Source of the DNA: Gammaproteobacteria bacterium
GTDB taxonomy: Bacteria; Pseudomonadota; Gammaproteobacteria; Natronospirales; REEB76
DNA length: 64,000 bases
Assembly (NCBI GenBank): GCA_035279405.1
Contig: DATEHU010000026.1
Coordinates: 450,147 to 514,146, forward strand
Direction: 5' to 3'
This document shows positions 1-64,000 of the stretch, piece after piece (position 1 is the first letter of the stretch; each line of letters starts with the position of its first letter). The notes under the pieces were generated by a model that saw only the letters and a list, made by a program, of their open reading frames with translations, ran no database searches and was not told the DNA's origin. The position numbers and the translations under genes were made by a program.

Positions 1-1306
1 CAACAGTCTCTGGCGCTCCAATATAGTAGAGGCCCACAGGAATAGGACCAATATTCGGCAAATCTGCCATATTCGGATTGTTAAGCCCCGCCCCATTTCC
101 AGAATATGCAGAGCCAACGGAGTACCGTTCGCCATTCTCATCACTGACATAGGTAACGATGCCAGTGGATTGGGAATATTCCCAGTGCAATCCCATCTGA
201 TCGTCAAGGTCTACAGGATCGTTTACAACATAGGCATAAAGATTCGGACCCGCTCCGGCAAACAAAATCGGATCCTTGCTGATCCAGCGTCCCGTCTGCG
301 GATCGTAATCCCTCGCCCCGAAGTGCACGAGGCCAGTACCTAAATCGTATAGTCCTCCCGCAAACCCGAACGGCTGAAACCCGGGGTTCGAGTCTGAGGA
401 GATGTTGCCCCAAGCATCGTAGGTGACCTGCTCGGCGACGGCGCCGGTCGAGGCGTTCACAATCAGCACCGGACTGCCGACCTGGTCGCTAATCACCCGA
501 TACTCGACGCCAGCCTTGATGATGTAATCCGGCACGTTCGGCCGGGTGCCATACACAAACTGCTCGACGATGTTGCCGCTGCCATCGAGTTCCGCCACCG
601 GTTCCAATTGACCATCGTACAAGAACCCTTCGGTAAGCGTGCCGTTCACTTCCTTGCCCACCCTGCGGTTCTGGCCATCGTAAAGATAGGTAACGGCTGT
701 TCCGCTTGGCAGCTTCACGGCCTGCAGGTTCCCCAGCACATCCCAGGTGTAGCTCGCCGTGCCGCCGGGATTGGTTTTGGTCAGCAGCTCGCCGTTGGCA
801 TTATAGGTATAGCTGTTGCTGCCAAAGGTCAGTAGCCGGTCCTGATCGTCGTAGGTCGCAATCATCGCGGCATTCACGCTCACGCGGTTGCCGTTCTGGT
901 CATACCCATACGAGGCCACCGGAAGGCCGTTCTCGGTCACGGCATTGAGGCGGCCGTCCCCATCATAGCCGTAGAGCCAGGTGGCCGTGGTTCCGTTCAC
1001 AGTCTCCGTCTTTTGCGTGATCCGGCCGAGGTTGTCGCGCGTATAGCCCACACTGTAGAGGTTCGTGGCGCCATCAGTCACAGTGTCGGTCAGCGGTTCA
1101 CCAAAGCCGTCGTAGGTCACCGCGCTGGTGACACCGCCGAGCGTGCTGCCGGTAATCAAGCCATCGCCGGGATCGCGCGTGAGGGTTTCGTCACCGGCGC
1201 CGGTGAGCAGACCGTCATTGTCAAAGTCATAACCTCTCGCCGGCAGACCAAACAATCGAAATCGAACAGCCAGCAAATTAGTCGCCTTTGTTAGCCCTCG
1301 TTTCAA
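1..1306 (-). CDS. Rhs/YD-repeat protein tip with Tlde1-like (DUF2778) C-terminal toxin domain, partial
   Basis: The minus-strand frame is open from 1306 to the window edge, about 435 codons, and continues outside. It carries YD-type repeats (for example YLYDGQNRRVGKEVNG) and the conserved Rhs core end: GLYDLGTGLVHFGARDYDP, then GRWISKDPILFAGAGPNLY. After the core the text changes to HWEYSQSTGIVTY, YSGNGAGLNNPNM and NIGPIPVGLYYIG, which match the start of the Tlde1/DUF2778 domain, a peptidoglycan-targeting L,D-transpeptidase-like fold known from secreted effectors. The catalytic His/Cys part lies beyond the edge. A TGA at 1309-1307 closes the frame upstream and no ATG occurs before 865. TTG at 1306 or at 1276 (behind AAGG) are the only early starts. 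Full Rhs proteins exceed 1000 residues, so this looks like a displaced (orphan) Rhs tip. Toxin function is inferred. Confidence 0.8.
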   Translation of the reverse strand, partial: MKRGLTKATNLLAVRFRLFGLPARGYDFDNDGLLTGAGDETLTRDPGDGLITGSTLGGVTSAVTYDGFGEPLTDTVTDGATNLYSVGYTRDNLGRITQKTETVNGTTATWLYGYDGDGRLNAVTENGLPVASYGYDQNGNRVSVNAAMIATYDDQDRLLTFGSNSYTYNANGELLTKTNPGGTASYTWDVLGNLQAVKLPSGTAVTYLYDGQNRRVGKEVNGTLTEGFLYDGQLEPVAELDGSGNIVEQFVYGTRPNVPDYIIKAGVEYRVISDQVGSPVLIVNASTGAVAEQVTYDAWGNISSDSNPGFQPFGFAGGLYDLGTGLVHFGARDYDPQTGRWISKDPILFAGAGPNLYAYVVNDPVDLDDQMGLHWEYSQSTGIVTYVSDENGERYSVGSAYSGNGAGLNNPNMADLPNIGPIPVGLYYIGAPETV

Positions 1307-1358
1307 TCACATCGGTACAGTGCACGGGACGCCCGCTACGGCCATTGGCCAGAAATTA

Positions 1359-3842
1359 TTACTGTCGCGGACTACCCAGGACATCCTTCATGTCCACTGC
1401 CACAGATGCGCCGAAGTAATTTTGAAGTCCCGGGAGCGTAACATCCGGCTTACGCTGGAACTTGTCGGTAATGGCTCCATCAGGCCCGCGCGTCAAAGAG
1501 TGTTCGTAAACTATGAATTTGTAGATGAACGTGATCGGCCTATCCGGGTCCATCAACTCGTAAATTATCGGGATATATATATTCTGATTGGAAGCAGCGA
1601 TATCCCAGTATGTCAAGTAAGTAGTTTTCGGCGGGGTGGGCACCGAAGCATCGAGTGATGTAATTAGAGAGCCGTTTAGATCGTATACGTTTAACACCGC
1701 ATTACCGTCATATAGGTTCAGTAGATACATCCTGTCCTGTGTCAGAGCACAATATGCACCATAAATTGGATCGGTAGGAAACGCCGCAAGTTTATTTCCA
1801 TCCAAATCGGTAAGCAGGCTAACCGAGTCAGAAGAAACGCCAAAACCATTCAAGCACATGCGCGAATCGGTGACACTGGCCTTGTAAATGTACCATAAAG
1901 GCAAATTCGTGATAGAAGATTTAAAATTCCCGGCATGATCGTATAAATTTACAATTCCCGACGAATAATTATATTTTTGATTTGCAAATACATACACATG
2001 CTCCGTGTTGACAGCAATCGCATTGAGATACAAAGGGATGCTTTCGCCTTTGCAATCCGAAGCTGCAAACTGTTCGCCGTTCCGCATCGCCAAGTAATAG
2101 CAATCGTAATTCGTATTGTATGGAGCTATATTTTCAATCGTATAATCCACTCCGTCATAGACCGCCAGACTCTCTGGAAGCACCAACGTACCCAGGTGAA
2201 CACTGCTTGAATGGATTTTATAGGCAGCATCGAAACTTTCTACTACGGATGCACAGTTGTAATACCACGTACACCAGCTCGACATGCTAGCTGCAAGGTA
2301 TACATACTGATCGCCAGCTTTAATTAATTTACCCGCGATACCTTCTTCCGAACCAATTTTTCCCTGGAACACCAGGATGTATTCACCGGATGTGGCAGGC
2401 GCCGGATCCGTCGGTGCGGGAAACTGGATGGGGTACCCATCGGCGGGATCGCTGCCGGCCGCGGCGATACTCACGTTCGACCAGCTCGCATCGGGTACCG
2501 GATAGCGATTACCGTCAGCATCGTCGTAATATAAGGTAAGCGTCCCGTTCGACATCGGGAAGCTGCTCTTGTTGATAACGAGATAACCTCCCTCAGTATT
2601 CGGATCCGGCTGCACGTCAAGCCTGCCGCGAAAGAAATAATTAACGAGTCCGGTACCGTAGCCAATTATCTGCGGGAAAAGAAGCTTCTCGCCTTCCTGA
2701 TAGTTAACGTCATTGAGAACATACAGCGGATGACTGCCAAAATTCGTCAGGTCGGCATTGAAAAGCGAATCCGTGGATGCTTTTTGATTAACCACTGGCG
2801 TGTGGGAATACAAGTCATATCCCGTAGTGGAATAAAATTTCATCTTGCACGAATCTGGTTGGCCGCAGACTTTGGCAATGCTGGAAGGCATTGGCCTGTT
2901 CATTTCCTGAAATACTTGAGATACAGGCTCCTCGGTAGAGCCCCCATCCAGGATAGGCAACGGGTAAATGGCATTCAGGCCATTAATCGTACCCAAGGTT
3001 CCAGCGCTGAAAAAATTACGATTGGTATATTCGGCTATACCCTGCCCATCTCCTGTTGCCCAGAAAGCACGCGCGTTGTCAAAACTCGGTACATAATTCG
3101 CATTGGTTTCAAGATATTGGCGATACGCATACTGCTCATATCGGCTGGGATGATAAAGCCCGACTGGCCAGCATTTCCACGAGTCACAGTGCATGTCATT
3201 TCGCACATGCTGAGGTTGCGCCATATCCTCCAGTAAGTGCAGAGCGTGACCAATGGACAAGAAAAGATCGCCGAAATTCTGCTCCCTGCCGGGTCTATCG
3301 GGCATCGTCAGAGCGTTATAGAAATACTGTTCTGCATTTTTCAGAGAATAGATTTGCTGCTCATCGCCAAACCCGAGCATGGAACATGGACCAGTGGCGA
3401 TTCCCGTGGCCCAATCCGGATTATCAACGCTCGCAACATGATTGACGAAGAGATATTCAAAGTTAAGAGGATGCACATGATTGAGGATGGGATCGTAAAA
3501 ATGGCAGAACGACCGGTATCCTTCGTCCTCAAGTGCGGCGCCGGCGGCTATTAGATCTTGGATATCTAATGGAGTTCTTGCGAGAAACGTAGGGCCGGCA
3601 GGTCCCAAATCTATTGATTTTCCAGCTTGGTTATTAGGAAATAGCTGTGTTTTATCTGAGTAGCCCTTTAGTCCAAGGTCATCAAGTACATTAGAATTTG
3701 GGCCATGTAAAGCTACCGTAAGGACGGAATTTTGGGCAGAGTTGTTTGATAGTCGTTGGTGCGTGCCAGGTTCATAAGCCATACAAAAAGAAATCCAAAT
3801 CAGGAACCAAGAACCAAAAATAATTAGCGCGACACATTTCAT
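1359..3842 (-). CDS. secreted zinc phospholipase C-like protein, full-length copy (module B, second gene)
   Basis: 827 residues. An N-terminal signal peptide ends near MAYEPG. Residues of about 23-300 resemble the all-helical zinc-dependent phospholipase C / S1-P1 nuclease fold: an early His in YEPGTHQRLS, GAALEDEGYRSFCHFYDP, and the helix motif GHALHLLEDMAQPQHVRND with the spaced His/Asp expected for zinc. The remaining roughly 500 residues are beta-rich with no domain I can name; they include turns like those of propeller repeats. The ATG overlaps the TGA of the upstream lipoprotein gene (ATGA), so translation is probably coupled. A paralogous N-terminus is encoded at 4582-5076. Enzymatic activity is inferred from motifs only. 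It could be a degradative enzyme or an accessory to the Rhs protein encoded just downstream. Confidence 0.72.
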   Translation of the reverse strand: MKCVALIIFGSWFLIWISFCMAYEPGTHQRLSNNSAQNSVLTVALHGPNSNVLDDLGLKGYSDKTQLFPNNQAGKSIDLGPAGPTFLARTPLDIQDLIAAGAALEDEGYRSFCHFYDPILNHVHPLNFEYLFVNHVASVDNPDWATGIATGPCSMLGFGDEQQIYSLKNAEQYFYNALTMPDRPGREQNFGDLFLSIGHALHLLEDMAQPQHVRNDMHCDSWKCWPVGLYHPSRYEQYAYRQYLETNANYVPSFDNARAFWATGDGQGIAEYTNRNFFSAGTLGTINGLNAIYPLPILDGGSTEEPVSQVFQEMNRPMPSSIAKVCGQPDSCKMKFYSTTGYDLYSHTPVVNQKASTDSLFNADLTNFGSHPLYVLNDVNYQEGEKLLFPQIIGYGTGLVNYFFRGRLDVQPDPNTEGGYLVINKSSFPMSNGTLTLYYDDADGNRYPVPDASWSNVSIAAAGSDPADGYPIQFPAPTDPAPATSGEYILVFQGKIGSEEGIAGKLIKAGDQYVYLAASMSSWCTWYYNCASVVESFDAAYKIHSSSVHLGTLVLPESLAVYDGVDYTIENIAPYNTNYDCYYLAMRNGEQFAASDCKGESIPLYLNAIAVNTEHVYVFANQKYNYSSGIVNLYDHAGNFKSSITNLPLWYIYKASVTDSRMCLNGFGVSSDSVSLLTDLDGNKLAAFPTDPIYGAYCALTQDRMYLLNLYDGNAVLNVYDLNGSLITSLDASVPTPPKTTYLTYWDIAASNQNIYIPIIYELMDPDRPITFIYKFIVYEHSLTRGPDGAITDKFQRKPDVTLPGLQNYFGASVAVDMKDVLGSPRQ

Positions 3843-4585
3843 TTAATTAGCCCTTCCAAAAATGCTTTGGGTGAACCACATTTGGGCGCGACCTTCAGAT
3901 ACCACTGATCGTTATAAATAAAGTCTCCAGTAATGCCGCCAATAGGATATCCAACGGCCTGACTAATCGCCTCCCTTTCCAACTCGAGAACACGCAGCAT
4001 ATTTGGGATTTTCTTCCAATTGCATTGAGTGGGCATATTTGTGATAAAAATGCCCATATCAATATTGATTCCGTCGTAATCCATCACAACGCTTTGTGCA
4101 CTTCTATTCTGATAATCCATTTTCTGAAACTTCTTCAACTTCATCTGACGATCCGCCCAAGTAGACCCTGTCCTCACAACATTGGCGGTGCTGACACCAT
4201 TGTCGAATCTCCCGGAGTGATAACCGAACTTGAAAACATACATCTCAGGATCACCCTCGTTCATGAAGCCATTGCAGGCTGGCATGATTGGCCCCCAACT
4301 GGGCAGGTGAAATCGTCCTTCCTTGTCCGTTACGGCCTCCTCCACGTTGGCAGCACCGCAGGGCAAGCTGTCACCGGTGAGACTTCCCGGCCTAAGTTGC
4401 CAATAGGCCACTACAACTGCGCCCTGGATGGGTTTGCCGGTATTCGCATCTACTACTTGGGAATCAATGGGCGCGGCGCTGAGCGGGATCTTGCCAAACG
4501 CGCAACCACTCCCAGCGCCCATACAAATAAATAGAACCAAGATTAGAATAAATGCGTGATTACTGTGATGTTTGCTGTAAGTCAT
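3839..4585 (-). CDS. lipoprotein with carboxypeptidase-regulatory-like beta domain (module B, first gene)
   Basis: 248 residues. The signal peptide ends in a lipobox (GAGSGC), predicting a lipid-anchored protein. The mature protein begins with a beta-sandwich-like segment, DSQVVDANTGKPIQGAVV, typical of carboxypeptidase-regulatory-like domains, followed by a WGP motif. The C-terminal half (CNWKKIPNMLRV, CGSPKAFLEGL) is shared with the paralogue at 5073-5810 but belongs to no family I recognise. The start overlaps the preceding truncated gene and the stop overlaps the next start, both as ATGA. Its strict pairing with a phospholipase C-like gene suggests that the two products work together at the envelope; this is inference. 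Confidence 0.75.
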   Translation of the reverse strand: MTYSKHHSNHAFILILVLFICMGAGSGCAFGKIPLSAAPIDSQVVDANTGKPIQGAVVVAYWQLRPGSLTGDSLPCGAANVEEAVTDKEGRFHLPSWGPIMPACNGFMNEGDPEMYVFKFGYHSGRFDNGVSTANVVRTGSTWADRQMKLKKFQKMDYQNRSAQSVVMDYDGINIDMGIFITNMPTQCNWKKIPNMLRVLELEREAISQAVGYPIGGITGDFIYNDQWYLKVAPKCGSPKAFLEGLIK

Positions 4586-5076
4586 ACCGTAATTTCCAAT
4601 TGGAGTTTCTCATTAGCATCATTCAATGAATACGACTGGCCGGCCACCGGCAGGAGCGAATCTGCCAAGGCCCAGTTAGGTGCACTGTAGAGAACTGGAA
4701 CAGCTTTGATGTTCAGCGGATCGTAATGCCCAGGAACCGGATCATAGAAATGAAACAATGACCGGGGGAATTCATCTTCAAGTGCAGCACCTGATTTTAT
4801 CAAATCCAAGATAGTGTCTGATACCGGAGCGGTATAGAGTTTCCCATCAGGGCCTAATAAGATAGATTGGTCACGTTGAGGGTTAGGGAACACCTGAGTT
4901 GGTTCTGAGAATTCCTTAAGATCTAAATCACCAAGAATTCCGTCTTTGGTACCAAGAATAGATTGCCGCACAGCCTGCTCTGACAATCTCTGGTGGGTGC
5001 CGGGTTCATATGCAAAACTCGGAAGCACTGCGAGCGCCAAACTAATAATAGAAATTATTAAAAGTGGATTCTTCAT
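4582..5076 (-). CDS. truncated secreted phospholipase C-like protein (module A, second gene)
   Basis: 164 residues when started at the ATG at 5076, which overlaps the upstream TGA (ATGA) and opens directly into a signal peptide (MKNPLLIISIISLALAVL). A longer in-frame start at 5115 would run into the upstream gene and spoil the signal peptide. Residues 20-145 align with the 827-residue paralogue: YEPGTHQRLS, then GAALEDEFPRSLFHFYDP. Similarity stops around YSLNDANEK and the frame ends after LQLEITV, before the His-rich zinc helix. It therefore lacks most of the presumed catalytic site. It is either a remnant left by duplication and deletion or a short protein retained for another role. The intact reading frame and preserved coupling to the next gene argue against simple decay. 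Confidence 0.65.
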   Translation of the reverse strand: MKNPLLIISIISLALAVLPSFAYEPGTHQRLSEQAVRQSILGTKDGILGDLDLKEFSEPTQVFPNPQRDQSILLGPDGKLYTAPVSDTILDLIKSGAALEDEFPRSLFHFYDPVPGHYDPLNIKAVPVLYSAPNWALADSLLPVAGQSYSLNDANEKLQLEITV

Positions 5077-5810
5077 TTTTCTAATCCTTCGATAAACGCA
5101 CGTGGTGATCCGCACTCGGGTGCCATTTTCTGCATGAATTGATCCTGATCCCTTCTAGTTAAATCAATATCAATCGAATCAATGTTATGGTTCCCGGCCT
5201 TATTAAATAATGTTCTCTGCGCAATGATGGCTCTCAACATGTTTGGAATTTTGCGCCAATTGCACTCCGCGGGCATATTCACGATGAAGTTTGCTAGATC
5301 ACCATTCAAGAGGGAGAAGTCGTTTTCATAACTACCGACTGCATGACTATTGAGATCCATATTTTGGTACTGCTGTAATTTGATCGTCTCCCCATTCCAA
5401 TCTACCTGCGCCACCGATACCGGCTTGGTGAAGTCGAGCCCGACACCGCCTGCCTTGCGAATATGCACATAACCGGGCTTGAAAAAATACACCAGCGGAT
5501 TGCCGTTGCGCATACGCCCACAGGCTCCCTTCACCGGTCCCCAACCCGGAATGCGGAACGAGCCATCCTTGTCTGTGACAGCTTCCGCCACATTTACCGC
5601 TCCACAGGGCATGCCATCACCGGTGATGCTGCCCTGATACAGTTCCCAATAGGCCACGACCGCCACTCCCTGAATTGGTTTGTCGGTATCGGCATCTACC
5701 ACCCGCGCATACACGGGATCGGCAGAATACGTCCGCTGCGGCTGCTGACAACCAAACGAGGCCATGGCAGGCAGGGCAACCAACAGCAATGCAACAGTAT
5801 TAAGTTTCAT
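5073..5810 (-). CDS. lipoprotein with carboxypeptidase-regulatory-like beta domain (module A, first gene)
   Basis: 245 residues. The lipobox ASFGC follows a 20-residue signal sequence. ARVVDADTDKPIQGVAVV marks a carboxypeptidase-regulatory-like beta-sandwich. The C-terminal part (CNWRKIPNMLRA, CGSPRAFIEGLEK) matches the paralogue at 3839-4585 closely, so the two arose by duplication. The start lies three bases after the stop of the propeller/Ig gene, and the stop overlaps the next ATG by four bases. Function unknown; probably anchored in the outer membrane or periplasm. Confidence 0.75.
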   Translation of the reverse strand: MKLNTVALLLVALPAMASFGCQQPQRTYSADPVYARVVDADTDKPIQGVAVVAYWELYQGSITGDGMPCGAVNVAEAVTDKDGSFRIPGWGPVKGACGRMRNGNPLVYFFKPGYVHIRKAGGVGLDFTKPVSVAQVDWNGETIKLQQYQNMDLNSHAVGSYENDFSLLNGDLANFIVNMPAECNWRKIPNMLRAIIAQRTLFNKAGNHNIDSIDIDLTRRDQDQFMQKMAPECGSPRAFIEGLEK

Positions 5811-5813
5811 GGG

Positions 5814-8309
5814 TTACATTGAATCCAGGCGCCACACGCCATTTTGATCTTTGATGAAGTAGATGAAGAACAGATTGCCGCCTACAGGCAAGGGCCTGAC
5901 GACGGCATATTCACTTGTGGATGCAGAAATCGAAGACCGGAGCAGCGGTGAAAAGGTACTCACAATCTGCTGCATGTGCGGCAACAGCACATCGAACGCT
6001 GTCCCATAATTCTGCTGCGCGGTGTAATCCAGTGCGTTCATGGCCGCCGGCTTGCTGCCACTGACCAGCGCGGTGGTCATGTCGCCCCAGATGCCCTGAA
6101 ACAGAGCGTCCAACTGCTCTGGATCCTCCACGACTACACTAAGTTGCGCCTGGTATTCAACGTAATTGGCATCGGTCAGGATCAGCGTGACCACGTAGAT
6201 GCCGGGGGTTGAATACGTGTAGCTCAAAGTCGCGGCGGGATCGGAGACGTCGACGAAGTTACCTAATCCGGAATAGTCAATGTGAAGGCTTTGTATGGCA
6301 GTCTGACTCAGAAATTGGTACTCAAAAGTCATCGCGAGCGGAGCGATACCAACTGCGATCGGAGTGGCGTTCAGAATCAAAGAGCTTGAGCCAGCACTGC
6401 TTACATTTAGCGTCTGTGTCACCGTAAGCCCACCGGACGTTGTGGCAGTGACGGTGAGCGTATTGACGCCTGGCACAAGCGAGAGATTGTTTGCAACCCA
6501 TTGACTTCCACTCAGTACTGCCGGCACGCCGTTCACCGTGATGCCCGTGTTGGCAGGGCCCTGAACTGTGCCGAAAACATTCATCACATCACCAGGAATA
6601 TTTGCACCTGCAGCAGGGGCGGTGATTGCGAGTCGCAGCGGCACGTCGCTGCCGTGCATGTAGAACGGCGCGGTGACATTGCCGGCCGAATCCGTGAGTG
6701 TGATGGCAAACTCGTCGCTCGCTTTGCCGGGAACGGAGATTGAGTAAGAACCGTCGCTGTTGACGGTACCCGTAGCAGTCTGCCCGGTGCGAATGTTGGT
6801 GACGCTGACACTTGCCGCGTCCGCCGCCACACCTCCCGCCTCCCCTACCAATGTGACACTACCGGCTGGGCCAGGCGCGAAGCCGATAAAAGCGCCACCA
6901 GGCAAGGGTGGCGGCACAGTGTCAATGGTGAAAGTGACGGACGCCGGCTTGGACTGATTGCCAGCATAATCGGCCACTGTCGTGGACAACGTGTAAGTTC
7001 CGTCCTGTAAAACAGAAGCCACACTACATTGAGCATCTGTGTCGCTGGCCAGACAATTGATTGGGAGCGGTGCGCCATCGCTCGTCACCTTCAGGGTAGT
7101 GGAATCCACACCCGAACCTGTGTCGATCCAAGCGACCACAAATGTGGGCTTACTGCGGTTGGTGAAAGTCAAATCCTTGGGCGCTGTGAAGGTTATTGTT
7201 GGCGGGAGCGTATCCACGTAGAGCGCCACGTGGCGTACGCCGTGATCTCCAAACCAGATTCCTTGCCAGCCGACCCCGCGTTCGCGGTCGCAGCGGGCCG
7301 AGTGGCCTCCTGAACTGTGTTCGGTTGGTCGTAATCCGGACGGACAGTCTGGAGTGCTCCCGGTGAAGCTCCTGACGTCAATGGTCTGCTTCAGAGTGCT
7401 GTCGGTGGCGTACTGTTCTAGGTAGCGGGCGTCGGCTACCCAGGTAGTATGGTTCAATGGATCGGAGACGAGATCCACTATGCGACCGCGATGATCAATG
7501 TCGCCATCATGATCGGGATCGCTGGCAAACGGCGTGAGCGTAAAAGCCAGATTGCCGCTTTCGTCTATGTAGCTCAGCGTGGAATCGCCCGCGGCCCACA
7601 AGCCGCCCTGCCCGTCCGGGGCAATATGGTCATTGATATCGCCGGATTCCCGGGCCGTGAATACCTGATTGCCGCCGGCATCGTAACGGCTGACAGTATG
7701 TCCAGAAACCACCCAGACTTGATCAAGTGCTGCGTCGTAAGCCAAGGCTTGCGGATCGCGTTCCAGCGGCACTGTAAACAAGGTGGTTCCAACCTTGTCC
7801 AGCACCATGAGCTGACGGCGTTCACCAACCCACAAATGCGAGCGCGTCGGATCAAGGGCCATACCCTCGATTTGGCGATGCAAATCAAGTGTGGCTTTGA
7901 TTTCGCCATTGAGATCCAGCCGATAAAGCCGCGCCTGCATCCCGATCCAGAGATTGCCGGCCTGGCCGTCTACCACCATGCCATCAGGAGCGTCCCCGAG
8001 GAATTCACGGGGCAGCTGCTTGTTCAGAAGCTGCTGGCCTTGGGAGTCGAACACCCAGAGATGCGAGTGACTGTATAACCAGACGCGATTGTTTTGCGGA
8101 TTGACCGCGAGCGCCTGAATCAGCGGCAATCCCGCCAGCTCCAGCTCCGGCGTGCCGTTGGCCGGCGAAACCTTGAATACCCGCTGAGCGGAATTGACCC
8201 ATAGCACCCGGGCGTCATGAACGGCTGAACCGGTAAGAATAATCGAGACAGGAATGACCAAAAGACAGGCTGCAGCCAGACGCCGCATCCAGAAAGACAC
8301 CCCAAGCAT
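5814..8309 (-). CDS. secreted beta-propeller / Ig-like (PKD-type) surface protein
   Basis: 831 residues from the ATG at 8309, which has AAGGAGG four bases upstream; a GTG at 8330 lies before that ribosome site and is less likely. A signal peptide (MRRLAAACLLVIPVSIIL region) is followed by about 300 residues of NHL/YVTN-like propeller repeats (NNRVWLYSHSHLWVFD, GNLWIGMQARLYRLD, SHLWVGERRQLMVLD). Next come several bacterial Ig-like domains (DTLPPTITFTAPKDL, DYAGNQSKPASVTFTID) and one PKD-like segment (YSTPGIYVVTLILTDANY). The last 110 residues (LDALFQGIWGDMTTALV onward) are helical and unassigned. It is first in the island operon and probably extracellular. Its role with the downstream lipoproteins and Rhs tip is unknown. 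Confidence 0.75.
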   Translation of the reverse strand: MLGVSFWMRRLAAACLLVIPVSIILTGSAVHDARVLWVNSAQRVFKVSPANGTPELELAGLPLIQALAVNPQNNRVWLYSHSHLWVFDSQGQQLLNKQLPREFLGDAPDGMVVDGQAGNLWIGMQARLYRLDLNGEIKATLDLHRQIEGMALDPTRSHLWVGERRQLMVLDKVGTTLFTVPLERDPQALAYDAALDQVWVVSGHTVSRYDAGGNQVFTARESGDINDHIAPDGQGGLWAAGDSTLSYIDESGNLAFTLTPFASDPDHDGDIDHRGRIVDLVSDPLNHTTWVADARYLEQYATDSTLKQTIDVRSFTGSTPDCPSGLRPTEHSSGGHSARCDRERGVGWQGIWFGDHGVRHVALYVDTLPPTITFTAPKDLTFTNRSKPTFVVAWIDTGSGVDSTTLKVTSDGAPLPINCLASDTDAQCSVASVLQDGTYTLSTTVADYAGNQSKPASVTFTIDTVPPPLPGGAFIGFAPGPAGSVTLVGEAGGVAADAASVSVTNIRTGQTATGTVNSDGSYSISVPGKASDEFAITLTDSAGNVTAPFYMHGSDVPLRLAITAPAAGANIPGDVMNVFGTVQGPANTGITVNGVPAVLSGSQWVANNLSLVPGVNTLTVTATTSGGLTVTQTLNVSSAGSSSLILNATPIAVGIAPLAMTFEYQFLSQTAIQSLHIDYSGLGNFVDVSDPAATLSYTYSTPGIYVVTLILTDANYVEYQAQLSVVVEDPEQLDALFQGIWGDMTTALVSGSKPAAMNALDYTAQQNYGTAFDVLLPHMQQIVSTFSPLLRSSISASTSEYAVVRPLPVGGNLFFIYFIKDQNGVWRLDSM

Positions 8310-8632
8310 AAAGCCTCCTTGCTGCTTCACCCGCCATCCTTGGGCGATTGCCAGAGAGCTATTCTTTATGTGCTGAACATATCAAATCCCGGTACAAAGT
8401 CCCCAAACACCACCCCTGACCCAGTGCCAAAAAGGCGTGGACGATTCAGATGTACTTGCCGGGTTTCACACCAATTGGTTAGGCACTCTTTGCATTAAGG
8501 TATAGCACAGATTTAAGAAAGCAGAGAAATATTGATGCAGCTGATTATCTTATGTCTCACGCAGCAGCAGATTGCACACAGTCGGCTGTTCTCAAGGCTT
8601 TGCGCGCTTCAACGCATATAGCGTGTCCGAGG
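8310..8632. other. island/core boundary spacer
   Basis: About 320 bases between the end of glmM and the start of the island operon, AT-richer than the glmM side. The promoter for the island genes should lie here, but I find no convincing -35/-10 pair. A stretch around 8393-8432 (read on minus: GGCACTGGGTCAGGGGTGG, then a G-rich run) reminds me of repeat text found near REP-type mobile elements; I cannot confirm this by eye. No transposase or RNA gene is visible. Confidence 0.4.
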
Positions 8633-9970
8633 TCAGCGGGTCGCGGCTGCCCGCACCGCTGCGGCGATGCTTTCGGCGAAAGCGTGAAGGCTGGCGGCTT
8701 CTTCCCCCTCGATCATGATGCGGATGACGGGCTCGGTGCCCGAGGCTCTGAGCAATACCCGTCCGCGACCATTCAGTTGCCGCTCGACATCCGCGACGCT
8801 TGAGCGGATGGATGGATGTGCAAGGTCTACGCGCGCACCGGTGCGTACGTTCACCAGCGTCTGCGGGTATTTGCGGATTCGAGAAGGCAGGCGAGCAAAG
8901 TCATAATCCAGCGGGTGCAAGGCTTCGAGCACCTGCAAGGCGGCAATGACGCCGTCGCCGGTGGTGGTGCGATCGAGGCAGATGATGTGACCGGAGTTTT
9001 CTCCGCCCAATATCCCGCCCTGCTCTTCGAGCAAAGCTAGAACGTAGCGATCGCCCACCTGGGCGCGCAGAAACTCAACGCCTGCGTCACGCAATGCCTG
9101 CTCCAAACCGAGGTTGCTCATCTGCGTGCCTACGACCGGGCCACGCAGCGCCTTGTGCTGCTTGCGCGTGAGCGCGATGACGAACAGCAATTCGTCTCCG
9201 TCCACCAACTGACCACGGTTGTCCACCATCAGCACGCGATCGCCGTCACCATCGAAGGCGATACCCAGGTGCGCGCCGGTCTCCAGAACCTTCGTCCGCA
9301 AGGCTTCCGGATGCATGGAGCCGCAATCCTTGTTGATATTCAAGCCGTCCGGTTGCGTGCCGATGCTGGTCACCTGCGCACCCAGTGCCGCAAAAACCTC
9401 GGGTGCCACTCGGTACGTGGCGCCATTCGCACAATCAAGCACCAGGCGCAGGCCTGCAAGTGTCAGCTCGGGAGCCACGCTGGACTTGCAGAACTCGATG
9501 TAACGCGCCGCCGCATCCTGCATGCGGCGCACGCCGCCGAGCAACGCGGAATCCACAGTCGCGAAAGGCCGCTCCAGCTCGGCTTCGATGCGCAACTCGA
9601 CCTCGTCGGCGAGCTTGCGGCCGTCGGCGGAAAAGAACTTGATGCCGTTGTCCTCGAAGGGATTGTGCGAGGCACTGATAACTACGCCTGCCTGTGCATG
9701 CGTTTCGCGCGTAAGGTAGGCAATCGCCGGTGTGGGCATCGGACCCAGCAATTGCACGTTCACGCCCGCGGCCGACAGCCCGGCCTCGAGCGCCGATTCG
9801 AACATGTAACCCGAGATGCGCGTGTCCTTGCCGATCAGCACCGTGCCACCGCCGTGCGGCGCCAGCACCCGGCCCGCTGCCCAGCCAAGACGCAGCACGA
9901 AGTCCGCGCTCATCTGCGGGCTGCCCACTTTGCCGCGGATACCGTCCGTGCCGAAATACTTGCGCGTCAT
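8633..9970 (-). CDS. glmM: phosphoglucosamine mutase
   Basis: 445 residues, the same length as E. coli GlmM. It converts glucosamine-6-phosphate to glucosamine-1-phosphate in the cytoplasm, feeding UDP-GlcNAc for peptidoglycan and [16 protein letters not shown] is the family N-terminus. The phosphoserine loop [10 protein letters not shown] lies near residue 101, the metal loop DGDGDRV in the middle, and the sugar-phosphate loop [12 protein letters not shown] near the C-terminus. The ATG at 9970 has GGGGAGGA just upstream; a longer frame to 10006 is unsupported. folP lies directly upstream, the usual gammaproteobacterial pairing, so both are probably co-transcribed. glmM marks the core side of the boundary with the AT-rich island. 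Confidence 0.97.
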
Positions 9971-9984
9971 GCGTCCTCCCCGTC

Positions 9985-10836
9985 TCACGCGGGAAAATTG
10001 TAGCATCCGCCGCTGCGCACTGCGGCGGCCACTTTGAGTGCTTCGACGGTCGGCTTCACATCGTGGGCGCGAACGATGCTGGCGCCGTTCAGCACCGCAA
10101 TCACCGCGGCCGCGACGCTGCCGTACACGCGCTCTCTCGCCGGCACGCCACCCAAGAGCTTGCCAATAGATGATTTCCGTGACAGTCCCACGACCACAGG
10201 CAAGTCCGGATCCGCCAGCGCATGCAAGCCGCGCAACATTTCAAGATTATGTTCCAGGGTTTTGCCGAAACCGAAGCCCGGGTCAACCAGCAGGCGCTCA
10301 CGTGCAATTCCGGCAGCTTCGCAGGTATGGACGCGTTCGCTCAGGAATTGCCCGACCTCGGCCACCACGTTCCGGTAATGCGGATTGTGCTGCATGCTGC
10401 GCGGCTCGCCCTGCATGTGCATCAGCACGATAGGCACACCCAACTGTGCCGCTGTATCCAGCGCACCCGGCTGGCGCAATGCATACACGTCGTTGATCAT
10501 GCCGGCACCCGCCGCCACAGCGGCGCGCATCACCTCCGGCTTGCTGGTGTCTATGGAAACCGGAATATCAATTTCGCGCCGCAGGCGCTCAATGAGCGGA
10601 ACGACGCGATCCATTTCCTCCTGCGCGCTGACCGCCTCCGCACCTGGGCGCGTGGACTCCCCGCCAATATCAATGATGGCCGCGCCATCGCGAGCCATCT
10701 GCTCCGCATGATGCAGAGCCGTGTCGAAATCCATAAATACGCCGCCGTCGGAAAATGAATCCGGTGTACGGTTGAGTACGCCCATGACCTGGGATTGCGC
10801 CAGGTCCAAGTTGTGCTTGCCGAGTTTCAGTTGCAC
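9985..10836 (-). CDS. folP: dihydropteroate synthase
   Basis: 283 residues from a GTG at 10836 with GAGG eight bases upstream; the frame stays open to 10917 but the extra residues do not match the family. It condenses p-aminobenzoate with dihydropterin pyrophosphate in folate synthesis. Family signatures are [38 protein letters not shown] and GLSRKSSIG. It is separated from ftsH by a strong terminator, so folP-glmM probably has its own promoter between 10840 and 10970, which I could not pinpoint. Confidence 0.95.
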
Positions 10837-10971
10837 AAATTCAACCTCAATCGCAGAAATGTCAGGGACCCGACATGCAATATCACACTGAGCGCGCAGG
10901 TTGAGGGAGCGAGACAACTCCCGGCTGCGACATATCCGCCGGATTCCAGCGCGTGGCTACAGAATGACACA

Positions 10972-11004
10972 TAAAGAAAAAGCCGGCGCATAGCGCCGGC
11001 TTTT
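10972..11004 (-). terminator. rho-independent terminator after ftsH
   Basis: A perfect 9-bp stem (AGCCGGCGC / GCGCCGGCT) with a 3-base loop at 10981-11001, followed on the minus strand by TTTTTCTTT. It sits 20 bases after the ftsH stop and would end the rlmE/ftsH transcript before folP. Confidence 0.9.
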
Positions 11005-11024
11005 CCATTCTGTGTGCTTGCGTC

Positions 11025-12980
11025 TCAGTGCTGTTCGGCGTGGCTGCTGCTTTTGGCCGCGGCCGCTGCGGGCGTAGCTGCGGGCGGCGTCACGGGCGCA
11101 GCGGCACCCGACGGCTGCGGCTGACCGCCGCGGTCGCTGTCGTCCCAGCCATCGGGCGGGCGCGGCTGCTTGCCGGCCATGATGTCGTCAATCTGAGCCG
11201 CATCTATGGTCTCGTACTTTATGAGCGCTTCGGCCATGAGGTGCAGCGTGGGCAGATTCTCCTGCAAAAGCTGCTTGGTACGCTGGTAGTTGCGGTCAAT
11301 CAGGCTGCGCACTTCCACGTCAATCACGCGTTGCGTATCGCCGGAAATCTGCTTGTGGCGGGTGACCGAATGGCCGAGGAACACCTCGCCCTCCTCTTCT
11401 TCGTAGGACAGCGGTCCGAGTTTGTCCGACAGACCCCACTTGGTAACCATGTTGCGCGCGATCTGGGTGGCACGCTCGATGTCGTTGGCGGCGCCGGTGG
11501 TCACGCAGTCCGCGCCGAAAATTATTTCCTCGGCCACGCGCCCGCCGAACAGGCTCGACAACTGGCTCTCCAGCCGCCGCTTGCTGTAGCTGTAGCGGTC
11601 GTCCTCGGGCAGGAACATGGTGATGCCGAGCGCGCGCCCGCGCGGAATGATGCTCACCTTGTAAACCGGATCGTGATCCGGCACCAGGCGGCCGACAATC
11701 GCGTGGCCTGATTCGTGGAACGCCGTGAGCTTCTTCTCGTCTTCACTCATGACCATGGAACGGCGCTCGGCGCCCATCATGATCTTGTCCTTGGCCTTTT
11801 CGAATTCCCCCATGCTGACACTGCGCTTGTTGCTGCGTGCCGCGAACAGCGCAGCCTCGTTCACCAGGTTGGCGAGATCCGCACCGGAGAAGCCGGGCGT
11901 GCCGCGCGCGATGATCGAGGGCCGCACGTCATCCGCAATCGGCACCTTGCGCATGTGTACCTTGAGAATCTGTTCGCGTCCGCGCACGTCCGGCAGCGGC
12001 ACCACCACCTGGCGGTCGAACCGGCCGGGGCGCAACAGCGCGGGATCGAGCACGTCCGGACGGTTGGTGGCCGCGATCACTATTACGCCTTCGCTGCCCT
12101 CGAAGCCGTCCATTTCCACCAGCAACTGGTTGAGCGTCTGTTCGCGCTCATCGTGGCCGCCGCCGAGACCCGCGCCGCGGTGCCGGCCCACGGCGTCAAT
12201 CTCGTCAATGAAAATGATGCAGGGTGCGTGTTTCTTCGCCTGCTCGAACATGTCGCGCACACGCGAAGCACCCACGCCCACGAACATCTCGACGAAGTCG
12301 GAACCGGAAATCGAAAAGAACGGCACCTTGGCCTCGCCGGCGATGGCCTTGGCGAGCAGCGTCTTGCCGGTACCGGGCGCTCCGACCATGAGCACGCCGC
12401 GCGGGATGCGCCCGCCCAGTTTCTGGAACTTGCCGGGGTCGCGCAGGAATTCCACCAGCTCGGCCACTTCCTCCTTGGCTTCCTCGACGCCGGCGACGTC
12501 ACTGAAAGTGACCTTGACCTGATCCTCACCCAGCATGCGCGCGCGGCTCTTGCCGAAGGCCATGGCACCGCGGCCACCCGCACCGCCGGACATCTGGCGC
12601 ATGAAGTACACCCACACGAGCACCAGCAGGATGATCGGACCGAAGGAGAACAGCAGTTGCAGCAGCCACGAGGTCTGCTCGGGCGGCTTGGCTTCAATTT
12701 TGACGTTGGCGTTGTTCTTGCGCAGCGTATCCACCAGCGGCGTGAAGTCGGTGGTCAGCGGGCTGTAGGTACTGAATTTTTCGCCGGAGGACAAGGTGCC
12801 GTTGATATTGCGGCCGTCAAAAGTGACGCTGCCGACGTTGCCCTGCTGCACATCGGAGAGGAACGTCGAATAGGCAATGGCCTGGGGCTTGCTGCCGCCG
12901 GAAGTGAAGCTGTTGAATACAGCGATCACTACCACGCCAATCAGCACCCAGATGAGCAGGGTTTTGAGAAAATCGTTCAA
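11025..12980 (-). CDS. ftsH: ATP-dependent zinc metalloprotease FtsH
   Basis: 651 residues. Membrane-anchored AAA+ protease that degrades LpxC, sigma-32 and damaged membrane proteins. Two membrane segments (residues about 6-24 and 105-127) flank a periplasmic domain. Walker A GAPGTGKT is at 200-207, Walker B IIFIDEID around 255-262, the arginine-finger region LLRPGRFDR at about 316-323, and the zinc motif HESGH at 422-426. The C-terminal tail is Ala/Pro-rich. The start is TTG at 12980, with GAGGA seven bases upstream; no ATG fits the family N-terminus. The neighbour rlmE is the usual partner and both are heat-shock genes in E. coli. Confidence 0.97.
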
Positions 12981-13032
12981 AATCCGTTCCTCGCACGCGC
13001 CGCCACGCCGACGCTCATCTCAATTCTAGCAT

Positions 13033-13605
13033 TTAGACCACGCCGGACTTCGGGCGTTGCGCCAGCAGGTAAAGCTCGCGGCTGCGGGCCCGGGAGGCGC
13101 CGGGTTTGCGCGTCGCCACAGCCTCAAAATCACGGCGCAGCGCCTGCAAAAATCCCGCAAATCCGGCTCCCTGAAACACCTTGACCAGCAGCGCGCCGCG
13201 CGCTGCCAGCAATGGGCGGGCGAATTCCAGCGCCTGCTCCGCGAGCTGCATGGCCCGCACCTGGTCAACGTCGTTCTCTCCGGTGATATTGGGCGCTAAA
13301 TCGGATAAAACAAGGTCCACCCTGCGCTCCGCCAAGCGCTCGTGCAGCTTGGCGAGCACCGCAGCGTCGGTGAAATCCCCCTGCAGGAACTCGACCCCGG
13401 CAAGCGGCGCCATCGGCAGGATGTCCAGGGCCAGCAGCAAGCCGCGGCCCGCCATCACACCCGCTGCATACTGGCTCCAGCCGCCGGGAGCCGCACCCAG
13501 ATCCACGATGGTCATGCCGGGTTTGATGAGGTGATCGCGGCGCTGGATTTCCTCCAGCTTGAAGGCCGCACGCGAACGCCATCCCTGCGCTTGCGCGCGC
13601 TTCAC
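13033..13605 (-). CDS. rlmE: 23S rRNA (uridine-2'-O-)methyltransferase RlmE
   Basis: Methylates U2552 of 23S rRNA using S-adenosylmethionine. Class I methyltransferase motifs are TIVDLGAAPGGWSQY (SAM site), LSDLAPN (catalytic Asp region) and VKVFQGAGF. The GTG at 13605 is the first standard start and gives 190 residues. However, the same frame upstream encodes the conserved family N-terminus ([19 protein letters not shown], codons 13659 to 13603) with no ATG, GTG or TTG before it. The true start is therefore probably a rare codon such as ACG at 13665, overlapping the greA stop, or the sequence carries an error. The 3' boundary is certain. Confidence 0.9.
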   Translation of the reverse strand: MKRAQAQGWRSRAAFKLEEIQRRDHLIKPGMTIVDLGAAPGGWSQYAAGVMAGRGLLLALDILPMAPLAGVEFLQGDFTDAAVLAKLHERLAERRVDLVLSDLAPNITGENDVDQVRAMQLAEQALEFARPLLAARGALLVKVFQGAGFAGFLQALRRDFEAVATRKPGASRARSRELYLLAQRPKSGVV

Positions 13606-13657
13606 GTAGGCATCGGAAAAATGCTCAGCCAGCCAGCGCGAGCTGCTGGGCGTGCGC

Positions 13658-14133
13658 TTACTCGTAACGCACCTTGACGATTTCGAATTGGCGCTCGCCT
13701 GCAGGCGTCTTGACCACCGCCACGTCGCCCGCGCGCTTGCCGATCAGCGCGCGGGCCATGGGTGAATTCACCGAGATGCGCCCGGCCTTGATGTCGGCCT
13801 CGTCCTCTCCCACGATCTGGTAGGTAATCTCATCGCCGCTGTCTTCGTCGGCCAACAGCACGGTTGCGCCAAACACCACTTTGCCGTTGGCGGGAATGCG
13901 CGTGACGTCGATGACCTCGGCATCGGCGAGTTTGGACTCCAGATCCTTGATGCGGCCTTCGATGAATCCCTGTTGCTCCTTGGCCGCGTGGTACTCCGCG
14001 TTCTCGCTCAGGTCGCCGTGGGCGCGCGCCTCGGCAATCGCCTTGATCACGCGCGGCCGGTCTTCGCTCTTCAGGCGCTTCACTTCCTCGCGCAGACGCT
14101 CGGCGCCGCGCACCGTCAGGGGAACTTTCGCCA

Positions 14134-14134
<1 letters not shown>
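13658..14134 (-). CDS. greA: transcription elongation factor GreA
   Basis: 158 residues, the standard length. Rescues backtracked RNA polymerase by stimulating transcript cleavage. The N-terminal coiled coil carries the acidic tip [16 protein letters not shown], and the C-terminal FKBP-like domain ends in [14 protein letters not shown] and [16 protein letters not shown]. The ATG shares one base with the carB stop (TGATG), so translation is probably coupled. In E. coli yhbY lies between greA and rlmE; here it is absent and rlmE overlaps the end of greA. Confidence 0.97.
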
Positions 14135-17355
<3,221 letters not shown>

Positions 17356-17451
17356 CGCGGTGCTCTCAACTCCTGCGCATGCCCGCATCGGGCGTGCGCC
17401 TGCCAATGCAGCGCGCGCTGCGCGCTGCCGGGGAAAGGTAATTGTGCATGC

Positions 17452-18609
17452 TCAGGCCGTCGCCGCCATCGGCCCGGCCGCGCGCCGCGCCGCCATGGCG
17501 CTCACGAAGCGCTCGAACAACGGCCGCACATCGTGCGGCCCGGGACTGGCTTCAGGATGGCCCTGAAAGCTGAAGGCTTCGCAATCGGTGCGCTCCATGC
17601 CCTGCAGCGTGCCGTCGAACAGCGAACGATGCGTGGCCCGCAGGGTCGGCGGCAGACTGCTCTCGTCCACCGCAAAGCCATGGTTCTGGCTGGAGATCAT
17701 CACTCGTCCGTTATCCAGATCCAGCACCGGATGGTTGGCGCCATGGTGACCGAATTTCATTTTCACGGTACGCGCACCGCTCGCCAGCCCCAGCAGCTGA
17801 TGGCCGAGACAGATGCCGAAAATCGGAATGCCGGCCTTGAGAAACTCACGCATCGCCTGGATCGCGTAGTCGCAGGCGCCGGGATCGCCGGGCCCGTTGG
17901 AGAAAAATAGTCCATCGGGTTTGTAGGCCAAGGCTTCACGTGCGGTGGTTTGCGCGGGCACCACGGTCACGCGGCAGCCGTGATCCACCAGGATGCGCAG
18001 AATCGTGAGCTTGGTGCCGTAGTCGTAGGCCACGACGTGGAACTGGCCGCCTTTCACCAGCGGCGATGCATTGCTGTCCGGCCGCCACGTGCCCTGATTC
18101 CATTCGTAGGGTTTGCGCGTGCTCACCACCTTGGCGAGGTCCATGCCGTTCAGGCCGGGAAACGCACGTGCCTTTGTCAGCGCTGCGTCATCATGCGCAT
18201 CCGCGCCGGCGGCGATGCAGCCGTTCTGCGCGCCTTTTTCGCGCAGCAGGCGCGTGAGTTTACGGGTATCGATGCCGGCGATGGCGACAATCTTTTCGCG
18301 CTGCAGATATTCGCCCAGCGTTGCGCGCATGCGCCAATTGCTGGCGTGCACCGGCAGATCGCGGATGATCAATCCGCCAGCCATGACGCGCGCCGATTCG
18401 GCATCCTCGGGATTGACGCCGGTATTGCCGATGTGCGGATACGTGAGTGTGACGAGCTGCTGGTAGTAGGACGGATCGGTGAGGATTTCCTGATAGCCCG
18501 TCATGGCGGTGTTGAACACCACCTCGCCGCTCGCCGCTCCGGAAACACCAATGGAAACACCCCGGAAAATCGTACCGTCCTCGAGAGCCAGGATGGCCGG
18601 CTGTTCCAA
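17452..18609 (-). CDS. carA: carbamoyl-phosphate synthase small (glutaminase) subunit
   Basis: 385 residues from a TTG at 18609, chosen because GAGGAGGT sits five bases upstream and the product then begins at the family N-terminus ([13 protein letters not shown]). A GTG at 18648 is the alternative. It hydrolyses glutamine and passes ammonia to CarB. The class I amidotransferase triad is present: Cys in [15 protein letters not shown], His and Glu in [13 protein letters not shown]. Swarming-type segment SNGPGDP is also seen. Placed between dapB and carB as in many gammaproteobacteria. Confidence 0.96.
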
Positions 18610-18722
18610 AGGCACCTCCTCAGTGGCCGCAGCGGGTTGCCGCGGCACCGCAGCTCCCGCGAAACGGGCTGCAGTTGCGGGCGAATTTTAGCGGAACGCG
18701 ACCGCGTCCGTCCACGGCTGCA

Positions 18723-19529
18723 TCAGCCCACGCGAAGATTCAGCACCTCGACCATGTTGTATTCGCCCGCGGGCCGGCAGACTATCCACTTGGCCGCATC
18801 CAGCGCACCGCGCGCAAACGTCGCGCGACTCGTGGCGCGGTGCGTCAGTTCCAGACTCTCGGCCGGACCGCCAAACAGCACGCGATGTTCGCCGGCTTCG
18901 TCCCCGGCACGCAGCGAAGCAATGCCGATACTGCCCGGCCGGCGCGGCCCGGATTGGCCGTGGCGCGCGATTACCAGGTGGTCTTCCAGTCGCTGACGGC
19001 GCGCCGCCGCCGCGGTCGCGGCCAAAGCCAGCGCGGTACCCGAGGGCGCGTCGCGCTTGTCGCGATGGTGGATGTCGGTGATCTCGAGGTCATAGTCCTC
19101 CCCGAGCGCCGTTGCCGCGGCACGCGTGAGCGCCAGCAACAGATTGGCTGCGCGACTCATGTTGGGCGCGGCCAGCACCGCAATGCGCCGGCTGGCGGCC
19201 GCGAGTTTGGCGCGCACCGCGTCGTCCAGGCCGGTCACACCGGTCACCAGCGGTTTGCCCGCGGCCACGCAGGCATCCACGGCCGCAGCGGTGCCGGCCG
19301 GATTCGAGAAATCCAGCAACACGTCGCTCGTCCGGAGCGCCGTTTTCAGGTCGGTGCTCCAGGCGGGCCCGGGCGGCGGCTCGGCGGGAACATGGCCGGC
19401 GCGCACCACGGCGGCACTGATGGTCACGCCCGGATAATCGCGCGCCAACTGGAGAATCGTGCGGCCCATGCGCCCGGCGGCGCCGAGCAGGGCAATGCGC
19501 ACTGGAGTTGCAGTTGACTGGGTATTCAT
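18723..19529 (-). CDS. dapB: 4-hydroxy-tetrahydrodipicolinate reductase
   Basis: 268 residues. NAD(P)H-dependent step of lysine and meso-diaminopimelate synthesis, directly after the DapA reaction. The Rossmann motif [11 protein letters not shown] lies near the N-terminus and the substrate-binding signature [19 protein letters not shown] in the C-terminal half. The ATG at 19529 overlaps the dnaJ TGA as ATGA; the frame continues open to 19862 only because it lies antiparallel to GC-rich dnaJ codons. dapA lies about 39 kb away in this window. Confidence 0.96.
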
Positions 19530-20671
19530 GCGCGGCCGTGTGAGAAGAAACGCTTCACGCCCTCGAACCAGGAAAGTTCGCGCGGCGAATGTTGAGCCGC
19601 CCCGGCGCGCAATGAGGCATCGAGCTGGCGCAGCAGATCTTTCTGTTCCCGGCTCAGATTCACCGGAGTCTCCACTTCGATGCGGCACAGCAGATCGCCG
19701 GTGCTGCCGCCGCGCACCGGCTTCACACCCTTGCCCCGCAGACGCAGTACCCGGCCGCTCTGGGTTTCGGGAGTAATCTTGAGCACTACCTTGCCGTCCA
19801 GCGTCGGCACCTCGACTTGCCCGCCGAGCGCCGCGGTCATGAGCGATACCGGCACCGCACACAGCAGGTCCGCGCCCTCGCGGGTAAAGAGCGCGTGCGG
19901 ACGCACGTGGATTTCCACGTACAGGTCACCGGCCGGACCTGCCTGCGGTCCGGCTTCGCCCTCGCCCGCCAGACGGATGCGGTCGCCGCTGTCCACGCCC
20001 GGCGGAATCTTCACCGACAGTTTACGGCTTTCTTCCACACGTCCCTCGCCGCGACACTTGGGACAGGGATCGGTGATCACCGTGCCGCTGCCATGGCAGT
20101 GCGGGCAGGTCTGTTGCAGCGAAAAGAACCCCTGCTGCATGCGCACCTGGCCCTGACCGCGGCAGGTCGGGCAGGTTTGCGGCGCGCTGCCAGCACGTGC
20201 GCCGCTGCCTTTGCAGACCTCGCAGCGCACCAGAGCGGGCACCCGGATGGTGATGCTGTCGCCGAATACCGCCTGCTCCAGCTCCAGCTCCAGCTCATAG
20301 CGCAAGTCGGCGCCGCGGTACACGCGCTGCCCGCGCCCCGCCCGCCGGCCGCCGCCGAAAATGTCTCCGAACATGTCGCCGAAGATATCGCCGAAAGCGT
20401 CCGCGGGATTGAAACCGCCGGCACGCGCACCGGCGCTCGCCTCCACACCGGCATGACCGAACTGGTCGTAGGCGGCGCGCTTGTGCTCGTCGGTCAGGAC
20501 TTCGTAGGCCTCCTTGGCTTCCTTGAATTTGCCTTCCGCCGCCTTGTCGCCCGGATTGCGGTCGGGATGGTATTTCATGGCGAGCCGCCGGTAGGCCTTC
20601 TTGACCTCGGCTTCGGGTGCAGCGCGCGCCACGCCCAGCACCTCGTAATAGTCGCGCTTGCTCACGCTCAT
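19526..20671 (-). CDS. dnaJ: chaperone DnaJ
   Basis: 381 residues. Co-chaperone that delivers substrates to DnaK and stimulates its ATPase. J-domain with HPD in [11 protein letters not shown], a Gly/Phe-rich linker ([16 protein letters not shown]), four zinc-finger CxxCxGxG repeats ([32 protein letters not shown]) and the C-terminal substrate-binding domain. The ATG overlaps the stop of the TMEM175 gene upstream and the stop overlaps dapB, both as ATGA. Confidence 0.98.
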
Positions 20672-21246
20672 TCGGACAATACTCGTTCAATGCGCCGGTC
20701 GGGCACCAGCCACAGGATCGCCACCAGCACATAGAGTGCGTCCGCGATCCACTGGTTGACGAACGCCAGTCCGATGGCGACGACGTAAAACACGACCGAC
20801 AGCTTGCCCTTGAAATCGCGCCGCACGGCGCGCGCCAGTTTTGACTGTGCGCCGCCGTTGGCGGCAATCAGGGCGCGCTGCAGCGGCTGCCAGGCGAGCG
20901 CTGCGGCGAGCAGTACCACGCCATACACCGCGGTCGGCAATGCCGCGTAGTGATTCTCGCCCATCCAGCCCGTCACGAAGGGAATCAGTGACAGCCAGAA
21001 CAACAGATGCAGATTGGCCCACATCGCCGGGCCGCTGACGCGTTCCACTGCGTGCACAAGATGGTGGTGGTTGTTCCAGTAGATGGCGAGGTAGATGAAA
21101 CTCAGCACGTACACCAGAAATACCGGCAGCACCGGCGCCAGCGCCGCGAGATCGGCGGCATGCGGCACCTTCATCTCCAGCACCATGACGGTGATGATGA
21201 CCGCCAGCACGCCGTCGCTGAAGGCCTCCATCCGCCCCTTGCCCAT
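20668..21246 (-). CDS. TMEM175-family (DUF1211) membrane channel protein
   Basis: 192 residues from the ATG at 21246 with GGGAG upstream. The signature [20 protein letters not shown] in the first helix is the TMEM175 selectivity-filter motif (FSDG); five or six hydrophobic segments follow. Bacterial TMEM175 homologues are tetrameric potassium-permeable channels in the inner membrane. The gene is inserted between dnaK and dnaJ and overlaps dnaJ by ATGA, so it should be co-expressed with the chaperones. The stress link is inference. Assignment to the family is firm; ion selectivity is not known. Confidence 0.85.
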
Positions 21247-21283
21247 GTGCGCTCCCGTCCGGATTAACACGCGGCCCGCGCAA

Positions 21284-21303
21284 GAGTTTGAACGCACAAA
21301 CTC
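21284..21303. repeat. inverted repeat (hairpin) between dnaK and the TMEM175 gene
   Basis: GAGTTTG-AACGCA-CAAACTC, a 7-bp stem with a 6-base loop and no T-run. It may be a weak attenuator, processing or pausing site that sets the ratio of dnaK to downstream genes. Function not shown. Confidence 0.4.
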
Positions 21304-21339
21304 CGGCGCGGGTCGCAACATCGTTCAGTCAGCTCCGGC

Positions 21340-23274
21340 TCAAGCCTGCTTTTTGCCGTCCTTGACCTCTTCGAACTCGGCATCCACCACGTTGTCCTTG
21401 CCCTGCGCATTGGCGCTGTCGCTCGCGCCCGCACCCGCGGGCTTGGGCTCATCCTGCTTCGCGGCATAGACACGCTCGGCGAGTTTGCCCGCGGCTTCCG
21501 AAAGCGCCTGGGCCTTGGTCTCGATGACGTGCTTGTCATCCTTCTTGATTGCATCCTTGAGGTCGCTGATCGCCGACTCGATGCGTGCGCGTTCCTCGCC
21601 CGACACTTTGTCGCCCAGCTCCTTCAGGCTCTTCTCGGTGGCGTGCGCCAGGTTTTCCGCCTGGTTGCGCGTGTCCACCAGCTCGCGGGCCTTCTTGTCC
21701 TCGGCGGCATGCGCCTCCGCGTCCTTGACCATGCGCTCGATGTCCTCCTTGGACAGGCCCGAGGAAGCCTTGATGGTGATCTTCTGCTCCCGGTTGGTGG
21801 CCTTGTCCTTGGCGGAAACATTCAGGATGCCGTTGGCGTCGATGTCAAAGGTCACCTCGACCTGCGGCACACCGCGCGGCGCGGGCGGAATGTCGCTCAG
21901 GTCGAATTTTCCAAGCGACTTGTTGTCGCGCGCCATTTCGCGCTCGCCCTGCAGCACGTGCACCGTGACCGCGGTCTGGTTGTCATCCGCAGTGGAGAAC
22001 ACCTGCGTGGCCTTGGTGGGAATGGTGGTGTTCTTCTCGATGAGCTTGGTCATGACGCCGCCCAGCGTCTCGATGCCGAGCGACAGCGGCGTGACGTCGA
22101 GCAGCAGTACGTCCTTGACCTCGCCCTTGAGCACGCCGGCCTGCACCGCGGCGCCGACCGCCACCGCTTCGTCCGGGTTCACGTCCTTGCGCGGTTCCTT
22201 GCCGAACAGATCCTTGACGGTGTCCTGCACCTTGGGCATGCGTGTCTGGCCGCCCACGAGGATGACTTCATCCACATCGCTCACCGACAAGCCCGCATCC
22301 TTGAGCGCGGTCTTGCAGGGCGCAGCGGTTTTCTGGATGAGATCCTCCACCAGCGCCTCGAGTTTGGCACGCGTGAGCTTGATGTTCAGATGCTTCGGGC
22401 CGCTGGCATCGGCGGTGATGTACGGCAGGTTGATCTCGGTCTGCTGCGAGGACGACAGCTCGATCTTGGCTTTCTCCGCGGCTTCTTTCAGCCGCTGCAT
22501 GGCGAGCGGATCGTTGCGCACGTCGATGCCCTGTTCCTTGTGGAACTCCGCGGCGATGTAGTCAATGATGCGCTTGTCGAAATCCTCGCCGCCCAGGAAA
22601 GTATCGCCGTTGGTGGCCAGCACCTCGAACTGGTGCTCGCCGTCCACTTCCGCGATCTCAATGATGGAGATGTCGAAGGTGCCGCCGCCCAGGTCGTAGA
22701 CCGCGATTTTCCGGTCGGTCTTGACCTTGTCCAGACCGTAGGCAAGCGCCGCGGCGGTCGGCTCGTTGATGATGCGCTTGACCTCGAGACCGGCGATCTT
22801 GCCGGCATCCTTGGTGGCCTGGCGCTGGGAGTCGTTGAAATAGGCCGGAACCGTGATCACGGCTTCCGTGACCTCTTCGCCGAGATAGTCCTCGGCGGTC
22901 TTTTTCATTTTCTGCAGCACGCGCGCCGAAATCTCCGGCGGCGCCATCTTCTTGTTGGTCGCCTCCACCCACGCATCGCCGTTGTCGGCTTTGACGATCT
23001 TGTAGGGCACCATGCCGACGTCCTTCTGCACCACGTCGTCGGTGTACTTGCGGCCGATGAGCCGCTTAATGGCGTACAGCGTGTTCCTGGGGTTGGTGAC
23101 CGCTTGGCGCTTCGCCGACTGGCCCACCAGCACCTCGTTGTCCTTGGTAAAGGCCACGATCGAGGGCGTGGTGCGGTCGCCCTCGCTGTTCTCGATGACC
23201 CGGGGCTTGCCGCCTTCCATGATGGCCACACAGGAGTTGGTGGTGCCGAGGTCAATGCCGATGATCTTGCTCAT
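21340..23274 (-). CDS. dnaK: chaperone DnaK (Hsp70)
   Basis: 644 residues. ATP-dependent protein-folding chaperone. [18 protein letters not shown] opens the nucleotide-binding domain, [18 protein letters not shown] and [14 protein letters not shown] are its phosphate and adenosine motifs, [14 protein letters not shown] marks the interdomain linker region, and the C-terminus ends in the Gly/Ala-rich tail [14 protein letters not shown] sigma-32-like promoter overlaps the end of grpE just upstream, so it is probably heat-inducible independently of grpE. Confidence 0.99.
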
Positions 23275-23316
23275 GGGTAAACGCTCCGAAACAGGGATGG
23301 AACCAAAGTTATCCGG

Positions 23317-23346
23317 TTAAATGGGGGTAGGCCAAGGGCTTTCAAG
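23317..23346 (-). promoter_or_regulatory. sigma-32-like heat-shock promoter of dnaK
   Basis: CTTGAAA at 23346-23340 and CCCCATTTA at 23326-23318 on the minus strand, spaced by 13 bases. This is nearly the sigma-32 consensus (CTTGAAA-N11-16-CCCCATNT). The -35 overlaps the grpE stop codon. The transcript would start about 40 bases before the dnaK ATG. Confidence 0.8.
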
Positions 23347-23896
23347 CCGCGGCATCCGGGGATTTGGCCACGATCACCCGCGCCGCACGCAGCAGCCGAT
23401 CGTTCAGCTGGTAGCCCTTCTGCACCGTCAACAGCACGCTGCCGGGCGGGGCCTCGGTACTGGGCTGCAGGGTCATGGCCTCGTGCTGCTCGGGATTGAA
23501 GGCCGTACCCCTGGCGGGATTGATTTCGCGCACGTCAAAGCGCTCCAGCAGCGCCGTCAGCATTTTGAGCGTCATCTCCAGGCCTTCGCGCAGGTTGTCT
23601 GCCGAGCCGGCCGCTGCGGCAATCCCCGCCTCCAGGCTGTCCTTGACCGGCAAGAGTTCCTGCAGGAAACGCTCCAGCGCATAGCGGTGCGCATTTTCCA
23701 GGTCACGCTGGCTGCGCTTGCGCAGATTGTCGAGTTCGGCCACCGCGCGTACGTAACCGTCCCAGTTCTGCGCGGCCTTCTGCTGGGCTTCGGCCAGAGC
23801 CGTCTTGAGTTCCACCGCCGGATCCGCCACAGGCTCCGCCGCAGCCGGATTGGGCGCCGCGGCCTGTTCCACATGGGCGGCATGCTTCTTGCTCAT
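23342..23896 (-). CDS. grpE: nucleotide exchange factor GrpE
   Basis: 184 residues from the ATG at 23896 with GGAGGA upstream. Dimeric cofactor that releases ADP from DnaK. A Pro/Ala-rich head is followed by a long helix (VELKTALAEAQQKAAQNWDG, DNLRKRSQRDLENAHRYA) and a beta-wing (HEAMTLQPSTEAPPGSVL, VQKGYQLNDRLLRAARVIV). Located between hrcA and dnaK. Confidence 0.97.
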   Translation of the reverse strand: MSKKHAAHVEQAAAPNPAAAEPVADPAVELKTALAEAQQKAAQNWDGYVRAVAELDNLRKRSQRDLENAHRYALERFLQELLPVKDSLEAGIAAAAGSADNLREGLEMTLKMLTALLERFDVREINPARGTAFNPEQHEAMTLQPSTEAPPGSVLLTVQKGYQLNDRLLRAARVIVAKSPDAAA

Positions 23897-23973
23897 TGAG
23901 TCCTCCGATTCCACTCTCCGGCTGACGACCGGGCACAATCACGCCATCCGCGGCGCGGACGGCATTTTCCACG

Positions 23974-24001
23974 AGTTGGGGCTTACTTGCGCGGGTTCAA
24001 G
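23974..24001 (-). promoter_or_regulatory. sigma-32-like heat-shock promoter of grpE
   Basis: CTTGAA at 24001-23996, a 14-base spacer, then CCCCAACT at 23981-23974 on the minus strand. This is close to the sigma-32 consensus and overlaps the last codons and stop of hrcA. It would place the grpE transcript start about 70 bases before the grpE ATG. Confidence 0.6.
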
Positions 24002-25053
24002 GCTGCGCCCAGCAGGCGCGCGGTCAAATCCACCAGCGGGATGACGCGCTCGTAGGCCATGCGCGTGGGGCCGATCACGCCCAGCACGCCGACCACTGCG
24101 TCGCCCACCTTGTAAGGCGCAGTCACCACGCTGCATTCGTCCAGCACCCGGTAACCGGATTCCTCGCCGATGAAGATCTGCACGCCCTCCGCGGCGATGC
24201 ACTTGTCCATGAGGTGCAGGATTTCACGCCGCTGATTGAAGGCCTCGAACAGCCGGCGCAGCTTTTCCACGTCCGACAGCTCGGCCCATTCCATGAGGTT
24301 GGTCTCGCCGGCCATCACGTAGCTGCGCCCCTGATTGCGGCTGCGGTGCTCCGCGGCCTTTTCCGCCATGTGGATCGCGGCCAGCATGAGCTCGTTCATG
24401 CTCTCGCGCGTGCTGCGCAGTTCCTCGATCAGCGCGGTGCGCACGGCCTGGATGTCCTTGCCGGCAAAATGCGCATTCAGGTAATTGCTGATCTGCTGCA
24501 GGGCACTGGGCTCGTAACGGCGGTCCAGGTGCAGAACGCGGTTCTGCACCTCGCCCTCGTTGATCACCAGAATCGCGAGTACGCGGTTGTCGGACAGCGG
24601 CAGGAATTCGATGTGACGCCAGGCGACATGTTCGAGCCGTGGCAACGTGACCACGCCTGCCATGTGGGTCACCGCCGACAGCAGGCTGCTGGCCGAAGTC
24701 AGCAACGCCTGCGGGTCGGCATCTCCCACATCGAGCTGCTGGCGGATCAGGCGCACTTCCTGCTGTGCCAGCGGCTTCACGGTCAGCAGCGTGTCCACGA
24801 AGAAACGGTAGCCCTTGACCGTGGGCACGCGCCCGGCCGAAGTGTGCGGCGAAGCGATGAATCCGATGTCCTCAAGATCGGCCATGACGTTGCGGATACT
24901 CGCGGGGCTCAGCTCCATGCCGGAATCCCGCGACAAGGTGCGCGACCCCACGGGCTCACCGTCGCGGATATAGCGCTCCACCAGCACTTTGAGCAGGTGT
25001 TGTGCGCGTTCGTTCAGCGCCGTCGCAGCGGTCGGGCCCGTCATGTCTGCCAT
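23983..25053 (-). CDS. hrcA: heat-inducible transcription repressor HrcA
   Basis: About 356 residues from the ATG at 25053; ATGs at 25044 and 25071 are also possible. HrcA normally represses chaperone genes by binding CIRCE sites. The N-terminal winged helix contains ERYIRDGEPVGSRTLSRD and SPASIRNVMADLEDIGF, followed by SPHTSAGRVPTVKGYRFFVD. The C-terminal GAF-like domain ends in VGVLGVIGPTRMAYERVIPL. It lies divergent from nadK. I see no CIRCE inverted repeat near hrcA, grpE or dnaK, so its local target is unclear. Confidence 0.96.
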   Translation of the reverse strand: MADMTGPTAATALNERAQHLLKVLVERYIRDGEPVGSRTLSRDSGMELSPASIRNVMADLEDIGFIASPHTSAGRVPTVKGYRFFVDTLLTVKPLAQQEVRLIRQQLDVGDADPQALLTSASSLLSAVTHMAGVVTLPRLEHVAWRHIEFLPLSDNRVLAILVINEGEVQNRVLHLDRRYEPSALQQISNYLNAHFAGKDIQAVRTALIEELRSTRESMNELMLAAIHMAEKAAEHRSRNQGRSYVMAGETNLMEWAELSDVEKLRRLFEAFNQRREILHLMDKCIAAEGVQIFIGEESGYRVLDECSVVTAPYKVGDAVVGVLGVIGPTRMAYERVIPLVDLTARLLGAALNPRK

Positions 25054-25185
25054 CGCTCCATTGTCACGCATCTGGCACCGGCCAGCGCCGAGTGTCGTTG
25101 AAAAAACTGGCAGCCCGCCGTGAGAACCGTCAAGCACAGCCCGGCATTTCGCGCTCCGGGCGGCCATGCTAACGTTGCCGGCCGT

Positions 25186-26085
25186 ATGCCTGCTCATTTT
25201 GCCACCATCGCCGTGCTGGGCCGCGAAGGCGACCCGCAAATTGCCGCGACGCTCATGCGGTTGCTGGCGCAGCTGCGCGTCATGCACGCCGTGACGCTGG
25301 TGGACGCGGCGCTGGCGCCGCTGCTCGGACACCCATCCGATGCGCAACTGGCCGACCATCCACGGTTGGCCGCGGCCGCGGATCTGGCCATCGTCATCGG
25401 GGGCGACGGCACGCTGCTCAGGGCTGCGCACCTGTTCACGGCCCGGCCGGTGCCGCTGGTCGGCATCAACCTCGGGCGCCTGGGTTTTCTCACCGACATT
25501 TCGCCGGACTCGATGGACACGGACATCGCGGCCATCCTGCGCGGCGAATACCACTCCGATCGCCGTCTGCTGCTCGAAGCCGAAGTTGTGCACGGTACAC
25601 ACACTGCCGCCTGTGTACCGGCGCTCAACGACGTGGTCATCCAGAAAACCGGCGGCGGGCGTCTCATCGAATTTGAAACGCATGTGGACGGGCAATTCGT
25701 GTGCGCACACCGCGCCGACGGCATCATCGTGGCCACGCCCACCGGCTCGACGGCCTACGCGCTTTCCGGCGGTGGTTCAATTCTGCACCCCGCGCTGGAT
25801 GCCATGATCCTGGTACCCATCTGTCCGCATGCGCTCGGTGACCGCCCCATCGTACTGGGCGCCGGCAGTCGTGTGGAAATCGTGATCAGCCAGACCCACG
25901 GAGGCCGGGCGCAGGCCACCAGCGACGGCCAGCACACGCAAATACTCAATGCCGGTGACCGCATACGCGTGTGGCGCGCGGATCGCGCCATGACGTTCAT
26001 TCATCCACGCGGTCACGATTACTTCCGCATACTGCGCACCAAGCTGCACTGGGGTCCGGCGCCCGCGCGCGGCGATAATGAATAA
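25186..26085 (+). CDS. nadK: NAD kinase
   Basis: 299 residues from the ATG at 25186, where the product starts MPAHFATIAVLGREGDP as in the family; the GTG at 25120 is less likely. Phosphorylates NAD to NADP in the cytoplasm. Signatures are VIGGDGTLLRAA, the catalytic-Asp motif, and GIIVATPTGSTAYALSGGG. There is no clear Shine-Dalgarno site. recN starts three bases after its stop, the conserved nadK-recN order. Confidence 0.96.
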   Translation: MPAHFATIAVLGREGDPQIAATLMRLLAQLRVMHAVTLVDAALAPLLGHPSDAQLADHPRLAAAADLAIVIGGDGTLLRAAHLFTARPVPLVGINLGRLGFLTDISPDSMDTDIAAILRGEYHSDRRLLLEAEVVHGTHTAACVPALNDVVIQKTGGGRLIEFETHVDGQFVCAHRADGIIVATPTGSTAYALSGGGSILHPALDAMILVPICPHALGDRPIVLGAGSRVEIVISQTHGGRAQATSDGQHTQILNAGDRIRVWRADRAMTFIHPRGHDYFRILRTKLHWGPAPARGDNE

Positions 26086-26088
26086 CGC

Positions 26089-27762
26089 ATGCTGACCCAG
26101 CTCGCCATCCGCGACTTTGCCATCATCGACAGGATGGACCTGGATCTGGCCGCCGGCCTGAGCGTGCTCAGCGGCGAAACCGGTGCCGGCAAATCCATCT
26201 TCGTGGACGCATTGGGGCTGGTGCTCGGCGACCGGGCCGACGCCGAAGTGATTCGTCTGGGCGCCGAGCGCGCCGAAATCGGCGCCGAATTCGACATCGG
26301 CAAACTGCCATCGGTGCGTACATGGCTGGATGCGCATGAGCTCGCGGCCGACGGCGCGTGCATTCTGCGGCGCGTCATCGGCCGTGATGGTCGTACGCGC
26401 GGCCAGATCAATGGACGCAGCGTACCGCTGCAGCTGCTGCGCGAGCTTGGTGAACAGCTGGTGGACATCCATGGCCAGCATGAACACCAGTCATTGCTCA
26501 GGCCGGCTGCACAGCTTGCACTGCTTGACGAGTATGCCGACAAGGCGGCCCTGCTTGCCAAAGTCACCGGGCTGTACCGCGAGTGGAAAGCAGCGCATGA
26601 GCGCCTCACGGAATTGCGCGCCGCCGCCCGGAACCGCGACACGCAGCTGGATCTGCTTGGCCATCAGGTAAGCGAGCTCGACGCTTTGGGTTTGCAGCCG
26701 GGTGAAATCGCGGCGCTGGACGCAGAGCACCGTTGCCTCGCCAACAGCGGCAAGCTCATGCAAGGCGCGCAAACCGCGCTCGACGCAGTTTATGAAAATG
26801 AAGAAACTTCCGCGCATCAATTGACTCACCAGGCATTGGCCGCGCTCAGCGCGTTGGGTGAACTCGATGTGCGCCTGAAGCCGGTCGGGGACCTACTGAA
26901 CAATGCCGAAATCCAGCTCGCGGAGGCCGGCGAAACGCTGCGCCGCTACCTGGCCGACACGGATCTCGATCCGCGGCGACTGGAACAGGTTGAAAGCCGC
27001 CTGGGTGCGATTCACAATCTGGCACGCAAGCACCACCTCGATCCCGAGGAGTTGCCCGCGTTGCTGGAAAAGCTGCGCATCGAGCTGCACGCGGTCGAAA
27101 ACGCCGAAGTCGCGCTACAGGAACTGGAACGCGAACTCGCGCGGCTGCGCGACGCCTACCGCGAGTCCGCCAGACAACTCAGCCGCGAGCGCGTGCAGAC
27201 GGCTGCCCGCCTTGGAACCAAAACCACCGGCATCATGCGCGAACTCGGAATGCCCGGCGGCCGCTTCGCGATCGAGACCCACACTGACGCCGAGCGCTTT
27301 TCAACGCTCGGCAGCGACACGGTGGAATTCGAGGTGAGCGCCAACCCCGGCCAACCGCTCAAAGCGCTGGCGCGCGTGGCTTCGGGAGGTGAACTTTCGC
27401 GCATTGCGCTCGCCATCCAGGTGGTGGCGGCGCGTGCCAGCGCCGTGCCCTGCATGATTTTCGACGAAGTGGACGCCGGCATTGGCGGCGGGGTGGCCGA
27501 AATCGTCGGCCGCTATCTGCGCAGCCTCGGCGCCAGCCGCCAGGTGCTGTGCGTCACGCATCTGCCGCAGGTGGCTTCGCAGGCGCATCAGCACTTCCGC
27601 GTGCTCAAGCAGACCCACGGCGAGAGTACATCCGTACGCATCGACTTGCTCGACAAAAAATCCAGGATTGAGGAGCTCGCACGCATGCTGGGCGGGGTGG
27701 AAATCACCGCTACTACACGCAAGCATGCCAGCGAAATGATCGCGCGCGCGGGTAATTCCTGA
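26089..27762 (+). CDS. recN: DNA repair protein RecN
   Basis: 557 residues. SMC-like ATPase acting in double-strand-break repair. Walker A GETGAGKSIFVDALG near residue 30; a central coiled coil (residues about 160-360, including ALQELERELARLRDAYRES); signature and Walker B at the C-terminus (RVASGGELSRIALAIQVV, MIFDEVDAGIGGGVAEIVG); then LCVTHLPQVASQAHQHFRV. It is in an operon with nadK. In many bacteria recN is under LexA control; I did not find an SOS box. Confidence 0.97.
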   Translation: MLTQLAIRDFAIIDRMDLDLAAGLSVLSGETGAGKSIFVDALGLVLGDRADAEVIRLGAERAEIGAEFDIGKLPSVRTWLDAHELAADGACILRRVIGRDGRTRGQINGRSVPLQLLRELGEQLVDIHGQHEHQSLLRPAAQLALLDEYADKAALLAKVTGLYREWKAAHERLTELRAAARNRDTQLDLLGHQVSELDALGLQPGEIAALDAEHRCLANSGKLMQGAQTALDAVYENEETSAHQLTHQALAALSALGELDVRLKPVGDLLNNAEIQLAEAGETLRRYLADTDLDPRRLEQVESRLGAIHNLARKHHLDPEELPALLEKLRIELHAVENAEVALQELERELARLRDAYRESARQLSRERVQTAARLGTKTTGIMRELGMPGGRFAIETHTDAERFSTLGSDTVEFEVSANPGQPLKALARVASGGELSRIALAIQVVAARASAVPCMIFDEVDAGIGGGVAEIVGRYLRSLGASRQVLCVTHLPQVASQAHQHFRVLKQTHGESTSVRIDLLDKKSRIEELARMLGGVEITATTRKHASEMIARAGNS

Positions 27763-27820
27763 AGGCCCATTCCCCTTTCCGCACGCCCGCGCCAGCGGCC
27801 GCGAAATTGCCGAACTGCAC

Positions 27821-28243
27821 CTATTTATTCAGGGTCTTGCGGCATTCCGAGCAGACGCCGTACAGATACAGTGAGTGGTCGGTGATTTCATAACCCTTGG
27901 CGATGGCAATCTGCTTCTGGCGTTTTTCGATCTCGCCGTCCACGAACTCGTCCACCCGCCCGCACTTCACGCACACGATGTGATCGTGGTGCATGCCCTG
28001 GTTCAGTTCAAATACGGAATGCCCGCCTTCGAAATGATGCCGGGTCACGAGACCGGCAGTCTCGAACTGCGTAAGCACGCGGTAAACGGTGGCCAGGCCG
28101 ATGTCCTCGCCGGAATCCAGCAGCGCCTTGTACATGTCCTCGGCGCTCATGTGGCGCAGCACGCTGCTTTCCAGGATCTCGAGAATCTTGACCCGTGGCA
28201 GGGTCACCTTGAGACCGGCGTTGCGCAATTCCTGGCTTTCCAC
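27821..28243 (-). CDS. fur: ferric uptake regulator Fur
   Basis: 140 residues from a GTG at 28243 with GAGGA upstream. Iron-responsive repressor. The winged-helix DNA-binding half (LKVTLPRVKILEILE, GLATVYRVLTQFETAGLV) is followed by the metal-binding dimerisation domain with HHDHIVCVKCGRVDEF and the C-terminal CSEC pair. Divergent from bamE across about 80 bases, as in most gammaproteobacteria. The tonB operon about 5 kb away is a plausible target, but no Fur box was recognised. Confidence 0.97.
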   Translation of the reverse strand: MESQELRNAGLKVTLPRVKILEILESSVLRHMSAEDMYKALLDSGEDIGLATVYRVLTQFETAGLVTRHHFEGGHSVFELNQGMHHDHIVCVKCGRVDEFVDGEIEKRQKQIAIAKGYEITDHSLYLYGVCSECRKTLNK

Positions 28244-28287
28244 GCAGAGTTCCTCGCGGCCGCCGCTTCTCGACGCGCCGGCACTCG

Positions 28288-28293
28288 GGTATT
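28288..28293 (+). promoter_or_regulatory. probable -10 element of bamE
   Basis: TATTAT, with a poor -35 (TTCTCG) 17 bases upstream. It would give a leader of roughly 27 bases before the bamE ATG. Confidence 0.35.
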
Positions 28294-28326
28294 ATCACCC
28301 ACTGGTCACGCAGCACAACCACTCCC

Positions 28327-28659
28327 ATGCGCCTGATTGTTCCCGCCCTGCTGTTGGCAGCGCTCGCCCTGAGCGCTTGCGTTTATCGTCCCGACATCAA
28401 GCAGGGCAATTTTCTCAAGCCCGAGATGATCGAACAGGTCAAGCCCGGCATGACCGAGGCGCAGGTGCGTTTTGTCCTGGGTCCGCCCATGATCCGCGAT
28501 CCGTTCCATACTGATCGCTGGGACTATGTCTACTACAACCTGCCAAGCAGCCTGGCACCGAAACAAGGCGTGAGTCGCGAACACGTCGTGGTGTACTTCA
28601 AGGACGGCAAGGTCGTGAGCATCGAGAAACTTCCGATGACGGGCGCAACGGACGGTTGA
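28327..28659 (+). CDS. bamE: outer membrane assembly lipoprotein BamE
   Basis: 110 residues. Lipid-anchored subunit of the Bam complex that inserts beta-barrel proteins. Lipobox LSAC at residues 15-18, then YRPDIKQGNFLKPEMIEQVK, and the conserved GMTEAQVRFVLGPPMIRDPF and RWDYVYYNL segments. Divergent from fur. Confidence 0.96.
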   Translation: MRLIVPALLLAALALSACVYRPDIKQGNFLKPEMIEQVKPGMTEAQVRFVLGPPMIRDPFHTDRWDYVYYNLPSSLAPKQGVSREHVVVYFKDGKVVSIEKLPMTGATDG

Positions 28660-28666
28660 ATCAGCG

Positions 28667-28951
28667 TTACCCGCGGGCACGCCTGCGACGCGCCTGCCTG
28701 GGGTCAAGTTGCAACGGCCGATAGATCTCCACGCGGTCGCCGTCCCGCAGCAATTGCTCCGCGTTCACCAGGCGACCCGATACTCCAAGTCGACAGCGGA
28801 TCGCCGCAAGCTCGGGAAATTCCTGCGCCAGCCCGGAAAGCCGCACGGCATCGCGTGCCGTCGTGCCGGCCGGCACCGCCAGCCTCACCAAGCGCTGCAG
28901 GTCGCGATGCGCATAAACGACTTCAACGTGCAGAGTTCGCGGGTTTGACAT
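28667..28951 (-). CDS. rnfH: RnfH family ubiquitin-like-fold protein (RatB)
   Basis: 94 residues, the family length. Small beta-grasp protein of unknown biochemical role, regularly encoded beside rat[22 protein letters not shown] at the N-terminus and LRDGDRVEIYRPLQLDPRQA at the C-terminus are diagnostic. It overlaps ratA by 29 bases. Confidence 0.93.
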   Translation of the reverse strand: MSNPRTLHVEVVYAHRDLQRLVRLAVPAGTTARDAVRLSGLAQEFPELAAIRCRLGVSGRLVNAEQLLRDGDRVEIYRPLQLDPRQARRRRARG

Positions 28952-29375
28952 ACAAGGCCGCGGCGCGGCGTGTGAACGCCGTCACCAGCGAATTGCAGAT
29001 CTCGTGAAACACCGGACCGGCCATCAGGTCGAGCATCGTTCCGGCGAATTCGAATTCCATGTTGAGCGTGACCCTGGAACCCTCGGGCCCAAGATCCGCG
29101 AATCCCCAATGGCCCTCAAGATGCCGGAACGGACCGCGATCCAGCGCAATCACGATGCTGCGACCCGGATCGAGCCGGTTGCAGGTGGTGAAGGTCTTGT
29201 GGAAACCGCTACGCGCGAGTTCCAGGCTGGCGCACATCTCAGCGGAGCTCTGGCTGAGGATGCGGGCGCTGCGGCACCACGGCAGGAACTCGGGGTAGCG
29301 CTCGACGTCATTCACCAGCGCATACATGTGCGCGGCGGTGTACGGCACGAGCGCCGACTTATTGACGGTGCGCAT
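28923..29375 (-). CDS. ratA: RatA/PasT-type START-domain protein (CoQ10-binding family)
   Basis: 150 residues. Polyketide-cyclase/START fold: [29 protein letters not shown] and [11 protein letters not shown] are family motifs. E. coli homologues have been described as a ribosome-association toxin (RatA) and as a stress-tolerance protein (PasT); related eukaryotic Coq10 binds quinone. Which role applies here is unknown. Divergent from smpB, forming the conserved smpB/ratA/rnfH cluster. Confidence 0.93.
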
Positions 29376-29470
29376 GGGTTGCGCCTAGCGGAAATGCGGG
29401 TCCGGCATGGACGGCGATTGTGCGGCAATTGTCCGTGTGGCACAACGCCGGAACCGCGCAGTACGCGGGC

Positions 29471-29476
29471 TATAAT
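29471..29476 (+). promoter_or_regulatory. perfect -10 hexamer of smpB
   Basis: TATAAT ends six bases before the smpB ATG at 29483. A start point at normal distance would coincide with the ATG, implying a leaderless or nearly leaderless mRNA. No good -35 is visible. Confidence 0.5.
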
Positions 29477-29482
29477 CGCCGC

Positions 29483-29962
29483 ATGCCGCAACAGAAAGAA
29501 GCCACCGAGCCCGCTGCTGCGACCATCGCACTCAACAAGCGCGCGCGCTTTGACTATTTCATCGAAGAGCGTCTCGAAGCCGGTCTCGCGCTGCAAGGCT
29601 GGGAGGTCAAAAGCCTGCGTGCACACAAGGCGCAGATCACCGAGGGCTACGTGCTCATCAAGAGCGGTGAAGCCTGGCTGCTGGGCGCACACGTAACGCC
29701 GCTCAATACCGCCTCCACCCACGTGCATCCCGATCCCACGCGCACGCGCAAGCTGCTGCTCAAGCGCGTGGAACTGGATCGGCTCACCGGCGCGGTCGAG
29801 CGCAAGGGCTATACGCTCGTGCCACTCGCGCTCTACTGGAAACGCGGGCGCGCCAAACTTGAAATCGGCCTGGCCAAGGGCAAGAAACTCCACGACAAGC
29901 GCAGCACCGAAAAGGCACGTGACTGGCAGCGCCAGAAGCAGCGCCTGGTGCGACATGGCTGA
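29483..29962 (+). CDS. smpB: SsrA-binding protein SmpB
   Basis: 159 residues. Binds tmRNA and brings it to stalled ribosomes for trans-translation. [40 protein letters not shown] and the basic C-terminal tail [20 protein letters not shown] are conserved. The ATG at 29483 was chosen over the open frame to 29420 because it matches the family N-terminus. ssrA itself starts about 45 bases downstream, an efficient pairing of the two partners. Confidence 0.97.
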
Positions 29963-30007
29963 CGGCAAGTCCGTGCGCACCGCGGTGTACAATGACGGCC
30001 ACAGCGT

Positions 30008-30380
30008 GGGGGCGACCTGGTCTCGACGTGGGTCGCGAAACCCGAAGTGCATGCCGAGGTGCAGGATTCCTCGTAAAACTGTCTTGCAAAAACGCTAGCT
30101 GCGAACGATAGCAACTACGCCCTAGCCGCCTAATCCCGGCTAGCCTCTGACTGGAGCCGTGCTTGTGCGTCCAGAGTCTCTTCGGAGACGCCTCAGAGGT
30201 CGTGCTCACAAGATCGCGGTAAGGTGCATCCGGCGCCAGGCCGCTAAAAAATACCGGACTCGCTGTCGGTTTTCCCTGCCCGTCGGGTAGCCGCCAGTTA
30301 AATCAAAGACGTGTGCTACGCATGTAGAGCTGAGGGCGGAGGACTTGCGGACGCGGGTTCGATTCCCGCCGCCTCCACCA
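30008..30380 (+). ncRNA. ssrA: transfer-messenger RNA
   Basis: 373 bases. The 5' GGGGGCG pairs with CGCCTCC before the encoded ACCA end, giving the 7-bp acceptor stem (one G-U). GACCTGGTCTCGACG at the 5' side and GGGTTCGATTCCCGCC (T-arm) at the 3' side are typical. The tag reading frame at 30101-30133 encodes ANDSNYALAA then TAA. It rescues stalled ribosomes and tags the product for proteolysis. Its partner smpB lies directly upstream. Confidence 0.97.
30363..30380 (+). repeat. ssrA 3'-end direct repeat, copy 1
   Basis: TTCCCGCCGCCTCCACCA, the last 18 bases of tmRNA. An identical copy lies at 30538-30555. Duplication of a tmRNA 3' end is what site-specific integration of an island leaves behind. 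Confidence 0.8.
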
Positions 30381-30385
30381 GCATT

Positions 30386-30417
30386 AAAGCCACCCGTGAG
30401 GGTGGCTTTTGCTTTTT
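30386..30417 (+). terminator. rho-independent terminator of ssrA
   Basis: AGCCACCC-GTGA-GGGTGGCT, an 8-bp stem, followed by TTTGCTTTTT. Confidence 0.85.
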
Positions 30418-30433
30418 CCGCGGCGGCGGGAAT

Positions 30434-30463
30434 CGAACGCCTAGCCATGGATGGCTGGGCCGG
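30434..30463. repeat. 30-base imperfect repeat beside ssrA
   Basis: On the minus strand this reads CCGGCCCAGCCATCCATGGC and continues TAGGCGTTCG. It matches 58226-58255 (plus strand) at 27 of 30 positions. The core AGCCATCCATGGCT is a near-palindrome. It abuts an inverted partial copy of the ssrA T-arm at 30421-30437. Confidence 0.7.
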
Positions 30464-30537
30464 GGCGTATCGAAGCAGACACGGCGGCGCCACGGATGGC
30501 ACTGGCAACGCCTCTGTACGCGCGTGCGCGACTCACT

Positions 30538-30555
30538 TTCCCGCCGCCTCCACCA
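30538..30555 (+). repeat. ssrA 3'-end direct repeat, copy 2 (att-like)
   Basis: Identical to 30363-30380, starting 175 bases further on, and followed by a second terminator-like sequence (imperfect stem around GCGAGG, then seven Ts at 30582-30589). Together the two copies bracket about 160 bases with no integrase, so any element has been lost. Confidence 0.75.
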
Positions 30556-30622
30556 ATATTTAAGGTCATCCGCGAGGATGCCTTTTTTTGCCGTTGCCAG
30601 TGCCCGCGATGGGCGTTTCCGC

Positions 30623-31852
30623 CTACGCTTGTGACGCACCGCGGAAATTGAGGATTGCAAGCAGTGGCAATGCCACGAGTTGCAGCAGCATCGCGGCAAC
30701 GACCAGCCACAGCGGACTGACGGCGTACAACGCTCCCAGCATCACACTGCCCACAAACCAGGCCGCACCGAATACAGTATCGAACAACCCGTAAGCCGTT
30801 CCGCGCAGATTTTCCGGCGTGAGTGTGGCGACACCCGCGCGCACCGTACTCTCCTGCACGCCGAGGGCCGCGCCCCACAGCACGGCGCCTATCCAGATCC
30901 ACAACGGATGCGCGCTTAAGAACAGCAGCGGCAAGGTTGGCAGCGTAAGCAACGGCAGTGCATACAGCACCTTCAGGCCAACACGGTCGTAGAAACGCCC
31001 TACTACCAGAGCGGCCAGCGCATCCGCACCCATCGCCACACCGAACAGCACCGGAATCAGTGCCGGTGTGAGGCGTTGCGTAAGCTGCAGGTGATAGGCC
31101 ACCAGAATGAAGTGGGAAAATCCCAGAACGCTGACCACGGCGAAGGCCATGTAAAGGTAATAGCGCGCATCAAATTTGGCAGGTACGGGTGCGATCGGCG
31201 CAGGTGCTGCCTCCGGTTCGAGACCCCGGGCGCGCCACAGGAAAAACAGGGCGAGCAGCGCCGGAATCACCAGAACCGCAAAGGCCACGCGGTAGCCTGC
31301 CGTCGGGCTGGTCAGACCATGACGCGCATTCAGAGCGATGACCCCCGCCACCAACAGCGGACCGGCTACCGCGCCCAGTTGATCCAGAAATTCGTGCAGG
31401 CCGAAAGCGTAACCGTGCCCCAACTCACGGCCGGCGCGCGAAAGGAGTGCATCCTTGGCGGGATTGCGCAGGCCCTTGCCGATGCGTTCCAGAAACACCA
31501 GCAAACCGGCGATCCAAGCCAGAGGCGCGAGCGCCAGCGCCGGTACCGCCAAAAGGTTCAACGTGTAGCCTGCGCCCATGACCTGCCAGTTGCGGCGCGT
31601 GCGATCCACAAAACGGCCCGACAGGAGCCGCACCGCGTAGCCCAGGAACTCGCCCAGTCCCGCGACCACGCCCACGAACACCGGGCCTGCGCCCAGCACC
31701 GCGAGATACGGTCCGACGATGCCGCGGCCGCCTTCGTAGGTGAAATCCGCGAACATACTGACGATGCCGATGCCCAGCACGAAACGCAGCGCACGGGTGC
31801 GCGTGTCGGATTGGGTTACACCCGCATTCTGATTTGCCCGGTTCACAATCAT
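30623..31852 (-). CDS. MFS-family transporter
   Basis: 409 residues with about 12 hydrophobic segments, an inner-membrane major facilitator. The motif A region reads GRFVDRTRRNWQ after the second helix, with a degenerate repeat GRFYDRVGLKVLYALP in the second half. The conserved loops GKGLRNPAKDALLS and GVQESTVRAGVATLTP place it with a group of uncharacterised MFS exporters. Substrate unknown. It lies between the scarred ssrA flank and crcB and points toward ssrA. Confidence 0.85.
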   Translation of the reverse strand: MIVNRANQNAGVTQSDTRTRALRFVLGIGIVSMFADFTYEGGRGIVGPYLAVLGAGPVFVGVVAGLGEFLGYAVRLLSGRFVDRTRRNWQVMGAGYTLNLLAVPALALAPLAWIAGLLVFLERIGKGLRNPAKDALLSRAGRELGHGYAFGLHEFLDQLGAVAGPLLVAGVIALNARHGLTSPTAGYRVAFAVLVIPALLALFFLWRARGLEPEAAPAPIAPVPAKFDARYYLYMAFAVVSVLGFSHFILVAYHLQLTQRLTPALIPVLFGVAMGADALAALVVGRFYDRVGLKVLYALPLLTLPTLPLLFLSAHPLWIWIGAVLWGAALGVQESTVRAGVATLTPENLRGTAYGLFDTVFGAAWFVGSVMLGALYAVSPLWLVVAAMLLQLVALPLLAILNFRGASQA

Positions 31853-31980
31853 GCCGTGGAATCCGTGTCGAACCCGCGGGCCTCACAGGACTTCTGCCGT
31901 CCGACCGTACTATGCCCTTGATTCACCGGATCCAAGAAAATCCGCAGCAGACGCATGGTTGCCTCACAGTTCCAGGCCGC

Positions 31981-32355
31981 TCACGGGCCGCGCGCAAGCC
32001 AGGCGCCGGCAAAGGCCGCAGCCAGACCCAGTAATACCGATGCCGCTACATATACGACGGCGATCCGGGTTGCACCTTCCTCCACCAGCAACAATGCTTC
32101 CATGGCAAATGTCGAGAACGTCGTGAAGCCGCCCAGGCCGCCAGTGAGAATCGCGGTGCGCAGCGTGGGGTTGAGCGACAGGCGTTCCACGGTCAGAAAA
32201 AACAGCCAGCCCATCAAAAAGCACCCGAGGATGTTGATGACGAACGTGGCGAGCGGGAAGCTGCGCCCGTAAAACTGTTGCACCAGTTGGGTAAGGCCGT
32301 AGCGCGCGCAACAGCCAATCACGCCGCCCACGGCCACGGCCAGATAATTCCACAT
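31981..32355 (-). CDS. crcB: fluoride ion channel CrcB/Fluc
   Basis: 124 residues, four membrane segments. Dual-topology channel that expels fluoride. Signatures are GGVIGCCARYGLTQLV, ATFVINILGCFLMG and TGGLGGFTTFSTFAMEA (the phenylalanine-rich pore). AGGAG lies eight bases before the ATG. A fluoride riboswitch about 140 bases upstream controls it, which confirms the function. Confidence 0.96.
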   Translation of the reverse strand: MWNYLAVAVGGVIGCCARYGLTQLVQQFYGRSFPLATFVINILGCFLMGWLFFLTVERLSLNPTLRTAILTGGLGGFTTFSTFAMEALLLVEEGATRIAVVYVAASVLLGLAAAFAGAWLARGP

Positions 32356-32470
32356 GCTGCCAACTCCTGGAGTTCAGCTTCGGCAAGAGATCGGAGCTCC
32401 GGGAGCAGACTGCAACCCTGCATTCCCGGTGCCGGGCTGCAGCGCTCGAAACGAGCGGTTGGCACAGATC

Positions 32471-32548
32471 ATGACTCCCCGGAAAATTCTCCGGTTCAGC
32501 AGGAGTCATCAGCCTTGGCAGACGATTCATGGCGAACTCCATCGCCAT
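32471..32548 (-). promoter_or_regulatory. fluoride riboswitch (crcB motif)
   Basis: On the minus strand the aptamer arm GGCGATGGAGTTCGCC (32546-32531) and the pseudoknot arm GGCTGATGACTCCT (32514-32501) match the crcB RNA motif. Downstream, GGAGTCAT (32478-32471) can pair with ATGACTCC (32509-32502) of the aptamer, enclosing the smaller hairpin CCGGA-GAATTT-TCCGG. This offers two exclusive folds. No U-tract follows, so the switch may act by a means other than simple termination. Confidence 0.92.
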
Positions 32549-32611
32549 GGTTGAGACCGAGACCAGTACGACAGCGCACCTGGACCGATTGCTGCAAAAC
32601 CTCATTACGCA

Positions 32612-32643
32612 CAAATAAAAACTGCCGGCGTGGTCGCCGGCAG
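32612..32643 (-). terminator. rho-independent terminator after tonB
   Basis: CTGCCGGCG-ACCA-CGCCGGCAG on the minus strand, then TTTTTATTT. It ends the exbB-exbD-tonB transcript before the fluoride riboswitch. Confidence 0.9.
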
Positions 32644-32662
32644 TCTGCCAATTCACGGACCC

Positions 32663-33322
<660 letters not shown>

Positions 33323-33342
33323 CGTGCTACCTTAATGATGGA

Positions 33343-33738
33343 TTAGTCGATGTTTTTAGCGGCGATGCCAATCTGCGTGACTCCCGCTTCACGGCACGCG
33401 TCCATGACAATCACCAGATCCTGCAAGGTAGCTTCCCGCGCGCCCGCGATGGTGACGTTGGCGTGCGCCGGATCCTGGCCGAGCAGATACGAAGTCAGCT
33501 GATCTGGGGTCATCACCTGGTTTTCGACCACAATCTGGCCGTGGGCCTGCAGGCTGATGATGATCTTGGGCCGCTCGATCGTCACGGCCGTGCTGCTTTG
33601 CGGCAGATGCGACGCGATGCCCGTCGCCGGGATCATGCGCAGCGTGATCATGATAAAGAACACCAGCAGGAAGAGCATGATGTCGATCATGTTGATGATC
33701 TCGATCCTGCCCTTCTTCTTCTCGACAAAACTCTTCAT
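33343..33738 (-). CDS. exbD: biopolymer transport protein ExbD
   Basis: 131 residues. One N-terminal membrane helix carries the key Asp in IINMIDIMLFLLVFFIM, which handles protons in ExbB/ExbD and TolQ/TolR motors. The periplasmic domain has EVTLQ-like folding text and ends IGIAAKNID. Lies between exbB and tonB with short gaps; same operon. Confidence 0.9.
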   Translation of the reverse strand: MKSFVEKKKGRIEIINMIDIMLFLLVFFIMITLRMIPATGIASHLPQSSTAVTIERPKIIISLQAHGQIVVENQVMTPDQLTSYLLGQDPAHANVTIAGAREATLQDLVIVMDACREAGVTQIGIAAKNID

Positions 33739-33814
33739 GGCCGCTACCTGCCTCGACCGTGCCTTACACGGTCAGTTGAATGTTAACCGCCGACTCCTAC
33801 AGGCTCACGCGGCC

Positions 33815-34426
33815 TCAGGTGAGACGATTCACCAACATCACTTTGATGGCTTCCATCTGATGCAGGATCAGACGGGCGCGGTTGTTGAGGCCGTTGAAAA
33901 ATACCAGACCGATGATGGCGACCGCGAGACCTGCGGCGGTTGCGATCAACGCCACTGCCACGCCGCCGGTTACCTGCGTAGGCGCGGTGTCCGCGGCACC
34001 CAGCACCTGGAAGGCTTCGAAGATGCCGATGATGGTACCGAGCAGCCCCAGCAACGGGTCAAGCGTAATCACGGTGTCCAGCACCCACATGCCGCGGTCC
34101 ACGCGCGGCGCCTGCAGCAGGATGGTTTCCTCAATCAGTTCGGACAGGCGCTGCGCGTCCTTGAGTTCGGGATACTTGAGCGCCACTTCCAGCACCGCAC
34201 CCTGAGGATACTTGGCGGTGCGTACCGCCAGATCCATGAGCGCATCGCGATCCACTTGATCGGATTGCAGGATCGTGCGCGCGATCAGTTCGCCCTGGCG
34301 CACGATCTTGGCCAGCGTCCAGGTGCGATCAATGATGATGACCAGCGCCACCAGCAACGTGAAAACGATGATCCAGATGACGCCACCCGAAACGTTGGCA
34401 ATATGAAGCAGCTCTTGAATATTCAC
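33815..34426 (-). CDS. exbB: biopolymer transport protein ExbB
   Basis: 203 residues, MotA/TolQ/ExbB family. Three membrane segments: GVIWIIVFTLLVALVIII near the N-terminus, LDPLLGLLGTIIGIFEAF and GGVAVALIATAAGLAVAIIG in the proton-channel half. Forms the pentameric stator around ExbD and drives TonB. First gene of exbB-exbD-tonB; its promoter should lie just above 34427. Confidence 0.92.
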   Translation of the reverse strand: MNIQELLHIANVSGGVIWIIVFTLLVALVIIIDRTWTLAKIVRQGELIARTILQSDQVDRDALMDLAVRTAKYPQGAVLEVALKYPELKDAQRLSELIEETILLQAPRVDRGMWVLDTVITLDPLLGLLGTIIGIFEAFQVLGAADTAPTQVTGGVAVALIATAAGLAVAIIGLVFFNGLNNRARLILHQMEAIKVMLVNRLT

Positions 34427-35029
34427 TTAAGAATCTCCTGCAATACCGGAGCCGGTATCCGCTGTTTACAAACGCGCACAGGCGTCCTGCGACCAGTTGA
34501 GCAACACGCAGGATCGCCTATCGCACCGTTAAACCATTCTTAGGGGCCCAGTTTTTTACTCGAATACGTTGTGTCAAGTCAAGACACCAGAGACAAAAAA
34601 TCACAATTTCCCAGGAGTTGCCACCACCCGCGCTGCCATCTTGATGCCCCGCGACCGGCGGGAAGCGCACAATCCCGTTTCCGCCAATTTACACCGCGTA
34701 GCATAGCAGCACGGCAAGCGCATTGGCCGACTTCATAAATATACCGGCTTAATTTCAGCTGAAATCCCCGGCGCACCACGCCGCGCGCGGCGCACAGCGC
34801 CTGAATCCCACACAGATGCCGGGTAAATTACTCGGAAAACCCTGCATATCAGCTCACCACAAGCCGCGTACAGACCACGAGCGCGACCCGGTGTGAGCGT
34901 TGTCGCATCCGGCGCGGCTCTGACGAGCGTGTTCCGAAACCGCTGCATGCCAGTCGCGACCGCCGGTAACGGTGCAAAGCTGCAACGCAGCGCCAATGCC
35001 GATGCGCCGCATGACTGCGGGCTGCAACG

Positions 35030-35107
35030 CCCCCCCCGTCGCCCGCCGTGCCAAGCCGGACTGTTACGGAGATCGGAAGGGTCATTGGCCTCACAATGCG
35101 GGGGGGG
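35030..35107. repeat. complementary C8 and G8 tracts
   Basis: Eight Cs at 35030-35037 and eight Gs at 35100-35107, 62 bases apart and complementary, just upstream of the two -10 hexamers before prc. They could pair in single strands or change length by slippage. Confidence 0.6.
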
Positions 35108-35117
35108 AAAGTCTGCC

Positions 35118-35140
35118 TATAATTCAATTACATGTATAAT
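35118..35140 (+). promoter_or_regulatory. two TATAAT hexamers upstream of prc
   Basis: TATAAT at 35118-35123 and again at 35135-35140 (preceded by TG). Neither has a recognisable -35. Use of either would give a leader of about 140-170 bases before the prc ATG. Confidence 0.4.
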
Positions 35141-35295
35141 CATTTGCAGGTACTTACAGCGTCTCGGGCCTCTTACATAGCGCCCCAATGGCGCACGCGC
35201 TCGGACAAACTCCAATAGCATGCAACCCGGCTGCCAGGGTCTGCGCCTGCGGCAGGCTCCACTGGCACATTTAACCCAGGAAACTCCCGAATACG

Positions 35296-37464
35296 ATGCG
35301 TAAAAGAGTCTTTGCCGGCCTGATGTGTATCGGGCTTACGCTGCTTGCCGCGTCGGCCGATGGTGCCACCCGTGCAGCTCCGGTCGCGGCCAGTGTTGCC
35401 CCCTTGGCCGCGCTCAGCCCACTGCCACGCGAGACTCTGGTGGACCAGGCAATCGCGGGTATTCTCGAACGTTACCATTACAACAAGGCGCCCCTGGACC
35501 AGGCACTGTCGCAGCTGATATTTACCCATTACCTGCAGAACTTGGACCCCAACCGCAGCTACTTCCTGCAGTCCGATATCGACAGTTTCGCGCCCTATCG
35601 CGACGCCCTGGATGACGCGATCCGCAACGGCAACCTGCGCCCGGCTTTCACCATATACAACGTGTACCAGCAGCGCGTGCAACAGCGCATCCAGTACGCG
35701 CTCGGCCTGCTCGCCAAAGAGCCGGATTTCAAGGTCAAGGAGAGCTTCGTCTATGACCGTTCCAAGGCGCCCTGGGCGGCCAATGTCACGCAACTGGATG
35801 ACCTGTGGCGCATGCGCGTAAAGAACGATGCCCTGGGTCTGCTGCTGGCCGGGAAAACCTGGCCGCAGACCGCGGACATCCTGCGCAAGCGCTATCAAAA
35901 CATCGAATACCGCACCCGGCAGATTGCGCCTGCGGATGTCTTCGACCTGTTCATGAATTCCTACACCCTGTCGCTGGACCCGCATACCAATTATTTTTCG
36001 CCCGACCAGTCGCAGGAATTCCAGATTCAGATGAGCCTGAAATTGCAAGGTATCGGAGCCGCGCTGACATCCGAGGGTGAATACACGCGCGTGGACCAGG
36101 TGATTCCCGGCGGACCGGCGGCGCGCAGCAAGCAGCTGCATCCCGACGACCGCATCACCGGTGTAGCCCAGGGCGACAAGGGTGACATGGTGGACGTGGT
36201 CGGCTGGCGCCTCGACGACGTGGTGCAACTGATTCGCGGCCCCAAGGACTCGGTAGTGCGCCTGCAAATCCTGCCCGCGGGTGCGCCGCCCGGTTCGGCC
36301 GAAAAAGTCATCCGCCTGGTGCGCGACACCGTGAAACTCGAGGCGCAGGCGGCGCACAAAAGCGTCATCACGCTGAGCCATGCAGGCCGCCAGTACAAGA
36401 TTGGAGTCGTCACCATCCCGGCCTTTTACAGCGATTTCGAAGGGCGCATGGAGGGCGAAGCCAACTACACCAGCACCACCCGGGACGTGCGCAAGCTGTT
36501 GCTGGAACTGGAAGCCGAGCACGTGAACGGCGTGGTCATTGATCTACGCAACAACGGCGGCGGCGCTCTGGACGAAGCTATCCGGCTGACCGGGCTGTTC
36601 ATTCCGCACGGACCCGTGGTCCAAATTCGGCACCGCGACGGCAGGATTGATGTTCTGGATGACGACGACAGCAGTATCGTGTATCGGGGTCCATTGGCGG
36701 TGTTGGTGAACCGCTTCACGGCCTCGGCCTCGGAAATATTTGCCGGCGCCATCCAGGATTACCACCGTGGATTGATTATCGGCTCCAATACCTACGGCAA
36801 GGGTACGGTGCAGACCTTGTTCGACCTGAACCGCATCGTGCCGGGTAACCAGGACACCGGCCAGCTCAAACTCACGGTGGACAAGTTTTATCGTGTCAGC
36901 GGGGCGAGTACCCAGCGCAAGGGCATCACGCCGGACATCACCCTGCCGTCAAACATTGACCCGCAGGAATTCGGCGAAGACACCCAGGATGATGCCCTGC
37001 CTTGGGATCAGATTGCCGCCGCCGACTATACCCCGTTGCACCTTGGACTCGCAGCGGCGTTGCCCAAACTGGAAAAATTGCATGCTGAACGCATTGCGCA
37101 CAGCCCGGCCTGGGCACTGTACGTGGACGGCCTGCACCTGCTGGCGCAGGAACGCGCGGAAAAATCCGTACCGCTGCTGTTGTCGGCGCGCGAATTACAG
37201 CGCACAGAACGCGACCACGAGCGCCTAACGCTTGCCAATGGCTGGCGCAAACTCAAGGGCCTGCCGCCGGCGACCACGCTGGAAGCGGCCTATAAACTTG
37301 CCGCGGCCGATAGCGGCAAGACCGGAGCCGGTTCTACACAGGAATCCAGCGCGGACAATCCGGCCGCACTGGTGCCGGACGTGCTGTTGCAGGAAACCGC
37401 ACATATCGTGGCCGACATGGACGCTCTGCGAATCGGCAACCTGCCGCCACCGCCGTCTGACTGA
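35296..37464 (+). CDS. prc: carboxy-terminal (tail-specific) protease Prc
   Basis: 722 residues. Periplasmic serine protease that cleaves proteins from their C-termini and processes cell wall enzymes. A signal peptide (MRKRVFAGLMCIGLTLLAAS) is followed by an N-terminal helical domain with LDPNRSYFLQSDI, a PDZ domain around GIGAALTSEGEYTRVDQVI, and the protease core. Ser477 in TASASEIFAGAIQDY and Lys502 in YGKGTVQT are spaced like the E. coli Ser430/Lys455 dyad. A C-terminal DUF3340-like region completes it. Longer than E. coli Prc (682) mainly in the tail. Confidence 0.95.
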   Translation: MRKRVFAGLMCIGLTLLAASADGATRAAPVAASVAPLAALSPLPRETLVDQAIAGILERYHYNKAPLDQALSQLIFTHYLQNLDPNRSYFLQSDIDSFAPYRDALDDAIRNGNLRPAFTIYNVYQQRVQQRIQYALGLLAKEPDFKVKESFVYDRSKAPWAANVTQLDDLWRMRVKNDALGLLLAGKTWPQTADILRKRYQNIEYRTRQIAPADVFDLFMNSYTLSLDPHTNYFSPDQSQEFQIQMSLKLQGIGAALTSEGEYTRVDQVIPGGPAARSKQLHPDDRITGVAQGDKGDMVDVVGWRLDDVVQLIRGPKDSVVRLQILPAGAPPGSAEKVIRLVRDTVKLEAQAAHKSVITLSHAGRQYKIGVVTIPAFYSDFEGRMEGEANYTSTTRDVRKLLLELEAEHVNGVVIDLRNNGGGALDEAIRLTGLFIPHGPVVQIRHRDGRIDVLDDDDSSIVYRGPLAVLVNRFTASASEIFAGAIQDYHRGLIIGSNTYGKGTVQTLFDLNRIVPGNQDTGQLKLTVDKFYRVSGASTQRKGITPDITLPSNIDPQEFGEDTQDDALPWDQIAAADYTPLHLGLAAALPKLEKLHAERIAHSPAWALYVDGLHLLAQERAEKSVPLLLSARELQRTERDHERLTLANGWRKLKGLPPATTLEAAYKLAAADSGKTGAGSTQESSADNPAALVPDVLLQETAHIVADMDALRIGNLPPPPSD

Positions 37465-37566
37465 TCGAATCAAGCCGGACGGGGAATACTGTCCCGCCCG
37501 GCCGGAACTCCTTCATGGCCCCCCGCTATGCAGCGTGCCGGTGGCAACCATCGCGCGGGGTCACCC

Positions 37567-38424
37567 TTATTTGGTCTTCGCGGTTCGCCAGGAAGGCGGT
37601 ACCGCCGGATTCCACGCGTCGAACCCGTGTGAATCCCAAACCAGGCCGGAGATACTCTGACCTTCCGATGCCAAGACTATCTGGTTGGTCGGGCTCAAGG
37701 CCTGCTTCGCCACGATGAAGGGATTGAATATCAGTGTGAAGTTTCCCTGTGGATCTGTAGTCACAACGCATTGCAGGTTGTAGGGCGGATAGCGCACCTT
37801 GAACACCACATGCAATTCGCACGCGCTGCCGTTTATGCCGATGTTGGCGCTCGCCACCAGATACCCGAGGTTCTGGGCCGCGAGCTTCCACTGACCCGGA
37901 TAGAGAGCCTGCCCCCATTGATCCGGGAAAGGCTGACCGGTAGCCGGTGCGGCGGGTGTCGCGCTGGCTGCGCCCGGCGCGCTCGCGCTTGCGACCGCCT
38001 TGTTCTTGATGGCGGCCTTGCCGGCGCCCTGCGAGGCGGCCGCGGGTGTCGCGGTCGCAGCGGGTGCAGCCGTGGTTGCCGGTAACGGCAGGGTCAACGC
38101 GCTTTTGGCTGTGAAACTGCCATTTGCGCCCTCCATGTCCACCTGCTGGCCGCCAATCGTGAAACTCTTGTGGGTGACGCTGTCCTGATTCACACTGCAG
38201 TCCGGTGACCAAAGCGTACCCGAGTCCGCGGTCAGGATGCTGATGGTGCAGGTCGAACCGGTGACATCAATGGCCGCCATGACGATGCGCTGCTGCTGCG
38301 ACATCTGCGGCAGTTTGGCCAGCAAGGTATAGGATTTTGAGGACGAGGATGAACAGCCGTACACCAACAGCAACGCACCCAGGGCGCCGCAGACCGCCAC
38401 CCAGCGCAAAGTGAACTTCCGCAT
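37567..38424 (-). CDS. lipoprotein of unknown function
   Basis: 285 residues from the ATG at 38424, which has GGAGG eight bases upstream. Signal peptide with lipobox LVYGC, then a serine run. Residues of about 25-105 form a small domain (VMAAIDVTGSTCTISILTA), an Ala/Pro/Thr-rich linker of about 55 residues follows, and a second domain (LAAQNLGYLVASANIGINGS, FKVRYPPYNLQCVV) ends the protein. I do not recognise either domain. Convergent with prc. Confidence 0.7.
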   Translation of the reverse strand: MRKFTLRWVAVCGALGALLLVYGCSSSSSKSYTLLAKLPQMSQQQRIVMAAIDVTGSTCTISILTADSGTLWSPDCSVNQDSVTHKSFTIGGQQVDMEGANGSFTAKSALTLPLPATTAAPAATATPAAASQGAGKAAIKNKAVASASAPGAASATPAAPATGQPFPDQWGQALYPGQWKLAAQNLGYLVASANIGINGSACELHVVFKVRYPPYNLQCVVTTDPQGNFTLIFNPFIVAKQALSPTNQIVLASEGQSISGLVWDSHGFDAWNPAVPPSWRTAKTK

Positions 38425-38610
38425 GACTATTGCCTCCGCGTACTGATGTTGAAAAATGGACTTTGCCTCGGTGGTCCCCCGGTCCGTATGCGCAATGACC
38501 GCCGAGTTCAAGTGCGCATTAATCTGAACTTATGGCCTGCCGGAGTCAACTTTTGCCGGGGTCATGAACCGCCAGCCATCACGCGCCCGGCGCCCGCAAC
38601 ACGCTGCGGC

Positions 38611-39753
38611 TCAGCCTGAGCCTGTCGGCGGCGCTTTCCTGGAGGCAACCGGTTCGCTGCCGGTTGCGGATGCGGCGGGCATGAGCAGGATGTTCTGGAT
38701 ATCCCAATAATTCATGCGCAGCACGTTCATGGCCACGCCAGCGGATTTGACACCCGGGGCTTTCGGCGCAGCCTGCGCGATGTATTGCAGGCAGGATTCC
38801 TCCGGCACGGTATCCCGATCCGACGCATAGGTTGCGGTCGTGCGCAGATATTCGGCGCGCCTGCGCAGCGTTTCGGGGCGCTGCTTGTCGTTGCGCAGCT
38901 TCACCACGACCTCGTAAATATGGTTGCCGATCGTCAGGCAGTCGCTCGGCAGACCGAAATTCACATCGGTGATGGCCTGCGTGCCGGCGCTGCGCGCCTT
39001 TTCGGCGATACCGTATTCGGTCAACTGCAGATACAGATACTGCGCCAAGGCGAGCAGCCACAGATTCACGCTGCGTCGGGATGCGATACTCAGGCCCGGC
39101 CAAGCCGGCGCGTTTTGATCTTGCAGGGTTCCCATGGCCGCCTGCAGTTCCAGTTTGCCGGTATCGACCGACTTGAATTGGCGCGCCAGCTTGTCAATCT
39201 CCAATTGCAGCTGGTTGCGCTTGTGCCTGTTCCACAATCCCTTTGCTGCTGCAAGTTGCTGCTGCAGCTCTTCAAGTTGAATGGACAGGTCGCGCCGTTC
39301 ATGCTCGAGCTGGCCACGCTGCCGGGTAAGCTCCTGCTCCCGCCGGCTGCGGTTGCGGCCGTGATCTTCCTGAATGTGACCGCGCTCGGCCTTTTCGAAC
39401 TTGCCGGCGAGTTCGTTCGCCAGCAGGTGCAACTGCCGCCGGCAGGTTTCCCAGACCGCACGCAGGCGGTAGTACACGACGGCGCCCTGGCCGCGTTCCG
39501 CATCCCCCAGCACCTGTTCCAGACTGCCGAGCTGGCGCTGCGAATCGAGGTACCCCCGGCGCAAGGTCTCGACCTCCGCTTTGAACGCATCGCGCTCGGC
39601 CGTGACCTGCGCGAGTTCCCGCTTGATGAGATTGCGGTTCTCGAATAATTCCACCAGCTTGATTTGCTGCGTCGCAGCCGCGTCGGGCTCGGCCACGGCG
39701 TCCGGTTTACGCATTCCCGGAATGAGGTTCTTGAAGGCCAACGCCATGCGCAT
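38611..39753 (-). CDS. coiled-coil protein of unknown function
   Basis: 380 residues, no signal peptide, highly charged. Heptad-rich helices span about residues 28-85 and 130-205 (LTRQRGQLEHERRDLSIQLE). A less polar domain follows (ASRRSVNLWLLALAQYLYLQ, IGNHIYEVVVKL). The start could be 39753 or 39747. No family recognised; possibly a cytoplasmic scaffold. The spacing of about 150 bases to the yqiB-like gene upstream leaves operon membership open. Confidence 0.65.
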   Translation of the reverse strand: MRMALAFKNLIPGMRKPDAVAEPDAAATQQIKLVELFENRNLIKRELAQVTAERDAFKAEVETLRRGYLDSQRQLGSLEQVLGDAERGQGAVVYYRLRAVWETCRRQLHLLANELAGKFEKAERGHIQEDHGRNRSRREQELTRQRGQLEHERRDLSIQLEELQQQLAAAKGLWNRHKRNQLQLEIDKLARQFKSVDTGKLELQAAMGTLQDQNAPAWPGLSIASRRSVNLWLLALAQYLYLQLTEYGIAEKARSAGTQAITDVNFGLPSDCLTIGNHIYEVVVKLRNDKQRPETLRRRAEYLRTTATYASDRDTVPEESCLQYIAQAAPKAPGVKSAGVAMNVLRMNYWDIQNILLMPAASATGSEPVASRKAPPTGSG

Positions 39754-39906
39754 CCCGGCTGTTGAGTCCGCTGGTTTACGAACCGTGATGATCGGTCTTG
39801 TTAACAGGCGTGATGTGCACCGCCGTTCACCCGTGCATGCGCAATCGAAGTACTGGCCCGGGCACTCCTACCATGCCCCATCCCGCCCCCGCCGGCCCGT
39901 TGAGCA

Positions 39907-40386
39907 TCACGCCACACCTGCAAGCTGTGCCTGTGACATGGCGAAACAATGCCTGTGATCCAGACAATGCTCCAGCCACTTGTGCAGCAGCATGTTCAGA
40001 TTCCAGCGCCGCAGCAGCTCCGACCGCGGAGCGGCCGCATTTCTGTCCGCACCCGCCGCAGACGGTTGAGCATGACAGTTCAATGCCTCGACCAGCCTGG
40101 CATCGTGGTAAATGCGCAGCTCCAGATCGGGAGTGCGACACCAGCCACCGTTCACGTTCAGCCAGTAGGTCATGCGCACGCTCGTGGTGTAACGGCTGCG
40201 CGTGCCTACCTTGAGATAAATTTTCAGGTCTGTGGGGCTGTTGGATACCAACGTGGACGGTAGCGCATGCAAGTCGCCCAGCAGCTGCCGCAGGCGCGCA
40301 TGATTAGCCGCATACAAGCTCATCAACCCCGCAAAGCTGCGCGGTTGCACCAAGCGGATTCTCGGGCCAGCGGTTTCGATAAGCAT
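39907..40386 (-). CDS. DUF1249 family protein (YqiB-like)
   Basis: 159 residues from the ATG at 40386. Matches E. coli YqiB in layout: ANHARLRQLLGDL at the N-terminus, SRYTTSVRMTYWL in the middle, TPDLELRIYHDARLVEALNC and a C-terminal helix LLHKWLEHCLDH. The family is cytoplasmic, of unknown function, and in E. coli lies near genes for NUDIX hydrolase and cAMP phosphodiesterase; that context is absent here. Confidence 0.82.
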   Translation of the reverse strand: MLIETAGPRIRLVQPRSFAGLMSLYAANHARLRQLLGDLHALPSTLVSNSPTDLKIYLKVGTRSRYTTSVRMTYWLNVNGGWCRTPDLELRIYHDARLVEALNCHAQPSAAGADRNAAAPRSELLRRWNLNMLLHKWLEHCLDHRHCFAMSQAQLAGVA

Positions 40387-40468
40387 GGCTGAAATATAGC
40401 ATAGGCGCGTCATGCTTCAGGCGCCGCGGCCGCCGCGGTCCGCGCGCGTACGCCGCATATGTGTTGAA

Positions 40469-41302
40469 TCAGAACCGCCGCTTGATGCCGGTCTGATGCA
40501 GAATGGTGGTGGCAATCTCCTCGATCGACGGCAGCGTGGTGTTCATGCACGGCACGCCGGCAGCGCGGAAGATGTCTTCGGCCTTGCGCACTTCGTAGCG
40601 CACCTGATCGGAGGAGGAATAGTTGCTGTCCGGGCGACGGTGATGGCGAATCTGCTGCAGGCGTTGGGGATCAATGGTCAGGCCAAACAGCTTGCGGCAA
40701 TACGGCAGCAGCGCTTCCGGCAGCCGGCCGTGCCTGAGATCGTCCTCGGTGAGCGGATAATTCGCGGCAAACACGCCGTATTGCAACGCCAGGTACAGGC
40801 AGGTCGGCGTCTTGCCCGAGCGTGACACGCCCGCCAGAATCACGTCCGCCTTGGAATAGAAGCGGGTGCTCACGCCGTCGTCATTGGCGAGCGCGAAATT
40901 CACCGCTTCGATGCGCTGGATGTAGGCCGCGTTGTCCGCAGAGGCATGCGCCCGCCCCGCGGCATGTGAGGACTTCATGCCCAGTTCGCTTTCCAGCGGG
41001 CCGATGAAGGTGGCGAAGAAATCGAGGTACAGCGCGTGGCTGTGCTGAATGATGCCGCGCACCGTATCATCTACGATGGTGCTGAACACCAGCGGTTGGG
41101 CGCCATCGGATGCCGCCGCCGCATTGATGCGCGCAACCGCGTCGTTTGCCTTGTCAATGTCGGCGATAAATGGCAAAGTGACTTGGCGGAATGCCGCCCC
41201 GTCAAACTGACTCATGAGACTGCGCCCGAGGGCCTCGGCGGTAATGCCGGTGCGGTCGGAAACAAAAAATACCGTGCGTGGTTTTTCCTGCGGCGTTGGC
41301 AT
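40469..41302 (-). CDS. ppsR: PEP synthase regulatory protein (bifunctional kinase/pyrophosphorylase)
   Basis: 277 residues, the same length as the E. coli protein. DUF299 enzyme that inactivates and reactivates PEP synthase by ADP-dependent threonine phosphorylation and phosphate-dependent reversal. VFFVSDRTGITAEALGRSL opens the protein and the P-loop is GVSRSGKTPTCLYLA. The ATG at 41302 was chosen; the longer frame to 41371 is not conserved. Divergent from its target ppsA across about 95 bases. Confidence 0.95.
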   Translation of the reverse strand: MPTPQEKPRTVFFVSDRTGITAEALGRSLMSQFDGAAFRQVTLPFIADIDKANDAVARINAAAASDGAQPLVFSTIVDDTVRGIIQHSHALYLDFFATFIGPLESELGMKSSHAAGRAHASADNAAYIQRIEAVNFALANDDGVSTRFYSKADVILAGVSRSGKTPTCLYLALQYGVFAANYPLTEDDLRHGRLPEALLPYCRKLFGLTIDPQRLQQIRHHRRPDSNYSSSDQVRYEVRKAEDIFRAAGVPCMNTTLPSIEEIATTILHQTGIKRRF

Positions 41303-41397
41303 GGATTCTGGTGTTCTGCATTGCGCCACGATCAGAAATTGAATGCCATTATAGCTGCCCGTAACCCACATTCCGTCGAGTGAGCCGAGTCCGGCAC

Positions 41398-43770
41398 ATG
41401 GATCAGCCCTACACCATCCGCTTCGAAGACCTGGGGATGCACGACCTCGCCGTCGTCGGCGGCAAGAATGCCTCCCTGGGCGAAATGCTCAGCCACTTGA
41501 CCAAGCTCGGCATCTCGGTGCCCGGAGGCTTCGCGACCACGGCCGACGCATACCGGGAATTTCTCGGGCACGACAATCTTGCCGCACGCGTGAACCGGGA
41601 ACTCGCGCACCTCGATGTGGATGATGTCGCGGCGCTCGCGGACACCGGCGCCCGCATCCGGCGCTGGTTGCACGACGCGCCACTGCCGGCGGCACTGGAG
41701 AAATCCGTACGTAGTTCCTATGCCGAGCTGCTGCAACAGTCACGCAAGGAAATCTCGGTGGCGGTGCGCTCGTCGGCCACCGCCGAAGATCTGCCGGATG
41801 CCTCGTTTGCCGGCCAGCAGGAAACTTTCCTGAACGTGCGCGGCATCGGCGAGGTGCTGAGCGCGCTCAAGGACGTATTCGCCTCGCTGTTCAACGACCG
41901 CGCCATCGCCTACCGCGCACACCACGGCTACGACCACGGGCAGGTGGCGCTGTCCGCCGGAATCCAGCGCATGGTGCGCAGCGATCTCGGCGCCTCCGGT
42001 GTCATGTTCACGCTGGATACCGAATCCGGTTTCGACCGCGTGGTATTCATCACCGCCGCCTACGGACTCGGCGAAACCATAGTGCAGGGCGCGGTCAATC
42101 CCGACGAGTTCTACGTGTACAAGCCGGCGCTGGAGGCCGGCAAGTATCCCATCGTGCGGCGCAACCTCGGCACCAAGGCGAGCATGATGATCTATGCGGA
42201 TGGCAATGGCGGCGGCAAGTCCGTGCGCACCATAGACGTGCACGCCGAGGCGCGTGCGCGCTTTTCCCTGAGCGACGCCGAGGTGATCGAGCTCGCGAAG
42301 CAGGCGTTGATCATCGAGAAGCACTATCAACGGCCGATGGACATCGAATGGGCCAAGGACGGCGCCGACGGCCGCATTTACATTCTGCAGGCACGCCCGG
42401 AAACCGTGAAAAGCCGTGCCGGGCAAAAGCTCGAACGCTATGCGCTCAAGCAGCGCGGTCCGGTACTGGCCGAGGGCCGCAGCATCGGCCAGAAAATCGG
42501 CGCCGGCACCGCCAAAATCATCCGCGACATCGGCGAGATGCAGCGCATCGCGAAAGGTGACGTGCTGGTCACCGACATGACCGACCCGGACTGGGAACCC
42601 ATCATGAAGCGCGCCGCGGCCATCGTTACCAATCGCGGCGGTCGCACTTGCCACGCCGCCATCATCGCGCGCGAACTCGGCATCCCGGCGGTGGTGGGCT
42701 GCGGAGACGCCACGCGCACGATCAAGGATGGCCAGGCGGTCACTGTATCCTGCGCCGAGGGCGATACCGGACACGTCTACGCCGGCCAGCTAGCATTCGA
42801 ACGCCGCGAGATCAGTCTCGACAACATGCCCAGGGCGCCGCTCAAGATCATGATGAACGTGGGCACCCCGGAGCGTGCATTTGACTTTGCCATGCTGCCC
42901 AATCAAGGCGTGGGCCTGGCGAGACTCGAATTCATCATCAACCGCATGATTGGCGTGCACCCGAAAGCCCTGCTCAATTTCGCGGCGCAGCCGTCCGACA
43001 TCCAGCAGCAGATTCAAGAGCGCATGGCCGGCTACAAAGACCCGGTGAGCTTCTACGTGGAACGACTCGCCGAGGGCATCGCCACCATCGCCGCGGCCTT
43101 CGCACCGCAGCCGGTGATCGTGCGCACCTCGGACTTCAAATCCAACGAATACGCCAACCTGATCGGCGGCCGCCAGTACGAACCGCACGAAGAAAACCCG
43201 ATGTTGGGATTCCGCGGCGCCGCGCGCTACGTAGCCCCGAGCTTCCGCGACTGCTTCGAGCTGGAATGCCGCGCCCTGCGGCGCGTGCGCGATGACATGG
43301 GTCTCGACAACGTGCAGGTGATGATCCCGTTCGTGCGCACGCTCGACGAGGCCAGGCAGGTACTGGAAATACTCGAGCACAACGGCCTGCAACGCGGCAC
43401 GCACGGCCTCAAGCTCATCATGATGTGCGAGTTGCCCTCGAATGCCGTGTTGGCCGAACAGTTCCTGGAATATTTCGACGGATTCTCCATCGGCTCCAAC
43501 GATCTCACGCAATTGACCCTGGGACTGGACCGCGACTCGGGCGTGGTGGCCCATCTGTTCGACGAGCGCAACGCGGCGGTGAAGGCCATGCTGTCGCTCG
43601 CCATCCAGGCGTGCCGCAAGCACAAGAAGTACATCGGCATTTGTGGCCAGGGTCCCTCGGACCATCCGGATCTGGCGCGCTGGTTGCTCGAGCAGGGCAT
43701 CGAGAGCCTGTCGCTCAATCCGGACACGGTGGTGGAAACCTGGCTGTACCTCGCCGGCGAACCCAGGTAG
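41398..43770 (+). CDS. ppsA: phosphoenolpyruvate synthase (pyruvate, water dikinase)
   Basis: 790 residues. Converts pyruvate and ATP to PEP, AMP and phosphate in gluconeogenesis. The N-terminal ATP-grasp domain carries [12 protein letters not shown] and [20 protein letters not shown]. The swivelling phosphohistidine is His419 in [15 protein letters not shown], beside the threonine targeted by PpsR. The C-terminal TIM-barrel ends with [20 protein letters not shown]. The ATG at 41398 fits the family N-terminus. Confidence 0.97.
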
Positions 43771-43778
43771 GCTGCGCC

Positions 43779-44429
43779 ATGCTGGTACCGCACGACACAC
43801 AATTCGAGGACCATTTTCCCATCTGCGTAATGGTGAGCCATCATGCCGGCCTCGACGGCCTGAATCGCGAAACCTTCGACATCATCTGCCGGCTGCGCGA
43901 CCAGCACGCCAACGACAAACAGGAGAACGAAGCACTGTCAGGGAACATCACCACGTACGGCGGCTACCAGACTTCCAGGAAAATGATGTTCCTGAACCGG
44001 CCGGAACCGGCAGTGAGCCGGCTGCGTGATGAAGTCGTGCAGCCGGGTGTGGCGCGCTATCTCGCCAAGGCCTACGACAACAAGGTGGACACGAGCCGCA
44101 CGCGGCTGGTGTCCTGGGCCAATATACTTGCGGCCGGCGACTGGCAAGCTCCACACATGCACCCTTCGGTCGGCAATCTGGCGAGCGGCGTGTATTACCT
44201 GCACGTGCCGGAGAAACCCGCCCCCGAGGGCTGTCTCGAGTTTCTCAATCCGCATCCCGTTGCGCATCATCATGGCGTGAGCCTGACGCGCCGCCTGCAG
44301 CCCAGGGCCGGCGACCTGATCATTTTCCCGCCCTACTACATCCACTACGTGTATCCCTTCAAGGGTGACGGCGAGCGCGCCATCCTGGCCTTCGACGTGT
44401 TGCTGCAGACCACGCAGTTCGTGTTCTGA
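43779..44429 (+). CDS. putative 2OG-Fe(II) oxygenase (TIGR02466-like)
   Basis: 216 residues starting eight bases after ppsA. The double-stranded beta-helix core shows an HxH-type iron motif in APHMHPSVGNLASGVYYLHV, then LEFLNPHP and the distal His in GDLIIFPPYYIHYVYPF. This matches the TIGR02466/PF13759 group of predicted 2-oxoglutarate oxygenases, whose substrates are unknown. The aldehyde dehydrogenase gene follows within 20 bases, suggesting a shared transcript and perhaps an oxidise-then-dehydrogenate pair. Confidence 0.78.
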   Translation: MLVPHDTQFEDHFPICVMVSHHAGLDGLNRETFDIICRLRDQHANDKQENEALSGNITTYGGYQTSRKMMFLNRPEPAVSRLRDEVVQPGVARYLAKAYDNKVDTSRTRLVSWANILAAGDWQAPHMHPSVGNLASGVYYLHVPEKPAPEGCLEFLNPHPVAHHHGVSLTRRLQPRAGDLIIFPPYYIHYVYPFKGDGERAILAFDVLLQTTQFVF

Positions 44430-44448
44430 ACCCGTCCACGGAACTGAC

Positions 44449-46035
44449 ATGAGCGCTCCCGCCGAATCCGCCGCTTCCGGCGTTACGCTGCACGCTCCCG
44501 CCAGCGGCGCATTTCTCGGCCACTTTCCCTGGCAAAGCAGCGACGATGTGCGTGCCGCGTTGCGCACGGCGCACGCCGTGCAGCCGGATTGGGCCGCGCG
44601 GCCGCTTGCAGAACGCCGCGCGCGCATCGCGGGCTTTCGGCAGGCACTGCTCGATCAAACCGACGAGGTCGCGCAACTGATTACCGATTGTGTGGGCAAG
44701 ACACGCGTGGAAGCATTGGCCACGGAAATCATGCCCGCCGTGGCAGGCAGTCGCTGGTATGAACGCCACGCCCACCAATACCTGCGGCCGCGACGTCTGA
44801 AAAACGGTTCGCTGCTGTACTTCAGCAAGCGCAGCACGGTCTATCGCGTGCCTTGGGGCGTGGTGGGCATCATCGCACCCTGGAATTACCCGCTCGGCAT
44901 TCCCATGCACGAAATCATTCCGGCGCTGCTCGCGGGCAATACCGTGGTATTCAAGACGGCGCCCGAAACCCTGCCCGTGGGTTTCAAAATTGCGGACCTC
45001 CTGCGCCTGGCAGGTGTGCCCCAAGGCGTCTTCCAGCACGTGCACATCGACGGTTCGGTGTGCGGCGATTTGTGGCTGGAAGCCGGCGGCGTCAACAAAC
45101 TGTTTTTCACCGGCTCGGTGCGCGTCGGCAAGCTGCTGGCGGAAAAGGCGGCACGTACACTGGTACCGGTATCGCTGGAACTGGGCGGCAAGGACGCCAT
45201 GATCGTATGCGCGGATGCGGACCTGGAACGTGCCGCGGCGGGCGCGGTGTGGGCCGGGCTCTCGAATGCCGGCCAGTCCTGTGCCGGCGTCGAGCGCATC
45301 TATGTGCACCAGCAAGTGTACGCCCCGTTCATGGCGCTGCTGGCGCAGAAAGTAGTGCAGTTGCGCACCGGTCAGGACACGGATTTCAACGTGGATGTCG
45401 GCGCGCTGTGCACCGAGCGCCAGATTGAGACCGTGCGACACCAGTTGAAAGATGCAGCCCAGCAGGGCGCGCGGGTGGCCGCCCGAGGCGCACCGCCCGC
45501 AAATGACAACGCACACTTTGTGCCTCCCACAGTGCTCAGCGACGTGAGCCACGGCATGGCGGTGATGCGCGAGGAAACCTTCGGACCGGTGCTGGGTGTC
45601 ATGCCGGTCGGCAGCGACGCACAAGCGGTAGAGCTCGCGAACGATTCAAACTACGGGCTCATGGCCTCGGTGTGGTCACGGGACCTGAGCAAGGCCGAAG
45701 GCCTGGCGCGGCAAATCCAGACCGGCGCGATCATGGTGAATGACCATTTGCTTTCACACGGACAGACCGAGACACCCTGGGGCGGATTCAAGGACTCCGG
45801 CAGCAGCCGCGGCCACGGGCAGTTTGCGTTTGAAGCGGTCACCGCCCCCAGGGTGATCGTGAACGATTGGCTGAGACTCATGCGCCATCAGCCTTACTGG
45901 ATGCCGTACAGCCAGCAGATCTACACGGGTCTCAAGGGCATCCTGTTCGGACTGCATGCGCGCCGCTGGCGTGAGCGCCTGACGGGTTTCAAGCGGGCAT
46001 GGGTCCTGTTGCCGCGCATGTTCCGTGCGCGCTGA
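44449..46035 (+). CDS. aldehyde dehydrogenase family protein
   Basis: 528 residues. NAD(P)-dependent oxidation of an aldehyde. Catalytic Cys278 in NAGQSCAGVERIYV, general base Glu244 in VSLELGGKD, and cofactor residues in GIIAPWNYPLGIP and FTGSVRVGKLL. A 45-residue C-terminal extension (LMRHQPYWMPYSQQIYTGLK onward) is amphipathic and may touch the membrane. Substrate unknown. The ATG at 44449 was chosen because it starts the alignable region. Confidence 0.9.
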   Translation: MSAPAESAASGVTLHAPASGAFLGHFPWQSSDDVRAALRTAHAVQPDWAARPLAERRARIAGFRQALLDQTDEVAQLITDCVGKTRVEALATEIMPAVAGSRWYERHAHQYLRPRRLKNGSLLYFSKRSTVYRVPWGVVGIIAPWNYPLGIPMHEIIPALLAGNTVVFKTAPETLPVGFKIADLLRLAGVPQGVFQHVHIDGSVCGDLWLEAGGVNKLFFTGSVRVGKLLAEKAARTLVPVSLELGGKDAMIVCADADLERAAAGAVWAGLSNAGQSCAGVERIYVHQQVYAPFMALLAQKVVQLRTGQDTDFNVDVGALCTERQIETVRHQLKDAAQQGARVAARGAPPANDNAHFVPPTVLSDVSHGMAVMREETFGPVLGVMPVGSDAQAVELANDSNYGLMASVWSRDLSKAEGLARQIQTGAIMVNDHLLSHGQTETPWGGFKDSGSSRGHGQFAFEAVTAPRVIVNDWLRLMRHQPYWMPYSQQIYTGLKGILFGLHARRWRERLTGFKRAWVLLPRMFRAR

Positions 46036-46677
46036 TCAGAAATTGTCGATCGGCACTTCCTCGAGAATCTCGATCTCGCCGTTGCAGGAGATCTCGTCGT
46101 CATAGGATTCGGTGACCACGCCGTTCCAGTATTCGAGCGCGCGCTTGTGCCATTCCACCAGGGAAATCGTATCGCCCATGACCATCTGCTGCGGGGCACG
46201 ATGCATTTCACCCGTGGCGCGCACGCGAAACACCTTCTTGTGATCGCCGCGCATGTTCTCCAGCCAGAAGCGCACCGAGCGTGCATCATCGGGAATCAGC
46301 CAGATGCAGCTGGTGCGTGACGGCAGGTCCGGGTACATCTGGCGGCGCACTTCCTCCAGCACCAGCTCGCGCACCATGCGCGTGGACAGGAACAGGCTGT
46401 CGAGCGTCTCGGCCAGCGTCATCACCGGGTTGAAATGGTAGAACTCGAGGAGCGGGTCTTTCTTGCCCTGCTTGCGGTACACATGCAAGGCGCGGAAGGC
46501 CACCCGATCCACGGTGAAAACCTCGTTGGTTTCGGGATTGGTGATGCCGCGCCGCGCCACTTCGAACGCACGCCAGGAATTGTTGGGTTCCTCCCCGAAG
46601 GTGAACACCGCCCCCTCCACCCACTTGGGCGAGTTGTGTTTGTGAATGTGGAAAAACTTCTCGCTTTCGATATGCAT
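46036..46677 (-). CDS. conserved hypothetical protein (possibly DUF2441/ART-like)
   Basis: 213 residues from the ATG at 46677. FFHIHKHNSPKWVEGAVFTF near the N-terminus, then REL VLEEVRR-type helix (residues about 103-120) and PDLPSRTSCIWLIPDD. This layout resembles the DUF2441 group of ADP-ribosyltransferase-like folds, but I am not certain and no activity should be assumed. It is convergent with, and directly abuts, the aldehyde dehydrogenase gene, and its promoter lies toward amrS. Confidence 0.6.
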   Translation of the reverse strand: MHIESEKFFHIHKHNSPKWVEGAVFTFGEEPNNSWRAFEVARRGITNPETNEVFTVDRVAFRALHVYRKQGKKDPLLEFYHFNPVMTLAETLDSLFLSTRMVRELVLEEVRRQMYPDLPSRTSCIWLIPDDARSVRFWLENMRGDHKKVFRVRATGEMHRAPQQMVMGDTISLVEWHKRALEYWNGVVTESYDDEISCNGEIEILEEVPIDNF

Positions 46678-46781
46678 GCGAATCCCGGCCCTTGTTGTGC
46701 GCACACGCGACAGTTATCGCCGAGCAGGCAGGCGAATATATAACAGCATTTGTGGCGCGGCCGCAACCGGCAAATCCGCAA

Positions 46782-47879
46782 TTACGCCTGTGGTATAAGC
46801 GCGACCCGCACCGGCATGCGCCGTCGCCCCCAATGGCCCGGTTTGGCGCCGATTGACCCCGGTATCGGCGTGCCGCAACTCAGACAATTTCCGCTGGCGT
46901 TCAGGTTCCATGCCCCCAATGCGTACCAGTCACGCTCAATAACCAGGGCGCCACAACCCGGACACCAGGTGCTGCCGCCGATGCGATCGTGCACGTTGCC
47001 GGTGTAGCAATAGTGCAAGCCGTTCCTGAGCGCGATGCTGCGCGCGCGCACCAGCGTCTCGGGGGGCGTGGGCGGCCGGTCCCGCAGCTTGTAGTCGGGA
47101 TGAAACGCGGTGAAATGCAGCGGCACATCCGGACCAAGATTTTGCATGACCCATTGCGTTTCGTTTTCGATCTCTGCATCGGAATCATTCAGGCCGGGAA
47201 TCAGCAGCGTGGTGATCTCGAACCATACCGAGGTTTCATGCTTGAGATAGCGCAGCGTATCGAGCACCGGCTGCAGGTGGCCGCCGCAGGTTTTCCAGTA
47301 GAACTCCTCGGTGAAGCCCTTGAGGTCCACGTTGGCGGCGTCCATGTGGCGGTAGAATTCCATGCGCGGTTCGGGACACATGTAGCCCGCGGTCACCGCG
47401 ATGGACTTGATCCCCAGCGCATGCCCCGCATCCGCCGCATCCATGGCGAATTCCATGAAGATCACCGGATCGTTGTAGGTGAACGCCAGACTTGCACAGC
47501 CCAGGGTCTTCGCCGCTGTGGCCAGCGCCTCGGGTCCGGCCGCATCGGCCAGCGTGTCCATTTCCCGCGACTTGGACATGTCCCAGTTCTGGCAGAACTT
47601 GCAGGCCAGGTTGCAGCCGGCAGTCCCGAAGGACAACACCGCGGTGCCGGGCAGGAAATGATTGAGCGGTTTCTTTTCCACCGGATCCACACAGAAGCCG
47701 CTGGAGCGCCCGTAGCTGAACAGCTTGATCTGGTCGTGTTCGCGGCCGCGTACAAAACACAGCCCGCGCTGGCCTTCATTCAGCTTGCAGGCGCGCGGAC
47801 ACACATCGCACTGGATCCTGCCATCCTCAAGACGATGCCAGTAACGTGTGGCGACAACGGTTTGCAACGGGGCGTGCAT
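46782..47879 (-). CDS. amrS: AmmeMemoRadiSam system radical SAM enzyme
   Basis: 365 residues. The radical SAM cluster motif is Cys89, Cys93, Cys96 in GCNLACKFCQNWD. Extra cysteines occur at the N-terminus (CDVCPRACKLNEGQRGLC) and as a C-terminal zinc-ribbon (CPGCGALVIERDWY, CLSCGTP). The protein resembles pyruvate-formate-lyase activating enzymes and is the defining partner of MEMO1- and AMMECR1-like proteins, both encoded next door. Its substrate is unknown. Divergent from amrB with only 29 bases between. Confidence 0.93.
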   Translation of the reverse strand: MHAPLQTVVATRYWHRLEDGRIQCDVCPRACKLNEGQRGLCFVRGREHDQIKLFSYGRSSGFCVDPVEKKPLNHFLPGTAVLSFGTAGCNLACKFCQNWDMSKSREMDTLADAAGPEALATAAKTLGCASLAFTYNDPVIFMEFAMDAADAGHALGIKSIAVTAGYMCPEPRMEFYRHMDAANVDLKGFTEEFYWKTCGGHLQPVLDTLRYLKHETSVWFEITTLLIPGLNDSDAEIENETQWVMQNLGPDVPLHFTAFHPDYKLRDRPPTPPETLVRARSIALRNGLHYCYTGNVHDRIGGSTWCPGCGALVIERDWYALGAWNLNASGNCLSCGTPIPGSIGAKPGHWGRRRMPVRVALIPQA

Positions 47880-47908
47880 GGCGGCGTTTCCGTACTACCA
47901 TTAAGTAT

Positions 47909-48703
47909 ATGACGGCCCACGATGTGCGCGCGCCTGCGGTTGCCGGCCTGTTCTATCCGGGTGATGCGGGGGCACTGCGCGCGCAGCTCGAACAAATGCT
48001 GGCTGAGAATCCGGCGCCCGGCGCGCCGCCCAAGGCGCTGATCGCGCCACATGCCGGCTATGTCTATTCAGGCCCGGTCGCCGCGCGCGCCTATAGCCGC
48101 CTGGCGTCGCACAAATCCACAATGCATCGCGTCGTATTGCTGGGACCCGCGCACCGCGTGCCTCTGCGCGGCCTGGCTCTGCCCGCCGCCGACATCTTCC
48201 GCACCCCGCTGGGCGATATCGAGCTCGACGCGGAGGCAATCGCGCGGGTCGCAGGACTGCCGCAAGTGACGCGTTCCGCCGCCGCCCATGCGCAGGAACA
48301 CAGCCTCGAAGTGCACCTCCCGTTTCTGCAAACCCTGCTGGAAAACTTCACACTCGTGCCCTTGGTCGTCGGCTGGGCGCAAACCAGCGAAATAGCCGCG
48401 GTGCTGGACGCGCTCTGGGGTGACGAGGAAACGCTCATCGTCATCAGCTCGGATCTCAGTCACTATCACGATTACATAACCGCGCAGCGTCTCGACGCGG
48501 ATACGGCGCGGCGCATCGAAGCCCGCCAATTTCCCATTCCCGACGCGCAAGCCTGCGGCGCCTTTCCGATCAACGGGCTGTTGAGCGTCGCGCAGACCCG
48601 CCGCTTGCGCATTGAACGTCTGGATCTGCGCAATTCCGGCGATACCGCCGGCGACCGGCAGCGCGTGGTGGGTTACGGTGCCTGGGCCCTGCATGCCGCT
48701 TAG
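47909..48703 (+). CDS. amrB: AmmeMemoRadiSam system protein B (MEMO1-like)
   Basis: 264 residues from the ATG at 47909. MEMO1 fold related to extradiol dioxygenases: RAPAVAGLFYPGD, IAPHAGYVYSGPVAARAY (His48 of the putative metal site), LLGPAHRVPLRGLAL, HAQEHSLEVHLPFLQ and VISSDLSHYHDY. Eukaryotic MEMO1 is reported to bind copper or iron; the bacterial role is not established. The following amrA overlaps its stop. Confidence 0.94.
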   Translation: MTAHDVRAPAVAGLFYPGDAGALRAQLEQMLAENPAPGAPPKALIAPHAGYVYSGPVAARAYSRLASHKSTMHRVVLLGPAHRVPLRGLALPAADIFRTPLGDIELDAEAIARVAGLPQVTRSAAAHAQEHSLEVHLPFLQTLLENFTLVPLVVGWAQTSEIAAVLDALWGDEETLIVISSDLSHYHDYITAQRLDADTARRIEARQFPIPDAQACGAFPINGLLSVAQTRRLRIERLDLRNSGDTAGDRQRVVGYGAWALHAA

Positions 48704-49262
48704 CGCGCTGACACGCATCACGCTGCTGGATGCAGCGCGTCACAGCATCCGGCAGAGCCTGGATGACCAGCCCGCGGCGTTCAGCCACCAAAACGGCGAT
48801 CCGGTATTGCGCGCCGTGCGCGCTAGCTTTGTAACGCTGAAGCGCCGCGGCACGTTACGCGGTTGCATCGGCAATCTCGATGCCAAACAGGAACTGCTCG
48901 CAGACGTCATGCAGAATGCACAGCTGGCCGCCTGTCACGATCCGCGCTTCCCGCCATTGCTGGCTGCGGAGTTCGAGGACCTGCATATCGAAATCTCGGT
49001 GCTCTCCGGCACCGAGCCGGTCGCGGCACGCAATCGCGATGAGCTGCTGCAAGCGTTGCGACCCGGAACCGATGGCGTGATCGTCCAGGAAGGCGAACGC
49101 CGGGCCACGTTTTTACCCGCGGTCTGGGCCAGCCTTTCCGATCCCCGGGAATTCTATGCGCAACTCATGTGCAAGGCCGGGCTGGGCGCAGCGCATTGGT
49201 CACCGACACTGCGCTTTTCTCGCTACCAGACTGAAAGCTTCGGCAAAGGAGAACCGTCATGA
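48693..49262 (+). CDS. amrA: AmmeMemoRadiSam system protein A (AMMECR1-like)
   Basis: 189 residues, overlapping amrB by 11 bases. AMMECR1 domain: VRASFVTLKRRGTLRGCIGN, QNAQLAACHDPRFPPL, EDLHIEISVLSG, GVIVQEGERRATFLPAVW and the C-terminal motif AHWSPTLRFSRYQTESF. Function unknown in all organisms. Its stop overlaps the start of a small lipoprotein gene (ATGA). Confidence 0.94.
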   Translation: MPLSALTRITLLDAARHSIRQSLDDQPAAFSHQNGDPVLRAVRASFVTLKRRGTLRGCIGNLDAKQELLADVMQNAQLAACHDPRFPPLLAAEFEDLHIEISVLSGTEPVAARNRDELLQALRPGTDGVIVQEGERRATFLPAVWASLSDPREFYAQLMCKAGLGAAHWSPTLRFSRYQTESFGKGEPS

Positions 49263-49537
49263 AATCACTGGCATGCGGGATATTGATGAGCGCGCTCGCG
49301 CTGTATCTTTGTGCTTGCGGGCCGGATCACCCGTCGCAGCGCACCGGCACGCAAACGACACAGGAGGCTCCGCCACCGGTGAGCCACACCGTGTTCGCGC
49401 CCTACATAAATGATGTCAACAGGGCCAAACAGGTGCAGACCACCGTGAATGCGCAGAAACAGGCGCTCGACCGCGCCATCCAGGCACAAACCGGCGCGAG
49501 CCGCAGTCCTGCTCCCCCGGCGCAGACGCCGTACTGA
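49259..49537 (+). CDS. small lipoprotein coupled to amrA
   Basis: 92 residues. Signal peptide with lipobox LCAC at residues 17-20, then a Thr/Pro-rich stretch and a short amphipathic helix (YINDVNRAKQVQTTVNAQKQ, ALDRAIQAQTG). No family recognised. The 4-base ATGA overlap with amrA implies coupled translation and an envelope-facing partner for the AmmeMemoRadiSam proteins, which is inference. Confidence 0.75.
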   Translation: MKSLACGILMSALALYLCACGPDHPSQRTGTQTTQEAPPPVSHTVFAPYINDVNRAKQVQTTVNAQKQALDRAIQAQTGASRSPAPPAQTPY

Positions 49538-50050
49538 TTATCTGCCGGAGTTCCGCAGCCGCAGACTGAAATGCAAGTCACAGGCAGCAGGGCCGGCGGC
49601 GGTGTGCAGCTGACGCGCAAAGCCGAAGCGCTCGTAGAGTTGCACCGCCTCTTTGAGTACCGGTGCAGTGAACAATTCCATGGTTTCAAAGCCCCGCGCC
49701 CTAGCCCAGTCCACCACCCGGTGCAAGAGCACGCGGCCGAGGCCACGATGCCGCACTTTGTAGGCGAGGTACAGGCGCCGCAGCTCGCATACCGTTTGGC
49801 TGCGCCCATAAACACCGCAACAGCCCACGAGCGCACCGCTGCTGTCTACCAGCACCTCAAACACGCCGTGGCGGTTTCCATACCAGGCTGCGACATCATC
49901 GAGATCGCCGTCCCCTGCCACGCTGTCCGGCAAGCCGTAGCTTTGCAGAATACCGCCCACCAAGGTGCGCAAACTGTCGGCATCCTGCCGCTTTCCGGGG
50001 CGCAAGCTCAGACGCAGATCGGCGAGCAGATTCTCGTGCGCTGGCTGCAA
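49538..50050 (-). CDS. GNAT family N-acetyltransferase
   Basis: 170 residues from a TTG at 50050 with AAGGA eight bases upstream. The acetyl-CoA site is in LAYKVRHRGLGRVLLHRVVD, followed by the late beta-strand text YERFGFARQ. The layout resembles small amino-acid or peptide acetyltransferases; substrate unknown. Convergent with the amrA-linked lipoprotein gene, with no spacer. Confidence 0.85.
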   Translation of the reverse strand: MQPAHENLLADLRLSLRPGKRQDADSLRTLVGGILQSYGLPDSVAGDGDLDDVAAWYGNRHGVFEVLVDSSGALVGCCGVYGRSQTVCELRRLYLAYKVRHRGLGRVLLHRVVDWARARGFETMELFTAPVLKEAVQLYERFGFARQLHTAAGPAACDLHFSLRLRNSGR

Positions 50051-50061
50051 ATGCCTGATCC

Positions 50062-50763
50062 TTATTTGATGCGCCGCACGAACACCGTGGCGCCGTGGCC
50101 GGGCAGCGTCAGCAGATACCCGAATCCCAGTTTCTTGATGATCACCTGCGGATTATCGAGTTCAATATTGGTGAAATAACCGGTAGCGGCCTGTTTCCAC
50201 ACCTGACCGTTTTCCAGCTTGAACACCGTAGCTCCGGTCCAGCCGGTGAACCGGCCCGCAATGCGCGTCTCGATGCGCTCCGGCATCGCCGGGTTTTCCC
50301 TAGGCGCCATGGTGTCTGCACCGAAACCAGCCGCAGGGGAAACGCCGGCTGGTGCACTCGACGAAGATAGGGATGGCGGCGCCACGCCCGCGGAGGGCGT
50401 CTGCGCGCGCTCCCGCACATAGGCCTGCAGCCAGGCATTCAAGGCCTTGAGCTGCACAGGCGAAAACTTGTCAATGCCGGTGCGGTGATACTCGGTGACT
50501 GACATCAGATCGCGCACATCCAGGGACGTTGCACTCACCGAGGCAGGTTCAAGTAGGACGTTTGATTTCAGCGTCGCGCTCAACCAGCGGTTGAAGGCCT
50601 GAAGTTCGTCAGGTGAAAGTATGTCGAGGCCGGTCTGATGGAATTCCGACACGCTGATGACATTGCGTACGTCCAGCGGCGTGGCGCCAGGCGCGGCCGC
50701 GAGCGTTGCGCCGCAAACGCAGATCGCGAACAGGGTCACCACACCGGCTTGCAATCCGCGCAT
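50062..50763 (-). CDS. secreted protein of unknown function with internal duplication
   Basis: 233 residues. Cleavable signal peptide ending near TLAAAPG. Two tandem repeats of about 36 residues: LDVRNVISVSEFHQTGLDIL with its SPDEL helix (residues about 30-64), and LDVRDLMSVTEYHRTGIDKF with SPVQL (about 80-115). A Ser/Pro/Ala-rich linker and a C-terminal beta domain follow (ETRIAGRFTGWTGATVFKLE, NGQVWKQAATGYFTN). The C-terminal part is found in other proteobacterial periplasmic proteins in my recollection, without known function. Head-to-tail with the dehydratase gene. Confidence 0.7.
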   Translation of the reverse strand: MRGLQAGVVTLFAICVCGATLAAAPGATPLDVRNVISVSEFHQTGLDILSPDELQAFNRWLSATLKSNVLLEPASVSATSLDVRDLMSVTEYHRTGIDKFSPVQLKALNAWLQAYVRERAQTPSAGVAPPSLSSSSAPAGVSPAAGFGADTMAPRENPAMPERIETRIAGRFTGWTGATVFKLENGQVWKQAATGYFTNIELDNPQVIIKKLGFGYLLTLPGHGATVFVRRIK

Positions 50764-50771
50764 CGTTCACC

Positions 50772-51719
50772 TCACCAGGGCAGATGATCCAGGTCCACGT
50801 TGCCGCCGCTGAGGATAACACCAACGCGCAGGCCTTTCACCGACACGCGCGCGGCACGCAGCGCCGCGAACACCACGGCCGCGGAAGGCTCGATGATGAT
50901 TTTCATGCGCTCCCATGCAAAACGCATGGCGGCAATGACTTCCGCATCTGTAACGCGCACGATCTCGTCCACCTGCGCGCGCAGCACCGTGAAGGTCAGT
51001 GGCCCGATGGTGGCACGCAGTCCGTCACATACCGTATCCGGGTGCGCCACGGGTTGAATATGTCCCGCCTGCAGTGAGCGCCAGGCGTCGTCGGCGCTCA
51101 ACGGTTCCACGCCGATGATTCTGCAGGCGGGACGCAGCGCACGCGTAGCCACCGCGGTTCCGGACAGCAAACCGCCGCCGCCCACCGGCGCCAATACCAT
51201 GTCCAGGTCCGGAATTTCCGCGTGCAATTCCAGCGCCGCCGTGCCCTGCCCGGCCATCACCACCGCATCGTTGAATGGGTGCACCACCACCGCGCCGGTT
51301 TCCGCAACGCAGCGTGCCAGCGCCGCTTCGCGGCCCTGCATGCTCGGTTCGCAGTAAATGATCTGGGCGCCGTAGCCGGCCACCGCGCGCTTTTTGAAAG
51401 CACTCGAGTTTTCCGGCATGACCACCCAGGCCGGAATGCCGCGGCGCCGGGCGGCCAGCGCCAGCGCCGCGCCGTGATTGCCGGACGAATGCGTAGCCAC
51501 GCCGTACGCGGCTGCCGTTGCAGAAAGCGACAACACCGCATTCGTCGCCCCACGGATCTTGAAAGCGCCCATTTCCTGAAAATTTTCGCACTTGCAGAAA
51601 ATCTGCGCGTCCAGTTCGGCTTCGAGCGGTGCGCAGCGCAACACCGGAGTGCGGTTTACCTGCGCCGCGATGCGTACCGCGGCGGCGCGGATATCCGCAA
51701 AAGTCAAAACCTCCTGCAT
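50772..51719 (-). CDS. threonine dehydratase / serine racemase-like PLP enzyme
   Basis: 315 residues, fold-type II PLP enzyme. Lys54 in EMGAFKIRGATN binds PLP, HSSGNHGAALALAAR binds substrate, and VLAPVGGGGLLSG holds the phosphate. It lacks the C-terminal ACT domain of biosynthetic IlvA, so it is either a catabolic threonine dehydratase or a serine racemase-like enzyme; sequence alone does not decide. The ATG at 51719 is close to the orn stop. Confidence 0.85.
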   Translation of the reverse strand: MQEVLTFADIRAAAVRIAAQVNRTPVLRCAPLEAELDAQIFCKCENFQEMGAFKIRGATNAVLSLSATAAAYGVATHSSGNHGAALALAARRRGIPAWVVMPENSSAFKKRAVAGYGAQIIYCEPSMQGREAALARCVAETGAVVVHPFNDAVVMAGQGTAALELHAEIPDLDMVLAPVGGGGLLSGTAVATRALRPACRIIGVEPLSADDAWRSLQAGHIQPVAHPDTVCDGLRATIGPLTFTVLRAQVDEIVRVTDAEVIAAMRFAWERMKIIIEPSAAVVFAALRAARVSVKGLRVGVILSGGNVDLDHLPW

Positions 51720-51726
51720 ATCAGGC

Positions 51727-52287
51727 TCAGGATCCGAGAAATTCCGCACGCAGCAGGCGCTCGCGGTAATACCTGAGTTCAGCCACGGAATCGCGGATGT
51801 CGTCGAGCGCTAGATGGGTGGATTCCTTGGTAAAGCCTTCCGCCAGTCCCGGAGCCCAGCGCTTTGCGAGTTCCTTGAGCGTGCTCACATCCAGGTTGCG
51901 GTAATGGAAGAATTTTTCCAGCTCCGGCATGTAGTGCGCCAGAAAACGCCGGTCCTGGCAGATGCTGTTGCCACACATGGGCGTGGCGTTGGGCGGCAGA
52001 TGCAGGCGCACAAACGCCAACGTCAGGCGTTCGGCTTCGGCTTCGCTCACGCGGCTGGCGCGTACCCGCGCGGTCAGGCCCGAGCGGCCATGCTGGTGGG
52101 TACACCACTCGCCCATCGCGGCCAGCGCCGCGTCGCTCTGGTGCACCGCAACGACCGGCCCCTCGGCCAGCAGGTTCAGCTGCTTGTCGGTAACCAGCGT
52201 GGCAATTTCCAGAATCCGGTCGCGCTCCGGATCCAGACCGGTCATTTCCAGATCCAGCCACACCAGATTTTCGGCATTCAACGCCAT
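51727..52287 (-). CDS. orn: oligoribonuclease
   Basis: 186 residues. 3'-to-5' exoribonuclease that degrades 2-5 nt RNAs and pGpG. DEDDh residues in [16 protein letters not shown] (Asp12, Glu14), [19 protein letters not shown] and [17 protein letters not shown] are all present. Divergent from the M48 protease gene. Confidence 0.97.
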
Positions 52288-52336
52288 GACCCTACCTTGG
52301 TCGGCACGCAGGCTTCAGTCTAAACCTGCACGGCAA

Positions 52337-52365
52337 TTCTGCCCACCCGCGCGGTCGCGTACAAT
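52337..52365 (+). promoter_or_regulatory. candidate promoter of the M48 protease gene
   Basis: TTCTGC (52337-52342), 17 bases, TACAAT (52360-52365). The start point would lie about 25 bases before the ATG at 52396. Confidence 0.4.
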
Positions 52366-52395
52366 GCACGTCCCGCTTTTTTTCCCCGGCTACGC

Positions 52396-53640
52396 ATGAA
52401 CGCCCTCACTATAATATTCGTCGTCGCGCTGGCACTGTCCGCGGCGCTGCGCGCCTGGCTGACAGGCCGTCAGATCCTCTACGTGCACGGCCACCGGGAA
52501 AACGTACCCGCGGTCTTCGCGGCCAGCATCGGTCAGGAGCAGCATCAAAAAGCCGCGGACTACACCGTCGCCAAGTGCCGCTTCGGCCTGCTGGGTACGG
52601 CGCTCGAACCGGTGCTGGCTCTGCTCTGGACCCTGGGCGGCGGCTTGACGCTGCTCGACAGCACCTGGCGCAACCTGAGTCTGGATGTGCTCAGCGCCGG
52701 TGTCGCGGTCATCGGCAGTTACGTGTTGATCAACGCACTGATCGCGCTGCCGCTCGGCGCCTACGCCACCTTCGGCATTGAAGCGCGCTTCGGTTTCAAT
52801 CGCACCACGCTCAAGACCTATGCGCTCGATCATCTCAAGATGCTGTTGCTCGGCATAGCGCTCGGCGTGCCGTTGCTGTACGCCGTACTGTTCCTCATGC
52901 AGCGCACGGGTCGCCTGTGGTGGCTGTATGCGTGGCTGCTGTGGATGGCATTCAGCCTGCTGATTACCTGGGCCTGGCCGGTGCTGATTGCGCCGTTGTT
53001 CAACAAGTTCGCGCCGCTCGCCGATGCCGACCTTAAGCAGCGCATCGAAGCCTTGGTGACGCGCTGCGGCTTCACCAGCCGCGGCGTATTCGTGATGGAC
53101 GGTTCGGCGCGCTCCGCGCACGGCAACGCGTATTTCACCGGCCTTGGCCGCCACAAACGCATCGTGTTTTTCGACACGCTCATGGACAAACTCGATGCTG
53201 GGGAAATCGAGGCGGTGCTCGCGCATGAACTCGGTCATTTTCGCCTGCATCACGTGGCTCAACGCTTGTGGGTAAGCGCCGTACTGAGCCTCGCGGGACT
53301 GGCGGCGCTCGGCTGGCTCGTGTCGCAGCCATGGTTTTATGCGGGCCTGGGGGTGCACATGCCATCGGCGCACATGGCGCTGTTGTTGTTCACGCTGCTG
53401 GCGCCGCCGTTCCTGCTGCTGCTGGAACCCGCGAGCTCGGCGTGGTCACGGCAGCATGAATACCAGGCGGATGCCTATGCGGCCAGCCAGGTAAACGGCA
53501 GCGCGCTGGCGCAGGCGCTGGTGAAACTCTATCGCGACAACGCCTCCACACTCACGCCCGACCCTTGGCACTCGGCGTTCCACGATTCGCATCCGCCCGC
53601 CCTGGCGCGCATCACGGCGCTGCAAGTGCTAACCCGTTGA
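52396..53640 (+). CDS. M48 family (Ste24/CAAX-type) membrane metalloprotease
   Basis: 414 residues with about six membrane segments. Zinc motif HELGH at 277-281 and the third ligand region SRQHEYQADAYAASQV. N-terminal text TIEARFGFNRTTLKTYALD-like (residues about 130-150) is typical of Ste24. Bacterial homologues are inner-membrane proteases of unclear substrate, sometimes linked to envelope quality control. Begins at ATG 52396 right after a T-rich stretch. Confidence 0.9.
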   Translation: MNALTIIFVVALALSAALRAWLTGRQILYVHGHRENVPAVFAASIGQEQHQKAADYTVAKCRFGLLGTALEPVLALLWTLGGGLTLLDSTWRNLSLDVLSAGVAVIGSYVLINALIALPLGAYATFGIEARFGFNRTTLKTYALDHLKMLLLGIALGVPLLYAVLFLMQRTGRLWWLYAWLLWMAFSLLITWAWPVLIAPLFNKFAPLADADLKQRIEALVTRCGFTSRGVFVMDGSARSAHGNAYFTGLGRHKRIVFFDTLMDKLDAGEIEAVLAHELGHFRLHHVAQRLWVSAVLSLAGLAALGWLVSQPWFYAGLGVHMPSAHMALLLFTLLAPPFLLLLEPASSAWSRQHEYQADAYAASQVNGSALAQALVKLYRDNASTLTPDPWHSAFHDSHPPALARITALQVLTR

Positions 53641-53680
53641 TTCCGATCAGACGCAGCGGAACGTCCGGATGATAACCGCC

Positions 53681-54025
53681 TCAGCCGGGCGGCCAAGTCA
53701 TGAGGCGTCCGCCGAGCAGATGCAGATGGATGTGGAACACCGTCTGCCCGGCGCCACGATTGCAGTTCATCACCAGCCGGTAGCCGGATTCCGCGAGCTT
53801 TCGGTCCTGCGCGATATGACACGCCGCCAGCACCAGTTTGCCGAGCAGCGGCCCGTCAGCGTCGCCGACCTCGTTGAGCGTGGCAATGTGCCGGCGCGGC
53901 ACCACCAGAATGTGCGTCGGCGCCTGCGGATTGATGTCATGGAAGGCAATAAGTTCGTCGGTTTCCATGACCATGCGCGGCTGGATTTCGCCGCGCACCA
54001 TCTTGCAGAACAGACAATCGTTCAT
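53681..54025 (-). CDS. HIT family hydrolase (HinT-like)
   Basis: 114 residues. Histidine-triad motif VFHIHLHLLGG near the C-terminus and CLFCKMVRGEIQPRMVMETD at the N-terminus. HinT proteins hydrolyse purine nucleoside phosphoramidates. Convergent with the M48 gene and ten bases downstream of the FkbM methyltransferase gene. Confidence 0.92.
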   Translation of the reverse strand: MNDCLFCKMVRGEIQPRMVMETDELIAFHDINPQAPTHILVVPRRHIATLNEVGDADGPLLGKLVLAACHIAQDRKLAESGYRLVMNCNRGAGQTVFHIHLHLLGGRLMTWPPG

Positions 54026-54034
54026 GGGCGCCTC

Positions 54035-54856
54035 TCATCGGCCCGCGGCCGGCACGGCGAACACGTCGTAATGCCGCCATCGGTCGGCATCGCGTTCCGA
54101 CAGGACCTCACCACGGTAATTTTCCTCGCTCTCCCATTTGTGCAGCCGGTAACCCAGCGCCTGCAACTCGCGTAGATACTGTACGCGCCGTGCGCTCGGC
54201 AGGTGTTTGTAGATTTCAGTCTTGATGAAAGGCCGGTTGCGTTCCAGCAGGCCGCGGATGGATCTCGTCACATCCGGGTCATAGCCTTCGGTGTCGATTT
54301 TCACATAGCGTATCTTGCTCAGGGTTTCGGGATACTCGCGCTCCAGATAGCGCAGCAGATTCCGGCCCTGTACGCGCAATTTGAAAAAATGCGCGTGCGT
54401 CCATGAACCGATGTCCTTGTGCAATCCGCCATTGCAAAAGCCAGCATCGGAATACTCGAACTCCATCTCGGCATCTTCCGGGGTGGCGGCAAACATCAGC
54501 GGCTGAATGTTGGTTTTGCGCTTGTTGAGACCCGCGTTCGCGACCAGCACCTTGTAGACATGGGGATTGGGCTCCAGAGCCAGCACCCCGCCCCGCGCTC
54601 CGGCGGCGAGCGCAATCGGCAGCGTGGAATCGCCGGTGTGGGCACCGATATCAATGGCAAAATCCCCTGCGGACAAAAACTCACGGATCGCGTCAACCTG
54701 CGCCTGATAGAACTGCTTGGGCTTCTCCTTCGGATGCCGCCAGGCGGCGTATTCAATGGCTCCGTCTTTCTCAAGCTCAAACGTCCGGATGTCAAAACCA
54801 TATTCCCGGACCGGCGGCTTCAGGCCCAAGCCAAAAAATACTTCCTTCAATTTCAC
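54035..54856 (-). CDS. FkbM family methyltransferase
   Basis: 273 residues from a GTG at 54856, the first start after recR. SAM-binding motif FAIDIGAHTGDSTLPIALA near residue 75, then VLALEPNPHVYKVLVANAGL, and the FkbM signature IRYVKIDTEGYDPDVTRSIR. Such enzymes O-methylate sugars or polyketides; the acceptor is unknown here. The longer frame to 54994 runs into recR and is not conserved. Confidence 0.88.
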   Translation of the reverse strand: MKLKEVFFGLGLKPPVREYGFDIRTFELEKDGAIEYAAWRHPKEKPKQFYQAQVDAIREFLSAGDFAIDIGAHTGDSTLPIALAAGARGGVLALEPNPHVYKVLVANAGLNKRKTNIQPLMFAATPEDAEMEFEYSDAGFCNGGLHKDIGSWTHAHFFKLRVQGRNLLRYLEREYPETLSKIRYVKIDTEGYDPDVTRSIRGLLERNRPFIKTEIYKHLPSARRVQYLRELQALGYRLHKWESEENYRGEVLSERDADRWRHYDVFAVPAAGR

Positions 54857-54875
54857 TGCTGTTCCCCACCGCCAG

Positions 54876-55475
54876 TCAGGCGACGTCGCGCCGGCCGGAA
54901 AATGCATGCGACAGCGTGCCGCCATCCACGAATTCGAGCTCGCCGCCCAGCGGCACGCCGTGAGCAATGCGCGTGGCGCGGATGCCGCGGACACGCGCCA
55001 GTTCCGCGAGGTAATGCGCAGTGGCTTCCCCTTCGACCGTGGGATTGGTGGCCAGGATCATCTCCGTGATGCCGCCCTGTTCCAGACGCGCCTCCAGTTG
55101 TCCCAGGCCCAGCTCCTCGGGACCGATGCCGTCGAGCGGCGACAAATGCCCCATGAGTACAAAATATTTGCCGCCGAAGCTGGTTGCCGCGTCAATCGCA
55201 TACACGTCGGCCGGAGTCTCGACCACGCACAGCAGACTGTCGTTACGGCGCGTCGACGCGCAGATCTCGCAGACCGGCTTGTCCGTAAGCATGCGGCAGC
55301 GCTCGCAGTGGCGCACCCCGGCTACCGCCGCCTCCAGCGCCTTGGCCAGCGCCAGCGCCGCATCGCGCTTGCGCTCCAGCAGATGGAAGCTCATGCGCTG
55401 TGCGGACTTCGGTCCCACGCCCGGCAGGCAGCGCAGCGCCTCCATCAGTTGTTGCAGCAGCGGCGTGTATTGCAT
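54876..55475 (-). CDS. recR: recombination mediator RecR
   Basis: 199 residues. Acts with RecF/RecO to load RecA at gaps. Helix-hairpin-helix [17 protein letters not shown], zinc finger [16 protein letters not shown], and Toprim domain ([34 protein letters not shown]). Located four bases after ybaB in the dnaX-ybaB-recR operon. Confidence 0.97.
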
Positions 55476-55479
55476 GCAA

Positions 55480-55803
55480 TCAGAATGGCAGCTTCAGGCC
55501 GCCCGGCAACGGCATGCCGGCGGTCAAACCCGCAAAGCGCTCGCGCATGAGAACCTCGAGCTTGTTGACGGCATCATTCATGGCTGCGGCAATCAGATCC
55601 TCGAGCATCTCGCGGTCGTCACCCGGCAGTGCGGGATCAATGCGCACGCGCTTGACCTCGTGGCGGCCCGTCATGACCACCTTCACCATGCCGCCACCCG
55701 CCTGGCCGGTGACTTCCACCTGCGCCAATTCCTGCTGCGCCTTCTGCATGCCAGCCTGCAACTCCTGGGCCTGCTTCATCAACCCGCCAAGTCCGCCTTT
55801 CAT
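55480..55803 (-). CDS. ybaB: nucleoid-associated protein YbaB/EbfC
   Basis: 107 residues from the ATG at 55803; a GTG one codon earlier is possible. Small dimeric DNA-binding protein: [20 protein letters not shown] helix, [20 protein letters not shown], and [19 protein letters not shown]. Between dnaX and recR. Confidence 0.95.
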
Positions 55804-55819
55804 CACTGCTTACCTCGGG

Positions 55820-57391
55820 TCATTCCGACAGCTTCACAAGTTCGGGATTGACCTGCGCCCCAAAGGTCTCGCACAGGTTGCGCACATTGGGATCGGCCGC
55901 GATGGCGGCCTGCGCAGCCTGCAGATTTTCCGCCTGACGGCGCGCATCATGCTTGGCCGGCGTATCCAGCTCCGCGTGTACCGCCTGGATGCGGATTTTC
56001 AGCGCTTCGCCGTAATGGCGCGAGATGGCTTCCTGCAGGCGCTGGGTCAGCTGCTCGGTGGCGAGATGCGCGTGCGCCGTATCCAGTTCCAGATGCAGGG
56101 TATTGGCCTCGCGCTGCCGGTACATGCAGTTGAGCGCCAGTTGCTGTGCGGCACCGCGCAGTTCCAGGGATTCCACCAGTCCAATCCAGTCGGGATCTTT
56201 CCAGGTTTGCGCCGGCTTGGGCGCCGAGTTTGGCCGCACTGCCGTGGTCTGCGCGGCGCTGGCTGCAACCGGACGTGCCGCAGGCGCCTCCCTCCGTGCC
56301 GGCTCGACCTGAACCGGAATGAACGCCAGCATGCGCAACAAGGTCATTTCGAAACCGCCGCGCGGTGACGGCGCCAGCGCCAGGTCGCGCCTGCCAAACA
56401 GGGCGATCTGATAGCAAAGCTGCACTTGTTCAGGCGTAAGCCTACCGCTCAAGATCCGTACCGCCTCATCCGTCCCCATTTCCGCCGGCGCTTCGGGCAG
56501 CGCCTGCGCCAGTGCCACGCGCTGCAGGCAGGATGCCATGTCGCCCAGTAGCGTCGCGTAATCGGGAGCCAATTCATCGAGCCTGCTCACGATTTCAAAC
56601 AGTGTCTTGCCATCCTTGCTGCCAACAGCTTGCAGCAGGGTCAACACGTGGGTTTGCTCGATACTGCCCAGCATGCTGCGTACTTCGTCCGCGCGCAGCG
56701 TACCGCCTCCGTACGCGATCGCCTGGTCCAGCAGACTCAAGGCATCACGCAAGCTGCCATCAGCCGCCTGCGCGATCTGCGCAATGGCCGCATCATCCCC
56801 CGCAACGCCTTCGGCTTGGAGAATGTGCGCCAAGTGCTTGTGCATCAAGCTCACGGGCAGGCGCTTGAGGTTGAATTGCAGGCAACGGGACAGCACGGTG
56901 ACCGGCAATTTCTGCGGATCGGTGGTGGCCAGCAGGAATTTCACATGCGGCGGCGGCTCTTCGAGGGTTTTCAGCAGCGCATTGAAAGAATGGCCCGAAA
57001 GCATGTGCACTTCGTCTATCAGGTACACCTTGTAACGTCCGCGGCTCGGCGCGTATTGCACGTTGTCCAGCAACTCGCGGGTATCATCCACCTTGGTGCG
57101 CGAAGCCGCGTCCACCTCGATCAGATCCACGAAGCGTCCGGCCTCGATTTCCCGGCAGGCGCTGCATTCGCCGCACGGGTGCGAACTCACGCCCTGCTCG
57201 CAGTTCAGGCACTTGGCAAGAATGCGCGCGAGCGTGGTCTTGCCTACGCCGCGGGTCCCCGCAAACAGGAAAGCATGGTGAAGGCGATTGTGGTCAAGCG
57301 CATTGATCAACGCCTTGAGCACATGTTCCTGACCGACCATTTCCGCGAAATTGCGCGGCCGCCACTTTCTTGCCAACACCTGATACGACAT
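55820..57391 (-). CDS. dnaX: DNA polymerase III subunits gamma/tau
   Basis: 523 residues from the ATG at 57391. Clamp-loader ATPase. Walker A GTRGVGKTTLARILAK, the four-Cys zinc module (CLNCEQGVSSHPCGECSAC), Walker B LIDEVHMLS, and sensor 1 LLATTDPQKLP. A Pro/Ala-rich linker precedes the C-terminal tau-like domain. I saw no A-rich slippery heptamer for a gamma frameshift. The frame continues into ffs upstream but is not coding there. Confidence 0.96.
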   Translation of the reverse strand: MSYQVLARKWRPRNFAEMVGQEHVLKALINALDHNRLHHAFLFAGTRGVGKTTLARILAKCLNCEQGVSSHPCGECSACREIEAGRFVDLIEVDAASRTKVDDTRELLDNVQYAPSRGRYKVYLIDEVHMLSGHSFNALLKTLEEPPPHVKFLLATTDPQKLPVTVLSRCLQFNLKRLPVSLMHKHLAHILQAEGVAGDDAAIAQIAQAADGSLRDALSLLDQAIAYGGGTLRADEVRSMLGSIEQTHVLTLLQAVGSKDGKTLFEIVSRLDELAPDYATLLGDMASCLQRVALAQALPEAPAEMGTDEAVRILSGRLTPEQVQLCYQIALFGRRDLALAPSPRGGFEMTLLRMLAFIPVQVEPARREAPAARPVAASAAQTTAVRPNSAPKPAQTWKDPDWIGLVESLELRGAAQQLALNCMYRQREANTLHLELDTAHAHLATEQLTQRLQEAISRHYGEALKIRIQAVHAELDTPAKHDARRQAENLQAAQAAIAADPNVRNLCETFGAQVNPELVKLSE

Positions 57392-57484
57392 GGGGAGCGA
57401 AGCTTGCCGGATGATTGCGCACTGCGCGCGGGCGACTACTTTACCAGACGGCGTTGACTGCCAGCAGAACCATGAATTCAGGGT

Positions 57485-57597
57485 GACAGCCTGCGCCAGC
57501 CTTGCCCAGCGCACGAGTTCACTGCTGCCGCTGCTCCCTCTCGGGCCTGACGGGGTTCACAGCTTGCCGTCGCGGAGTTGCCGGCACAGGCCGCCAC
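57485..57597 (-). ncRNA. ffs: small signal recognition particle RNA (4.5S)
   Basis: The conserved SRP core GTCAGGCCCGAGAGGGAGCA lies in the middle with a GAGA tetraloop. The ends pair over at least 13 bp: GGCCTGTGCCGGC (57592-57580) with GCTGGCGCAGGCT (57500-57488). A TACAAT -10 at 57609-57604 fits a 5' end near 57597. Its place directly upstream of dnaX is the normal gammaproteobacterial one. It partners Ffh in membrane protein targeting. Exact ends are approximate. Confidence 0.93.
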
Positions 57598-57817
57598 CAA
57601 AACATTGTATGCGCGGATGCGCCGGTGAAGTCTTGAGTTTGAAAAAAGATGGGAGAGCGCGAGCCTTGCAGATTCACCACGGAGAGGGCGAGCCGGGTGA
57701 ATCCAGCGAACCGCCGGTGGCGGTTCGATCCCGGCGAGCGCAAGGCATGGATGCCGAGCTGGGGGCTTACATGGATGTACTGTGCTGCGCGCACAGGCCA
57801 AGCGCTAACGCGTAAAC

Positions 57818-57828
57818 TGGCGGAGAGG
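57818..57828. repeat. partial copy of the tRNA-Ser 3' end
   Basis: TGGCGGAGAGG, identical to 58085-58095, the CCA end and acceptor strand of tRNA-Ser seen from the plus strand. It lies 267 bases downstream of the intact gene. At 11 bases this could be chance. Confidence 0.45.
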
Positions 57829-57958
57829 ACGAAATTGCTCACCCCATTCCTGGGGCTCGCCACTGTGCGGCCCGCGTTGCGCGCCGTTCAAAATCAGTTC
57901 CAGGCTCGGCAATCCCTGCCGCGCCAGGAACTCCAGGGTTTGCCGTCCTGACAAACCC

Positions 57959-57979
57959 GTTCGGCGCGTTGCGCCGAAC
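57959..57979. repeat. perfect 9-bp hairpin
   Basis: GTTCGGCGC-GTT-GCGCCGAAC. No adjacent T-run, so not a standard terminator. It may be a repeat-element hairpin. Confidence 0.6.
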
Positions 57980-58084
57980 CCCGGCGATTTTGTCGAACCG
58001 GACCAATCACAACATCGCGGGTTCGAACCCCGCCCGCGCGCCTCTTGCGACGCCGGCGGATAATTTGGCAAGCACTCTACAATT

Positions 58085-58175
58085 TGGCGGAGAGGGCGGG
58101 ATTCGAACCCGCGATACGCTTTAGACGTATACACGATTTCCAGTCGTGCTCCTTAGACCGCTCGGACACCTCTCC
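58085..58175 (-). tRNA. tRNA-Ser (anticodon GGA)
   Basis: 91 bases including an encoded CCA. Acceptor GGAGAGG pairs with CCTCTCC; the anticodon arm CACGACTGGAAATCGTG exposes GGA; a long variable arm (TACGTCTAAAGCGTA) marks a class II serine tRNA; the T-arm is GCGGGTTCGAATCCCGC. Confidence 0.97.
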
Positions 58176-58180
58176 GAAAT
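58158..58180. repeat. tRNA-Ser 5'-end direct repeat, copy 1
   Basis: 23 bases covering the 5' acceptor/D-arm part of tRNA-Ser plus five upstream bases. An identical copy is at 58303-58325. Confidence 0.85.
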
Positions 58181-58225
58181 CTTCAATATCAAAAGCGCAC
58201 CCCATAACCATCCCTGGTGGGTACA

Positions 58226-58255
58226 CCGGCCCAGCCCTCCATGGCTGTGCGTTCG
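58226..58255. repeat. 30-base imperfect repeat beside tRNA-Ser
   Basis: CCGGCCCAGCCCTCCATGGC followed by TGTGCGTTCG. Matches the minus strand of 30434-30463 at 27 of 30 positions. Both copies sit next to a structural RNA gene with partial RNA-gene duplications. Confidence 0.7.
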
Positions 58256-58263
58256 TGTGGATT

Positions 58264-58282
58264 GGAATGCCGCTGGCATTCC
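58264..58282. repeat. perfect 8-bp hairpin upstream of tRNA-Ser
   Basis: GGAATGCC-GCT-GGCATTCC, between the 30-base repeat and the second tRNA 5' copy. Possibly part of the same small repeat element. Confidence 0.55.
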
Positions 58283-58302
58283 GATAAAGACACCACCCTT
58301 AC

Positions 58303-58325
58303 CCGCTCGGACACCTCTCCGAAAT
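58303..58325. repeat. tRNA-Ser 5'-end direct repeat, copy 2
   Basis: Identical to 58158-58180 and 145 bases away. It looks like the remnant of a second tRNA-Ser gene or of an insertion that duplicated the tRNA edge. Confidence 0.85.
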
Positions 58326-58393
58326 TCAAATGGCTGCACACGTGCATCACTACCAATCATCTGGCGCGCGCATGTGCAAAAAGGCGCGGCAGG

Positions 58394-58822
58394 CTACTGC
58401 ATGCCGCCGGTGACCGCAAGCAATTGCCCGGCCTTGGTGGCCGTACCGGCGGCAGGCGCCGGTGTCTGGCCCGAATTCGCCGGTTTTGCCGGCACCGGAA
58501 CGCCCTGCGCGGGTGCACTCTGGATTCCGGCCGGCGCCTGTTGCGCTGCGGGTTTGGCAGAATTGCCCACTGGCACGACTTGCGGCGGATAAATCAGGCA
58601 CACGCCCTTGGCATCACGCTCCGGATGCTTGCCAGTCACGGGCGTAACACTGGCGACGACGTAGGCCGGATCCGGTGTGGGTATGGTCAATCCTTCGGGA
58701 GCCTTGAGCGCCGGCTGGCTGGGGCTGTTGATGTAGGGATGCGGATCGCCGCAACCCAGGCTGCTGCAGCCTGCCACCATCATGGTCAGCAGCAGAGATA
58801 CGCCGGTAAAAATTCTAAACAT
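58394..58822 (-). CDS. short BamC-like lipoprotein downstream of dapA
   Basis: 142 residues from the ATG at 58822; an ATG at 58843 gives seven more. Lipobox MVAGC, then a segment (PALKAPEGLTIPTPDPAYVV) that resembles the N-terminal BamD-binding stretch of BamC. The rest is Pro/Ala/Gln-rich and low in complexity; the two globular BamC domains are missing. Position right after dapA is where bamC sits in E. coli. Annotation as a minimal BamC is inference from position and this short motif. Confidence 0.6.
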   Translation of the reverse strand: MFRIFTGVSLLLTMMVAGCSSLGCGDPHPYINSPSQPALKAPEGLTIPTPDPAYVVASVTPVTGKHPERDAKGVCLIYPPQVVPVGNSAKPAAQQAPAGIQSAPAQGVPVPAKPANSGQTPAPAAGTATKAGQLLAVTGGMQ

Positions 58823-58855
58823 GTTTTTGCCGTCCCGAGTCATGCGGATGTCGAA

Positions 58856-59731
58856 CTACAGCGCGCCCACGGAGCGCAACGCGTCGCGCACCGCGGCGTG
58901 ATGTCCCGGCACCAATGGCGTGAGCGGCAGACGAATGCCGGCCGGTGCACGCCCCATTTGCGCCAAAGCCCATTTTACCGGGATGGGATTGCTTTCCACG
59001 AACAATTGCCGGTGCAGTGTATCAAGCCGTTGGTTGAGTATCTCGGCCTTGCTGCGCTCGCCGTTGCCAGCCGCCGCACACAAGGCATGCATCAGCTTAG
59101 GGGCCACGTTGGCCGTCACCGAAATCACGCCCCGGCCTCCACGCAGCATGAATTCCATGGCCGTGGCATCATCCCCGCTCAGCAGCAGAAATTCCGGACC
59201 ACAAAGCCGACGGATTTCCTCGAGGCGCTCCAGCTTGCCGGTGGCCTCCTTGATGCCGATGATGTTCGGGATTGCCGCCAGGCGCGCCACGGTTTCGGGC
59301 AGCAGGTCCGCAACCGTACGGCTCGGCACGTTGTAAAGGATGATGGGCAGCGATACCGCTGCGGCGATCGCGCGGAAATGCCGATACAGGCCTTCCTGGC
59401 TCGGCTTGTTGTAGTACGGCACCACCGCCAGACCGGCGGCGGCACCACGGGTCTGCGCAAGGCGCGCGAGGGCCGTGGCGCGCGCGGTGGAGTTGGAACT
59501 GATGCCGGCAATCACCGGAATCCGACCGCCGGCCGCGCGCAAGCAGCAATCCACCACCTGCATCTGCTCCGCGGATTCCAGCGTTGCCGCTTCGCCGGTG
59601 GTACCGACTGCCACGATGCCATCCGTGCCCTCGTTCAGATGCCAGCGTACGAGCTCTTCGAGCGCGTCGTAGTCCACCCGGCCGTCGTCGGCCATGGGCG
59701 TGATGAGCGCCACTAAGCTGCCGTGAAACAT
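58856..59731 (-). CDS. dapA: 4-hydroxy-tetrahydrodipicolinate synthase
   Basis: 291 residues from the ATG at 59731. First committed step of lysine/DAP synthesis, condensing pyruvate with aspartate semialdehyde. Schiff-base Lys161 in GIKEATGKLERLEE, Tyr133 in ILYNVPSRTVADLLP, and VAVGTTGEAATLESAE. Divergent from gcvR, as in E. coli. Confidence 0.97.
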   Translation of the reverse strand: MFHGSLVALITPMADDGRVDYDALEELVRWHLNEGTDGIVAVGTTGEAATLESAEQMQVVDCCLRAAGGRIPVIAGISSNSTARATALARLAQTRGAAAGLAVVPYYNKPSQEGLYRHFRAIAAAVSLPIILYNVPSRTVADLLPETVARLAAIPNIIGIKEATGKLERLEEIRRLCGPEFLLLSGDDATAMEFMLRGGRGVISVTANVAPKLMHALCAAAGNGERSKAEILNQRLDTLHRQLFVESNPIPVKWALAQMGRAPAGIRLPLTPLVPGHHAAVRDALRSVGAL

Positions 59732-59796
59732 GCCGAACACCGCGGAAAAGCCTATGTTACCGGCATTCCCGCGTTAGGCTCAAGCTGCGCGTGCGG

Positions 59797-59824
59797 TTGC
59801 GCCACACGGCAAACCCGGTACACT
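59797..59824 (+). promoter_or_regulatory. candidate gcvR promoter
   Basis: TTGCGC (59797-59802), 16 bases, TACACT (59819-59824). The predicted start point falls at the GTG start codon at 59832, implying a leaderless mRNA. Confidence 0.45.
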
Positions 59825-59831
59825 GCGCCGC

Positions 59832-60398
59832 GTGCATTCCAAGCCGGATCGTTCGCCCCGCGTGCGCACAAAACAATTCCTGGCGGTGTCGGTACTCGCG
59901 GAAAACCGCCCCGACGTCCTCCATGACATTGCGCGTGCCGTGCAGACCTGTGGCTGCAATATTGCGGAAAGCCGCATGACCGTGCTGGGCAACGAGTTCA
60001 GCATGCTGTTGCTGGTGTCCGGTAACTGGAACACCCTGACCAAACTGGAAGACCAGCTCCCCAAGCTGGGCAAGCCCCCGCACTTGACGGTGGCCGCACG
60101 CCGCACGGAAGAATGCGCGCCGCGGCACGATCTCATTCCTTACGCGATTGATGCGGTCTGCCTGGATCAACCCGGTATTGTTTTCAATCTGGCGCACTTT
60201 TTTGCGGAACGCGAGATCGGCGTTGCCGACCTGGTGACGCGTACCTACCTGGCAGAGCATACCGGGGCACCCATGTTTGCGGTGCAGATGGCGGTGAATA
60301 TACCCGCCGATCTGCACATCGGCACGCTGCGCGACGAATTCATGGATTTCTGCGATCGTTTGAACCTCGACGCCATTCTCGAGCCCATCAAGGGATGA
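59832..60398 (+). CDS. gcvR: glycine cleavage system transcriptional repressor GcvR (ACT protein)
   Basis: 188 residues from a GTG at 59832. Two ACT domains: LAVSVLAENRPDVLHDIARA at the N-terminus and YAIDAVCLDQPGIVFNLAHF in the second half. In E. coli GcvR blocks GcvA activation when glycine is low. No gcv genes are in this window. No Shine-Dalgarno site precedes the start. Confidence 0.9.
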   Translation: MHSKPDRSPRVRTKQFLAVSVLAENRPDVLHDIARAVQTCGCNIAESRMTVLGNEFSMLLLVSGNWNTLTKLEDQLPKLGKPPHLTVAARRTEECAPRHDLIPYAIDAVCLDQPGIVFNLAHFFAEREIGVADLVTRTYLAEHTGAPMFAVQMAVNIPADLHIGTLRDEFMDFCDRLNLDAILEPIKG

Positions 60399-60424
60399 GG
60401 GCATGCTCATACCCGGACTGATCC

Positions 60425-60895
60425 ATGAGTAAAGTTGTGCTCAACAAGCCGGTACCCGACTTCGCGCTGCCAGCTGCCGGCGACAAACAGCTGAGTCTGT
60501 CGCAATTTCAGGGCCACAACGTGGTTCTGTATTTCTATCCCAAGGACAACACCAGTGGCTGCACGCTCGAAGCCCAGGAGTTTCGCGGCCATCAGGCAAA
60601 GTTCAAAAGACGCAACACGCTGATAGTCGGCGTGTCCTGCGACAGCACGCAATCGCATGACAAATTCCGGCAGAAGTACCGCTTGAAATTCGACCTGTTG
60701 AGCGATGCGGACAAGAAGATTTGCAAGCGCTTCGGCGTCTTCAAGCAGAAGAGCCTGTATGGCCGCAAGTTCATGGGTATCGAACGCAGCACCTTCCTGA
60801 TTGACGCCCGGGGCGTGTTGCGCCGTGAATGGCGCAAAGTCCGCGTCAAGGGGCACGCGCACGAGGTCCTGGATGCCGTCAAGGCGCTCGGCTGA
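60425..60895 (+). CDS. bcp: thioredoxin-dependent peroxiredoxin Bcp
   Basis: 156 residues. Reduces hydroperoxides. Peroxidatic Cys46 in YPKDNTSGCTLEAQEF; the usual Cys five residues later (E. coli Cys50) is absent, so it must use another resolving Cys (two more occur, in VGVSCDST and KKICKRF) or act as a 1-Cys enzyme. Follows gcvR by 26 bases, as in E. coli. Confidence 0.93.
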   Translation: MSKVVLNKPVPDFALPAAGDKQLSLSQFQGHNVVLYFYPKDNTSGCTLEAQEFRGHQAKFKRRNTLIVGVSCDSTQSHDKFRQKYRLKFDLLSDADKKICKRFGVFKQKSLYGRKFMGIERSTFLIDARGVLRREWRKVRVKGHAHEVLDAVKALG

Positions 60896-62336
60896 TACCT
60901 CCGCACGCAGGCAACCGTCCGCAGCCGCGCGGCGGCTGTACGTGCTCGACACCAATGTGCTGATGCACGACCCGACCTGCATTTTCCGCTTTCAGGAGCA
61001 CGATATTTTCCTGCCCATGGTAGTGCTCGAAGAGCTGGACGCCGGCAAGAAAGGCGTTTCCGAGGCGGCGCGCAATGTACGCCAGGCCAGCCGCTTTCTG
61101 GATGAGATGATGCACGCTGCCGGCAAGCCGCAGATTGACCGCGGCCTGCCGATTCCGGGATTGCACCGCGACGCCGGCGCGGCGGCAGTGAGTGAACCGG
61201 CGGCGGCCACGGGCAGATTGTTTTTCCAGACCGAGCTCCTGCCCACCCTGCTCCCGGAAACCCTGCCGGGCAACACCGCGGACAATCACATCCTCGGCAC
61301 CACGCTCGCGCTGCAGCACAAGCACTCCGAGCGCCGCGTAATCCTGGTATCCAAGGACATCAACCTGCGCATCAAGGCGGCGGTGCTCGGCATCCACGCC
61401 GAGGACTATTACAACGACAAGGCGCTCGACGACCTGGACCTGCTGTTCAGCGGTGTGCGCGAACTGCCCCAGAATTTCTGGGATGAGCACAGCACCAACA
61501 TGGAATCCTGGCAACAGGAGGGCCACACCTTTTACCGCATCCAGGGGCCGCAGGTGCGCGGCTGGCATCCCAATGAATTCCTGTACAGCGAGGCCGACAA
61601 CTTCGAGGCCTTGGTGCGCGAGCTTGACCAGCGCGGCGCGCTCCTCGAATTGACGCGGGATTATCGCGGTGTCCGCCATACCGTGTGGGGCATCAATGCG
61701 CGCAACCGCGAACAGAACTTCGCGCTTAACCTGCTGCTTAAGCCGGATGTGGACTTCGTGACGTTGCTGGGAGCCGCCGGCACCGGCAAGACGCTGCTGG
61801 CGCTGGCCGCCGGGCTGGCGCAGACGCTGGAACAGAACCGTTATCGCGAAATCATCATGACGCGCGTGACGGTGCCGCTGGGTGAGGACATCGGCTTTCT
61901 GCCGGGCACCGAGGAAGAAAAGATGACGCCCTGGATGGGTGCGCTCATGGACAACCTCGAAGTGCTCACGCAGTCAAACGGCGAAGGCGGCGAATGGGGG
62001 CGCGCCGCCACTGGCGATTTATTGCGCAACCGCATCAAGATCCGTTCCATGAACTTTATGCGCGGGCGTACTTTCCTGAACCGCTACATCATCGTGGACG
62101 AGGCCCAAAATCTCACCCCCAAGCAGTTGAAAGCCCTGGTGACGCGTGCCGGCCCGGGCACCAAGATGATATGCATTGGCAATATTTCCCAGATTGACAC
62201 GCCGTATCTCACCGAAACCACGTCCGGCCTGACCTTCGTGGTGGACCGCTTCAAGGACTGGCCGCATTCGGGTCACATCACGCTGTTGCGGGGCGAACGC
62301 TCGCGGCTGGCGGACTACGCTTCCGAGATTCTGTAA
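60873..62336 (+). CDS. PIN domain - PhoH family ATPase (YlaK-like)
   Basis: 487 residues from the ATG at 60873, which overlaps bcp by 23 bases and has GAGG six bases upstream. N-terminal PIN nuclease domain with RLYVLDTNVLMHDP (Asp26) and the later acidic residues EELDAGKKG and NTADNHILG. C-terminal PhoH P-loop domain with [15 protein letters not shown] at 300-314 and RYIIVDEAQNLTPKQLKAL. Known PIN-PhoH proteins are RNA-unwinding and RNA-cleaving enzymes, studied mostly as toxin-like proteins in actinobacteria; the role here is unknown. Confidence 0.9.
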   Translation: MPSRRSADTSARRQPSAAARRLYVLDTNVLMHDPTCIFRFQEHDIFLPMVVLEELDAGKKGVSEAARNVRQASRFLDEMMHAAGKPQIDRGLPIPGLHRDAGAAAVSEPAAATGRLFFQTELLPTLLPETLPGNTADNHILGTTLALQHKHSERRVILVSKDINLRIKAAVLGIHAEDYYNDKALDDLDLLFSGVRELPQNFWDEHSTNMESWQQEGHTFYRIQGPQVRGWHPNEFLYSEADNFEALVRELDQRGALLELTRDYRGVRHTVWGINARNREQNFALNLLLKPDVDFVTLLGAAGTGKTLLALAAGLAQTLEQNRYREIIMTRVTVPLGEDIGFLPGTEEEKMTPWMGALMDNLEVLTQSNGEGGEWGRAATGDLLRNRIKIRSMNFMRGRTFLNRYIIVDEAQNLTPKQLKALVTRAGPGTKMICIGNISQIDTPYLTETTSGLTFVVDRFKDWPHSGHITLLRGERSRLADYASEIL

Positions 62337-62361
62337 GCCGCACCTCAGGCTGCGGGTACTG

Positions 62362-62379
62362 ACAAGCCCGCGGGCTTGT
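62362..62379. terminator. palindrome between the PhoH gene and fadL
   Basis: ACAAGCCCGCGGGCTTGT is a perfect 18-base palindrome. It may end the gcvR-bcp-phoH transcript or act as a protein-binding site; the T-run is poor. Confidence 0.4.
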
Positions 62380-62426
62380 GCTTAAATCTTGCGATACGAA
62401 CTGCGTTACCCCACGAGGAGCCGCCG

Positions 62427-63830
62427 ATGAAAAGCCAGCCGGTTTGCAAATGGACCTTGACTGCATGCGCCATCACCATCGCGGTCGCCCTGCCGGGTCT
62501 GGCCCGGGCTTCCAACTTTCAGTTGACCGAACAAAGCGTCACCAGCCTGGGCAGCGCGCATGCCGCCGGTGCCGCCTACGCCAGTGATGCCTCCACCATC
62601 TGGTACAACCCCGCGGGCCTGACGCGCCTGAATACTCCCGAATTGGACGCCGGCCTGAGCCTGATCCGCGTGGGCTTCAACTTCACGCCCACCACGGCCG
62701 TGGACGCTGCCGGCCGGCCGCTCACTGGCAACGACGGCGGCAATCCCGGCAAGCTTGGAGGCGTGCCGTTCATCTATTACTCAACGCCGATCAACGACAA
62801 GCTCTCGTTCGGCATCGGCTTTGGTGTGCCATTCGGCCTGGCGACCAGCTACCAGGCCAATTCGATTTTCCGCTATCAGGCAATCTACACCTCGGTCATG
62901 GTGTTCAACCTGAATCCCACGCTGGCGTATAAGTTCAACGACAACTGGTCGGCGGGCTTCGGCGTGGATGTCCAGAAAATGGACGTGAAACTCACCAACG
63001 ACGTAGACTTCGGTGCCGTGTGCTTCGCCCAGGTCAACCCGGTGAACTGCACTGCGATGGGTCTGGTGCCGCAGGGGCATGACGGGTTCTTCCAGGGCAC
63101 TGCGAGCAATACACACGTGGGCTTCAATTTCGGCGTGTTGTGGCAGGATGACACCACGCGCGTGGGCTTTGCCTACCGCTCGCGCGTCAAGCACAACCTC
63201 ACGGGCAGCGCCAGTTTCACCAACGTGCCGGCGTTGTTTTCCAGCCAAGGACTGTTCCAGAACCAGGGAATCAGCGCCCAGTTCACCACGCCACAAATCG
63301 TATCCTTGAGCCTCTACCAGCAGCTTGATGCCAAGTGGTCGTTGATGGCCGACTGGAGTTATACCGGCTGGAGCAGCTTCCAGAATCTGACCATCAACTT
63401 CTCCGATCCCGGTATGCCCGCGACCACCGTCCAGGAAGGGCTCAGCAACAGCAACCGCTTCGCCGTGGGCGCCAACTATCAGTTCAGCGATCAGTGGACC
63501 TTCCGCGGTGGCGTGGCCCTGGACAAATCACCGGTACCCAACCCGAGTGCGCCATGCAATACCGTCGCTCCGCCGGCATTCGCCACCTGCAACAATTCTG
63601 TCTATGCCAGCCGCACCGCGCGTCTGCCCGACACCGATCGCAAATGGGTAGCCGTCGGCGCCAGCTGGAAAGTCTCGGATCATAGCCAGTGGGATATCGG
63701 CTACGCGCACTTGTTCATCAGCAGCCACATCCCCTTCAGCCAGCTGAACGGCAGCAGCGGTGATTACATCAACGGCCAGTTCAAGGGCGACGCCGACATC
63801 CTCGGCGTTCAGTACATTTACAGGTTCTGA
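62427..63830 (+). CDS. FadL/OmpP1/TodX family outer membrane transporter
   Basis: 467 residues from the ATG at 62427, with GAGGAG six bases upstream. Signal peptide ending in GLARASNF. The FadL N-terminal hatch motif follows: SNFQLTEQSVTSLGSAHAAG and DASTIWYNPAGLTRLN. Alternating beta strands run to a C-terminal aromatic (YIYRF) typical of Bam substrates. Takes up long-chain fatty acids or other hydrophobic compounds. Called FadL-family, not FadL itself, because the substrate is not evident. Confidence 0.92.
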   Translation: MKSQPVCKWTLTACAITIAVALPGLARASNFQLTEQSVTSLGSAHAAGAAYASDASTIWYNPAGLTRLNTPELDAGLSLIRVGFNFTPTTAVDAAGRPLTGNDGGNPGKLGGVPFIYYSTPINDKLSFGIGFGVPFGLATSYQANSIFRYQAIYTSVMVFNLNPTLAYKFNDNWSAGFGVDVQKMDVKLTNDVDFGAVCFAQVNPVNCTAMGLVPQGHDGFFQGTASNTHVGFNFGVLWQDDTTRVGFAYRSRVKHNLTGSASFTNVPALFSSQGLFQNQGISAQFTTPQIVSLSLYQQLDAKWSLMADWSYTGWSSFQNLTINFSDPGMPATTVQEGLSNSNRFAVGANYQFSDQWTFRGGVALDKSPVPNPSAPCNTVAPPAFATCNNSVYASRTARLPDTDRKWVAVGASWKVSDHSQWDIGYAHLFISSHIPFSQLNGSSGDYINGQFKGDADILGVQYIYRF

Positions 63831-64000
63831 CACCCGCCGGCCCGGGACCTGGCTCCCGTTTGCGGGGGCCGGGCCCGTCCTGTTGGCACGTTTCCTGTCC
63901 TGCACAGTCGAACTCCTGGTGCAACCAGAAACGGCGGCTCGCCGTCAGTCGCCGTGCCATAATGGAGTCGACTGAATCAGGCCCGCCGGCGGCGGGCAGC
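63831..64000. other. downstream flank at the window edge
   Basis: No complete gene. A GC-rich imperfect hairpin (GGCCCGGGACC and GGGGGCCGGGCCC, 63839-63880) may terminate the fadL-family transcript. Confidence 0.35.

What the first reader, a model, noticed from the sequence alone, without database searches (positions are those of the whole stretch)
1359..5810. Tandem two-gene modules of lipoprotein plus phospholipase C-like protein feeding an Rhs tip
Two paralogous gene pairs lie head to tail (5810-4582 and 4585-1359). In each, a lipoprotein with a carboxypeptidase-regulatory-like domain is followed by a secreted protein with a zinc PLC/S1-P1-like helix motif. All three junctions inside the run are ATGA overlaps, and the run ends 50 bases before an Rhs/Tlde1 tip. 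Translational coupling at every step and duplication of the pair as a unit suggest that the two products form a functional set, perhaps an effector with its anchor, adaptor or protector. I know of no named system with this composition.
Basis: partly seen in the sequence, partly recalled or inferred. Interest (0 to 1): 0.72.

Follow-up and report, generated by a model that had tools for sequence, protein, structure and literature searches.

The report
Three-gene lipoprotein–zinc enzyme module

Summary
The gene pairs and all three ATGA overlaps are real, but the reading needs correcting. (1) The unit is a trio: A (5814-8330; β-propeller/Ig scaffold with a conserved ~114-aa C-terminal domain, "AT"), B (lipoprotein) and C (exported zinc phosphoesterase-like protein). 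In 369 gammaproteobacterial genomes AT, B and C occur in 14, 15 and 14, and all three in 13 (P~1e-21), always in the order A-B-C where contigs allow. (2) Only C2 carries the zinc helix. C1 stops at residue 164 and lacks five of the eight side-chain ligands that are invariant or nearly so in full-length C. (3) B-truncated C-B-full C recurs in three distant genomes; other loci have two or three B genes for one C. Each resolved locus has one full C, always last. (4) AT, B and C diverge while A's scaffold stays 80-98% identical (paralogues of G118), and the scaffold can carry an Rhs/teneurin-type region instead (G004). (5) Rhs genes lie beside the trio in only two species of one genus. Best reading: a polymorphic secreted phospholipase/nuclease-like effector (C) with lipoprotein immunity or partner (B, kept in extra copies) on an exchangeable scaffold (A), analogous to TslA/TilA. 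The module is solid; antibacterial function is inference. Structure predictions failed for the key domains.

The parts
5814..8330 (-). Gene A: exported scaffold, 838 aa; propeller-like N-terminal half, bacterial Ig domains (Big_13, Big_6, Glucodextran_B), C-terminal AT domain
5814..6158 (-). AT domain of A: conserved 114-aa C-terminal domain ending ..DGVWR(L/I)xxM, found directly upstream of B in every locus where both are on one contig
5073..5810 (-). B1: lipoprotein-like protein, 245 aa, weak CarboxypepD_reg (TTR-like) domain; closest to the B of G007 and G001
4582..5076 (-). C1: truncated copy of C (164 aa), keeps the first part of the zinc-ligand set, lacks the HxxxD helix and later ligands
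3839..4585 (-). B2: second lipoprotein-like protein, 248 aa; slightly closest to the B of G004 (55%)
1359..3842 (-). C2: full-length exported protein, 827 aa; N-terminal half with zinc PLC/S1-P1-type ligand set, C-terminal half predicted beta-propeller-like
3189..3239 (-). C2 residues 202-218, HLLEDMAQPQHVRNDMH: zinc-helix motif carrying His202, Asp206, His212 and His218
2640..6040 (-). Divergent block (AT tail + B + N-half of C) between the window and G004: 48-71% DNA identity where alignable, flanked by mostly 83-93% (A) and about 91-100% (C-half, one 100-base bin at 77%)
1..1306 (-). 5'-truncated Rhs tip with Tlde1 domain, continuing left of the window; not part of the conserved trio

Best explanation
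A-B-C is a three-gene polymorphic effector module. C is exported by the Sec route; signal-peptide cleavage would leave Tyr23 as the new N-terminus, which with His28, Asp106, His114, His202, Asp206, His212, His218 and Glu236 would hold a trinuclear zinc site of the phospholipase C/S1-P1 nuclease type (ligands shown by conservation; metal, cleavage and activity inferred). C would attack phosphodiesters, most likely phospholipid head groups, of neighbouring cells. B is made just before C, usually with overlapping reading frames, and is a membrane-anchored lipoprotein that binds C's catalytic half as immunity protein and/or tether (inferred). A is a surface or extracellular scaffold whose AT domain docks or presents C (inferred). 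The AT-B-C set changes by recombination and tandem duplication while A's scaffold stays more constant. After duplication the older C is cut short while the older B stays intact, leaving extra B genes beside one working C, as expected if old B copies still protect against relatives' C variants (pattern shown, purpose inferred).
For: Co-occurrence in 369 genomes: AT 14, B 15, C 14, all three in 13, P about 1e-21; order A-B-C in all loci resolved on one contig, with -4 nt B-C overlaps in most. Near-invariant ligand set in full-length C; exceptions are Phe for Tyr23 in one and Asn, Arg or a gap at Glu236 in three. Tyr23-to-His28 spacing and the HxxxD(x5)H helix match the S1/P1 pattern; S1 nuclease coordinates zinc through its cleaved N-terminal Trp plus His/Asp side chains (PMC5201275; detailed P1/PLC numbering from own knowledge). 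The mature C profile scores 27.6 against S1-P1 nucleases versus a maximum of 23.9 in 300 column shuffles. B-truncated C-B-full C in the window, G187, G097 and G118, and B x2 or x3 with one C in G074 and G050. In G118 stretches of the A scaffold are 80-98% identical between paralogues while AT, B and C are mostly 20-60%. The G004 scaffold heads either AT-B-C or a teneurin/Rhs-type region, with 243 bp of the glmM 3' end duplicated between them. Close analogue: TslA, an N-terminal lipase domain with lipoprotein immunity TilA encoded upstream in multiple non-identical copies (PMC10730906).
Against: No activity, metal or interaction is shown. AlphaFold2 gave pLDDT 37.5 for C and 39 for the A tail, so neither zinc fold nor AT fold was verified. 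Similarity to S1-P1 nucleases is confined to the helix motif once signal peptides are removed (18 columns, HHalign probability 4.6%). No cognate secretion system was identified. dS is saturated or nearly so in most comparisons, so selection on the extra B copies and on C1 could not be judged; C1 shows no more relaxed dN/dS (0.17) than B1 (0.19) against G001. Variability of AT-B-C could partly reflect fast evolution of surface proteins rather than conflict. In G001/G007 and some G118 pairs the N-half of C is the better conserved half, so 'polymorphic catalytic half' is not general.
Confidence: 0.42

Rival explanations
1. A-B-C is an ordinary secreted phosphate- or lipid-scavenging enzyme complex: C is a degradative phosphodiesterase, B its lipoprotein tether or folding helper, A a surface scaffold for substrate or attachment. 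Extra B copies widen ligand specificity and truncated C copies are duplication debris.
For: Sec-type signal on C and lipoprotein signals on most B; scaffolds built from PKD, Ig, beta-helix and NHL modules typical of adhesion or extracellular enzymes; close B-C coupling also fits an enzyme-chaperone pair.
Against: Patchy distribution (about 4% of sampled Gammaproteobacteria), six contigs with paralogous loci in one genome with divergent AT/B/C on near-identical scaffolds, loss of C but retention of B in arrays, and scaffold sharing with an Rhs/teneurin-type gene are more than a housekeeping enzyme would need.
Confidence: 0.33
2. B-C pairs are cargo or accessory genes of the neighbouring Rhs element.
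For: In the window the run ends about 50 bases before an Rhs/Tlde1 tip; in G004 an A-scaffold gene continuing into teneurin/Rhs-type domains lies downstream.
Against: No Rhs-like sequence, even at E up to 10, in the trio loci of the other genomes; the window Rhs fragment is 5'-truncated.
Confidence: 0.05
3. The trio is a variable surface antigen or receptor-binding complex (for phage evasion or kin recognition), with C a catalytically dead zinc-binding scaffold.
For: Mosaic recombination, propeller and Ig modules in A and a propeller-like C-half.
Against: The metal-ligand set is kept through divergence down to about 23-29% identity, which argues for catalysis.
Confidence: 0.12
4. The tandem arrangement is an assembly artefact of a metagenome-derived genome.
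For: Several related genomes are fragmented, and the G118 C175 repeat copies are 98-100% identical.
Against: Window copies are only 47% identical and join in one open run of overlapping frames on a 579-kb contig; the same array type occurs in G097, whose genome is listed with a single contig.
Confidence: 0.02

Closest known systems
TslA-TilA (type VII-secreted phospholipase toxin and lipoprotein immunity, Staphylococcus; PMC10730906)
   Same: Lipoprotein genes immediately upstream of a secreted protein whose N-terminal half is the (putative) lipid hydrolase; variable number of non-identical lipoprotein copies per locus; recombination in the locus; catalytic half N-terminal, other domain C-terminal.
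   Different: TslA is a phospholipase A in Gram-positives exported by T7SS with helical partners; C is a putative zinc phosphodiesterase with a Sec signal in gammaproteobacteria, B gives no DUF576 hit, and there is a third gene A.
T6SS lipase effector-immunity pairs Tle/Tli (PMC9860674)
   Same: Putative phospholipase paired with an adjacent lipoprotein expected to act in the periplasm.
   Different: Tle3 has an alpha/beta-hydrolase fold and works with VgrG; a T6SS link was not examined here; C carries its own Sec signal.
S1-P1 nuclease (PF02265) / zinc-dependent phospholipase C (PF00882) superfamily
   Same: N-terminal aromatic residue 5 residues before His, HxxxD(x5)H helix, further His/Asp/Glu ligands; C matches in 18 columns better than all 300 shuffles.
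   Different: No Pfam hit; about 400-aa N-terminal half with long insertions and an extra propeller-like half; outside the motif no detectable similarity.
Het-C toxin domain (Zhang et al. 2012, PMC3482391)
   Same: Another divergent relative proposed for PLC/S1-P1, present in polymorphic toxins, also with borderline profile similarity.
   Different: C gives no Pfam hit to Het-C at E up to 1; Het-C is described in toxins of T2SS, T6SS and PVC type with no immunity family listed.
Rhs/teneurin polymorphic toxins
   Same: A's scaffold (propeller plus Big_13/Glucodextran_B) is shared with a G004 gene that continues into TTR_TEN, FN-plug_TEN and TEN_NHL domains; both vary downstream of a shared leader.
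   Different: The A-B-C trio has no YD-repeat shell; the variable set is a domain plus two separate genes.

Membership tests
Zinc PLC / S1-P1 nuclease superfamily | Full set of His/Asp/Glu zinc ligands plus mature N-terminal residue | tested here: met
   Tyr23, His28, Asp106, His114, His202, Asp206, His212, His218, Glu236 conserved in full-length C, with Phe for Tyr23 in one and Asn, Arg or gap at Glu236 in three; the one-to-one match to S1/P1 ligands is by spacing, not by structure
Zinc PLC / S1-P1 nuclease superfamily | All-alpha PLC/P1 fold | tested here: inconclusive
   AlphaFold2 pLDDT about 30 in the N-half; no PDB sequence relative
Zinc PLC / S1-P1 nuclease superfamily | Sequence membership in PF00882, PF02265 or Het-C | tested here: not met
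   No hit in 17 C members at E up to 1; profile comparison significant only over the helix motif
Zinc PLC / S1-P1 nuclease superfamily | Phospholipase or nuclease activity | not testable with these tools
   needs biochemistry
Lipase effector-lipoprotein immunity pair (TslA/TilA-like, Tle/Tli-like) | Putative lipid hydrolase encoded next to a lipoprotein | tested here: met
   B directly upstream of C in all resolved loci; lipoprotein-type signal with Cys in most B, absent in the two B copies of G074; that C is a lipid hydrolase is itself inferred
Lipase effector-lipoprotein immunity pair (TslA/TilA-like, Tle/Tli-like) | Multiple non-identical immunity copies per effector | tested here: met
   B x2 or x3 per full C in the window, G050, G074, G187, G097
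Lipase effector-lipoprotein immunity pair (TslA/TilA-like, Tle/Tli-like) | Immunity binds and neutralises the enzyme | not testable with these tools
   no complex model or assay
Lipase effector-lipoprotein immunity pair (TslA/TilA-like, Tle/Tli-like) | T6SS or T7SS delivery | not tested
   C has a Sec-type signal; secretion-system genes were not searched
Rhs polymorphic toxin | YD-repeat shell in or next to the module | tested here: not met
   Only the window's truncated tip array and a teneurin/Rhs-type gene in G004; none near the other trio loci
Polymorphic toxin system (general) | Constant leader with variable C-terminal domain and variable downstream partner genes | tested here: met
   G118 paralogues: scaffold stretches 80-98%, AT/B/C mostly 20-60%; window versus G004 block
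Polymorphic toxin system (general) | Variable domain is a toxin | tested here: inconclusive
   AT has only weak hits to DUF4864 (5 of 19 members, best E 0.006) and a failed model; C is the more likely enzyme
CarboxypepD_reg / TTR-like (PF13620) | Score above Pfam gathering threshold for B | tested here: not met
   18.3-18.4 bits for window B1/B2 and 21.5 for a G050 B versus cut-off 32.3; similarity only

The most novel reading that the evidence does not exclude
A previously unnamed class of polymorphic antagonism module in Gram-negatives in which the exchangeable unit is the C-terminal tail of a surface scaffold plus two separate genes (lipoprotein immunity B and Sec-exported trinuclear-zinc hydrolase C), with immunity genes accumulating upstream as duplicated cassettes whose effector half is cut away, and which can share its scaffold with Rhs/teneurin-type genes.
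Probability: 0.3. Interest if true: 0.78.

Novelty: new variant of a known kind. Interest (0 to 1): 0.62.

Why it matters
None of A's C-terminal domain, B or C is recognised above a curated threshold in the family libraries searched, yet the three travel together in a fixed order across distant gammaproteobacterial families. If C is an effector and B its immunity protein, this is an unannotated interbacterial weapon that carries its own evolutionary record (stacked B genes with severed C remnants), and a Gram-negative counterpart of TslA/TilA built from a different enzyme. It also gives a two-gene toxicity test that can be done directly in E. coli K-12.

Tried and rejected
Rhs association as a general rule: rejected. 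Zinc helix in both copies: rejected, C1 is truncated. 'Constant C-half, variable N-half' of C as a general rule: first suggested by window versus G004, then dropped because G001/G007 and some G118 pairs show the opposite; the 91-100% C-half is better read as one recent exchange. Full-length HHalign match to S1-P1 nucleases (P 3e-4) was inflated by signal peptides; with mature regions it shrinks to the helix motif. AlphaFold2 for C and for the A tail: poor confidence, not used for fold claims except a propeller-like C-half. dN/dS of B and C copies: dS saturated or nearly so, mostly uninformative. Phage or plasmid carriage: no match for C2 in plasmids or phages, none in viral contigs; one broken homologue on a Pseudolysobacter antarcticus replicon, annotated only as hypothetical proteins. 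Anti-phage defence: no PADLOC hit. Spread beyond Gammaproteobacteria was hardly tested: a 299-genome phylum sample gave only the window genome, and the listed rows of that sample were all of the same class.
Full report
OBSERVATION. The minus strand from 8330 to 1359 holds A (5814-8330), B1 (5073-5810), C1 (4582-5076), B2 (3839-4585) and C2 (1359-3842). B1-C1, C1-B2 and B2-C2 overlap by ATGA, and A ends 3 nt before B1. C1 is 164 aa, and its closest relatives are the C proteins of G007 and G001 (55-57% identity) rather than C2 (47%). Beyond C2 lies a 5'-truncated Rhs/Tlde1 tip, followed to the left of the window by further Rhs tips and small genes that may be their immunity partners.

THE MODULE. 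Protein searches in 95 relatives found C and B in exactly the same eight genomes. Profile searches of 369 gammaproteobacterial genomes gave C in 14, B in 15 and the C-terminal domain of A ('AT') in 14, with 13 genomes holding all three (hypergeometric P 6e-22 to 5e-21). Of the four exceptions, G221 and G314 are cut by contig ends and G231 and G316 have lone, weak B-like genes. Wherever contigs allow, the order is A-B-C, and B-C overlaps of 4 nt are usual. A's N-terminal part is built from different modules in different genomes: propeller/Ig in the window, K319L-type PKD in G074, FG-GAP in G054, beta-helix in G118 and G324, NHL in G326. Only the last 114 aa (AT) are shared by all. None of B, C or AT reaches a curated threshold in Pfam or NCBIfam, and PHROGs and PADLOC give no hit to the proteins tested.

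THE ENZYME. Across the 17 aligned C proteins, identity to C2 falls to about 23%, yet Tyr23, His28, Glu105-Asp106, His114, His202, Asp206, His212, Asp216, His218 and Glu236 are kept. The exceptions among full-length copies are Phe for Tyr23 in one, and Asn, Arg or a gap at Glu236 in three. The mature N-terminal aromatic residue lies 5 residues before a His, and the helix reads HLLEDMAQPQH, as in S1/P1 nucleases and zinc PLC. S1 nuclease binds zinc through its cleaved N-terminal Trp and His/Asp side chains (PMC5201275). Profile comparison with PF02265 members found in this class matches this helix better than any of 300 column-shuffled controls, but nothing beyond it. The fold itself is unverified: AlphaFold2 was poor, apart from a propeller-like second half. 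Among the truncated copies the site is incomplete in the window, G187 and G118, whereas the 379-aa copy of G097 keeps all the ligands.

DUPLICATION AND EXCHANGE. B-truncated C-B-full C occurs in the window, G187 (two truncated copies), G097 and G118 contig C175, where the last C runs off the contig. Tandem B genes with one C occur in G050 (three) and G074 (two). A tandem duplication from near the A/B junction to inside C would give this layout in one step; in G118 the duplicated unit even includes the tail of AT. In every fully resolved locus exactly one C is full length, and it is the last. G118 has six contigs with trio genes; stretches of their A scaffolds are 80-98% identical while AT, B and C are mostly 20-60%. 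Between the window and G004 the DNA is mostly 83-93% identical through A, drops to 48-71% from about 6040 to 2640 (AT tail, B, N-half of C), then rises to about 91-100% in the C-half, apart from one bin at 77%. In G004, 243 bp of the glmM 3' end and 967 bp of the A scaffold are repeated downstream of C, where the scaffold continues into teneurin-type TTR, FN-plug and NHL domains instead of AT. The same leader therefore heads either AT-B-C or an Rhs/teneurin-type gene, which may explain why an Rhs tip sits next to the window trio. No Rhs sequence was found near the trio in the other genomes, so Rhs is a neighbour by shared scaffold, not a part.

MECHANISM. Shown: the conserved trio, ligand conservation, signal and lipoprotein-type sequences, recurrent duplication with truncation of C but retention of B, and divergence of AT, B and C against a steadier scaffold. 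Inferred: C hydrolyses phosphodiesters outside the cytoplasm, B restrains or anchors C, and A presents it. The closest functional analogue is TslA/TilA, where non-identical immunity lipoprotein genes stack upstream of a toxin whose lipase domain is N-terminal, and the authors suggest the extra copies protect against toxin variants of other strains (PMC10730906). Tle/Tli pairs also use lipoprotein immunity (PMC9860674). The main rival is an ordinary secreted scavenging enzyme with a tether or chaperone.

LIMITS. The mosaic comparison rests on one species pair. Lipobox assignments are by eye and simple pattern. Secretion systems were not examined. No fold, complex or activity has been shown.

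Noticed in passing
window 1-1306 and L005 11381-16453 (left of the window): Array of 5'-truncated Rhs tips separated by small genes that may encode immunity proteins (174 aa with a signal-like start; 171 aa membrane-like); the first tip carries a Tlde1 domain.
   Followed up: partly
L049 (G004) 4610-4852 and 3357-4318: 243 bp of the glmM 3' end (81%) and 967 bp of the A scaffold (84%) are duplicated downstream of C, suggesting insertion of the trio between glmM and a scaffold-teneurin/Rhs-type gene.
   Followed up: yes
L110-L115 (G118): One genome carries six contigs with A-B-C genes on near-identical beta-helix/PKD scaffolds (one A open frame of 3,726 aa); the assembly breaks at these repeats.
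   Followed up: partly
window 10967-11015 and 5605-5636: Self-complementary stretches: about 50 bp between folP and ftsH (possible terminator) and about 32 bp inside B1.
   Followed up: no
L174 (NZ_CP035703.1) 7671-9103: Broken homologue of C on a 17-kb replicon of Pseudolysobacter antarcticus, annotated as two overlapping hypothetical proteins.
   Followed up: partly
L055 10682-12649 (G074): The two tandem B genes of G074 lack a recognisable lipobox, unlike most B proteins.
   Followed up: no
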